Shown here piece after piece: positions 1-44,084 of a DNA stretch of 44,084 nucleotides (position 1 is the stretch's first letter; every line of letters begins with the position of its first letter). Under the pieces are notes generated by a model. That model was not told where the DNA came from, did not search any database, and was given only the letters and a program-made list of their open reading frames with translations. The DNA lies in NCBI GenBank assembly GCA_021787445.1, contig JAJYLV010000010.1, positions 1 through 44,084 on the forward strand, read 5' to 3'. The position numbers and the translations under genes were made by a program. The DNA comes from Chloroflexota bacterium. Lineage in GTDB: Bacteria; Chloroflexota; Limnocylindria; P2-11E.

Positions 1-1058
1 AGCTCCTCGTACATATCGATGGCGTAGCCGTCCGTCATGCCCGCGATGTAGTCGGCGACGGCGCGCTTGGTCCCGTCGCGCTCGGCGATCCTCTGGTGCT
101 CCGCCGGCATGCGGTCGGGGTGCTCCTCGAAATACGTGAGGAGGTCCCACAGCACGCCCTGCGCCTTCGCGTCCTGGCTCTTCGCCTCGCCGGCGAGGTA
201 GATGCAGTCGAACATGTACTTCCGCAGCGCGTTCGAGGCCTCGAGCACCTCGTCGCTCATCCCGATGGTGGGCTTGCCGTACGAGCTCACGACGACGTCG
301 TAGATCATGGTGTCGAGGCGCTCCTCCCGCGTCGACCCGAGCGACGTGCGGACGTCGCGCGGGATGTCCTCGTCGTCGAGGAGCCCGGCGCGGATGGCGT
401 CGTCGACGTCGTGGTGCAGGTACGCGATCTTGTCCGCGTAGCGCACCGCCCAGCCCTCGGGCGCGTCCGGCTCGCCCCACGCCGCGGTCTCGAGGCCGCC
501 CTCGGTCGGCGCGCTGTGCTTGAGGATGCCGTCACGCGTCTGGACGGTCAGGTTGAGCCCGTGCCCGCCCTTCTCGAGCTTCTCCACGATGCGGACGCTC
601 TGCTGGTTGTGGCGGAAGCCCTCGGGCAGGAAGCGCGCGATGAGCTCCTCGCCGTTGTGTCCGAACGGCGTGTGGCCGATGTCGTGCCCGAGCGCCATCG
701 CCTCGACCAGGTCCTCGTTGAGGCCGAGGGCGACGGCGATGGAGCGGCCGATCTGGCTCACCTCGAGCGTGTGCGTGAGGCGCGTCCGGTAGTGGTCGCC
801 GATCGGCGCGAGGAAGACCTGCGTCTTGTGCTTCGTCCGCCGGAACGGCTTGCTGTGGATGATCCGGTCGCGATCGACCTGGAACGCCGTCCGCGTCGGG
901 GCCGGCTCTTCCGGCGTGTCGCGCACGGCATGGGTCGAGCGCGTGGCGCGCGGCGAGAGCGCCTGGTCTTCCGCGCGCTCGACCCGCTCACGGATGCGCA
1001 GCGAGGCGACCTGGCGCGTGCGCGACAGACGCGCGGTGACACCCGTGTCCGTCGCCAT
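1..1058 (-). CDS. dgt: Deoxyguanosinetriphosphate triphosphohydrolase (dGTPase), C-terminus cut by window edge
   Basis: Hydrolyses dGTP (or dNTPs) to the nucleoside and triphosphate, a cytoplasmic control on dNTP pools. The HD-domain metal and phosphate residues are visible: His96 in RLTHTLEV, the His125-Asp126 pair in ALGHDIGHTPFGHNG, and Asp209 in RYADKIAY. IHSKPFRRTKHKTQVF near residue 67 is typical of the family. About 352 residues are present and the 3' end runs off the window. The start is ATG at 1058; an in-frame GTG at 1064 directly follows a stop codon. A TAGGCT box ends 8 bases before the ATG, which suggests a leaderless transcript. The gene lies 26 bases after the aminotransferase stop and could also be read as the last gene of the ppdK operon. 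Confidence 0.93.
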   Translation of the reverse strand, partial: MATDTGVTARLSRTRQVASLRIRERVERAEDQALSPRATRSTHAVRDTPEEPAPTRTAFQVDRDRIIHSKPFRRTKHKTQVFLAPIGDHYRTRLTHTLEVSQIGRSIAVALGLNEDLVEAMALGHDIGHTPFGHNGEELIARFLPEGFRHNQQSVRIVEKLEKGGHGLNLTVQTRDGILKHSAPTEGGLETAAWGEPDAPEGWAVRYADKIAYLHHDVDDAIRAGLLDDEDIPRDVRTSLGSTREERLDTMIYDVVVSSYGKPTIGMSDEVLEASNALRKYMFDCIYLAGEAKSQDAKAQGVLWDLLTYFEEHPDRMPAEHQRIAERDGTKRAVADYIAGMTDGYAIDMYEE

Positions 1059-1066
1059 GGTCACCT

Positions 1067-1072
1067 AGCCTA
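1067..1072 (-). promoter_or_regulatory. -10-like TAGGCT box of dgt
   Basis: TAGGCT lies 8 bases before the dgt ATG, the same spacing as boxes upstream of recO, the holin-like gene and the polyprenyl synthase. No convincing -35 hexamer is seen. The call rests on the repeated spacing. Confidence 0.35.
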
Positions 1073-1084
1073 GATCGGCGCCTG

Positions 1085-2266
1085 TTAGCGGGCGACCTTC
1101 TCGCGCGCGAGGAAGGCCGCTTCAGCGGCCTTGGCGCCGCTCCCGAGCCGCACCTCCACCCCCGTCTCCGCGAGCGCCAGCTCGGTGCCGGCGACCGTCG
1201 CGAGGACCTCGAGCTCGTTCAGCCACCCGAGGTGGCCGATGCGGAAGAGCTTGCCCTTCACCTTCGAAAGGCCACTCCCGAGCGCGAGGCCGAAGCGCTC
1301 GCGCGCGCGGCGGATGACGTCGTCGGCGTCGATCCCCGGGGGCATCGTGACGGCGGTGAGCGAGTGCGAGTACGCGTCGGCATCCGTGCACCAGATGTCG
1401 AGGTCCCACGCGCGGACGGCGGCGCGGACGGCGTCGGCGAGCCGGCGATGACGCTCGAACACGTTCTGCAAGCCCTCCTCGGCGAACATGTCCAGCGCCT
1501 CGCGCAGGCCGAACAGAAGGAGCGTCGCCGGCGTGTACGGGAAGAAGCCCGCCTCGTTCTCGCGCAGGATCGCGCGCCAGTCGAAGAAGCTCCGCGGGCT
1601 GCCGCCACGCTCGCTCGCCGCGAGGGCACGCGGGCCGACGCACACGATGCCCAGGCCGGGCGGGAGCATGAGGCCCTTCTGGCTCCCGGTGACCGCGACG
1701 TCGACGCGCCACTCGTCGAACCGGAAGTCCATGCAGCCGAGGCCGCTCACGCTGTCGACGACGAGGAGAGCGTCGTGGCCGGCGGCATCGATCGCTCCGC
1801 GCACGGCCGCGACGTCGTTGCGCACGCCCGTCGACGTCTCGTTGTGGACCAGGAGGACGGCGCGGTACCCCATCTCGGTGTCGTCGCGGAGCGCCTCCTC
1901 GACGACCTTCGCCGGCACGGGCCGGTGCCAGTCCGTCGGGAGCACGTCGACGTGGATCTTGTGGTCGGCCGCGACCTTCGTGAAGCCGTCCGCGAAGTGG
2001 CCGTTGTCGAACGCGAGCACACGGTCGCCGGGCGCGAGCGTGTTGACGAGCGCGGCCTCCCACGCGCCGGTCCCGGACGCGGGGAAGATGACCGGTCGCC
2101 CGTGCTCCGTCTGGAAGATCCGCGCGAGGTCGGGCAAGAGGCCCTTGACGAGCGCGGCGAACTCGGGCGAGCGGTGGTCGATGACCGCGCGGTCCATCGC
2201 CCGCAGGACGCGGTCGGGAACGTTCGTCGGCCCGGGGATCTGGAGGAACGGCCGGCCCGGCGTCAC
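1085..2266 (-). CDS. Class V aminotransferase, serine-pyruvate / alanine-glyoxylate type
   Basis: PLP enzyme of the alanine-glyoxylate / serine-glyoxylate (PucG-like) aminotransferase family, 393 aa, the usual length. It starts with the family opening LQIPGPTNVPDR. Asp171 in DSVSGLG should bind the cofactor pyridine nitrogen, and Lys197 in TGSQKGLMLPPG is the Schiff-base lysine. The GTG start at 2266 overlaps the ppdK stop by four bases (GTGA), so the two are translationally coupled. The natural amino donor (serine, alanine or ureidoglycine) cannot be told from sequence. Pairing with ppdK suggests glyoxylate/serine/pyruvate metabolism; that is inference. Confidence 0.9.
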   Translation of the reverse strand: MTPGRPFLQIPGPTNVPDRVLRAMDRAVIDHRSPEFAALVKGLLPDLARIFQTEHGRPVIFPASGTGAWEAALVNTLAPGDRVLAFDNGHFADGFTKVAADHKIHVDVLPTDWHRPVPAKVVEEALRDDTEMGYRAVLLVHNETSTGVRNDVAAVRGAIDAAGHDALLVVDSVSGLGCMDFRFDEWRVDVAVTGSQKGLMLPPGLGIVCVGPRALAASERGGSPRSFFDWRAILRENEAGFFPYTPATLLLFGLREALDMFAEEGLQNVFERHRRLADAVRAAVRAWDLDIWCTDADAYSHSLTAVTMPPGIDADDVIRRARERFGLALGSGLSKVKGKLFRIGHLGWLNELEVLATVAGTELALAETGVEVRLGSGAKAAEAAFLAREKVAR

Positions 2267-4983
2267 TTGTCCTTCGCCGCCCCGCCCGCGAGCGCGGCTT
2301 GCGCGGCCGCGAGACGCGCGCTCGGGACGCGGAACGTGGACGGCGAGACGTACGTGAGCCCGGCGCGGTGGAAGAAGTCGATCGACGCCGGATCGCCGCC
2401 GTGCTCGCCGCAGATCCCGATCTTCAGCTCCGGCCGGGTCTTCCGTCCGCGGTCGACCCCCATCCGGACCATGGCGCCGACGCCTTCCTGGTCGATGCTC
2501 ACGAAGGGGTCGGTCGGGATGATCTTCTCCTCGACGTAGCGCGTGAGGAACGACTTCTGGGCGTCGTCGCGCGAGATCCCGAGGACGGTCTGCGTGAGGT
2601 CGTTGGTGCCGAAGGAGAAGAACTCCGTCTTCTGCGCGATCTCGTCGGCGATGACGCAGGCGCGCGGGATCTCGATCATCGTCCCGAACTTGAAGGGGAT
2701 CGTGGTCTTGCGCTCCTTCTCGACCCCCGCGGCGACGCTGAACACCCGCTCGCGCAGCCGCTCGAGCTCTCCCATCGTCCCGACGAGCGGCATCATGATC
2801 TCGGGCTTCGCGACGATCCCCTTCGCCGCGACGTCCGCGGCGGCGCCGAGGATCGCGCGGACCTGCATCTCCAGGATCTCGGGGAAGACCAGGAGCAGCC
2901 GGCAGCCGCGGAGCCCGAGCATCGGGTTCTCCTCGGCGAGCTGCGCGCGGCGCGCCTCGACGTGGGCCTTCGTCTTTGCCGTCGAGAGGCCCGTGATCTT
3001 CGCGAGGGCCTTCAGGTCGATGTCGCGCAAGAACTCGTGCAGGGGCGGGTCGATGAGCCGGATGACGACGGAGAGCCCGTCCATCTCCTTGTAGATCTCG
3101 CGGAAGTCCTTCGTCTGGAACGGCAGCAGCTTCCTCAGGTACCGCCGGCGCTCCTCGACGTTGTCGGCGAGGATCATCGCCTGCACGTACGGGAGGCGGT
3201 CCGCCTCGCGGAACATGTGCTCCGTCCGCGCGAGGCCGACGCCCTCGGCGCCGAAGCGGCGCGCGCGGCGGCACTCGCCCGGAGTATCGGCGTTCACCCA
3301 CACCCCGAGGCGCTTCACCTCGTTCGCCCACCCGAGGACGATGTGGAGGTCCTTCTCCTTCTCGTAGTCGGCCGCCTCCGTCGGGAGCTCGCCGACGAAG
3401 ACCTCGCCGGTCGTGCCGTCGATGGAGACCATGCCGCCTTCCTTCAGCGTCTTGCTCCCCACGCGCATCGTCCGCTTGGCGAGGTCGACCTGGAGCTCGC
3501 CCATCCCGGTCACGCACGGCAGCCCGAGGCCCCGCGCGACGACCGCGGCGTGGCTGGTCGAGCCGCCGCGTGACGTCAGGATCCCCGCCGCCGCGACCAT
3601 GCCGTGGAAGTCCTCCGGCGACGTCTCCGGCCGCACCAGCAGCACCGTCTCGCCCTTGCCCTTCCACTCGACCGCGCGGTCCGCCTCGAACACGGCGCGT
3701 CCCGTGGCCGCGCCCGGCGACGCGTTGAGGCCCTTGCCGAGGTAGCGGCCCTCCTTGCGGGCCCGCTCGACGGCCCTCTCGTCGAAGCGCGGGAGGAGGA
3801 GCTGATCGACCTGCACCGGGTCGACGCGGCGCAGCGCCTCCCTCTTGTCGATGAGGCCCTCGTTCACCATGTCGACGGCGATCTTCACCGCGGCGCGCGC
3901 CGTCCGCTTCCCCGTGCGCGTCTGCAGCATGTACAGCTTGCCGCGCTCGATCGTGAACTCGAGGTCCTGCATGTCCTTGTAGTGCTTCTCGAGGCGCTCG
4001 GCGATCTGGGTGAACTGCCGATAGGCCCGTGGCAGATCCTTCGCGAGCTCGGCGAGCTTCTTCGGCGTGCGGATGCCGGCGACGACGTCCTCGCCCTGCG
4101 CGTTGAGGAGGTACTCGCCGAAGATGCTCTTCTCCCCGGTGTTCGGCTCGCGCGTGAAGGCGACGCCGGTGCCCGAGTCGTTCCCCATGTTCCCGAAGAC
4201 CATCGTCACGACCGAGACCGCCGTCCCGAGATCGTCCGGGATCTTGTTCACCTTTCGGTAGTCGACGGCTCGCTTCCCCGACCATGACCTGAACACGGCC
4301 TCGATCGCGAGCCGCAGCTGATCCTGCGGGTCGGCCGGGAAATCCCTTCCCGCTTCCTTGCGCACGATCTTCTTCAGGTCGTCGACGAGCTTCTTCAGGT
4401 GGCCGGCGTCGAGGTCGGTGTCCTGCTTCGCGTGCGCCTTCTTCTTCGCGGCCTCGAGCGCGGCGTCGAGCTTCTCGCCGTCGATGCCGAGGACGATGCG
4501 CCCGAACATCTGGATGAAGCGGCGGTAGGCGTCCCACGCGAAGCGCTCGTTCCCGGTCTGCTTTTGCAGACCCTCGCGCGAGCGGTCGTTGAGGCCGAGG
4601 TTGAGGACGGTGTCCATCATCCCGGGCATCGACATCGCCGCGCCGGAGCGCACGGACACGAGGAGCGGATCGTTCGCGTCGCCGAGACGCTTCCCCGTCT
4701 CGCGCTCGACGGTCGTGGTGCCCTCCACGACCTGCTCCCAGAGGCCGTCGGGGAGCTTCTCGCCTTTGGCGAAGTACGCGTTGCAGGCCTCGGTGGTGAT
4801 CGTGAACCCCGGCGGCACGGGCAGGCCCGCATTCGTCATCTCGGCGAGCCCAGCCCCCTTCCCACCGAGCAGCGAACGCATCGAAGCGTTCCCTTCCGCC
4901 TTGCCACCACCGAAGAGATAGACCCACTTCGTGGCGGAGGGACGACCGGCGGCGGACGAGGGAGCAGCGGTCTCGACGGCCAT
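2263..4983 (-). CDS. ppdK: Pyruvate, phosphate dikinase
   Basis: Interconverts pyruvate + ATP + phosphate and PEP + AMP + PPi in the cytoplasm. The 906 aa match the full-length family. The N-terminal nucleotide-binding domain carries LLGGKGAGLAEM. The swivelling phosphohistidine domain has GGSTSHAAVVARG with His478. The C-terminal TIM barrel ends with GICGEHGGDP, whose Cys858 is the expected pyruvate-side catalytic residue. ATG at 4983 is preceded by a strong AGAAGGAGG ribosome-binding site, unlike its neighbours with leaderless-looking starts. It is first in the operon ppdK-aminotransferase and reads divergently from the holin-like gene. Confidence 0.97.
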   Translation of the reverse strand: MAVETAAPSSAAGRPSATKWVYLFGGGKAEGNASMRSLLGGKGAGLAEMTNAGLPVPPGFTITTEACNAYFAKGEKLPDGLWEQVVEGTTTVERETGKRLGDANDPLLVSVRSGAAMSMPGMMDTVLNLGLNDRSREGLQKQTGNERFAWDAYRRFIQMFGRIVLGIDGEKLDAALEAAKKKAHAKQDTDLDAGHLKKLVDDLKKIVRKEAGRDFPADPQDQLRLAIEAVFRSWSGKRAVDYRKVNKIPDDLGTAVSVVTMVFGNMGNDSGTGVAFTREPNTGEKSIFGEYLLNAQGEDVVAGIRTPKKLAELAKDLPRAYRQFTQIAERLEKHYKDMQDLEFTIERGKLYMLQTRTGKRTARAAVKIAVDMVNEGLIDKREALRRVDPVQVDQLLLPRFDERAVERARKEGRYLGKGLNASPGAATGRAVFEADRAVEWKGKGETVLLVRPETSPEDFHGMVAAAGILTSRGGSTSHAAVVARGLGLPCVTGMGELQVDLAKRTMRVGSKTLKEGGMVSIDGTTGEVFVGELPTEAADYEKEKDLHIVLGWANEVKRLGVWVNADTPGECRRARRFGAEGVGLARTEHMFREADRLPYVQAMILADNVEERRRYLRKLLPFQTKDFREIYKEMDGLSVVIRLIDPPLHEFLRDIDLKALAKITGLSTAKTKAHVEARRAQLAEENPMLGLRGCRLLLVFPEILEMQVRAILGAAADVAAKGIVAKPEIMMPLVGTMGELERLRERVFSVAAGVEKERKTTIPFKFGTMIEIPRACVIADEIAQKTEFFSFGTNDLTQTVLGISRDDAQKSFLTRYVEEKIIPTDPFVSIDQEGVGAMVRMGVDRGRKTRPELKIGICGEHGGDPASIDFFHRAGLTYVSPSTFRVPSARLAAAQAALAGGAAKDK

Positions 4984-5042
4984 GCGAGAAGCCTCCTTCT
5001 GGGGACCTGGACCGCACGCATTCTGGCAGAAGACGTGCTCCC

Positions 5043-5070
5043 TTGGCCGTCGTGCCGTCCGTGATAGCGT
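5043..5070 (+). promoter_or_regulatory. Promoter of the holin-like gene (TTGGCC, extended -10 TGATAGCGT)
   Basis: TTGGCC at 5043-5048 is followed after 16 bases by TAGCGT at 5065-5070, preceded by TG as in extended -10 sites. The ATG of the next gene lies 8 bases further on, so the transcript would begin at or very near the start codon. Confidence 0.45.
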
Positions 5071-5078
5071 CCGGCGAG

Positions 5079-5471
5079 ATGCACGAGCGACCGGGCTATC
5101 GGACCCTTTTTGGACGCATTCGCGACAACGTACGGACATACGTCCGCAAGCAGCTCCTCCTGCCGCGGCAGGAGATCGCGGAGATCATCCAAGCGAATCT
5201 CCGAGCGGTCAAATGGCTCGCCGTCTCGCTCGTGCTGCTCCTCCTCTTCCTCGTCTCGTTCGTGATCCTGCTCGTCGCGATCGTCGCGATCTGGCTGCCG
5301 CTGTGGCTCGCCGCCCTCATCGTGACCGTGGCGCTGCTCGTCGCGGCCGCGCTCGTCGGCTTCCGCGGCTACAAGCTGCTCGAGCTCCACGGCCCGACGC
5401 GATCCATCGACTCGTTCAAGGAGACGATCTCATGGGCGAAAGCCCGTCTGCTCGGACGCAGCGAGAGCTAG
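5079..5471 (+). CDS. Holin-like small membrane protein (phage holin family / Actinobacterial holin X-like)
   Basis: A 130-aa protein with a charged N-terminal amphipathic stretch (RDNVRTYVRKQLLLPRQEIAE), then two hydrophobic membrane segments at about residues 45-72 and 74-95, and a short cytoplasmic tail. This layout fits the holin-superfamily proteins found chromosomally in actinobacteria and Chloroflexota, where the function is unknown. ATG 5079 is chosen because it sits 8 bases after a -10-like box; an in-frame codon at 5043 would add 12 unconserved residues. The gene overlaps the next by 40 bases in another frame, so the two products probably act together, perhaps in envelope stress. There are no phage genes nearby, so a lysis role is unlikely. 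Confidence 0.7.
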   Translation: MHERPGYRTLFGRIRDNVRTYVRKQLLLPRQEIAEIIQANLRAVKWLAVSLVLLLLFLVSFVILLVAIVAIWLPLWLAALIVTVALLVAAALVGFRGYKLLELHGPTRSIDSFKETISWAKARLLGRSES

Positions 5472-5899
5472 CCGATCTCCGCGGGCAGATCGAGCGCGAC
5501 GTCGACGCGCTGAAGGAGCGCGTCCGCGAGGACGTCGACCTCCGGAACCTGGTGCGGCGTCAGCCGTTCGCCGTCGTCGGCGGCCTCGGCTCGCTCGTCA
5601 GCGCCGCGGCGCTCATCGTCGTGCGCAAGGCACGCGCGTCGCGCACCGCAGAGCAGCGCGTCGACGTCCTCGTCGAGGGCTTCGGGGGGCGGATCGACAA
5701 GCTCCGAGGCAAGGCGCGCAAGCGCTTCCGCGAGCAGCTGAAGAGGGAGATGGCCGAGGTCGAGGCCTCGGGCCCCAAGGAGGTGGCCGTCGGCGTCGCG
5801 TCCGCCGCGCTCACGTCGCTCGCGACGACGATGGCGAAGAGCCTCGGCCGGCGCCTCCTGGGCGACGAGACGACGAGCGAGGACGGCCGCCGGGCCTAG
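5432..5899 (+). CDS. DUF3618/YqjD-like membrane-anchored protein
   Basis: A 155-aa protein. Residues 8-40 form a charged helix (RELADLRGQIERDVDALKER) resembling DUF3618/ElaB-YqjD stress proteins. One membrane segment follows at about 46-65, then a basic helical region and an alanine-rich hydrophobic stretch. The ATG lies inside the preceding holin-like gene, giving a 40-base out-of-frame overlap. The start is supported by the amphipathic helix beginning immediately after it. The gene converges on the unknown gene at 5901-6374 with a gap of one base. The exact role is unknown; family members bind ribosomes or sit at the inner membrane in stationary phase. Confidence 0.62.
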   Translation: MGESPSARTQRELADLRGQIERDVDALKERVREDVDLRNLVRRQPFAVVGGLGSLVSAAALIVVRKARASRTAEQRVDVLVEGFGGRIDKLRGKARKRFREQLKREMAEVEASGPKEVAVGVASAALTSLATTMAKSLGRRLLGDETTSEDGRRA

Positions 5900-5900
5900 C

Positions 5901-6374
5901 TCAGGCCCACAGGTCGCGCAGGCCGAGGTCGAGGTCGCTCAGCGCCGCGCTCTCCTCGTCGTCGATCGTCAGCGCCGCCCAGCGCTCCTGCGTGACGCTC
6001 GCGAGGAACGGCTCGCCGTCGCCGTGGACCAGGGCGATGTCCTGCGGAAGGTCCGGCGGACACCAGCCGTAGAGGTGGTCCGTCGCCTCGGCGACGATGT
6101 CGAGGACGTCGGGAACGACGCGGTAGCGGTACACGCGGCCCCTCGCGTCGCCCTCCAGCTGCGTTCCCGGCCAGTCGCGCTCGTCGCTCTCCTTCGTGCA
6201 GTACGGCGCGAGGTCCTCGAGCAGCTTCCGCCCGGCTGGGAGGAGGGGATCGCCTCCCCCCGGCAGCGGCACGACGACGAGGAGGAGCTCCGCCGTCCAT
6301 GGCAGAGCGCGGTAGAGGAGATCGTGGTACGTGCGCCCGCTCGGCTCGATCCCGACCTCGAGGGCCTTCCTCAC
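5901..6374 (-). CDS. Unrecognised 157-aa protein coupled to glyS
   Basis: I do not recognise this family. The GTG start at 6374 overlaps the glyS stop (GTGA), and the product of 157 aa is acidic, with no signal peptide or clear membrane segment. Visible features are a buried-looking core [15 protein letters not shown], an aromatic-rich middle ([14 protein letters not shown]) and an acidic end ([14 protein letters not shown]). Codon use matches the neighbours, which supports a real gene. Coupling to glyS suggests co-expression only; no enzymatic role can be inferred. Confidence 0.65.
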
Positions 6375-7726
6375 CCGATCGGGAGCTTCTCGCGGATCCG
6401 CTCCGCCAGCTCGGCGATGGGGACGCGCACCTGCGCCATCGAGTCGCGCTCGCGGATCGTGACCTGCTTGTCCTCGAGCGAGTCGAAGTCGACGGTGACG
6501 CACAGCGGCGTGCCGATCTCGTCCTGCCGGCGGTAGCGCCGGCCGATCGACTGCGCCTCGTCGAAGGTGCTCATGAAGTGCGGCCGCACCGCCGCCCACA
6601 CCTCGCGCGCGAGAGGCGCGAGCTTCTCGTTCTTCGAGAGCGGCAGGACCGCGACCTTGTACGGGGCGAGCGCGGGATGGAGCCGCAGGACGACGCGCGT
6701 CCCGTCCTTGTCGGGCTCCTCGTCGTACGCCGCGAGAAGGAACGCGAACGTCCCGCGGTCCGCGCCGCCGGAGGTCTCGACGACGTTCGGGATGAACTTC
6801 TCCTGGGTGAGATCGTCGAAGTACGACAGGTCCTTGCCGGAGTACTCGCTGTGCCGCCGCAGGTCCCAGTCGCCCCGGTCGTGGATCCCCTCGAGCTCCT
6901 TGAATCCCCCGAAGGGGTAGTCGAACTCGATGTCGACGGCGCGCTTCGCGTAGTGCGCGAGCTCGTTCGGCGCGTGCTCACGGAAGCGCAGCTTGCCCTC
7001 GGGGATGCCGTACGCCGTGTACCAGCGCATCCGCTCGGCGCGCCACTCCTCGAACTTCGCCGCCCCTTCGCCCGGGTGGACGAAGTACTGCATCTCCATC
7101 TGCTCGAACTCGAGGGAGCGGTAGAGGAAGTTGCCGGGGGTGATCTCGTTGCGGAACGCCTTCCCGATCTGCGCGATGCCGAAGGGGATGCGCCGCCGCG
7201 TCGCCTGCTGCACGTTCTCGAAGTCGACGTAGATCCCCTGCGCGGTCTCCGGGCGTAGCCACGCGACCGAGGCCGTGTCCTCCATCGGCCCGACGAACGT
7301 CTTGAACATGAGGTTGAAGCGCCGCGGCACCGTGAGCGTCTTCTTCCCGCACACCGGGCACCCGAGCGACGAGACGTCGACGTCCCCCGCGCGCCAGGCG
7401 TCGATGAGCCGCTCGCCGCCGGGCAGGTCGTCGATGCGGAAGCGGTGCTTGCACTCCCGGCAGTCGACGAGCGGGTCGATGAAGTTCTCGACGTGCCCCG
7501 ACGCCTCCCACACCCGCGGGTGCATGAGGATCGCGGCGTCGAGGCCGACGACGTCCTCGCGCAGCTGGACCATCGCGCGCCACCACGCGCGCTTGACATT
7601 GTTCTTGAGCTCGACGCCGAGCGGGCCGAAGTCCCACGTCGACCCCGCTCCGCCGTAGATCTCGCTCGACGGGAACACGAATCCGCGCCGCTTGGCGAGC
7701 GAGACGATCTTCTCGTTCAGGTCCAC
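6371..7726 (-). CDS. glyS: Glycyl-tRNA synthetase, dimeric eukaryotic/archaeal-like type
   Basis: Charges tRNA-Gly. It is the single-chain class II enzyme (alpha2 type, 451 aa), not the alpha2beta2 form. The class II motifs are visible: [18 protein letters not shown] at the N-terminus, [21 protein letters not shown] (motif 2) in the middle and a C-terminal anticodon-binding domain ending in [17 protein letters not shown] plus CPVCGKK pair forms the inserted zinc knuckle. GTG at 7726 is preceded by a long GGAGGAGGAG ribosome-binding site. The gene is downstream of recO and separated from it by a palindromic element; its stop overlaps the next gene. Confidence 0.96.
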
Positions 7727-7757
7727 TGTCGAGGCTCCTCCTCCTCCTATGCGTCCG

Positions 7758-7929
7758 GCAGCGCGAGGCGGGGCGACGCACCCGCTGGCGGCCTCGGCGT
7801 CTCGCTCCGGGGCCTGCTCCCCCCGGCCCATTCCTCGTGCTCGGTGTCCATTGCGCTGGCCGGGGCGCGGTCGCAGGCCCCTCGCGAGATCGCCTTCGCC
7901 CGCCGCGACATCGCCCCGCCTCGCGCTGC
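7758..7929. repeat. Palindromic interspersed element, copy A (19-bp perfect terminal inverted repeats)
   Basis: The recO-glyS gap contains a 172-base element bounded by a perfect 19-base inverted repeat, 7758-7776 against 7911-7929. Just inside the arms, 7775-7805 matches 25477-25507 at 30 of 31 bases, and 7891-7926 matches the right half of copy B closely. Copy A carries about 90 extra bases between these shared halves. No transposase is nearby and no target duplication is obvious. It could act as a hairpin in the recO-glyS transcript, as a processing site, or be a non-autonomous mobile element. Confidence 0.75.
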
Positions 7930-7982
7930 GGTGCCGCTGCTGGTCACGATGGCGTCGCCCGGCGTCGCGCTGAGGGCCCGCG

Positions 7983-8768
7983 TCAAGAGACGGTAACGCT
8001 CGAACGCCGCGGGAGGCGCGCCAGCTCGTCGATGAGGCGCGCCGACGCGATCTCGCGGTCGAGCACGTTCTGGAGGAACGCCCGCAGGTGCCGCTCCAGC
8101 TCCTGCTCGAGCGCCGCGTCGATCCGCAGCTTCGCCGCCGCCGCGAAGTCGCTCGACAGCAGGTAGCGGAGCGACTTCAGCGCGCGCACCGACAGCGCCG
8201 GGAGTCCGCTGATCGAGCGGTCGATGCACTCGACGCACACGACGCCGCCGTCGAGGGGGCTCCATCCGTTCGTCGCCTCGCGCAGCGCGCCGCCGCACCG
8301 CGCGCAGGCCAGGAGCTCGGGGCGGAAGCCCGTGCGGTCGAGGAGGTGGAGATCCCACCAGCGGCACACGAAGGACGGGATGTGGCCCACCTCGAGGTGG
8401 CGGAGCGCGGTCTCGACCAGCTCGAAGACGGGCGCCGCCGGAGCGTGCTCCGCCGTCGAGCGGTCCGCGATCTCGGCGATGTACCAGGCCGCCGCGATGC
8501 GGTCGAGGTCCTCGCGGAGCAGGCGGTACGTCGACCGCGACTCGGCGCCGGTGAGGACGTCCAGCTCGCGGCCGCGGGCGAGCTGGAACGTGGCGTGCGA
8601 GAGCGGCTCGGCGTACCCCGCGAGGCGGCTGGTCGGGCGCCGGATGCCCTTGGCGATGGCCTTCACCTTGCCGAAATGGCGTGTGAGGAGCGTGAGGATG
8701 CGGTCGGCCTCGCCGAGATCGAGCGTCTTGAGGACGATGGCCTCGGCCCGGTACGTGCGAGATGCCAT
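7983..8768 (-). CDS. recO: DNA repair protein RecO
   Basis: Recombination mediator that loads RecA on SSB-coated DNA with RecR. The 261 aa fit the family. The N-terminal OB-fold is recognisable ([20 protein letters not shown], then [17 protein letters not shown]). The zinc knuckle CARCGG...CVEC is near residues 148-170, followed by the helical C-terminus. ATG 8768 has no Shine-Dalgarno sequence but lies 8 bases after TAGCAT. The gene is divergent from the polyprenyl synthase with only 49 bases between start codons, so both promoters share the gap. Confidence 0.95.
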
Positions 8769-8776
8769 GCCAGACG

Positions 8777-8803
8777 ATGCTAGCGGCCCGTACTCCGTAT
8801 CAT
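8777..8803. promoter_or_regulatory. Divergent promoter region: TAGCAT (recO, minus) and TATCAT (polyprenyl synthase, plus)
   Basis: On the minus strand TAGCAT (8777-8782) ends 8 bases before the recO ATG. On the plus strand TATCAT (8798-8803) ends 8 bases before an in-frame GTG at 8812 of the polyprenyl synthase. Neither has a good -35 hexamer. Both spacings would place the first transcribed base at the start codon. Confidence 0.4.
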
Positions 8804-8817
8804 CGGTCGAGGTGGCG

Positions 8818-9867
8818 ATGACCCGAGGGAGCTTCTCATCGCGCCTCGCCGCGATCGACGAAGAGATCCGCGCGGTGCTCGCGCAGGCGGAGCCGGCGCT
8901 CCAGCCCTTCTACGGCATGATGCTCTACCACCTCGGCCTCGACACCGAGCGCTCGGGCACGGGGAAGCGCCTCCGCCCGCTCCTCCTCACGCTCCTCTAC
9001 GAGTCGCTCGCCGGCGACATGACGCCCTCGCTCCCGGCGGCGGCGGCGCTCGAGCTCCTCCACAACTTCACGCTCATCCACGACGACATCGAGGATCAGG
9101 ACCCGACGCGCCGACACCGGCCGACCGTCTGGTCGGTGTGGGGCGTCCCGCAGGCCATCAACGCCGGCGACGGCATGTACGCGGCGTCGCGCCTCGCCGT
9201 GCACCGGCTGATGGCGCGCGGCGTGCCCGCCGAGCGCGTCCTCACGTTCGCGCGCCTCCTCGACGAGGCCTGCGTCCGCATCTGCGAGGGCCAGTTCCTC
9301 GACATCAGCTTCGAGACGCGCACCGACGTGACCGCCGAGCGCTACCGCGGCATGGTGGACAAGAAGACGGGCGCGCTCTTCGCGGCGGCGGCGCAGGGCG
9401 CGGCCGTCATCTGCAGCGACGACGAGGAGCTGCGCGCCGCCCTCGCACGGTTCGGCGCGGACTTCGGGCAGGCGTTCCAGGCGCACGACGACCTCCTCGG
9501 CATCTGGGGCACGACCGACCGCACCGGGAAGGTCGCGATGAACGACATCGCCAAGCGCAAGAAGACGCTCCCGGTCGTCCTCGCGTTCGAGCGTGCCGCG
9601 CCGCGCGTGCGCGCGACGCTCGTCGAGCTCTACGGACAGCCGGCCCCGCTGCCGTCCGAGAACGTCGAGCGGATCCGCGACATCCTCGACGACATCAAGG
9701 TGCGCGAGCTCCTCGAGCGCGAGATCGGCATCCACCGCGAGCGCGCGCTGCACGAGCTGCGCTCCATCAAGCAGGTCGCGACGACCGCCGAAGAGCCGCT
9801 GCGCCTGCTCGAGGAGCTCATCGCCGCGGCGACCGGATCGGTGACGGAGGCGGCCGCCTCGGGCTAG
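8818..9867 (+). CDS. Polyprenyl (probably short-chain, FPP/GGPP-type) diphosphate synthase
   Basis: Condenses IPP with allylic diphosphates. In this 349-aa protein GKRLRP (residues 49-54) precedes the first aspartate-rich motif DDIED (89-93); the second, HDDLLG, is near residue 222, followed by KRKKTLP. Phe84, five residues before the first motif, is an aromatic that in characterised enzymes blocks chain growth, so a C15-C20 product is more likely than a long quinone tail (inference). ATG 8818 has GAGGTGG just upstream; GTG 8812, 8 bases after TATCAT, is the alternative. The stop TAG is part of a CTAG shared with cdd on the other strand. Confidence 0.92.
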   Translation: MTRGSFSSRLAAIDEEIRAVLAQAEPALQPFYGMMLYHLGLDTERSGTGKRLRPLLLTLLYESLAGDMTPSLPAAAALELLHNFTLIHDDIEDQDPTRRHRPTVWSVWGVPQAINAGDGMYAASRLAVHRLMARGVPAERVLTFARLLDEACVRICEGQFLDISFETRTDVTAERYRGMVDKKTGALFAAAAQGAAVICSDDEELRAALARFGADFGQAFQAHDDLLGIWGTTDRTGKVAMNDIAKRKKTLPVVLAFERAAPRVRATLVELYGQPAPLPSENVERIRDILDDIKVRELLEREIGIHRERALHELRSIKQVATTAEEPLRLLEELIAAATGSVTEAAASG

Positions 9868-10286
9868 GACCCCGCCCCGAGGCGGGCCGGGCCGAAGGCG
9901 TCGGGCAGCAGCTCCCGGAGGGTCGTCACGCGCCGCCGCCCGCCCGTCGTCGCGAGGATCACGCGCATTGCCGGGCCGTGCTCGTACAGGACCTGGCGGC
10001 ACGCGCCGCACGGGGACGGCGGCTCGTCGCCCGCGACGACGACGGCGATCGCCTCGAGCTCGCGGTCCCCCGCCCCGACGGCGCCGAACACCGCGGAGCG
10101 CTCGGCGCACATCGTCAGTCCGTACGAAGCGTTCTCGACGTTCGCGCCCGAGTGGATCTTGTTCCGCTTCGTCCGGATCGCCGCGCCCACCTTGTACCGC
10201 GAGTACGGCGCGTAGGCGCGCTCGCGCTGCAGCGAGGCGACGCGGACGAGCTCCTCGTCCGCGGGTCCGAGCGTCTCGTCGCTCAC
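9864..10286 (-). CDS. cdd: Cytidine deaminase
   Basis: Deaminates cytidine and deoxycytidine to uridine for pyrimidine salvage. The protein is 140 aa, the tetrameric bacterial type. Zinc-site motifs are complete: NVENASYGLTMCAERSA gives the Cys-x-Glu centre, and PCGACRQVL the other two cysteines. GTG at 10286 overlaps the stop of the CNNM gene (GTGA). The C-terminus converges on the polyprenyl synthase, the two stop codons overlapping in the palindrome CTAG at 9864-9867. Confidence 0.95.
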   Translation of the reverse strand: MSDETLGPADEELVRVASLQRERAYAPYSRYKVGAAIRTKRNKIHSGANVENASYGLTMCAERSAVFGAVGAGDRELEAIAVVVAGDEPPSPCGACRQVLYEHGPAMRVILATTGGRRRVTTLRELLPDAFGPARLGAGS

Positions 10287-11605
10287 CGCTCCACCGCCTC
10301 CTCGTCCGGCTCGGGCGCCTCGCGGCGGACGCGGACGCGGCGGATGCGACGGCCCTCGACCGACTCGACCGTGAAGCGCACCCCGCCCACACGCACCTCT
10401 TCGCCCGCGCGCGGCAGCCGCCCGAGCTCGTGGACGATGTATCCCCCGAGCGTGTCGTAGTCGTCGGACGGCGGCAGGTCGAGCTCGAAAGCCTCGCGCA
10501 CGTCGTCGAAGGGCACGCGCCCGTCCATGAGCGCCTCGTTCTCGGAGACGGGGATGACGAGCTCCTCCTCGGGCTCGTACTCGTCGCGGATCTCGCCGAC
10601 GATCTCCTCGACGAGGTCCTCGATCGTGACCAGCCCAGCCGTCCCGCCGTACTCGTCGACGACGATGGCCATGTGGATCTTGTCGCGCTGCATCTCGGCC
10701 AGGAGCTCGTCCACGCGCTTGGTCTCCGGCACGAACTGCGCGGGGCGCAGGTACGGCCGCAGCGACACGTCCTTCTCGCCGCGCGCGAGCCGGCGGAAGA
10801 GGTCCTTGACGTACAGGATCCCGATGATCTCGTCGGGCGTTCCCTCGTACACCGGGATGCGCGAGTGCCCGACGGCGACGACCTGCTCGAGGACGCGCGC
10901 GCCGGGGGTCTCGATGTCGATGCCGCGGATGTCGGGCCGCGGGATCATGACGTCGTGGACGTGCTTGTCGCCGAGCTCGAAGATCCCCTGGATCATGTCG
11001 CGCTCCTGCTCGTGCAGGACGCCCTGCTCCTCGCCGCTCTCGACGAGCGCGCGGATCTCGTCCTCGCTCACGCCCTGCGTCTGCGCCGGCACGCCGAAGG
11101 GCCGCGTGAGGAGCTGTGTGGTCGCCCACAGCGCCGCGACGATCGGCCGGGTGGCCCAGCGCACGGCCTCGATGGGACCGGCGAGCGCCACCAGGACCCC
11201 TGTCGGGTAGCGCGCGCCGATGGAGCGCGGCAGGAAGATGCCGAAGAGGAGGGCGACGAGCGTGAGCACGACGACCGTGACGATCACGGCGCCGACGCCG
11301 CTCACGGTGGCGGTGACACCGACCACCTGGAGGACCTCGCCGAGGCGCGGCGCGACGAACGCCGCGGCGATGGCCGAATAGGCGAAGACGTCGAGGAACT
11401 CCATCACCTCGAGCGCCGAGATGTACTCGATCGACCGTTCACCGATGCGCCGCGCGCCGCGCGCACGGCGTCCACGCTCGCTGAGCTCCTCGAGGATGTG
11501 CGGCCGCCGCGCGCCGCGCAGCGCCGTCTCGGCCGCCGAGAGGATCGCGAGAACGATCACGAGAGCGAGCTCGCCGACGAGGAGCCGGACGAGGACGTCC
11601 GTCAT
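10283..11605 (-). CDS. CNNM/HlyC-CorC family membrane protein with CBS pair
   Basis: A 440-aa integral membrane protein. An N-terminal DUF21/CNNM transmembrane domain (helices in residues 5-25, 70-90, 95-125, 140-165) is followed by a Bateman module of two CBS domains ([11 protein letters not shown] near 215 and [23 protein letters not shown] near 325), then the CorC_HlyC domain ([24 protein letters not shown]). Characterised relatives export magnesium or affect cobalt/magnesium efflux, so an Mg2+ transport role is likely. ATG 11605 overlaps the glmU stop (ATGA). The old hemolysin label for this family is not supported. Confidence 0.88.
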
Positions 11606-12990
11606 CTCCGTTCCGGACCGGCGTCCTTCCGGGGGCGCACGTACTTCTTGATCGCGCGCGCGGGCATGCCGACGGCGACGGTGTCCTCGGGAACGTCCCT
11701 CGTCACGACCGCGCCGGCACCGGTGGTCGCGCCGCGTCCGACCTTCACCGGTGCGCGCAGGAGCGTGTCCGATCCGATGAACGCGTCGTCGCCGATGTCC
11801 GTGCGGTTCTTGTGCACACCGTCGTAGTTCAGCGTGATCGTCCCGGCGCCGATGTTGACGCCGCGGCCGACGCTCGCGTCGCCGACGTACGAGAAGTGGT
11901 GCATCTTCGTGCCCGCGCCGAGGCGGCTCGCCTTCACCTCGCCGAAGTTCCCCATTTCGACGCCGCGCTCGAGGTACGCGCCGGGACGCAGGTGCGAGAA
12001 GGGCCCGATACGCACGCCGTCCTCGAGCGTCGCGCCCTCGAGGACGGAGGCCTCGACCCGGCAGCCCTCGCCGACGGCGGTGTCGCGGAGGATGGCGTAC
12101 GGACCGACGCGCGTGCCCGTCCCGATGCGCGTCCGCCCCTCGAGCACGCAGCCGCGCTCGACGACGACGTCGGGCGCGATCTCGACCGTCGCGTCGACGA
12201 GCGACGAGTCGGGGTCGACGAACGTCACGCCCGCCTCCATGTGCCGCAGGCGGATGCGCCGGCGCAGGATGCCGTCGGCGATGGCGAGGTCAGCACGGGT
12301 GTTGACCCCGAGCCCCTCGGCGGGGTCCTCGACGCACAGGGCCGCGACGGTCCGACCCTCGCGCGTGGCGACGGCGACGAGGTCGGTGAGGAAGACCTCC
12401 CCCGTCTCATTCGCCGCGAGGAGCGGAACGGCCGAGCGCAGCCAGGCGACGTCGGCCGCGTACGCGCCGAAGTTCGACTCGGGGATGGCCCTCTCCTCCG
12501 CGCTCGCGAGGCGCACCTCGACGATGCGGTCGACGTCGCCGGCGGGTCCGCGCACGATCCGGCCGTACGCGTTGTCGGTGCCCACCTTCCCGGTGAGGAT
12601 CGCCAGCACGGCGCGTCGCTCGTCGAGCAGGCCGCCGAGGTGGCGCAGGGTCTCGGGCCGGACGAGGACGGTATCGCCGTACACGATGTAGCAGCGCCCC
12701 GCCGCGCCGGGCGCGGCGTCGAGCGCGACCCGCACGGCGTCGCCGGTGCCGAGCGGCGGATCCTGGACCGCGACGGGGACGCCCTCGGGGACGGCGGCAC
12801 GGGCGGCCTCGCTCTCGCGCGAGAGGACGACGACGGCGTCGGCGCCGGCAGCCGCGACGGTGTCGAGGACGAGAGCGAGCAGAGGCTTCCCCGCCGCCGT
12901 GTGGAGGACTTTGCACGTTCGGGAGCGCATCCTCGTGCCCAGCCCGGCGGCGAGGACGAACGCGGTCGGTCTCGAAGGGTCTTCCGTCAC
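11602..12990 (-). CDS. glmU: Bifunctional GlmU: GlcN-1-P acetyltransferase / UDP-GlcNAc pyrophosphorylase
   Basis: Makes UDP-GlcNAc for peptidoglycan, completing the path begun by GlmS and GlmM encoded at 19.8-23 kb. The 462-aa protein has an N-terminal nucleotidyltransferase with LAAGLGTRM (residues 13-21) and Lys27, and DPPLGTGDAV. The C-terminal left-handed beta-helix has hexapeptide repeats and the acetyltransferase signature HHFSYVGDASVGRGVNIGAG. One oddity: the usual L-x-P-K before the lysine reads R-T-C-K here. The start is GTG at 12990; TAACAT lies 12 bases upstream. tRNA-Gln lies just upstream on the same strand. Confidence 0.95.
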   Translation of the reverse strand: MTEDPSRPTAFVLAAGLGTRMRSRTCKVLHTAAGKPLLALVLDTVAAAGADAVVVLSRESEAARAAVPEGVPVAVQDPPLGTGDAVRVALDAAPGAAGRCYIVYGDTVLVRPETLRHLGGLLDERRAVLAILTGKVGTDNAYGRIVRGPAGDVDRIVEVRLASAEERAIPESNFGAYAADVAWLRSAVPLLAANETGEVFLTDLVAVATREGRTVAALCVEDPAEGLGVNTRADLAIADGILRRRIRLRHMEAGVTFVDPDSSLVDATVEIAPDVVVERGCVLEGRTRIGTGTRVGPYAILRDTAVGEGCRVEASVLEGATLEDGVRIGPFSHLRPGAYLERGVEMGNFGEVKASRLGAGTKMHHFSYVGDASVGRGVNIGAGTITLNYDGVHKNRTDIGDDAFIGSDTLLRAPVKVGRGATTGAGAVVTRDVPEDTVAVGMPARAIKKYVRPRKDAGPERR

Positions 12991-13013
12991 GGGATGCAGG
13001 TGATGTTAGGCGG

Positions 13014-13084
13014 CTGGGGCGCCAGGATTCGAACCTGGGGTCGGGGATCCAAAGTCCCCTGCCTTACCACTTGGCCACGCCCCA
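13014..13084 (-). tRNA. tRNA-Gln (anticodon UUG)
   Basis: All four arms fold on the minus strand. The acceptor stem TGGGGCG/CGCCCCA has seven pairs, the D-stem is GCC/GGC with the GG of the D-loop, the anticodon stem GGGGA/TCCCC encloses the loop CTTTGGA, and the T-arm is CCAGG-TTCGAAT-CCTGG. The anticodon TTG reads CAA (and by wobble CAG). The discriminator base is G, as in many tRNA-Gln. CCA is not encoded. A TAGACT box about 13 bases upstream may be its promoter. Confidence 0.96.
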
Positions 13085-13122
13085 AGAGACCTGCGGAAAG
13101 TCTAGGTGGGGCGCCGGGGACC

Positions 13123-13494
13123 TCAGGCCGCGGAGGTCTTGCCTCCGCCATCGGGCCGCTTTCCGCGGCGGATCAGCTCCGCCACGCGTCGACCGCCCTT
13201 GCGCCCGAGCGCGGCGTACCCCTCGCTCCCGAGCTGGGTCTTGCGCGCCTCGCCGCCGCGTCGTCCGAGCTCGGCGTAGCCGGTGCGGCCGAGCTGCGTC
13301 TTGCGCGCCTCACCGCCCTTGCGCCCGAGCTTCGCGTAGCCCTCGGGGCCGAGCTGACCTTTGCGCGCCTCGCCGCCGCGACGGCCGATCTCGCGATAGA
13401 AGTCGGGCCCGTGCTTGTGCGCGGTGTTCTTCCCGCCCTTCTGACCCGCCTGACGCACGGTCATGTCGCCGTCGTCGCGCTCTTCGGCAGCCAC
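13123..13494 (-). CDS. KGG-repeat general stress protein (GsiB-like)
   Basis: A 123-aa, strongly hydrophilic, basic protein built from four roughly 24-residue repeats with the core GRRGGEARK-x-QLG-x-xGYAELGRKGG, matching the KGG stress-protein family (GsiB/con-10-like). Such proteins are thought to be disordered protectants induced by desiccation or starvation; the molecular role is unproven. GTG 13494 is chosen because TAATCT lies 7 bases upstream; an in-frame ATG at 13464 is the alternative. An imperfect palindrome GGTGAC...GTCACC sits just upstream and may regulate it. The gene has its own promoter-like region between ispE and tRNA-Gln. Confidence 0.85.
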
Positions 13495-13501
13495 CTGAAC
13501 G

Positions 13502-13532
13502 AGATTAGGGTGACAGCGCTCGCTCGGTCACC
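13502..13532 (-). promoter_or_regulatory. Promoter/operator region of the KGG stress gene
   Basis: TAATCT (13502-13507) lies 7 bases before the GTG start. Directly upstream is GGTGAC/GTCACC (13509-13514 and 13527-13532), a 6-base inverted repeat with a 12-base spacer where the -35 region would fall. The repeat also abuts the ispE stop codon, so it could instead be a transcript-end hairpin. Confidence 0.35.
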
Positions 13533-14410
13533 TAGGGACGGGCCACCGGCGCGCTCACGCAAAGGGCACGTGAGGAGGCGCGGAGGCCGCTCCGGCGAAG
13601 CGATCGCGCGAGGCGGAGGGCATGTGCCCGATGGTCCGCGATCGCGAACAGAGACGGACCGCTCCCCGACACGATGAGGTCGATCCCGCGGGCGCGCGCC
13701 GCGTCGCGCGCGTCGCGGACCGGCGCGCTGACGCGCTCCGCGGCGGCGGTGAGGTCGTTGCGGACGCACTCGCGGATCGCCCGCGGCGTCGCGGCCCCGC
13801 TCTCGAAGAGGCGCGCGAGCTCCGCCGACGCCGCGCCGTCGCCGCGCTCCTCGTCGGATCGCGCCGCGAAGACCGCGCGCGTCGGCGAGCGCACCGGCAG
13901 CGTGACGAGGACGATCCACAGCGGATCCCGAGGCGTGGGCAGCGGCCGCACGCTGTCGCCGCGTCCGGCGACACGCGCGAGCGGGTGCGCCGCGGCGAAG
14001 AACGGGACGTCCGATCCGATCGTCGCGCCGACCGCGACGAGGTCGACGCCCTCGCAGCCCCACAGCGTCGCGAGAGCGCGCAGCACCGCGCCAGCGTCGC
14101 TCGATCCGCCGCCGAGGCCGCCGGCGACCGGGATGCGCTTACGCACGACTACGTGCGCGACCGGGGCGCGTCCCGCGGCCGCGGCGAGGGCGCGGATCGC
14201 GCGCGTGGCGAGGTCCTCGCCGCGCGGTGCGCCGACGTCGGGGCGGATCGCGACCTCGAGGTCGCGCGCCGTCGCGACGCGGACGTCGTCGCGGAGGTCG
14301 ACGGTCGCCATGACGCTCGCGAGGTCGTGGTAGCCGTCCGGTCGCCGCCCGAGGACCTCGAGCGTGAGGTTCACCTTGGCCGGCGCGAGCACGCGGACCC
14401 GCCTATCCAC
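13532..14410 (-). CDS. ispE: 4-diphosphocytidyl-2-C-methyl-D-erythritol kinase
   Basis: GHMP kinase of the MEP isoprenoid pathway, phosphorylating CDP-ME with ATP. The 292-aa protein has APAKVNLTLEVLGRRPDGYHDL at the N-terminus (Lys13 region), the ATP-binding loop PVAGGLGGGSSDAGA near residue 94, GSDVPFF near 131 and a C-terminal VSGSGPSLFAI. GTG 14410 overlaps the rsmA stop by 8 bases, the familiar rsmA-ispE pair. Its product feeds the polyprenyl synthase encoded at 8.8 kb. Confidence 0.95.
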   Translation of the reverse strand: MDRRVRVLAPAKVNLTLEVLGRRPDGYHDLASVMATVDLRDDVRVATARDLEVAIRPDVGAPRGEDLATRAIRALAAAAGRAPVAHVVVRKRIPVAGGLGGGSSDAGAVLRALATLWGCEGVDLVAVGATIGSDVPFFAAAHPLARVAGRGDSVRPLPTPRDPLWIVLVTLPVRSPTRAVFAARSDEERGDGAASAELARLFESGAATPRAIRECVRNDLTAAAERVSAPVRDARDAARARGIDLIVSGSGPSLFAIADHRAHALRLARSLRRSGLRASSRALCVSAPVARP

Positions 14411-15260
14411 GGACGCTCCCGACGCCGAGCACGCTCGCGAGCCGCACCCACTCGACGAGGTCGAGCTCCTCGGGACGCCGCTCCGGCGCGATGCCGGCCT
14501 CCGCGAGCGCGCGCGTCGCGCGCTCGCGCTCGACGCCGGCCTCGTGCCCGAGCGCCGCGCGCAGCTGCTTGCGGCGGTGGCGGAAGACGTCGCTCACGAA
14601 GCGTAGGAAGGCCGTCTGGTCGAGCGGCGCGAAGGCCGGGACGCCGCGGACGCGCAGCGCGACGACGGCCGACGAGACCTTCGGCGCGGGGCGGAACGCG
14701 CCGGGAGGGACGCGCCGGACGACCCGCGGCTCGGCGAACGCCTGCGTGAAGACGGACAGGAAGCTGCGCTCGCGGTCTTGCCCCGTCGCGGCCATCCGCC
14801 GCGCGACCTCCTCCTGCACCAGGACGACGACGAGCGGCGGGCGGCGCGCGTCGGACAGGAAGCGGTGCAGCAGGGGCGAGGTGATCTGGTACGGGAGGTT
14901 GGCGACGATCCGCGTGGGCAGCGGTCCGAGAGCGAAGAGGTCGACGGCGAGGGCGTCGGCGCGGACGATCGCGACGTTCGCGGCGCCGCCGACGGCCTCC
15001 GTCGCGACGGCGACCATGCGCTCGTCGAGCTCGACGGCGGTGACCGACCGCGCGACGCGCGCGAGGCGCTGCGTGAGCGCACCGGGGCCCGGGCCGATCT
15101 CCAGGACGTCGTCGGACGAGCCGATCTCCGCGGCATCGACGATGGCGGCGAGCGCGGCATGATCGACGAGGAAGTGCTGGCCGAGCGACGTCGCGGCGCG
15201 GATGCCATGCCGCGCGAGGAGCCGCCGTAGCTGTGAGGGGTCGGCCGCGTCCGGGGTCAG
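14403..15260 (-). CDS. rsmA: 16S rRNA (adenine1518-N6/adenine1519-N6)-dimethyltransferase, probable CTG start
   Basis: Dimethylates two adjacent adenines in helix 45 of 16S rRNA with SAM. With the start proposed here it is 285 aa, the normal length. SLGQHFLVD (residues 25-33) and the SAM motif EIGPGPGALT (54-63) lie upstream of the first normal in-frame ATG (15017, codon 82), so a start there would remove the cofactor site. No ATG, GTG or TTG precedes them in frame. CTG at 15260 overlaps the stop of the previous gene as CTGA, matching the coupling style of this operon, with GAGGTGAAGG upstream. NLPY at 121-124 is the catalytic motif. Confidence 0.9.
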   Translation of the reverse strand: MTPDAADPSQLRRLLARHGIRAATSLGQHFLVDHAALAAIVDAAEIGSSDDVLEIGPGPGALTQRLARVARSVTAVELDERMVAVATEAVGGAANVAIVRADALAVDLFALGPLPTRIVANLPYQITSPLLHRFLSDARRPPLVVVLVQEEVARRMAATGQDRERSFLSVFTQAFAEPRVVRRVPPGAFRPAPKVSSAVVALRVRGVPAFAPLDQTAFLRFVSDVFRHRRKQLRAALGHEAGVERERATRALAEAGIAPERRPEELDLVEWVRLASVLGVGSVRG

Positions 15261-17209
15261 GGCGTCGCGCTGACCTTCACCTCGAACGGAGCGGCGTCCG
15301 TCGTCCGGACGGCGAGCGGCGTGACGGCGAGCAGGGGCGCCGAGCGATCCCCCGAGGTGCTCACCTCGATGTCGACCGAGCCGCCGGTGACCACGTGCCG
15401 ATCCACCGTCGGCGTGGCGCCGAAGTGGAGCACCTGGACGATGTAGCTCTCGCGGATCGTATTCGTCGATCGGATGAACCCCTTTGCGACCCAGCCGTTG
15501 TCGGTCTCGGCGTCGTCACGGTAGCCGATCTGTGGGATCGCGACGTCGTCGATCGCGAGCCCGGGGAGGTTCAGCGCCGGGTCGGTCACGTACTCGAACC
15601 GGAGGAGGATGCGCTTCCCCGCGTACGGCGTCAGATCGGCGCGCTGCTCGACCCACGTCGCGTCGGTGCCGCCGCCCGAGACGCCGGTGAGGCCGTTGCC
15701 GAGGTTGTCGCCGTTCGGGTCGCTCGTCGTCGTCGCCCCCGTCGCGAGCGTCGTCCAGCGTGTCCCGCCGTCGGTCGACACCGCGACGTAGCCGTAGTCG
15801 AAGTCCTTCTCGATCTCGTACCAGCTCCAGAACGTCAGCGTCGCCGAGGTGACGGAGCCGAGATCGACCGTCCGCGTCAGGGTGCTGTCCATCCCGTCGG
15901 CGCGGTCGGACCACCAGAAGGCGTGGCCGGAGTGGGCATCGGTCGGGATGATGCGCGTCGCGCTCGGCGCCTCGAAGTGGACGCGGTACGTGCCGCTCGA
16001 CGGCAGCTGGACGTAGCGCGCGGCCTCGGGGTACGCGGAGGTCCGAAGGTCGCCGCCGACGGCGACGTGGTCGGCCGGTGAGGGCCGCGCGGCGCCGCCC
16101 GGCCTGACGTCGGAGGGGTACGCGTACGTCGCCGGGGGCGACCAGCCGATGAACGCGTTCGCGGCGACGAAGTCGGCGAGGATCTCGTCGAAGCTCCCGT
16201 AGCCCTTCGCCCGGAGCTCCGTGTCGATGTCCTGCGTCGTGTCGACGCCGTGGTCCATGAGCGTACGGATGAACGCGTAGGAGCCGCCGGTGCGCGCGCG
16301 GAGGTACTCGAGGAACAGGTACGCCGCGCCGTAGTGCTCCCGCGCCCCGTGGTCGAGCTCGGCCCACGCGTCGAGCTGCGTGTTCGGCGCGTTCAGGAAG
16401 GCCTGCGTGTTCGTCGGCGTGTAGCCATTGGCGCGCTCGCACGTCTGGGCCTGGCCCTCATCGAACCACGCGGCCGCGCGCTTGCGGTCGTTGAACTGGA
16501 TCATGTGGCAGAACTCGTGGGCGAGGACGTCGTGAAGGTCGTCCGTGCCGGGACGCGCTGCGAGCGCGTTCACGTAGATCATCTCGCGCTCCGCGGAGTA
16601 CTGGTTGACCCAGCGCGGCAGCTCGTCCGTCGCGCTGAAGTAGCCCGCCGCCGCTCCCGGGATGCGGGCCATGAGGATGTCGATGCGGGGATCGTCGTCG
16701 ATCCCGGGCGTCCACTCCGACCCGAACAGTCGCCGGTCGGTCGGGTAGATCTTGTCCTGGAAGACCTGCGCGCTCTTCGCGAGCTGCGCCGGATCCTCGG
16801 CCACGTCGGTCTCCACCCACCACTTCGCGTTCTCGGTCTCCACGCGCAGCGTCGCGGCGACCTTGACGTTCGTCTTCGCCGAGAAGTCGTACACCCAGAA
16901 CTCGGCCGTGCTCCCCACGCCCTCGGCCGGCGGCGTCGTCCGCACCGGCTCGTACTGCCGGGGCGGCGTCCCGTCGCGGCCCTTCATCCGCCGCACGAGG
17001 TCGAAGATGTCGGCGGGCGGGATCGGCTTCCGAAGGAGCGCGGGAGTCATGTCGCCGGCGGCGATCGTCGCCTGCGGCGCGACGATGCCACCCGAGCTCG
17101 CCGTCGGTGCCGGCGGCGGCGTGCGCTGCGGCGGCAGCGAGACGGGCAGGCATGCCCCGAGAAGGACGAGCGCGACCGCGAAGGCCGCGATGCGCGGCCT
17201 CAGAGCCAC
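15257..17209 (-). CDS. Lipoprotein zinc metalloprotease with immune-inhibitor-A-like C-terminal domain
   Basis: A 650-aa predicted secreted lipoprotein. The signal peptide ALVLLGAC ends in a lipobox whose cysteine is near residue 20. A proline-rich linker follows, then a metallopeptidase domain with HEFCH (HExxH) near residue 231 and WFDEGQA about 20 residues on, supplying a probable third zinc ligand. The C-terminal half (FWWSDRADGMDSTLTR, TFWSWYEIEKDFDYGYV, LRFEYVTDPALNLPGLAIDDV) resembles the beta-sandwich modules of peptidase M6 (immune inhibitor A). GTG 17209 overlaps the alr stop by 10 bases. The substrate is unknown. Its place inside a wall-precursor operon suggests it works at the cell surface. 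Confidence 0.82.
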   Translation of the reverse strand: MALRPRIAAFAVALVLLGACLPVSLPPQRTPPPAPTASSGGIVAPQATIAAGDMTPALLRKPIPPADIFDLVRRMKGRDGTPPRQYEPVRTTPPAEGVGSTAEFWVYDFSAKTNVKVAATLRVETENAKWWVETDVAEDPAQLAKSAQVFQDKIYPTDRRLFGSEWTPGIDDDPRIDILMARIPGAAAGYFSATDELPRWVNQYSAEREMIYVNALAARPGTDDLHDVLAHEFCHMIQFNDRKRAAAWFDEGQAQTCERANGYTPTNTQAFLNAPNTQLDAWAELDHGAREHYGAAYLFLEYLRARTGGSYAFIRTLMDHGVDTTQDIDTELRAKGYGSFDEILADFVAANAFIGWSPPATYAYPSDVRPGGAARPSPADHVAVGGDLRTSAYPEAARYVQLPSSGTYRVHFEAPSATRIIPTDAHSGHAFWWSDRADGMDSTLTRTVDLGSVTSATLTFWSWYEIEKDFDYGYVAVSTDGGTRWTTLATGATTTSDPNGDNLGNGLTGVSGGGTDATWVEQRADLTPYAGKRILLRFEYVTDPALNLPGLAIDDVAIPQIGYRDDAETDNGWVAKGFIRSTNTIRESYIVQVLHFGATPTVDRHVVTGGSVDIEVSTSGDRSAPLLAVTPLAVRTTDAAPFEVKVSATP

Positions 17210-18351
17210 CGGATGCCGTCGGTCAGGGTGCGCGTCGCGACCACGCGCCCGCCGCGGTGGTAGCGGCGGGCGACGCGGGTCCGGATGTTCGTGACGACCT
17301 CGTAGTTGATGGTCCCGCAGGCGTCGGCGAGGTCCTCGGCGCTGCGGCGCGCGCCGGCCTGCTCGCCGATGAGGACGACCTCGTCGCCTTCGCGCACCTC
17401 GGGCACGTCGGTGACGTCGAGCATGATCAGGTCCATCGCGACGCGGCCCGCGATCGGCAGGGCGCGGCCGCGCACGAGCACGCGCGCGTGCCGCCCGGCC
17501 GAGCGCGGCAGCCCGTCGCCGTAGCCGACGGGCACGGTCGCGATCCGGCCGTCGCGCGGGAGGCGGTACTCGTGCCCGTACGACACGCCCGTCCCGGCGC
17601 GCCCGCGCGCGACGCGGTGGACGCGCGAGCGCCACTCGAGCGCGGGACGCAGGTCGATCGTCGCGAGGTGCGGCGCGGGATGCAGGCCGTAGAGGGCGAG
17701 TCCGGGCCGGACCGCGTTGCAGATGTGGCGCGTATCGACGGCGACGGCGCCCGCGCTCGCCGCGGCGTGCACGAGGGCGGGACGCTCGTCGAGCGCGGAG
17801 AGGACGCTCTCGAAGCGGCGCACCTGCTCGACCGCGAACGAGTCGTTCTCCTCGTCGGCCGTCGCGAAGTGCGTGAACACGCCGTCCACGGCGAGGTTCG
17901 GCAGCTCGCGGATCCGCTTGATGCGCTCGACCGCCGCCTCGAGGGGCACCCCGAGCCGCATGAGCCCGGTGTCCACCTTGACGTGGACGCGCGCGGTCGT
18001 GCCCGCGGCGGCCGAGAGCATCCGCGCGCGGTCGAGATCCCACACCGTGACGGTGAGCCCCGCGCCGACGACGATCTCCGTCTCCGCCGGCTCGGTGATG
18101 CCGCCGAGCACGAGGATGGGCGCCTCGATGCCGCTGCGCCGCAGGAGCGCGCCCTCGTCGACGGTGAAGACGGCGAGCATCGCCGCGCCCTCGTCGACGA
18201 GGGTCCGTCCGACGGCCTCGTACCCGTGCCCGTACGCGTCGGCTTTCACGACGGCGATCACCTGCTCGCCGTGGGCAGCGACGGCGTGCATGTTGTGGAC
18301 GATCGCGTCGAGGTCGACGTCCGCGACGGTCGACCGCAGAGGGGGCCCCAC
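17200..18351 (-). CDS. alr: Alanine racemase
   Basis: PLP enzyme making D-alanine for peptidoglycan. It is 383 aa. Lys36 in AVVKADAYGHG is the Schiff-base residue and the opposite catalytic tyrosine lies in GTGVSYGHEY. The barrel contains HVKVDTGLMRLG, and the C-terminal domain ends GTINYEVVTNIRTRVARRY. GTG 18351 follows the nnrD stop after 4 bases; the end overlaps the lipoprotein gene. Order acpS-nnrD-alr is common in Gram-positive genomes. Confidence 0.96.
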   Translation of the reverse strand: MGPPLRSTVADVDLDAIVHNMHAVAAHGEQVIAVVKADAYGHGYEAVGRTLVDEGAAMLAVFTVDEGALLRRSGIEAPILVLGGITEPAETEIVVGAGLTVTVWDLDRARMLSAAAGTTARVHVKVDTGLMRLGVPLEAAVERIKRIRELPNLAVDGVFTHFATADEENDSFAVEQVRRFESVLSALDERPALVHAAASAGAVAVDTRHICNAVRPGLALYGLHPAPHLATIDLRPALEWRSRVHRVARGRAGTGVSYGHEYRLPRDGRIATVPVGYGDGLPRSAGRHARVLVRGRALPIAGRVAMDLIMLDVTDVPEVREGDEVVLIGEQAGARRSAEDLADACGTINYEVVTNIRTRVARRYHRGGRVVATRTLTDGIRWL

Positions 18352-18355
18352 CGCT

Positions 18356-19207
18356 CTAGCGGGCCTCGACGATCTGGCGGATCGCGCGGGGCATGGCGTC
18401 CGCGATCTCGGTCGCCAGCGCGCCCGTCTGTCCCGTGTCGGCGGCGAGAAGGGCTCCCGCGCGGCCGTGCACCCACACCGCCGCAGATGCGGCGGCGAGC
18501 GGCGCGAGGCCGCGGGCGAGGAACGCGACGACCGCCCCCGCCAGCGCGTCGCCCGATCCGCCGACGCCGAGCGCGGCGTTCGGCGCGTCGTGGACGAGCG
18601 TCCGCTTCCCGTCGGTGACGATCGTGGCGGGGCCCTTGAGCACGAGGACGCACTTACGCTCCGTCGCGAAGCGCTCGGCGAAGGCCACCCGCTGCGCGCC
18701 CTTCGGCACCACCTGTCCCGCGAGACGCGCGGCCTCGCCGTCGTGCGGCGTGAGGACGCACTTCGCGGGGAGCGTGGGGCGCTCCGCCGCGCGCGCGAGC
18801 GCGTTGAGGCCGTCGGCGTCGACGACGGTCGGCAGCTGGCGCGCGTTGCGCAGGATCGCGAGCACGAAGTCGTCGGTCCCGGTGCCGTGCGCGAGGCCCG
18901 GCCCGACGAGCATCGCGCTGATGCGCTCGCCGAGGAGCTGCGTGACCTGGGCCGCCGCGCCGACGGCGACGGTCCCCGGCTGCGACTCGGCGAGGGGCAG
19001 CAGCGTGACGTTCGGGTCGAGCCCCGCGACCAGCTCGCTCACCGTGCGCGCCGTCGCCGCGGTCACGATGCCCGCGCCGCAGCGGAGCGCCGCGCGCGAC
19101 GCGATGAGGAGCGCTCCGGGGTAGCGCAGCGACCCGCCGACGATGAGGAGCCGTCCACGCACGTCCTTGCCCGCGTCCGCGGGCAGCGGCCGCAGCACCG
19201 CGCGCAC
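18356..19207 (-). CDS. nnrD: ADP-dependent NAD(P)H-hydrate dehydratase
   Basis: Repairs hydrated NAD(P)H. Only the ribokinase-like dehydratase domain is present (about 283 aa); the NnrE epimerase half that is often fused is absent and not seen elsewhere in the window. Motifs are GRLLIVGGSLRYPGA near the N-terminus, VDADGLNAL, LTPHDGEAARL and the anion-hole loop GVGGSGDALAG. The start is uncertain: GTG 19207 gives VRAVLRPLP and is the only standard codon available, but similar sequence (TLNAK) continues a few codons upstream with no usual start. Confidence 0.88.
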   Translation of the reverse strand: MRAVLRPLPADAGKDVRGRLLIVGGSLRYPGALLIASRAALRCGAGIVTAATARTVSELVAGLDPNVTLLPLAESQPGTVAVGAAAQVTQLLGERISAMLVGPGLAHGTGTDDFVLAILRNARQLPTVVDADGLNALARAAERPTLPAKCVLTPHDGEAARLAGQVVPKGAQRVAFAERFATERKCVLVLKGPATIVTDGKRTLVHDAPNAALGVGGSGDALAGAVVAFLARGLAPLAAASAAVWVHGRAGALLAADTGQTGALATEIADAMPRAIRQIVEAR

Positions 19208-19254
19208 GGACTTCGCGTTGAGGGTCTCGCCGCGCGCGGTCGGCGTCCCCGGCC

Positions 19255-19647
19255 CTATCCCGCGGTCGGCGGACGAACGCCGACGGCGACGGCCACCGCG
19301 AGGTCGCGGATGTGCGAGATGGAGACGGCCAGAGGCGCGTCGAGGCCGAGCGCGGCACGCCGCTCCTCGGCGCGGCCGTGGAGCGTGACCGTCGGCTGCC
19401 CGAGCGGGGTACGCCTGATCTCGATCTCGCGCCAGCCGACGCCGCGCACTCCCATCCCGAGCACCTTCGAGACGGCTTCCTTCGCGGCCCAGCGGCCGGC
19501 GAGGTGGAGCACGTTCTGCCGGCAGTAGCGGCGCTCCCAGTCGGTGTACACGCGCGACAGGAAGCGCTCCTGGTGCTTCTCGAGCACCCCTCGTATGCGG
19601 CCGGTCTCGATGATGTCGATGCCGACCTCGCTCGTCGTCACGGACAT
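19255..19647 (-). CDS. acpS: Holo-[acyl-carrier-protein] synthase
   Basis: Transfers 4'-phosphopantetheine from CoA to apo-ACP. It is 130 aa. The magnesium-binding motifs are VGIDIIETGRI (Asp11) and GRWAAKEAVSKVLG (Glu57). The ATG start at 19647 has only a weak ribosome-binding site. A 148-base gap separates it from glmS; this gap carries a 7-bp hairpin and a short open frame. Downstream it is followed closely by nnrD. Confidence 0.93.
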   Translation of the reverse strand: MSVTTSEVGIDIIETGRIRGVLEKHQERFLSRVYTDWERRYCRQNVLHLAGRWAAKEAVSKVLGMGVRGVGWREIEIRRTPLGQPTVTLHGRAEERRAALGLDAPLAVSISHIRDLAVAVAVGVRPPTAG

Positions 19648-19668
19648 CTCGCGGCCGCCGACGCGAGG

Positions 19669-19686
19669 GGTCCTCCGATGAGGACC
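19669..19686. other. Hairpin in the glmS-acpS gap
   Basis: GGTCCTC and GAGGACC form a perfect 7-bp stem with a 4-base loop. There is no T-run on either side, so it is not a canonical intrinsic terminator; an RNA processing or attenuation site upstream of acpS is possible. Confidence 0.35.
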
Positions 19687-19795
19687 GCTGAGGACGCGCC
19701 CGAGTCACGCCCGCACGGCGGTGCGCCGCGAGTCCGAGCCCGAGCCGACGAGGAGGACCCTGAGGAGGAGGCGGCCGGGCCGAGCTGGATCATCG

Positions 19796-21640
19796 TCACT
19801 CGACGGTCACGCTCTTCGCGAGGTTGCGCGGCTGGTCCACGTCGTTCCCGCGGCGGTCGGCGATGTGGTACGCGAGCAGCTGCAGCGGCACGATCGCCAG
19901 CGCCGGCGAGAGCAGCTCGTTCGTTTTGGGTATGCGGATCACCTCGCCCGCGTAGCCCTCGATCTCCTCGTCCTCGTCGTTGGCGAGGGCGATGACGATC
20001 CCCGCGCGCGCACGGACCTCCTGGATGTTCGAGAGGATCTTCTTGTACGTCCCGTCCTGGAGGGCGATCGCGACGACCGGCAGCGACTCGTCGATGAGGG
20101 CGTTGGTGCCGTGCTTCATCTCGCCGGCGGCGGTGCCTTCGGCGTGGATGTACGAGAGCTCCTTGAGCTTGAGCGCGCCCTCGAGCGCCGTCGGGTAGTT
20201 CGCCCCCCGGCCGAGGAAGAGGAAGTGCTCCGCCGCGTAATAGCGATACGCCAGGGCACGCATCTTCGGCTCTTCGCGCAGCACCGCGTCCATGAGCGTC
20301 GGCAGGTGGAAGACCTGCGCGAGCAGCGACGCGCTCGTCGTCGCGTCGATCGTCCCGCGTCGCTGGCCGAGGGAGATCGCGAACAGGTAGAGGTCGACGA
20401 GCATCGCCGTGTACGCCTTTGTCGATGCGACGCTGATCTCGGGACCCGCGTGCAGGTAGATGACGTCGTCGGCGATGCGGCTCGCCTGGCTGCCGACGAC
20501 GTTGACGAGCGCGAGCAGGCGCGCGCCGCGCGCGCGCGCGGTCTCCATCGCCGAGAGCGTGTCGACGGTCTCGCCGCTCTGCGTCACCGCGATGACGAGC
20601 TGTCCCTTCGAGACGACGGGGTCGCGGTATCGGTATTCCGAGGCGATCTCGACGTCGCACGGGATCTTCGCGACGCGCTCGATGAGGTACTTGCCGACGA
20701 GGGACGCGTACGACGCCGTGCCGCAGGCGACGAACGTGATGCGGGGGACCGAGCGGACGAAGTCGTCGTCCATCGTGAGGTCCTGGTCGAAGACGACGCG
20801 CCCGCTGCCCCGGTCGACGCGGCCGAGGAGCGTGTCCGAGATCGCGCGGGGCTGCTCGTTGATCTCCTTCAGGAGGAAGTGCTTGTAGCCGGCCTTCGCC
20901 GCGCCGACGGGGTCCCACGTGATGGTGTAGCGCTCCTTCTCCACCGAGCTGCCGTCGAAGCGCTGGAAGGCGACGCTGTTCGCGGTCACGACGGCCATCT
21001 CCCCGTCGTCGAGGAAGGACACCGAGCGCGTGTGCTCGAGCAGCGGTGGCGCGTCGGACGCGACGAAGTTCTCTCCCCTCCCGTAGCCGATGAGCACGCC
21101 GCCGGCGTTGCTGATGCGCGCCGCGACGATCTTGCCCTTGTCGAGCGACGAGATGAGCACGAGCGCGGCGGCGCCCTCGAGGCGCGGGAGGACCGTGCGC
21201 GCGGCCGCCTCGAGCGAGCCGCCTTTCCGCATCTCCTCCTCGAGCATGTGGACGACGACCTCGGTATCGGTCTCGCTGGTGAAGGTGTGACCGGCCGCGA
21301 CGAGCGGGGCCTTGAGCTCGGCGAAATTCTCGATGATCCCGTTGTGGATCACCGCCGTCGTGCCGTCGCAGTCGAGGTGCGGATGCGCGTTCTGCTCGGT
21401 CGGCCGGCCGTGCGTCGCCCAGCGCGTGTGACCGATCCCCGTGGTCCCCCGCGTCCCGTGCCGTGCGACGACGGTCGCCAGGTTGTCGAGCTTGCCCTCC
21501 GCACGACGGACCTCGAGCGTGCCGTCCTCCTGCACCGCGACCCCGGCGGAGTCGTAGCCGCGGTACTCGAGGCGGCGCAGGCCGTCCATGAGCAGCGGCA
21601 GCGCGTCGCGCGATCCCACGTATCCGACGATCCCGCACAT
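19796..21640 (-). CDS. glmS: Glutamine-fructose-6-phosphate aminotransferase (isomerizing)
   Basis: Makes GlcN-6-P from Fru-6-P and glutamine, the first committed step to UDP-GlcNAc. The protein is 614 aa. The N-terminal glutamine amidotransferase has the nucleophile Cys2 (MCGIVGYVG), GHTRWATHG and HNGIIENF. Two SIS domains follow ([31 protein letters not shown]), and the C-terminus is [18 protein letters not shown] 21640 lies 2 bases after the glmM stop. No glmS ribozyme is possible in so short a gap. Confidence 0.97.
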
Positions 21641-21642
21641 CG

Positions 21643-22974
21643 CTAGCTCAGCACCTCCTCGGCCACGGCCGCGAGCCGCTTCGCGGTGGACGATGCGAGC
21701 ACCTCGGCGCGTGCTTCCACGAGGATGCGCAGGACGGGCTCCGTCCCGGACGGCCGCACGTTCACGCGGCCGCCCTCGCGCTCCAGCGCGCTCTTCGCCC
21801 GCTCGTACTCGTCCCGGAACGCCGCGACGTCCTGCCACTCCTTCCGTCGCGCGACGCGCACGTTCAGCAGCACCTGCGGCCAGCGCTCCACCTCGCCCGC
21901 GAGCTCCGCGATGGAACGGCCCTCGGCGCGGGCGAGCTGCGCCACCTCGAGCGCCGTGAGGATGCCGTCGCCTGTCGTCGCGTGCTCGCGGAAGATGACG
22001 TGGCCCGAGGGCTCGCCGCCGAACAGCGCCCCGCGCTTGTCCATCTCCTCCCACACGTAGCGGTCCCCCACCTGCGTGCGCACGAGCGCGATGCCGTCCC
22101 TCGCCAGCGTCGCCTCCATGCCCCCGTTCGTCATCACGGTCCCGACGACGAGGCGCGGCTCGAGCCTGCCGCGGCGCGCGAAGTGGCGCGCGGCGAGAGC
22201 GAGGACGAAGTCGCCGTCGTGCAGCGCTCCACGGTCGTCGACGATGAGGCAGCGGTCGCCGTCGCCGTCGAAGGCGAAGCCGACGGCCGCGCCGCGCTCG
22301 ACGACGGTGCGCTGCACCAGCTCGGGGTACGTGCTGCCGCAGCCATCGTTGATGTTGAGTCCGGTCGGCTGGTCGCAGACGGAGATGACCTCCGCGCCGG
22401 CCTGGGCGAACACCGACGGGGCGACGCGATAGGTCGCGCCGTTCGCGCAGTCGAGGACGACGCGCATGCCGTCGAGGCGCGGCGCGAGCGAGGTCAGCCG
22501 ATCCTCGTACTCCTTCACCAGCCCGCGCGCGTCGCCGATGAGCCCGATCCCGCCCTCGGTGGGGCGCGGCAGAGCGTCGTCCGCGGCCATGTCGCGCTCG
22601 ATCCGGTCCTCGACGGCATCCGGCAGCTTCAGCCCGCGGTGGTCGAAGAACTTGATGCCGTTGTCCGGCGCGGGGTTGTGCGACGCGCTGATGACCGCGC
22701 CGGCGATGAAGTCGCCCGACCGGGCGATGTGCGCGAGCCCCGGCGTCGGTACGTGGCCGACGAGCCGCACCTCGACGCCGACGGAGCACAGCCCCGCGGC
22801 GAGCGCGCTCTCGAGCATCCGGCCGGAGCGGCGCGTGTCGCGGCCGACGACGACGCGCCGGCCCGCGCCCCCGAGCACGTGCCCGGCCGCTCGCCCGAGG
22901 CGCAGCGCGAGCTCCGGCGTGAGGTCGTGGTTCGCGATGCCGCGGACGCCGTCGGTCCCGAAGAGCCTCGTCAC
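21643..22974 (-). CDS. glmM: Phosphoglucosamine mutase
   Basis: Converts GlcN-6-P to GlcN-1-P. It is 443 aa. [12 protein letters not shown] opens the protein, the phosphoserine is Ser98 in [18 protein letters not shown], the metal loop DGDGDR is near residue 240, [10 protein letters not shown] binds sugar and RPSGTEP binds phosphate. GTG 22974 overlaps the cdaR stop (GTGA). The cdaA-cdaR-glmM trio is conserved across Gram-positive bacteria, where GlmM binds and inhibits CdaA, tying c-di-AMP to wall synthesis. Confidence 0.96.
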
Positions 22975-24293
22975 TGCGTTGACGGCGCCGGCGTCGGCGT
23001 TGCTGATGGTCTCGTGGACCTGATAGTGAGCGTCACGCGTGCCGGCTGCAGCGACTGGACCGTCGTGCCCGCCGGAGTGCGCAGGCTGACGTCGATCGGA
23101 TACGTGCCGGGACCCTTGCCCGAGGCGTCGACGAAGGCGCCGACCGCGTCCGTGCCGAGGCCATTGAGCGTCGGCACGCTGCCGGCGAGGAGGACGTCGA
23201 CGGTCCCGCGGTCGAGCTCCGCCGCGAGGCCGGGGCCGAGGTTCGCGACCTGGATGGCGACGAGCGGGAACGGCCGCGTCCCGCTGAGCGCGACGACGTC
23301 GATGGTCACCGTCGCCTGCTGCGGTCCGAGGACCTCGACGCCCTGTGGCACCGCGAGCCCGACGACGAACGTCTTCGCGCCGGCCAGGCCGCTCACGTCG
23401 ATCGCCTGCGTGTCGACGTGGGCGAGCGCGGCGACGGCGGCGCGGTCGCCCGCGACGGTCGCGCTCACGGGGTCGGCGGCGATCTGCGAGATCCAGTAGC
23501 CGGGAGCGACGGAGCCGACCACGTGCCAGAGGATCGGCAGCGCGCGCGTCGTCGCGGAGGACAGGACGGGGACGCTCACGTGCACCGACACCGGATCGAC
23601 CTCGACGCCCGCGACCTGCTGGCCGGACGCGTCGACCGCCTCCGGGCGCACGTCCTGCGCGAGATCGACCGGAGCGTCGCCGAACCGCACGGTGGCGAGC
23701 ACCGTCGCGACGGACGCGACGGCGCTCTCGGGGCCGGAGACGGTCACTTCCTGCGGCCGGAACGTCGCCGGCGCCGCCTGGAATCCGGCGGGGGGCGCGT
23801 TCGCGAACCTCGCTTGGACCGGGAGCGTTCGCTGCGCCAAGCGCTCGAAGCGCACCGAGACCGTCTCCGGCGACACCTGCGCGACGTGCACGCGGTCGTC
23901 GCTCACCCTGACGACCACCTTCACGTCCTGGGCGCTCGAGCTCGGTGCGAGCGACGACAGGTCGATGGTGGCCCTGATCTGCTGGGGCCCCACGGATCGG
24001 ACGGCATCCTCGGGGCCGCGCAGCTTCACCGCGACGTCCCCGAGCTGTCCGGTGAGGACGTACCCCGACGGGACCTCCGGCCGGTCGACCGGGACGCGCC
24101 CGGCGTACGCCAGGGTCACGTCCGGCGGAGGACCGGCGTAGATGGCGGCGATCCACAGCAGCAGCGCAACGGCGAGCGCGGCCGATTTGAGGCCGACGTC
24201 GCCGAGGAACAGCCGGCGAAGGTCGATCCGCCGAACGTCGATCCGCCGCCACAGAGCGAGAGCGACCTCGCTCAGGGGCGCCCGGATGATCAT
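22971..24293 (-). CDS. cdaR: YbbR-domain regulator of diadenylate cyclase
   Basis: A membrane-anchored extracytoplasmic protein of 440 aa. One transmembrane helix lies near residues 35-53 ([19 protein letters not shown]), followed by four beta-rich YbbR repeats, recognisable from recurring patterns such as [13 protein letters not shown] and [13 protein letters not shown]. The C-terminus is a Pro/Thr-rich tail. In Firmicutes CdaR modulates CdaA activity. ATG 24293 overlaps the cdaA stop (ATGA). Confidence 0.9.
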
Positions 24294-25120
24294 GCCGAGC
24301 GCTGGCGGAACGGCAGCGGCTGAATGCGGCTGCGCAGGAGCGAGCTCAGGACGCGACGAAGCCTCTCCTCGTCCAGGTTGCCGATGATGCGCCCGTTGCT
24401 CGCGACGGAGATCGTCCCCGACTCCTCGGACACCACGACGACGACGGCGTCGGTCTGGCCGCTGATGGAGAGCGCCGCGCGGTGCCGCATGCCGTAGCGA
24501 TGCGTGGTCCGGTCGCTCGTCTCGTCGAGCGGCAGAAGGCACGCCGCGGCGGCCACGGTCGTCCCGTGAACGATGACCGCGCCGTCATGGAGCGGCGAGC
24601 GCGCCATGAAGATCGACGCGAGCAGCTCCGCCGTGAGCCTGCCGTTCACCGGCACGCCGGTCTCCATGTAGTCCTGCAGGCCCGTCGACCTCTCGATGAC
24701 GATGAGCGCGCCGTTCCCCTGCTGCCGCACGAGGAGCGCCCCGCGCACGATCTCGTCGACCTCGAGGTCCACCTCCGCCTCCGACGTCGGCGCGAGCAGC
24801 CGGTCGAGCGCGCCGAGCCGCCCGAGCTGTCCGAGGGCGCGGCGCAGCTCCGGCTGGAAGACGACGGGCAGCGCGACCACCGCCGCGACCGCGAGGTACT
24901 GCAGTAGGAGCGCGGTGAGCGTGAGGTGCGCCAGCACGGCGATCGCGTAGATCGCGACGAGCACGAACACGCCGAGGAGCAGCTGCACCGCGCGCGTGCC
25001 GCGAATGAGGACGAAGACGTAGTAGATGAAGATCGCGACGAGGATGATGTCGACGACGTTGTTCCACCCGAACGGACGCCCCTGGAGGAGCGTCTGGAGC
25101 AGCGCCTGGATCCTATCCAA
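24290..25120 (-). CDS. cdaA: Diadenylate cyclase CdaA (c-di-AMP synthase)
   Basis: Condenses two ATP into c-di-AMP, a second messenger controlling potassium, osmotic and wall homeostasis. The 276-aa protein has three membrane helices in residues 22-90, then the DAC domain with HDGA (Asp179-Ala181) and GMRHRAA (212-214), the two invariant active-site motifs. The start is TTG at 25120, overlapping the TPR-gene stop by 8 bases; it places the first helix at the expected distance and no ATG/GTG fits better. Confidence 0.95.
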   Translation of the reverse strand: MDRIQALLQTLLQGRPFGWNNVVDIILVAIFIYYVFVLIRGTRAVQLLLGVFVLVAIYAIAVLAHLTLTALLLQYLAVAAVVALPVVFQPELRRALGQLGRLGALDRLLAPTSEAEVDLEVDEIVRGALLVRQQGNGALIVIERSTGLQDYMETGVPVNGRLTAELLASIFMARSPLHDGAVIVHGTTVAAAACLLPLDETSDRTTHRYGMRHRAALSISGQTDAVVVVVSEESGTISVASNGRIIGNLDEERLRRVLSSLLRSRIQPLPFRQRSA

Positions 25121-26057
25121 GGCGCGCCGCCTTCTCGAGGAGCCGCCGCCGCTCCGTCGCGATGTCGTCGCGTCCGAGCGCGTCCGCCACGGTGATGAGC
25201 TCGCGCTCCGCATCGTGCACCGCGATCCCCGACGCGATGAGCTCGAGGAGCAGATCCGACGCCGCCTGGACCTTGCCGACGCCGATGAGCCGGCGCGTCG
25301 CCTCGATCGCGGTGCTCCCCGCCTCCGGATCGCGCGAGCCGATGAGCGCCATGGCGCGCGCCTCGAGATCGATCGGGTCCTCGTGGACCACGATCGGTGC
25401 ACTGTCGAGCGATGGCGCGTCGGAGGATGCGACGCCGGGCGTGTGCGGCCAGCTCGGCGAGGGCGCGGGGCCGGGTGACGCACCCGCTGGCGGGCTCGGC
25501 GTCTCGCCTTCGCCCACCGCGGCATCACCCGGCCTCGCGCCGGCCGGCCCGTCGCGGACCGTCCGCAGCTGAACGCCGACGGAACGCGCGAGCGCGTGCA
25601 GCGCAGGGATCTCGCCGAGCGTCTCGATCGCGTACCGTGTCTCGCCGCGCGCACGGTCGGCGTCGCCCGCCTCCATCGCCCGGTCCGCGAAGCGCTCGTA
25701 CTCCTGCGCCGCCGCGCCGGCGTCGCCGGAGAGCGCGAGCGCCGCCGCGAGGCGGCGGTGCGCCGCGAGGTCGAGCGGGTCGAGCGCCGTCGCCTCGCGC
25801 AGCAGCTCGATCGCGATGCCCCGCTCGTTCGAGCGCGCCAGCGCCGCGGCCCCCTCGCGGAGCGTCGCGATCGCCGCGCCCTTGTCGCCGTTCTCGATCT
25901 GGACGCGCGCCAGCCCGCGGTAGCCACCGTCGGCCGTCGGGAACTTGGTCACCAGGTAGCGGAACTGCTCCTCGGCCTGCCGCAGCTTGCCCGCCTGCAG
26001 GTTCTTCAGACCCGAGGCGAGCGCGACCTTGTAGTTGAAGTCCTGTACGGCCTTCAT
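25113..26057 (-). CDS. TPR-repeat protein upstream of cdaA, carrying palindromic element copy B
   Basis: A 314-aa protein of unknown function with no signal peptide. Residues 10-150 are tandem helical repeats of TPR type (LKNLQAGKLRQAEEQFRYLV, GGYRGLARVQIENGDKGAA, LDLAAHRRLAAALALSGDAG). Residues about 170-225 are a Gly/Pro/Ala/Ser-rich linker, most of it encoded by the palindromic element. A second helical domain (RDPEAGSTAIEATRRLIGVG, ATERRRLLEKAARL) follows. The stop overlaps the cdaA start, so it is translationally coupled to c-di-AMP synthase and may be a scaffold or regulator; that is inference. Confidence 0.8.
   Translation of the reverse strand: MKAVQDFNYKVALASGLKNLQAGKLRQAEEQFRYLVTKFPTADGGYRGLARVQIENGDKGAAIATLREGAAALARSNERGIAIELLREATALDPLDLAAHRRLAAALALSGDAGAAAQEYERFADRAMEAGDADRARGETRYAIETLGEIPALHALARSVGVQLRTVRDGPAGARPGDAAVGEGETPSPPAGASPGPAPSPSWPHTPGVASSDAPSLDSAPIVVHEDPIDLEARAMALIGSRDPEAGSTAIEATRRLIGVGKVQAASDLLLELIASGIAVHDAERELITVADALGRDDIATERRRLLEKAARLG
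25462..25541. repeat. Palindromic interspersed element, copy B (in frame within the TPR gene)
   Basis: This 80-base element has 17-base inverted-repeat arms (25462-25478 and 25525-25541) with one G-T mismatch. It matches copy A on both halves. It keeps the reading frame and encodes GDAAVGEGETPSPPAGASPG in the linker between the two helical domains. Two base pairs of the stem differ from copy A by compensatory changes and a third by a change to a G-T wobble. Confidence 0.75.
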
Positions 26058-26099
26058 GCCCCTAGTCGCTTCGCTCCTCCGGACGTCGCTCGTCCTCGT

Positions 26100-26119
26100 G
26101 CGGGAGCTCCGGCTCCCGC
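26100..26119. terminator. Hairpin at the end of the ribosomal operon (between rpsI and the TPR gene)
   Basis: GCGGGAGC and GCTCCCGC form a perfect 8-bp GC-rich stem with a 4-base loop, 38 bases after the rpsI stop and 43 before the next start. No T-run follows on the minus strand, so the hairpin could be a weak or Rho-assisted terminator, or a 3'-end stabiliser. Confidence 0.45.
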
Positions 26120-26156
26120 TATCGTCCTCGCTAGTCCGTAGTCTCCTCCGTCACTC

Positions 26157-26552
26157 CTAACGCTTGGTGAATTGCGGCGCCTTGCGGGCCCGCTTGAGCC
26201 CCGGCTTCTTCCTCTCCTTCGCCCGCGGGTCGCGCGTCAGGAGGCCCGCCTTGCGCAGGGCCTGGCGGTCCTCGGGGTCCGCCTGGAGGAGCGCGCGCGC
26301 GATGCCGTGGGCGATCGCGCCGAGCTGCCCGTGGTAGCCGCCGCCCTCGACTTTCACCATGGCGTTGAAGCGGCGCGCCTTGTTCGTGACCTGGAACGGG
26401 AGGAGCGCGGCCTCGGCATTGGCGTCCGAGCCGAAGTGATCCGCGATCGGCTTGCCGTTGACGATGACGGTGCCCTCGCCGGGGACGAGACGCACCCGCG
26501 CGATCGCTGTCTTGCGCCGACCGGTGCCCTGGAAGTACGCAGCTGTCTTCAT
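26157..26552 (-). CDS. rpsI: Ribosomal protein uS9
   Basis: 30S head protein whose C-terminal tail contacts the P-site tRNA. The 131 aa are normal. [14 protein letters not shown] at the start, [32 protein letters not shown] in the middle and the KAPQFTKR end are diagnostic; the terminal Lys-Arg is present. ATG 26552 overlaps the rplM stop (ATGA). It is the last gene of the ribosomal run. Confidence 0.98.
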
Positions 26553-27001
26553 GCCGTCGCCCTCTCCTTCGCGCTCGCGGGCATGGGCTCCGGCCGCTGC
26601 GCCGCGTGCGGGTGCTCCGGGCCCGCGTAGACGTGGAGCTTGCGGAACATCTTCTCGCCCAGCCTGTTGCGCGGGAGCATCCCGCGGACCGCGCGGCGGA
26701 TGACCTCCTCGGGCCGGCGCTCGAGGAGCCGCGCGAGCGACTCCGTGCGGAAGCCGCCCGGGTACCCGGAGTGCCGTACGTACTGCTTCTGCTGGAGCTT
26801 CTTGCCCGTCACCCGCACCTTGCTCGCGTTCACGACGACGACCGCATCGCCGACGTCGAGGTGGTCGGTGAAGGCCACCTTGTGCTTCCCGCGGAGGGCC
26901 GAGGCGATGCGCGTCGACAGGCGGCCGAGCGTCGCACCGTCGGCATCGACGAGCCACCAGCGCCGCTCGATCTCGCCTTCTTTCACCGTGTACGTGCCCA
27001 T
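26549..27001 (-). CDS. rplM: Ribosomal protein uL13
   Basis: Early 50S assembly protein, 150 aa. [47 protein letters not shown] and [21 protein letters not shown] are family landmarks. The start ATG 27001 follows truA by 17 bases containing a GAGG-type binding site. Pairing with rpsI is near universal. Confidence 0.98.
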
Positions 27002-27018
27002 GTCCGCCTCATTCTCCC

Positions 27019-27723
27019 TCACTCGTCGTCGCCGCCGCGCGCGTCGTCCGCCGGCCCGTCGTACGCGACGCGCACGAGGCACAGCCCCAGCGCCGGCGCG
27101 CTCGGCCCCGCCGCCGAACGGTCCCGCCCCCGGAGGATCTCGCCGAAGCGCTCCACCGTGACGTGGCCCCGTCCGACCCACAGCAGGGTCCCGACGACCC
27201 CCCGGACGACCCCGCGCAGGAACCCGTCCGCCTCGATCTCGAAGCGGAGCAGCGTCCCCTCGCGATGCCACTCGGCCCGGCGGATCGTACGCTCCCCGCT
27301 CCTTCCGATCGCGAAGGCCGCGAGGTCGTGCCGTCCGGCGAGCGTCGCCGTCGCGCGCTCCATCGCGGCCGTGTCGATCGCCTGCGGCACCCAGTGCTCG
27401 CGGTGGCGCTCGAGCGGCTCGCGCTGCGGCGCGTTCCGGATCCGGTACTCGTATGTGCGGCCCGTCGCCGAGTAGCGCGCGTGGAAGTCCTCGCTCGCCG
27501 GCTCGACGTCGCGGACCGCGATGTCCGCGGGAAGGAGGGCGTTGACCCCCCTTCGGATCGCCTCTCGGTCCAGCTCCGTGTCGGAGCGGAAGCTCATGAC
27601 CTGCCCCGTCGCGTGGACCCCCGCGTCGGTCCGGCCCGCGAGGACGATCCGCACGCCGTGCCCCAGGATCGTCCCGAGCGCCCGCTCCAGCTCGCCTTGC
27701 ACCGTCGGCGCGTTCGCCTGCAC
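27019..27723 (-). CDS. truA: tRNA pseudouridine(38-40) synthase TruA, true N-terminus upstream of any normal start
   Basis: Forms pseudouridine in the tRNA anticodon arm. The catalytic Asp33 (numbered from the GTG) lies in [10 protein letters not shown], and [21 protein letters not shown] and [16 protein letters not shown] follow. The first standard codon is GTG 27723, but the same frame upstream encodes the conserved first strand [15 protein letters not shown]. The real start is therefore probably one of the non-standard codons at 27771-27777, directly after the rplQ stop. The usual Trp of the G-W-Q motif is Ser. Read with the extension, the length is about 250 aa, normal for the family. Confidence 0.88.
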
Positions 27724-27778
27724 CTGCGACCCGCCGTAGCGGGTCCCGTCGTAGGCGACCGTCGCCCGGAGGTTCGTT

Positions 27779-28267
27779 CTAGGCGGTCCCCGCCTTCTCG
27801 GTCTTCTTCTCGGCCGTCTTCTTCTCCGCGGAGCGACGGCGCGGGAGACCCAGCCGGCGACGCGGCTTCGCCTCGACCTCCGCGGCCTCCTTCTTCTTGC
27901 GCTCGTCCGCCGCGCTCGGGACCAGCTCCAGCTGGATCATCGGCGCGGCGTCACCGACGCGGTGGCCGACGCGCGTCATCCGCAGGAAGCCGCTGCGCCG
28001 GTCGGGGAACCGCTCGTTGAGGTCGGTGAAGAGCTTGTCGACGAGCTCGGGCTCGGGGAGCCACGCGAGCGCCTGGCGACGCGCGCCGAGGGAGCCGTCC
28101 TTGCCAAGGAGGATCATCCGGTCGACGAAGCGACGGATCTCCTTCCCCTTCGCCTCGGTGGTGCGGACCTTCTCGTATCGCAGGACGGAGACGCTCAGGT
28201 TGCGGAGCATCGCCAGACGCTGATCGGTCGTCCGCCCGAACTTGCGCTCGTGGACCTGGTGCGGCAT
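27779..28267 (-). CDS. rplQ: Ribosomal protein bL17 with basic C-terminal tail
   Basis: 50S protein near the exit tunnel. The core spans residues 1-117: HERKFGRTTDQRLAMLRNL, then TEAKGKEIRRFVDRMI and GFLRMTRVGHRVGDAAPM. A 45-residue Lys/Arg/Ala-rich tail follows and ends in AEKKTAEKKTEK, longer than the 120-aa norm. ATG 28267 follows the rpoA stop with no gap. Confidence 0.97.
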   Translation of the reverse strand: MPHQVHERKFGRTTDQRLAMLRNLSVSVLRYEKVRTTEAKGKEIRRFVDRMILLGKDGSLGARRQALAWLPEPELVDKLFTDLNERFPDRRSGFLRMTRVGHRVGDAAPMIQLELVPSAADERKKKEAAEVEAKPRRRLGLPRRRSAEKKTAEKKTEKAGTA

Positions 28268-29377
28268 CTATTCGTCCTCGAGCCCGCCGCCCGTGGGCAC
28301 GCTCTCGTCGGCGTCGCCGGCGCGGTTGCCCTCGCTGGGCTCGTCGCCGAGCACGCCGAGCTCGACCTCATCCTCGGTCTCGCTCGTGTCGATCGTGTCC
28401 TCGTCCTCTTCCTCGCCCTCACCTTCGCCCGCGGCGCTCGGCTCGGGCGCCTCGATGAGGCCACGCGCGGCGAGGCGCTCCTTGATCTCATCGAGCGACT
28501 TCTTGCCGAAGTTGCGCATGCGGAGGAGCTCCTCGTCCGGCGTCTGCAGGAGCTGTCCGACCTTCGTGATGCCGTGGCGCTTCAGCGAGTTGAACGCGCG
28601 CTGCGGCAGGTCGAGGTCCTCGATCGGCATGTCGGCGATCCCCGGCGGCAGCGACCCGCCGTCCTGATGCGCCGGCTGTGCGAGCGCGGCCTGCGACCGC
28701 GTGAGGCCGGAGAAGAGGGTGAATTGCTGCACGAGGATCTGCGCGCCCTGGGCGACGGCCTCGTCCGGCGGCGTCGTGCCGTCGGTCCACACCTCGAGGA
28801 GCAGGCGGTCGTAGTTCGTCACCTGCCCGACGCGGGTGTTCTCGACGTTGAAGTTGACCTTGCGGACCGGCCCGAAGAGCGCGTCGATGGGCACGACCCC
28901 GATCGGCAGTCCCTCGCGGCGGTCGCCCGGAACGAAGCCGCGGCCCGTCTCCACCGTCAGCTCCATCCACAGGGAGGCCTCCGGCTCGAGGGTCGCGACG
29001 TGGGCCTCGGGGTTGATGATCTCGATGTCGCTCGTCGTCTGGATGTCGGCCGCCGTGACGTCGCCCGGCCCTTCCTTCTCGAGGACCAGCGTGACCGGCT
29101 CGGTCGCGAACGAGCGGAGCCGGATCGCCTTCAGCTTGAGGACCATCTCGACGACGTCTTCCTTGACGCCGGGGATCGTCGAGAATTCGTGCGCGACGCC
29201 GCGGATGCGCGCCGCCGTGATCGCGGCACCCGGCAGCGACGAGAGAAGCACGCGCCGCAGCGAGTTCCCGAGCGTCGTGCCGTAGCCGGCGGGCAGGGGC
29301 TCGCAGACGAACCGCGCGTAGCGGTCGTCGCCCTCGAGGCGCTCGATCTTCGGGTATTCGAGTTCGACGATGGACAT
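28268..29377 (-). CDS. rpoA: RNA polymerase alpha subunit with long acidic C-terminal tail
   Basis: Alpha subunit of RNA polymerase, 369 aa against a usual 315-330. The N-terminal dimerisation domain (GYGTTLGNSLRRVLLSSLPGAA, INPEAHVATLEPEA, DRLLLEVWTDGT) and the C-terminal DNA/activator-binding domain (LPQRAFNSLKRHGITKVGQLLQ, NFGKKSLDEIKERL) are complete. From about residue 308 there is a roughly 60-residue tail very rich in Glu and Asp (GEGEEEDEDTIDTSETEDE). It follows rpsD after a 34-base gap containing a hairpin and an AAAGGAGC binding site. Confidence 0.97.
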   Translation of the reverse strand: MSIVELEYPKIERLEGDDRYARFVCEPLPAGYGTTLGNSLRRVLLSSLPGAAITAARIRGVAHEFSTIPGVKEDVVEMVLKLKAIRLRSFATEPVTLVLEKEGPGDVTAADIQTTSDIEIINPEAHVATLEPEASLWMELTVETGRGFVPGDRREGLPIGVVPIDALFGPVRKVNFNVENTRVGQVTNYDRLLLEVWTDGTTPPDEAVAQGAQILVQQFTLFSGLTRSQAALAQPAHQDGGSLPPGIADMPIEDLDLPQRAFNSLKRHGITKVGQLLQTPDEELLRMRNFGKKSLDEIKERLAARGLIEAPEPSAAGEGEGEEEDEDTIDTSETEDEVELGVLGDEPSEGNRAGDADESVPTGGGLEDE

Positions 29378-29391
29378 GTGTTCTGCTCCTT

Positions 29392-29406
29392 TGGGCGCGA
29401 CGCCCA
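29392..29406. other. Hairpin between rpsD and rpoA
   Basis: TGGGCG and CGCCCA form a 6-bp stem with a 3-base loop, directly upstream of the rpoA ribosome-binding site. It may tune rpoA translation relative to the ribosomal genes. Confidence 0.3.
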
Positions 29407-29411
29407 GGCCG

Positions 29412-30035
29412 CTAGCGCGAGTAGTGCTCGACGATCAGCTGGGTGTCGACCTGTGTCTCGATCTGGTCGCGGGTCGGTGTGGTCACCATCCGCGTCGTGT
29501 AGCTGTCGGGATCCACCTCGAGCCAGCCCGGCCGAGGCTGCGTCTTCGCCCACGCGAGGGCGTCCTTGAAGTACTGGAGCGAGCGGCTCGCCTCGTGGAC
29601 GGTCACGACGTCGCCCGCGCGCACCGTGCGGCTCGGGGTCATCGCGACGTGGCCGTTCACCTCGATGTGGCCGTGTCCGACGAGCTGGCGCGCCTGGGCC
29701 CGCGACTTCGCGAAGCCCGAGCGGTACACGACGTTGTCGAGGCGCGACTCGAGGAGCACGAGGAGCTGGTCGCCCGTCGCGCCCTTGGTCTCGAGGGCCT
29801 CGTCGAACGTGCCGCGCATCTGCCGCTCGAGCACGCCGTACATGCGCCGCGCCTTCTGCTTCTCGCGCAGCTGCAGGGCGAAGTCGGAGACCTTCCGGCG
29901 CCGCTGCTGGTGCATCCCGGGCGGCGACGGGCGGCGCTCGAAGGTGCACTTGGTGAGGCACTTCTCGCCCTTGAGGTAGAGCTTCATGCCTTCGCGGCGG
30001 CAGATCCGGCAGACCGGACCGGTGTATCTGGCCAT
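29412..30035 (-). CDS. rpsD: Ribosomal protein uS4, zinc-binding (C+) form
   Basis: Primary 16S assembly protein, 207 aa. The N-terminus has CRICRREGMKLYLKGEKCLTKC-type four-cysteine spacing (residues 9-30), the zinc form. The S4 RNA-binding domain is LESRLDNVVYRSGFAKSRAQARQLV and HIEVNG. ATG 30035 lies 3 bases after the rpsK stop. Confidence 0.98.
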   Translation of the reverse strand: MARYTGPVCRICRREGMKLYLKGEKCLTKCTFERRPSPPGMHQQRRRKVSDFALQLREKQKARRMYGVLERQMRGTFDEALETKGATGDQLLVLLESRLDNVVYRSGFAKSRAQARQLVGHGHIEVNGHVAMTPSRTVRAGDVVTVHEASRSLQYFKDALAWAKTQPRPGWLEVDPDSYTTRMVTTPTRDQIETQVDTQLIVEHYSR

Positions 30036-30038
30036 GCC

Positions 30039-30497
30039 TTACACCCTCCGCCGCTTGGGGGCGCGGCAGCCGTTGTGCGGGATCGGAGTTACGTCCGTGA
30101 TCGCGGTGACCTGGAGCCCCGCCGCCTCGAGCGCGCGGATGGCCGCCTCTCTCCCGGCGCCGGGACCCTTCACGAATACCTCCACCGAGCGCATCCCGGC
30201 CTCGAGCGCCTTCTTCGCGGCGTTCTCGGCCGTGACCTGCGCGGCGTAGGGCGTGCTCTTGCGCGAGCCCTTCCACCCCGACGCGCCGGCCGTCGCCCAG
30301 CAGATGGTGTTCCCCTGCGGATCGGTGATCGAGACGATCGTGTTGTTGAAGGAGGCCTTGACGTGGGCCTGCCCGTGCGGGACGACGCGCTTCTCGCGAC
30401 GGCGGCGCGGCGCGGGACGTCCCTCGGCGGTCGCCGCCGCGGGTGCGGCGGGCGCGGCCTGCGGCGGAGCGGTGGGCGTGCGCGACTCCTGCGACAT
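30039..30497 (-). CDS. rpsK: Ribosomal protein uS11 with Ala/Pro-rich N-terminal extension
   Basis: 30S platform protein, 152 aa against about 130. The first 35 residues are an Ala/Pro/Arg stretch. The core is intact: [43 protein letters not shown], and the end [20 protein letters not shown] 30497 shares one base with the rpsM stop (TAATG). Confidence 0.97.
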
Positions 30498-30880
30498 TAC
30501 GTCTTCGCCGTCGCCTTCTTCTTGCCGGCGACCGTCTTCCGCGGGCCCTTGCGGGTGCGGGCGTTCGTCCGGGTGCGCTGCCCGCGCACCGGGAGGCCGC
30601 GCCGGTGGCGCAGCCCGCGGTAGCTGCCGATCTCCTGGAGGCGCTTGATGTTCAGCGCGATGTCGCGGCGCAGGTCGCCCTCGACGGTGTAGCTGCGGTC
30701 GATGACCTCACGGAGGCGCGCGACCTGCGGCTCGGTGAGGTCGCGCGTGCGCGTCGCGCCCTCGACCCGCGCCTCTTCGCAGACGCGCTGCGCGAGGGAC
30801 GGACCGATGCCGAACAGGTAGCGGAGAGAGATGTCGATGCGCTTCTCGCGAGGGATGTCGACACCGGCGATACGAGCCAT
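30497..30880 (-). CDS. rpsM: Ribosomal protein uS13
   Basis: 30S head protein bridging to the 50S subunit, 127 aa. [21 protein letters not shown], the helix-two-turn-helix [12 protein letters not shown] and the C-terminal [28 protein letters not shown] are diagnostic. ATG 30880 follows rpmJ by 10 bases with AGAGGAGGC upstream. Confidence 0.98.
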
Positions 30881-30890
30881 GAGCCTCCTC

Positions 30891-31004
30891 TTATCCCTGA
30901 CGCTGCTTGTGCTTCGGCTCGGAGCAGATCACCAGGATCTGCCCTTCGCGGCGGATGATCTTGCACTTGTCGCAGCGCTTCTTGACGCTGGCGCGGACCT
31001 TCAC
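30891..31004 (-). CDS. rpmJ: Ribosomal protein bL36 (zinc form)
   Basis: The 37-aa zinc-ribbon 50S protein: [15 protein letters not shown]...[13 protein letters not shown], with Cys-x2-Cys, then Cys and His ligands in place. GTG 31004 lies 2 bases after the infA stop. It ends just before the rpsM binding site. Confidence 0.96.
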
Positions 31005-31006
31005 AG

Positions 31007-31240
31007 CTAATACCTGACCCTTCGAGTGATGCGGCCACGCTTGAGGTCGTACGGAGAGAGCTCCACCAGCACCTTGTCCCCGGGCACGACGCGGATGAAG
31101 TTCATCCGCATCTTCCCCGAGATGTGCGCGAGCACCTGGTGACCGTTCTGGAGCTCGACCTTGAACATCGTGTTCGGAAGGGCCTCGGAAACGGTCCCTT
31201 CCACTTCGATGACGTCCTTGCTCGGCTTGCTGCTCGCCAA
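31007..31240 (-). CDS. infA: Translation initiation factor IF-1
   Basis: S1/OB-fold factor that binds the A site during initiation. [27 protein letters not shown] and [33 protein letters not shown] cover the whole family. TTG 31240, with GGAG 6 bases upstream, gives 77 aa, close to the usual 72. An alternative GTG at 31309 overlaps the map stop (GTGA) but would add 23 unconserved residues. Confidence 0.93.
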
Positions 31241-31305
31241 AAGCGCTCCAGACACGGTTCTCCGCGGTCGACCGACGGCGGGAACGCCAATAGTAGCAAA
31301 TGCCG

Positions 31306-32142
31306 TCACCGGCGTGCCGCCGCCGCCCGCCGGGCCGCCGGCCGGGCGGGCTTGCGCGCCGGCGCGGGCCTCTCGGCGGCGGCCGCGGCCGCCGCGGTGA
31401 GGACGACGGGGCCCGCGTCCGTGACCGCCAGGGTGTGCTCGAAGTGGGCGGACAGGGAGCCGTCAGCCGTCCGGACCGTCCAGCCATCGCTCTCGACCCG
31501 CGTCTCGGCCCCGCCGGCGTTGAGCATGGGCTCGATGGCGATACAGAGGCCGACGCTGATCGGCCTCCCCTGCCCCCCCGTGCCGTAGTTGGGCACCTGC
31601 GGCGGCTCGTGCATGGCGCGCCCGATCCCGTGGCCGACGTAGTTCCGGACGACCGAGTAGCCGTTCTGCTCCGCGAACGCCTGGACCGCGGTCCCGATGT
31701 CGCCGAGGCGGTTCCCCGGGCGCGCCGCGGCGATGCCCCGCCGGAGCGCCTCCTCGGTGACGCGGATGAGACGCGCGGCCTCGGGCTTCACCTTCCCGAC
31801 CGGGACGGTCACGGCGGCGTCGGCGTGCCAGCCGTCGACGATGGCGCCGACGTCGATGCCGACGATGTCGCCCTCGTGGAGCTTCCGCCGGCCGGGGATG
31901 CCGTGGACGATCTCGTCGTTCACCGAGGTGCAGATCGTCGCCGGGTAGCCGTAGTAGCCCAGGAACGACGACGTCGCGCCGTGCTCGCGGATGACCGCGG
32001 CGCCGATCGCGTCGAGCTCACCGGTCGTGATCCCAGGGCGGACCGCGGCGCTGCAGCGCGCGAGCATCTCCGCCACGACGGCGCCGGCACGCCGCATCGT
32101 CGCGATCTCCGACGCGCTCTTGAGGGTGACGAGCTCCTTCAC
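31306..32142 (-). CDS. map: Methionine aminopeptidase, type I, with Ala/Pro/Arg tail
   Basis: Removes initiator methionine. All five metal ligands are present: Asp97 and Asp108 ([14 protein letters not shown]), His171 (NYVGHGIG), Glu204 (AIEPML) and Glu235 (FEHTLAV), plus substrate His80. The catalytic part ends near residue 248; a further 30 residues are Ala/Pro/Arg-rich low complexity, not seen in standard enzymes. GTG 32142 overlaps the adk stop (GTGA). Confidence 0.97.
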
Positions 32143-32705
32143 GAGATCGCGTTCGCGAGGCGCGCGGCGATCTCCTTCACGTCGCCGACGCCGTCGACGC
32201 AGCGGACGAGGCCCCTCTTCCCGTAGAAGTCGACGACGGGCTTCGTCCGCTCTTCGTAGACGCGGAGCCGCCGGCGCACGACCTCCGGCGAGTCGTCGAC
32301 GCGGCCCTGGCCGCGCTTCGAGAGGCGCTCGACGAGCTCGTCCTCCGGCACCTCGACGAGCACGACGTGCGCGACGCGACGTCCGGCGTCGCCGAGGAGG
32401 CCGTCGAGGGCCTCCGCCTGCGGCACCGTCCGCGGGAAGCCGTCGAAGAGGATGCGCACGGCGGCCGGCGTCTCGCCGACGCGCTCGCGCACCATGTCCA
32501 CCGTCACGTTGTCGGGGACGTACTCGCCCTTCGACATGTACGACTCCGCGAGCTTCCCGAGGGGCGTGCCTTCCGTGAGGTGCTTCCGGAAGAGGTCGCC
32601 CGTCGCGAGGTGCACCCAGCCGCCGGAGCCGACGAGGAGCTCGGCCTGGGTCCCCTTCCCCGACCCGGGGGGCCCGATGAGGATGATCTCGCCGTCCGCG
32701 CCCAC
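32139..32705 (-). CDS. adk: Adenylate kinase, short lid-less form
   Basis: Interconverts ATP+AMP and 2 ADP. The P-loop GPPGSGKGTQ is at residues 11-20, followed by HLATGDLFR, FDGFPRTVPQAEAL and GRVDDSPEVVRRRLRVY. At 188 aa it lacks the 27-residue zinc/lid insertion. GTG 32705 overlaps the last base of the secY stop. It sits in the usual secY-adk-map order. Confidence 0.97.
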   Translation of the reverse strand: MGADGEIILIGPPGSGKGTQAELLVGSGGWVHLATGDLFRKHLTEGTPLGKLAESYMSKGEYVPDNVTVDMVRERVGETPAAVRILFDGFPRTVPQAEALDGLLGDAGRRVAHVVLVEVPEDELVERLSKRGQGRVDDSPEVVRRRLRVYEERTKPVVDFYGKRGLVRCVDGVGDVKEIAARLANAIS

Positions 32706-34000
32706 TAGCGGATGAAGCCCTCGTACGAGCGCATGAGGAGCTGCGCCTCGAGCTGCTTCATCGTCTCGACGACGACGCCGACGACGATGAGGATGCTCGT
32801 GCCGCCGAGGCGGAGCGTCTGCACGCCGGTGAGGTCGCCGATGAGCGTCGGCATGACGGCGACGATCCCGAGGAAGAGCGCGCCGGCGATCGTGATGCGC
32901 GTCACGACGCGCCCGAGGAACTCCGCGGTCGGCCGGCCGGGCCGGATGCCGGGGATGAAGCCGCCATACCTCTTGATGTTGTCGGCGACGTCGTTCGGGA
33001 CGAAGGTGAACGCCGTGTAGAAGAAGGTGAAGAGGACGGTGAGGATGAAGTACAGGCTGTTGTAGACGAACGTGTTCTGGAACGCCGCGACCGTCGCCGT
33101 CGACGCGTCGCGCAGCCAGGTGGTGTCGCTGTTCGTGAAGTACTGCGCCACCTGCGACGGCAGCAGGAGGATCGAGATGGCGAAGATGATCGGGATGACG
33201 CCGGCGCTGTTGACGCGGAGCGGGATGTGCGTGCTGCCGCCCGAGTACATCCGCGTGCCGCGCACGCGCTTCGCGTACTGCACCGGGACGCGGCGCTCGC
33301 CCTCCTGGATGAAGACGATCGCGGCGATGACGCCGACCGCGATGAGGACGTACACGGCGAGGAGCGCGTAGTTCTCCTGGACCTGCAGGGTCTGGGAGAC
33401 CGTGGTCGGCAGCCGGCCGACGATGCCGGCGAAGATGATGAAGCTGATCCCGTTGCCGATGCCGTTCTCGCTGATCAGCTCGCCGAGCCACATGAGCAGG
33501 AGCGTCCCGGCGGTGAGCGTCGCGAGGATCGAGATCGTCAGCCCGAAGCTCGACAGCCCGAAGTCGGCGATGACGCCCGAGCGCTGCATGAAGACCGAGA
33601 CGCCGATGCCCTGGAGGATGGCCATGGGCACGGTGAGGATGCGGGTGTACTGGTTGATCTTGTTCCGCCCGTACTCGCCCTCCTTGGAGAGGCGCTCGAG
33701 GGCGGGGATCGTCTGGTTGAGGAGCGTCATGATGATCGACGCGTTGATGTACGGGTTGACGCCGAGCGCCACGACGCTGAAGCGCGCGAGCCCGCCGCCC
33801 GAGAAGAGGTCGAGCAGGCTCAGGAGCTGGTTGCTCGCGAGGACGCTCGCGAGCTTCGTCTGGTCGACGCCCGGCAGCGGCACGTGCGCGAGGAAGCGGA
33901 ACACGACGAGCATGCCCAGCGTGTAGAGGATCTTGTTGCGGAGGTCCGGCGCGCGCATCGCATCGACGAGCGCGTCGAAGATGGGGACCTTGCCGGTCAC
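32705..34000 (-). CDS. secY: Protein translocase subunit SecY
   Basis: Central channel of the Sec translocon, 431 aa with ten membrane helices. The first segment is NKILYTLGMLVVFRFLAHVPLPG, and the plug region SGGGLARFSVVALGVNPYINASIIM follows. NGISFIIFAGIVGRLP, the cytoplasmic loop RRVPVQYAKRVRG and the C-terminal SYEGFIR are also present. GTG 34000 directly follows the rplO stop. Confidence 0.97.
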   Translation of the reverse strand: MTGKVPIFDALVDAMRAPDLRNKILYTLGMLVVFRFLAHVPLPGVDQTKLASVLASNQLLSLLDLFSGGGLARFSVVALGVNPYINASIIMTLLNQTIPALERLSKEGEYGRNKINQYTRILTVPMAILQGIGVSVFMQRSGVIADFGLSSFGLTISILATLTAGTLLLMWLGELISENGIGNGISFIIFAGIVGRLPTTVSQTLQVQENYALLAVYVLIAVGVIAAIVFIQEGERRVPVQYAKRVRGTRMYSGGSTHIPLRVNSAGVIPIIFAISILLLPSQVAQYFTNSDTTWLRDASTATVAAFQNTFVYNSLYFILTVLFTFFYTAFTFVPNDVADNIKRYGGFIPGIRPGRPTAEFLGRVVTRITIAGALFLGIVAVMPTLIGDLTGVQTLRLGGTSILIVVGVVVETMKQLEAQLLMRSYEGFIR

Positions 34001-34534
34001 CTAGTCAGACCTCGCTCGGGGCACAGCCCCTCGCTCGACCGTGGTGCTCGACCTCGTGGGCCGTCGCCCCTCGGTCTGCGCGCCGCGGGGACCCTTGAGC
34101 AGCTCGATGGATCCGCCGGCGGCCTCGATCTTCTGCCGCGCCGTCGCGGACACCGCGTGCGCGTGGACCTCGAACGCCGTCGTCACGTCGCCGTCGCCGA
34201 GGATCTTCACCGTCTCGTCGGGCCGGATGAGCCCCTTCGACGCGAGCGTCTCGGGCGAGACCGTGCCGTTCGCGGCGTAGGCGGCGAGCTGGCCGACGTT
34301 CACGGCGACGTGGGTCGTCCTCCGCGGCGGCTTGAAGCCACGCAGCTTGGGGACGCGCATGTGGAGCGGCGTCTGGCCGCCCTCGAACCAGCCCGGGAGG
34401 CCCGGTCCGCTGCGCGCGAGCTGGCCCTTCGTGCCGCGGCCCGCGGTCTTTCCGGTGCCCGAGGCGGTGCCGCGTCCGACGCGCCGGCCGGGCCGGCGTG
34501 CGCCGCGCGGCGCGTTCACCTCATGCAGCTTCAT
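34001..34534 (-). CDS. rplO: Ribosomal protein uL15
   Basis: 50S protein, 177 aa. RRVGRGTASGTGKTAGRGTKGQ and GFEGGQTPLHMR-like motifs (here WFEGGQTPLHMRVPKLRGF) identify it. The C-terminus has about 25 extra residues rich in Arg/Ser/Thr beyond the usual GGSIELL end. ATG 34534 overlaps the rpmD stop (ATGA). Confidence 0.97.
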   Translation of the reverse strand: MKLHEVNAPRGARRPGRRVGRGTASGTGKTAGRGTKGQLARSGPGLPGWFEGGQTPLHMRVPKLRGFKPPRRTTHVAVNVGQLAAYAANGTVSPETLASKGLIRPDETVKILGDGDVTTAFEVHAHAVSATARQKIEAAGGSIELLKGPRGAQTEGRRPTRSSTTVERGAVPRARSD

Positions 34535-34716
34535 GTGGTCGGCTCCTTCACTTCGACGAGGTGCGCGACCTTGCGGAGCATGCCGCGCAGCTGCGGCGTG
34601 TCGTCGAGGTGTGCGCGCGCGCCGACGCGGCCGAGGCCGAGCGCGCGGAGCGTCCCGCGCGCCGCGCCCTTCTCGCCGATGGCGCTCTTCTTCTGGGTCA
34701 CCACGACCTCGGCCAT
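34531..34716 (-). CDS. rpmD: Ribosomal protein uL30
   Basis: The 61-aa 50S protein: VTQKKSAIGEKGAARGTLRALGLGRVG, then LDDTPQLRGMLRKVAHLVEV. ATG 34716 shares one base with the rpsE stop (TGATG); an in-frame GTG at 34719 is less likely. Confidence 0.96.
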   Translation of the reverse strand: MAEVVVTQKKSAIGEKGAARGTLRALGLGRVGARAHLDDTPQLRGMLRKVAHLVEVKEPTT

Positions 34717-35240
34717 CACGCCTCCACCGGCTGGGGCTGGCGGCGCGGCGCGCCGGGGACCTCGACGCCGCGCATCTCGGAGACCGTCTGCGGCGAGCGC
34801 AGCTGGCCGAGCGCCACGACCGTCGCCATGACGACGTTGACCGGGTTGGTGGACCCGAGGGACTTCGTCAGGATGTCGCGGACCCCCGCGGACTCGACGA
34901 CCGCGCGCACGGAGCCGCCGGCGATGACGCCGGTGCCCTTCGACGCCGGGCGCAGGAGCACGGTCGCGGCGCCGAACTCGCCGGTCACCGCGTGCGGGAT
35001 CGACTTGCCGATGAGCGGGACGAGCATGAGGTGCTTCTTCGCGTCGTCGACGCCCTTGCGGATGGCGTCGGGCACCTCGTCGGCCTTGCCGAGGCCGGCG
35101 CCGACGTGCCCGCGCCCGTCGCCGACGACGACGACCGCGGAGAAGCTGAACCGCCGGCCGCCCTTCACGACCTTGGACACCCGGTTGATCTGGACGACCC
35201 GCTCGGTCAGCTCGAGCCGTTCCGGACTGATCCGCGGCAC
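34716..35240 (-). CDS. rpsE: Ribosomal protein uS5
   Basis: 30S accuracy protein, 174 aa. [23 protein letters not shown] and [20 protein letters not shown] form the double-stranded RNA-binding half; [22 protein letters not shown] is the second half. GTG 35240 has AGGAGG at a distance of 8 bases, the clearest ribosome-binding site in this operon. Confidence 0.97.
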
Positions 35241-35252
35241 TTCACATACCTC

Positions 35253-35600
35253 CTAGAACCGCAACCCGGTCTCGCGGGCACTGTCCGCGAGCGCCTTCAC
35301 GCGACCGTGGTAGCGGTAGCCGCCGCGGTCGAACACCACCTCGTTGATGCCGGCCGCCTTCGCCCGCTCGGCGACGGCGCGGCCGACCCCCTTGGCCCGC
35401 TCGCTCTTCTTCCCGGCCTTCACGTCGAGGTCGGAGGCCGCCGCGAGCGTGCGGCCCGACGCGTCGTCGATGACCTGCGCGTAGATGTGCGAGAGCGAAC
35501 GGAACACCGCGAGGCGCGGGCGCTGCGGGCCACCGCTCACGCGGTCGCGGACGCGCGCGTGCCGCTGCAGGCGGCCGGTCCTCCGGATGTCGGTCGGCAT
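35253..35600 (-). CDS. rplR: Ribosomal protein uL18
   Basis: 5S-rRNA-binding 50S protein, 115 aa. [31 protein letters not shown] and [26 protein letters not shown] are diagnostic. ATG 35600 has a GGAGG site upstream and follows rplF by 14 bases. Confidence 0.97.
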
Positions 35601-35614
35601 CGGATCCTCCCCTG

Positions 35615-36172
35615 TTACGCGGCGCCCTTCGCGCCGACCTTGCCCGCCTTGCCCGCCTTGCGGCGGATGACCTCGCCCGCGTACTTCACGCCCTTGGCCT
35701 TGTAGGGGTCGGGGACGCGGAGCCGGCGGATCTTCGCGGCGACCTCGCCGACGACCTCTTTGTCGATCCCGCTCACGCGGATGCGCTGCGGGGTCTCGCA
35801 CGCGAAGGAGATCCCTGTCGGCGGGACGATCTCGATGGGGTGCGAGTAGCCGAGCGCGAGCTGCAGCTTGCTGCCCTGCAGCTGCGCGCGGTAGCCCGTT
35901 CCGCTGATCTCGAGGTCCTTCTGGTAGCCCTCGGTCACGCCGTGGACCATGTTCGCGAGGAGCGTCCGCGTCAGACCGTGCAGCGCGCGCGCCGGCGGCG
36001 AGTCGTCACGCCGCTTCACGACGACGCTCCCGTCCTCGCGCGCGACCTCGACGAGCTCATGGAACGTCCGGCTGAGCTCGCCCTTGGGGCCCTTCACCTT
36101 CACGGTCCGCCCGCTCACCGAGATCTCGACGCCCTTCGGCAGGGCGACCGGCAGCCTTCCGATCCGGCTCAT
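35615..36172 (-). CDS. rplF: Ribosomal protein uL6
   Basis: 50S protein near the GTPase centre, 185 aa. [40 protein letters not shown] and the C-terminal signature [22 protein letters not shown] are complete. ATG 36172 follows the rpsH stop by 4 bases. Confidence 0.98.
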
Positions 36173-36176
36173 GCGC

Positions 36177-36692
36177 TCACCACACCTGCGCCAGGACCTC
36201 GCCGCCGAGGCCCTTGCGCCGGGCCTCGCGGCCCGTCATCACGCCGGCGGAGGTCGAGACGATCGCGATGCCGAGGCCGCCGAGGACGCGCGGCAGGTCG
36301 CCGCGGCGCGCGTACACGCGACGCCCGGGGCGGCTGACGCGCTCCACGCCGGTGAGCGCGGGGGCCTTGCCCGAGTACTTCAGCTTGATCGTAAGGGCGG
36401 TCGCGTTCGCGTCGAACCCCGCGATGTAGCCCTCGGTCTTGAGGATCCGCGCGATGTCGCTCTTCAGGCGGCTCGCGGGGATCTCGACCGTCTCGTGCCG
36501 CGCGCCGACGGCGTTGCGGACGCGCGTCAGCATGTCGCCGACGGGGTCGCCGACGGCGACGCCGCGCTTCTTCGGCAGCTTCTTCGGCGCGGCGACGCGG
36601 CGCGCGCGCGGCTCCACGGCGGGGCGCGGGGCCGCCTCGGTCGCGGTCGCGGGGGCGGTGCCGGTCTCGGTCGTCGTTCTCTCCATCTCCAT
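36177..36692 (-). CDS. rpsH: Ribosomal protein uS8 with N-terminal extension
   Basis: 16S central-domain protein. The core starts at [19 protein letters not shown] near residue 49 and ends [24 protein letters not shown]. The 47 residues before it are Thr/Ala/Pro-rich then basic (PKKLPKKRG), making 171 aa against about 130. ATG 36692 shares one base with the rpsN stop (TGATG). Confidence 0.96.
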
Positions 36693-36877
36693 CACCAGCT
36701 CGACTTCGTCACGCCCGGGAGCTCGCCCATGAGGGCGCGCTCACGGAAGCAGATGCGGCACAGGCCGAACTTGCGGATGAACCCGCGCGGGCGCCCGCAG
36801 ATCTGGCAGCGGTTGTGCCCCTGCACCTTGAACTTCGGGGTCCGCCGGCTCTTCACGATCAAGCTCTTCTTGGCCAT
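36692..36877 (-). CDS. rpsN: Ribosomal protein uS14, type Z (zinc)
   Basis: A 61-aa 30S head protein. [32 protein letters not shown] has the two Cys-x2-Cys pairs of the zinc form usual in Gram-positive and Chloroflexota genomes. ATG 36877 follows rplE by 9 bases with an AGGAG site. Confidence 0.97.
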
Positions 36878-36886
36878 GTCTCTCCT

Positions 36887-37450
36887 TTAGGCGGCGCGGC
36901 CGCCGGCGGCGTTGCGGAAGGGCATCCCGAGCGCCTGCAGCAGCGCGCGGCCCTCCTCGTCCGTCTTCGCCGTCGTCACGATGCTCACCTCGAGCCCGCG
37001 CAGACGGTCGATCTTGTCGTACTCGATCTCCGGGAAGACGAGCTGCTCGCGCAGCCCGAGCGAGAAGTTCCCGCGCCCGTCGAAGCCCTTGTCCGAGAGC
37101 CCCTGGAAGTCGCGGATGCGCGGGAGCGCGACGCTCACGAGCTTCTCGAGGAAGTACCACATGCGGTCGCCGCGCAGCGTCACCTTGAGCCCGATGGGCA
37201 TCCCGACCCGCAGCCGGAAGTTCGAGATCGCCTTCTTCGACTTCGTGACGACGGGGCGCTGCCCGGTGACCGTCGCGAGGTCGGCGGCCGCGGCGTCCAT
37301 GGCCTTGCCGTTGCCGATGGCCTCGCCCATGCCGATGTTCACGACGATCTTCTCGAGCCGCGGGATGCGCATGACGTTGTCGTACGCGAAGCGCTTCCGC
37401 AGCTCCTCGCGCACGACGCCCTCGTAGCGCTGCTTCAGTCCGCTCGGCAC
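36887..37450 (-). CDS. rplE: Ribosomal protein uL5
   Basis: 5S-rRNA-binding 50S protein, 187 aa. [57 protein letters not shown] and [18 protein letters not shown] are landmark motifs. GTG 37450 directly abuts the rplX stop. Confidence 0.98.
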
Positions 37451-37792
37451 CTACGATCCCTCCCCCTGCGTGCGGATCTCCTCGCCGCAGGCTTTGCACA
37501 CCCGGTGCTTGTTGCCGTTCTCGTCGGTCTCGTGACCGACGCGCGTGGCCTTGCCGCACTTAGGGCACACGAGCATGAGCTTCGACACGTCCATCGGCCG
37601 AGGCTCCTCGATGATCCCGCCCTTGATGTTCTGCTGCGGGTTCGGCTTCTGGTGCCGCTTCGAGATGTTGACGCCGGCGACGACGGCGCGGTGCTTCTGC
37701 GGCTCGACCTCCTGCACGCTCCCGCGCTTGCCGCGGTCCTTGCCGGCGATCACCTGGACCTCGTCGCCCTTGCGGATCTTCAGTACGGTCAC
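37451..37792 (-). CDS. rplX: Ribosomal protein uL24
   Basis: 50S assembly initiator, 113 aa. The KOW motif is [20 protein letters not shown], followed by [13 protein letters not shown]. The C-terminus has Cys-x2-Cys twice (CPKCG, CKACG), an optional zinc ribbon. GTG 37792 overlaps the rplN stop (GTGA). Confidence 0.97.
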
Positions 37793-38157
37793 AGCACCTC
37801 CGGGGCGAGCGAGACGATCTTCATGAAGTTCCGCTCGCGCAGCTCGCGCGCGACCGGCCCGAAGATACGGGTGCCACGCGGCTGGTTCTGAGGATTGAGC
37901 AGGACGGCGGCGTTGTCGTCGAAGCGGATGAAGCTGCCGTCCGTGCGCCGGAACTCCTTCGTCTGGCGCACGACGACCGCGCGGACGACCTCGCCTTTCT
38001 TCACCCCGGAGTTCGGGATGGCCTGCTTGACCGTCGCGATGAACACGTCGCCGATCTCCGCCGTCGTCCCCGACGACGAGGCGAGCACGCGGATCACGGA
38101 GAGCTCGCGCGCTCCGGTGTTGTCCGCCACCTTGACCCGCGTGTACGGCCTGATCAT
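37789..38157 (-). CDS. rplN: Ribosomal protein uL14
   Basis: 50S protein contacting the 30S, 122 aa. [38 protein letters not shown] and [28 protein letters not shown] are complete. ATG 38157 overlaps the rpsQ stop (ATGA). Confidence 0.98.
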
Positions 38158-38828
38158 GCCTTTGTCTTCGCGCCTGTGGCGCGAGCCCTCGATCCGTCCG
38201 CGGCGTCGGCGTTCTCCTCGGGCTGAGCCACGGGACTCCCTTCGGACGATGCGTCCGCGAGCTCACGCTCGGGCTTCGACAGCAGCTCCTCCACGCCCTC
38301 GGTCTTCTCGAGGGCGCGCTCGATGTCCGCGGCCTCCGGCGCGGCGGCGTAGGCCTCACCGACCCGCGACAGGACCTCGACCACCTGCCAGCGCTTCGTC
38401 GCGCTGAACGGGCGGCTCTCCTGGATGCGCACCAGGTCGCCGGCCTTCACGTCGCCGCCCGCGTCATGGGACGCGAAGCGCCGCCGGACGCGGATGACCT
38501 TCTTGTACAGCGGGTGCTCGCGCAGCCGCTCGACCTCGACGATGACGGTCCGCGGCATCTTCGCCGACACGACGCGCCCGACGGTCGTCCGCCGGTGTCC
38601 GCGGTGCGCACGCAGCGACGGCGCGGCCGCCGCGGCGGCGCGTGTCGTGGCCGCCGGTGCCGCCTTAGCGCGCGTCGGGCGCGCGGCCCTCGCACGCGGG
38701 GACGGCGCTGCGGCCTGGCCCTGCGGCGTCCGCGTGGCCGTACGCGCTTCCGGCGCCGTCTTGGCCTTGGTCGCCGTCGTCTTCTTCGCTGCCGTTGTCT
38801 TCTTCGCGGCCGTCTTCTTCTCAGGCAC
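38154..38828 (-). CDS. rpsQ: Ribosomal protein uS17 with long N- and C-terminal extensions
   Basis: The S17 core lies at about residues 76-160: [36 protein letters not shown] and [23 protein letters not shown]. The protein is 224 aa, over twice the usual 80-90. The N-terminus is a histone-H1-like Lys/Ala/Thr repeat ([13 protein letters not shown]) and the C-terminus is acidic and Ala-rich. GTG 38828 overlaps rpmC by 8 bases. The same Lys/Ala repeat occurs at the start of L4. Confidence 0.95.
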
Positions 38829-39027
38829 CCTCGATCTCCCGTTGCCGCTCGAGCGTCAGCGCCCGCGCGATGCGCGCGCGCGCGCGCGTGATGGCCTGCG
38901 TGTCCTTGAGCTGGCGCGTCGCCAGCTGGAAGCGCAGGTCGAGCAGCTCCTGCTTCGCCGTGTCGATCTCCTCTTTCAGCTCCTCGCTGGAGAGGCGGCT
39001 GAGGTCCTTTGTGTCGCGCTTAGGCAC
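38821..39027 (-). CDS. rpmC: Ribosomal protein uL29
   Basis: A 68-aa two-helix 50S protein at the tunnel exit: [31 protein letters not shown], then [22 protein letters not shown] 39027 overlaps the rplP stop by 8 bases and the end overlaps rpsQ by 8. Confidence 0.97.
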
Positions 39028-39469
39028 TTTGCGTCACGCCCTTCTGCGACTGCGGCTCGAGCCCCTCGCGGAGGACGAACCGCGTCGCGATCGGCAGCTT
39101 GTACGCCGCGAGGCGGAAGGCCTCACGCGCCAGCCGCTCGTCGACGCCGGAGATCTCGAAGAGCATGCGTCCCGGACGGATGACCGCGACCCAGTGGTCG
39201 GGCGCGCCCTTGCCGGAGCCCATGCGCGTCTCGGCCGGCTTGCGCGTGATCGGCTTGTCCGGGAACACGCGGATCCACACTTTCCCGCCGCGCTTGAGGT
39301 GGTGCACTACCGCGCGCCGGGCCGCCTCTATCTGCCGCGCCGTCATGAGCGTCGGTTCCTGCGCCTGCAGCGCGTAGTCGCCGAACGCGATGGACGATCC
39401 CGCCTGCGCGACCCCCTTGAGGCGGCCGCGCTGGAACTTGCGGTGCTTGAGGCGCTTCGGCATGAGCAT
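39020..39469 (-). CDS. rplP: Ribosomal protein uL16
   Basis: 50S protein at the A-site tRNA elbow. At 149 aa, [19 protein letters not shown] opens it, with [29 protein letters not shown] and [12 protein letters not shown]-like core (here [14 protein letters not shown]). ATG 39469 is preferred over Met3 because the Met-Leu-Met-Pro opening is conserved. Confidence 0.98.
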
Positions 39470-39472
39470 CGG

Positions 39473-40213
39473 CTAGCTCCCGGCTACCGGCGCCGGCGCG
39501 GCCGGCGGCGGCATGGCGGGCGCAGGAGGCGGCGGCGGCGCGGCCGGCCGCGGGGTCGCGGCGGTCGCGGCGACGGCGCGCGGCGGCGGAGCGACGTCGC
39601 CCCGGTACACCCACGCCTTCACGCCGATCGTCCCGTACGTCGTCTTCGCGATGGCGCGGCCGAACTCGATGTCGGCGCGCAGCGTGTGGAGCGGGACGCG
39701 GCCCTCGCGCTCCCACTCGCGACGCGACATCTCCGAGCCGCCGAGGCGGCCGGCGACCATGACGCGCACGCCCTTCGCCCCCGACTTCATCGAGCGCTGG
39801 ACGGACTGCTTGAGCGCCTTGCGGAAGCTCACGCGCCGCTCGAGCTGCTGCGCGATGGACTCGGCGATGAGGTTGGCGTCGACCTCGGGGAAGCGGATCT
39901 CGAAGATGTTGACCTTGACGACCTTGCCGGTCGTCTTGCCGAGGCGCTGACGCAGCTCCTCGACCTTCGACCCGCCCTTGCCGATGACGACGCCGGGCTT
40001 CGCCGTGTGGATCGTCACGGTGACCTGGTTCGCGGAGCGCTCGATGTCGATCCGCGAGATCGCGGCGTCGCGCAGGCGCGAGCGGATGGCCTCGCGGATC
40101 GCCAGGTCCTCCTTGAGGAGGTCCTTGTACACGCGGTCCCGCCCGTACCACTTCGCGTTCCACTGCTTGATGACCCCCAGGCGGAAGCCGCCCGGGTGCG
40201 TCTTGTGTCCCAT
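39473..40213 (-). CDS. rpsC: Ribosomal protein uS3 with Pro/Ala-rich C-terminal tail
   Basis: 30S mRNA-entry protein, 246 aa. [23 protein letters not shown] opens it; the KH domain contains PGVVIGKGGSKVEELR, and the S3 C-domain GVRVMVAGRLGGSEMSRREWEREGRVPLHTLRADI. The last 38 residues are Pro/Ala repeats. ATG 40213 shares one base with the rplV stop (TAATG). Confidence 0.98.
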   Translation of the reverse strand: MGHKTHPGGFRLGVIKQWNAKWYGRDRVYKDLLKEDLAIREAIRSRLRDAAISRIDIERSANQVTVTIHTAKPGVVIGKGGSKVEELRQRLGKTTGKVVKVNIFEIRFPEVDANLIAESIAQQLERRVSFRKALKQSVQRSMKSGAKGVRVMVAGRLGGSEMSRREWEREGRVPLHTLRADIEFGRAIAKTTYGTIGVKAWVYRGDVAPPPRAVAATAATPRPAAPPPPPAPAMPPPAAPAPVAGS

Positions 40214-40560
40214 TACGCCCCCTCCTTGGTGTCGACCACCACCGTGAGGTGGCAGAGCCGGTGGAGCTTGATGTCGCGACGGCCGCGGCCGCGCATCCAG
40301 ATCCGCTTCATCCGCGGACCCTCGTCGGCGGTCGCGCGCTTCACGTACAGGTCCTCCATCGTCATGTTGTAGTTGTTCTCGGCGTTCGCGACGGCGGAGC
40401 GGACGAGCTTCGCCAGCAGCGGCGCGGAGCCCTTCTGGACGTTCTGCAGGATCGCGAGCGCCTCGTCGGCGGAGTGGCCGGTGATGAGGTCGGCCACGAG
40501 CTTCGCCTTCCGCGGCGACACGCGCTGGAACTTCGCGACCGCACGCACTTCCACCGTCAT
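40213..40560 (-). CDS. rplV: Ribosomal protein uL22
   Basis: 50S tunnel protein, 115 aa. [39 protein letters not shown] and [19 protein letters not shown] are diagnostic; the loop that lines the tunnel is intact. ATG 40560 overlaps the rpsS stop (ATGA). Confidence 0.98.
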
Positions 40561-40856
40561 GCCCCCGCCTTCACCGGCGTCGTGACCTTCTCGGTCGCGG
40601 GCATGCGGTGGCCCTTGAAGGTGCGCGTCGGCGCGAACTCGCCGAGGCGGTGGCCGACCATGTTCTCCGTCACGAAGACGGGGACGTGGCGGCGGCCGTC
40701 GTGGACGCCGATGGTGTGACCGACCATCGAGGGCAGGATCATCGAGGCGCGCGACCAGGTCTTGACGACCTTCTTCTCGTTCTTCGCGTTGAGGGCCTCG
40801 ATCCTCTCCTGGAGGCTCTTCTCCACGAAGGGTCCCTTCTTCACCGATCTCGACAT
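40557..40856 (-). CDS. rpsS: Ribosomal protein uS19
   Basis: 30S head protein, 99 aa. [43 protein letters not shown] and [11 protein letters not shown] are complete. ATG 40856 follows rplB by 4 bases. Confidence 0.98.
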
Positions 40857-40860
40857 CGCG

Positions 40861-41691
40861 CTACTTCCTCTTCTTCTGCGGCTTGATCACGAACCGGTCG
40901 GTCCTCCGGTTCTTCCGCGTCTTGTAGCCCATCGCGGGACGGCCCCACGGCGTCTGGGCCATCCCGCCGACCGGCGACTTCGCCTCGCCGCCGCCGTGCG
41001 GATGGTCGCGCGGCGACATGACGACGCCGCGGACCTGGGGGCGGCGGCCCATGCGCCGGATGTGCCCGGCGCCGCCGATCTTGCGGTTCTCGTGGTCAAG
41101 GTTACCGACCTGGCCGACCGTCGCGCGGCAGCGGACGTGAACGATGCGGATCTGGCCGCTCGGCAAGCGGACCTGGGCGAACTCGCCCTCCTTCGCGATG
41201 AGCTGCGCCGCGCCGCCCGCCGAGCGCACCATCTGCGCCCCGCGGCCAGGCTCGAGCTCGATCGCGTGCATCGTCGTGCCGGTCGGGATGTTCTCGATGG
41301 GCAGGGCGTTCCCCACCCGCGCCTCCGCGTCGGGGCCGGACACGACCGTGTCACCGACGTGGAGCGTGTCGGGCGCGAGGATGTAGCGCTTCTCGCCGTC
41401 GCGGTAGACGAGCAGGGCGAGCCGCGCCGAGCGGTTGGGGTCGTACTCGATGGCGGCGACGCGCGCCGTCACGCCGTCCTTGTCGCGCTTGAAGTCGACG
41501 ACGCGGTAGCGGCGCTTCTCGCCGCCGCCACGGTGGCGCGTCGTGACGCGGCCCTGCGCGTTGCGCCCGGACGAGCGCAGCTTGCGCTCCGTGAGCGCCT
41601 TCTCGGGAGCCTTCTTCGTGACCTCCTCGAAGGTCGGCGACTGGCGGTACCGCCGGACGGGCGTGTACGCCTTGTACTTGCGCAGCGGCAC
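40861..41691 (-). CDS. rplB: Ribosomal protein uL2
   Basis: 50S peptidyl-transferase-centre protein, 276 aa. [44 protein letters not shown] and the catalytic-centre loop [20 protein letters not shown], carrying the conserved histidine, are all present. It lies 3 bases after the rplW stop. Confidence 0.98.
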
Positions 41692-41694
41692 CTC

Positions 41695-41985
41695 TTAGAC
41701 CCCCTCCGTGAAGTAGCGCTCGATGCGCTGACCCTTGGCGAGCGTCACGACCGCCTTCTTGCGGTCGGGCGTGCGCCCGACGTGGCGGCCGAGCCGCCGT
41801 GTCTTGCCGCGCACCGTGATGCAGTTGACGTCGAGCACGTCCACCTTGAACGCCTCGGCCACGGCCTCGGCGATCTCCTGCTTGGAGGCGTCCTTGCGGA
41901 CCTCGAACGTGTACTTCCCCGCGTTCGTCCGGCTCATCGACTTCTCGGTGATGATCGGGCGCAGGAGGACGAGGGTATCCGTCAT
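41695..41985 (-). CDS. rplW: Ribosomal protein uL23
   Basis: 50S tunnel-exit protein that docks SRP and trigger factor, 96 aa. LLRPIITEKSMSRTNAGKYTFEV, then KVDVLDVNCITVRGKTRRLGR. ATG 41985 overlaps the rplD stop (ATGA). Confidence 0.97.
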   Translation of the reverse strand: MTDTLVLLRPIITEKSMSRTNAGKYTFEVRKDASKQEIAEAVAEAFKVDVLDVNCITVRGKTRRLGRHVGRTPDRKKAVVTLAKGQRIERYFTEGV

Positions 41986-42860
41986 GCGGTCACCTCGGCC
42001 TTCTCCGTGCGGGCGCGCGCCGCGAGGGCGTCGAGCGCGTCGCGGCGGACGATGAGCGTGTCGTGCGTGAGGAGGTCGCTCGTGCGCAGCGTCCCGACGC
42101 TGCGCACGCGCGCGTGCGCGGCGTTCGCCGTGGCGCGCGCGATCTGCGCGTCGACCTCGGGCGTCACGAAGAGGACGCTCCCGGTGTCGCCGATCTTGTC
42201 GAGCCACTCGACGACGGTGCGCGTGCGCGGCGCGCCGTCCTCGAACGCGAGCCCCTCGTAGACGAGGACGCGCCCCTCGCCGGCGCGCGCGGCGAATGCC
42301 TGCGCGAACGCCTCGCGCCGCATCTTGCCCGGCGAACGCTGGGCGTAGCGCCGGCCGTTCGGGCCGAAGACGACGCCGCCGTGCCGCCAGTGCGGTGCTC
42401 TCGTCGAGCCCTGGCGCGCGCGACCGGTGCCCTTCTGGCGCCACGGCTTCGAGCCGCCGCCGCTCACGCGGGCGCGGTTCTTCGTCGCCGCGGTGCCCAG
42501 GTGCGCGTTCGCCGCCGCCGCGGTGAGCGACTGGAAGAGGACGCCCGCGCGGCGCTTGACGGCCGCGAGCGCCTCGGGGAGCGCGAGGTCGCCGCTCACC
42601 GCGCCGCTGCTGTCGATGATCGGCGCGTGCCCCGCCGCCGCGGTCGGCAGCGGACGCGGCTCGGCCTTCGGCTTCGGCGCCGGGGCCTCGCTCTCTTCGC
42701 GCTCGGGCTTCGCCGGGCGCGGCGTGACGGTGCGCGTGGCCGGCCGCGCGACGGCGCGCTTGACGAGCGTCTTCGGCGCGGCCGTCTTCTTGGCCGTCGT
42801 CTTCTTGGCCGCCGTCGTCTTCTTGGCCGCCGGCGTCTTTTCCTTCTCTTCGTCCGCCAT
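41982..42860 (-). CDS. rplD: Ribosomal protein uL4 with Lys/Ala-rich N-terminal extension
   Basis: 50S tunnel protein, 292 aa against about 205. The core starts near residue 82 and includes [39 protein letters not shown], the tunnel loop. The first 70-80 residues are a Lys/Ala/Thr repeat ([16 protein letters not shown]) then a Pro-rich stretch. ATG 42860 is chosen over the in-frame GTG at 42863. A 94-base gap before it is one of the largest inside the ribosomal run. Confidence 0.95.
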
Positions 42861-42881
42861 CACGCTTTCCCTGCCCTATCT

Positions 42882-42897
42882 CGTGCCTGTCGGCACG
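42882..42897. other. Hairpin in the rplC-rplD gap
   Basis: CGTGCC and GGCACG form a 6-bp stem with a 4-base loop, 22 bases upstream of the rplD start in an otherwise near-gapless operon. It might mark an internal regulatory or processing site. Confidence 0.35.
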
Positions 42898-42954
42898 GGG
42901 CGCGCTCAGGGCTGGTGGTATCGCTCTTCGCGGCAAAGCCGTTCATCGCTCGCC

Positions 42955-43635
42955 CTAAGCCTTTCTGACCATGACGATGCCGTTGCGGGCACCGGGCACC
43001 GCGCCGGCGATGACAAGGACGGCGCGGTCGGCGTCGGCCTTGAGGATCTCGAGGTTCTTCACCGTCACGCGGTCGCTGCCCTGGTGCGCCGCCATCCGCA
43101 GCCCCTTGAGCAGGCGGCCGGGCGTCGTGCCCGAGCCGACCGATCCCTGGCGGCGGTAGTGGTCGGACCCGTGCGAGCGCGGGCCGGTGTGGAAATGGTG
43201 CAGGTGCACCGGGCCCTGGAAGCCCTTGCCTTTCGACATGCCCGTGACGTGGACCTTGTCGCCCGGTGCGAACCGCTCGACCGAGACGACCTGCCCCGGC
43301 GCGAATCCGTCCGTGCTCTCGAGCCGGACCTCGCGCAAGTGGCGGACCGCGGGGACGTCCTTCAGGTGTCCGCGCTCGGCCTTGGTGATCTCGCCGTCGC
43401 GCACCCGGCCGAAGCCGAGCTGCACGGCCGCGTAGCCGTCGCGCTCGCGCGTTCGCACGTACGTGACGACGTTCGGCTCCGCGGCGATGACCGTCGCCGC
43501 GACGACCGAGCCGTCGGCCTTGAAGTGCTGCAGCATCCCGAGCTTGCGGCCGAGGATCAGCGGACGCGCCATATCGGGCGCGTTCGCGCGCTCTGGAGCC
43601 TCGGCGGCGCCCTTCTCTTGTGTCTCGTCCGTCAT
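42955..43635 (-). CDS. rplC: Ribosomal protein uL3
   Basis: 50S protein, 226 aa. [65 protein letters not shown] (the loop reaching the peptidyl-transferase centre) and [21 protein letters not shown] are typical. A short acidic N-terminal leader precedes the core. ATG 43635 has an AAGGGA site and follows rpsJ by 22 bases. Confidence 0.98.
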
Positions 43636-43657
43636 ATCCGTTCCCTTGACCAGATCC

Positions 43658-43966
43658 CTAGAGCTTGATCTCGATGTCGACGCCCGCGGGGAGGTTGAGC
43701 CTCATGAGGGCGTCCACCGTCTTCTGCGACGGGTCGTTGATGTCGATGAGCCGCTTGTGCGTACGGATCTCGAACTGCTCGCGCGAGTCCTTGAAGATGA
43801 ACGGGCTCTTGATGACCGTGAACTTCTCGATCCGCGTCGGCAGCGGAACGGGACCCGTGACCGTCGACCCCGTCCGCTGGGCCGTCTCGACGATCTGCAC
43901 CGCGGACTGGTCGATGAGCTTGTGGTCGTACGCCTTGAGGCGGATCCGGATCCGCTGCTTCGCCAT
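43658..43966 (-). CDS. rpsJ: Ribosomal protein uS10
   Basis: 30S protein and NusE antitermination partner, 102 aa. [46 protein letters not shown] and the end VDIEIKL are complete. ATG 43966 follows the tuf stop by 3 bases. It is the first gene of the S10 block. Confidence 0.98.
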
Positions 43967-43969
43967 CTC

Positions 43970-44084
43970 TTATTCAGCCACCTTCGTCACGACGCCGGCT
44001 CCGACGGTGTGGCCGCCCTCGCGGATGGCGAAGCGCAGCCCCGCCTCGATGGCGACGGGGGTGATGAGCTCGACGTCGAGGTTG
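43970..44084 (-). CDS. tuf: Elongation factor Tu, C-terminal fragment (cut by window edge)
   Basis: Only the last 37 codons and the stop are inside the window: [24 protein letters not shown], then [13 protein letters not shown]. This is the end of the third domain of EF-Tu, which delivers aminoacyl-tRNA. The frame is open to the window edge. The tuf-rpsJ junction is the standard order. Confidence 0.95.

Follow-up and report, generated by a model that had tools for sequence, protein, structure and literature searches.

The best-known protein-coding palindromic repeats are those of Rickettsia; others occur in Wolbachia, in one archaeon and among intragenic REPs. Rickettsia palindromic elements (RPEs; Ogata et al. 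2000, 2002, as summarised in PMC2229807, PMC10969869 and PMC3767692) are described as units of 105-146 bp located in intergenic regions and in 19 reading frames, where they generate in-frame fusions with neutral or mildly detrimental effects (PMC2229807), and their insertions at a conserved locus among orthologues have been recorded (PMC3767692). Coding palindromes are also cited for Wolbachia and M. jannaschii (PMC2996958). The GTAG/CGTC REPs (Di Nocera et al. 2013, PMC3733652) lie between convergent or tandem genes less than 20 bp from stop codons and supply stops; conv-REPs are found less than 20 bp from both 3' ends, while intragenic REPs are frequent in DNA replication/repair genes (PMC3733652). 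Our literature search returned no report of protein-coding palindromes in the lineage studied here, and the only Chloroflexota repeats met were the GTAG-23 repeats of Thermomicrobium roseum (PMC3733652).

The window analysed here is a stretch of 44,084 nt from a Chloroflexota genome (G000; 2.51 Mb in 185 contigs, 95% complete, 71% GC). It was compared with Chloroflexota MAGs, of which G001-G004 belong to the same genus and G009 to the sister genus; every genome compared is a draft assembly. An imperfect palindrome, termed copy B, lies inside an open TPR gene beside cdaA and shares its arms with an intergenic unit, termed copy A. Copy B is very probably a member of a mobile, lineage-restricted, dispersed palindromic (REP/MITE-like) family, whose survival inside genes would be limited to flexible spots and a harmless reading phase. 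The features that bear on this interpretation are as follows.

7756..7934, plus strand: copy A, full-length intergenic family member (covariance-model match, E 1.3e-23)
7806..7889, plus strand: apical 84 nt of copy A, missing from copy B (A/B comparison and 14-copy alignment)
24290..25123, minus strand: cdaA (diadenylate cyclase), downstream neighbour of the TPR gene (Pfam DAC 8.6e-39, CdaA_N 7e-10)
25113..26057, minus strand: host gene, TPR protein of 314 aa with two helical domains and a disordered linker at residues 166-223
25462..25541, no strand assigned: copy B, the compact palindrome, read in frame by the TPR gene as residues ~173-199
25463..25507, plus strand: left arm of copy B (GCGCGGGGCCGGGTGACGCACCCGCTGGCGGGCTCGGCGTCTCGC), sharing 41 of 45 positions with copy A 7761-7805
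25504..25540, plus strand: right arm of copy B, sharing 33 of 37 positions with copy A 7890-7926

Copy B and its host gene

A sequence-only reading had described a palindromic element at 25462-25541, keeping the frame of the TPR gene and encoding the peptide GDAAVGEGETPSPPAGASPG in the linker between two helical domains, and the analysis bears this description out in each respect. Codon-usage segmentation, trained on window genes, revealed a single unbroken coding segment (25117-26043) spanning copy B, and the encoded residues ~173-199 include the peptide exactly as quoted. The protein gives two weak TPR profile matches (TPR_16/TPR_19). Its AlphaFold model, calculated from an alignment of three window/relative sequences, displays helices from residues 2 to 160 and 228 to 313, separated by a stretch with pLDDT < 50 (residues 166-223) that contains the residues encoded by copy B.

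A whole-genome search aligned copy B with copy A in two blocks, one of 45 nt with 91% identity (E 9e-12) and one of 37 nt with 89% identity (E 2e-7), and the covariance model of the family described below matched copy B in its own genome as a unit of 83 nt at 25462-25544 (E 2.6e-9). Copy A lies in a stretch, 7725-8010, that is intergenic by codon-usage segmentation, and its ~84 extra nt lie at the apex of the hairpin. At the corresponding position the left and right arms of copy B overlap by the short homology TCGC. Since the 84 nt are absent and TCGC is common to both sides of the junction, copy B likely arose by internal deletion. Folded as single-stranded DNA, either strand of copy B outperforms 200/200 shuffles, with z values of -2.9 and -4.4. 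No Rfam family scored above threshold for copies A and B, and three further element loci gave one match in all, at chance level.

The comparison of orthologous TPR proteins, which the earlier reading expected to reveal an insertion by presence and absence, gave the absence without a clean empty site. The element is absent from the orthologues of G001 (77% identical), G002, G004 and G009, and weak covariance-model matches at the G001, G004 and G009 loci are at chance level. No clean empty site was found among the relatives compared because the linker is hypervariable in both length and sequence: from LRTVR to DLLL it measures 96 aa in G000 and 79-128 aa in the relatives, where it is non-homologous. 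Since those linkers share no homology with that of G000 and are often about as long or longer, insertion and replacement are indistinguishable at this locus. Copy B is compact and most other copies are longer, which would fit a scheme in which the TPR linker DNA is ancestral and the source of the intergenic copies; that scheme is nevertheless very improbable, since no examined TPR orthologue has the element and the relatives carry full-length copies elsewhere.

Several other features were recorded around this gene and along the window. Elsewhere G000 encodes another relative of the TPR protein, diverged to 39% identity (C57:5559-6458, L072). Between rpsI and the TPR gene, at 26058-26160, there is a GC-rich inverted repeat (GCGGGAGCTCCGGCTCCCGC) that is not related to the element. 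Short direct repeats at 38733-38840 and 42768-42860 read as Lys/Ala-rich (AAKKT-like) tails of two genes, and a 60-nt spaced repeat occurs at 13192-13415 in three tandem copies that are 75-77% alike.

Range and hairpin architecture of the family

About 20 copies of the family are present in G000 and 1-9 in each of G001-G004 and G009, the number depending on the search. With copy B as query, about 16 places in G000 were matched at E < 1e-3, and the left/right pair of arms recurs on many contigs. Searching with a full-length consensus yielded 19 pieces for G000, 2-9 for G001-G004 and 3 for G009. Model R1, a covariance model of 177 positions and 47 pairs built from 12 sequences, recognised 17 places in G000, 3-6 in every same-genus relative and 3 in G009, but nothing at E <= 0.01 in any of the remaining 25 genomes; the total of about 20 for G000 adds compact or decayed copies from other searches (DnaX, the DinG remnant and C66). 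A left-arm pattern found 19 matches in G000 and its reversed control pattern 0. The family is thus dispersed and, among the genomes searched, confined to one Chloroflexota genus and its sister genus. The TPR linker is Pro/Ala-rich and the genome GC-rich, so that its resemblance to the repeats could be attributed to convergence, low-complexity linkers rich in Pro and Ala looking alike by chance at 71% GC. This is scarcely credible and is refuted at the DNA level, where 45 + 37 nt align in register at the E-values given above; moreover, the family model matches copy B, the control pattern matches nothing, and the equally Pro/Ala-rich linkers of the TPR orthologues give no match.

The element folds into a long hairpin: GATCAGCGCTCGGCcGGGTGACGCACCC...GACATCACCCGGCCTCGCGCTGATC make up its outer stem, the apex differs in length between units, and a short tail, GGCTNNCGCC, follows on the 3' side. 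Over the 47 pairs, 92.3% of cells are paired and 16 pairs show two-sided changes, while 0/500 shuffles equalled the observed paired cells and covariation. The outer helix comprises 19 pairs (92% of cells paired) and thereby provides terminal inverted repeats, the feature in which the family resembles MITEs. Unit sizes are 46 nt (C60 and G001 C117), 61, 67, 83 (copy B), 95 and up to ~200 nt, the outer stem being common to the units and the apex their variable part. No U-tract follows the stems, and the flanks of the copies are too diverged to reveal target-site duplications.

The habits of the family recall the GTAG/CGTC REPs, as its units are also located between convergent or tandem genes, less than 20 bp from stops, and supply stops, and copies occur inside replication/repair genes, here DnaX and DinG (PMC3733652). 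Such hairpins would be accommodated by a RAYT-driven REP element of the GTAG super-family, although this assignment is improbable. The borders of 29 intergenic copies share no conserved GTAG/CGTC tag; directly at the left border GTAG was seen in a few copies only, where it is in each case a gene's own TAG stop. RAYT-type Y1 transposase (Y1_Tnp, PF01797) is absent from 13 genomes, namely G000 and 12 relatives, with positive controls. Lacking both RAYT and the tag, the family falls outside the REP/RAYT group on the features tested. Its units, at 46-200 nt, are also much longer. CGTC REPs, like the present family, are without a transposase (PMC3733652). The T. roseum GTAG-23 repeats are likewise palindromic and in a Chloroflexota genome but form large clustered, GTAG-tagged blocks, whereas the present family consists mostly of single, dispersed, tag-free units (PMC3733652).

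Mobility and placement between genes

The spacer between the fabH stop and the TTGACA box of mraZ measures 64, 65 and 56 nt in G001, G002 and G007, respectively, versus 245 nt in G000, where it holds a full-length copy of the element (+181 nt). The site is empty in the three relatives and is therefore a clean presence/absence site. In the same spacer (L240, G000 C7) a second, short hairpin unit (GGCCGGATGACGCACCCGGC) lies right after the fabH stop and adjoins the full-length element, an arrangement resembling REP clusters. The C93a and C7 copies are 95% identical although their loci are unrelated. This near-identity and the fabH-mraZ site show that the element spreads to new sites. Some copies are older, as indicated by a site shared between G000 C8 and G001 C115, where the copies are 94-95% identical and the flanks match.

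By codon-usage segmentation the majority of copies reside in non-coding stretches, where they adjoin stop codons and, between convergent genes, often the stops of both. In 33 of 39 cases at tandem and convergent sites, the gene either stops no more than 15 nt from the element or ends at a TGA that the element itself supplies 21 nt from its border; in convergent pairs this usually applies to both sides. Divergent sites account for 1 of about 30. At one locus (G000 C93, L135), an element at 2011-2187 encodes the C-terminus, AQRSAG, of the gene at 1573-2031 and then provides its own TGA as the stop. This gene, known from its ORF alone, resembles methylmalonyl-CoA epimerase, and the element-TGA stop is at the identical place in L138, L153 and L154.

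This placement raises the question of whether the primary role of the elements lies in RNA, as 3' structures that terminate transcripts or stabilise mRNA ends and are kept beside stops by selection, with the in-gene copies as accidents. The abutment on stops, often on both of a convergent pair, the avoidance of divergent sites and the compensatory change in the hairpin are all consistent with such a role, which we regard as possible but doubtful. Against it, only ~20 loci are occupied, the fabH-mraZ copy is not common to G001, G002 and G007, the stems lack a U-tract, and neither copies A and B nor the three tested loci have an Rfam match. In addition, the same placement is reported for REPs generally and is equally explained by tolerance (PMC3733652). 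The RNA-structure explanation and that of a mobile palindrome are not mutually exclusive.

In-frame copies, reading phase and meaning

Family copies are present in frame in several unrelated genes, those for the TPR protein, DnaX, DinG and a membrane protein of G000 (C48, SARAGDVVAGASPARALS). Copies were assigned to genes where one frame runs through the element without a stop; linkers have low codon scores, and a strict threshold on these does not recognise the DinG copies of G004 and G009 or the DnaX copy of G002. In G001, a lexA match (C104) is ordinary conserved LexA sequence and was discounted as a chance resemblance.

In the DinG-type exonuclease-helicase, full-length copies of 172-193 nt occupy the linker between the RNase_T and DEAD domains in G003, G004 and G009. 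G000 DinG retains a shrunken remnant, whose left arm fits the 20-nt arm pattern with one mismatch. The linker comprises 79-83 aa with the element versus 46-53 aa without it in G001 and most other genera. The G002 DinG linker (C30, L174; 78 aa) is long and, like that of G008 (L177; 76 aa), is without a recognisable element; both may represent decayed copies or other expansions. In the element tree the G004 DinG copy groups with another G004 copy, and the DinG copies may reflect vertical inheritance or conversion, both of which are compatible with the tree. In DnaX the element lies in the interdomain linker of G000 (GSETPSRPAGASPARAL) and G002; since the two copies are oppositely oriented, they probably derive from two events in the same linker (the comparison covers genomes other than G001, whose DnaX gene was not found). 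The encoded segments thus fall in unstructured parts, according to AlphaFold for the TPR protein and by interdomain-linker position for DinG and DnaX.

The symmetry of the palindrome matches every phase of one orientation to a phase of the other, which leaves three phase classes. A TGA in the outer stem closes one of them; the two that are open read as Arg/His-rich and as Pro/Ala/Gly/Ser-rich, respectively. The proteome search for the peptide that the sequence-only reading had suggested located it in DnaX and the C48 membrane protein of G000, in DinG of three relatives and in the G000 DinG remnant, with the equivalent phase also in DnaX of G002. All of the about five in-gene events use one symmetry-equivalent phase, whose peptide is Pro/Ala/Gly/Ser-rich. 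The chance probability of such uniformity over about five events is a few per cent, and a non-random reading phase is suggestive only, as chance alone could give it with so few events. The earlier proposal that the element is built to be readable goes beyond these data, given that one phase class carries a stop and another is Arg/His-rich; selection against bad phases would suffice to explain the pattern.

The recurrence of the element in DnaX (twice) and DinG (at least three species) might indicate that the family preferentially enters, or is kept in, DNA replication/repair genes, as described for REPs of other phyla, through spread at stalled forks or through linkers that tolerate or use the element, and that the readable phase is a maintained property. 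We consider this unlikely. Under the mobile-palindrome explanation, the element would be a non-autonomous palindromic repeat, its copying to new sites presumably performed in trans by an enzyme, a nuclease or transposase, with the hairpin as substrate. Selection would leave it mostly just 3' of stop codons, where it is tolerated, and its survival within genes would require both a flexible position, such as an interdomain linker, and the stop-free phase giving a Pro/Ala/Gly/Ser-rich peptide. Copy B would be such a case, its peptide being probably neutral to the TPR protein.

The likeness to RPEs drawn in the sequence-only reading is supported as a mode of action: a palindrome scattered through the genome whose in-frame presence flexible linkers tolerate. 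As the RPE sources describe them, both are palindromes, of ~100-150 bp in RPEs, dispersed in intergenic regions and in frame inside conserved genes, with the encoded segment in exposed, unstructured parts and the same site occupied in orthologous genes. They differ in host, a Chloroflexota bacterium of 71% GC as opposed to an alphaproteobacterial parasite, in the smaller number of in-gene copies found and in the variable apex, with units of 46-200 nt. The palindromic elements of Wolbachia and the coding palindromes of M. jannaschii, by description, are likewise protein-coding and outside Rickettsia, in other lineages. The comparison supports the view that the family works like RPEs; the likeness is one of described habits, and no common descent is claimed.

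A phenomenon known from Rickettsia is hereby extended to another phylum, the high-GC Chloroflexota. The same habits, once more involving replication/repair genes, suggest a recurrent route by which selfish hairpins add segments to proteins, and the DinG genes and fabH-mraZ spacers with and without the element offer independent before/after pairs for movement and peptide effects.
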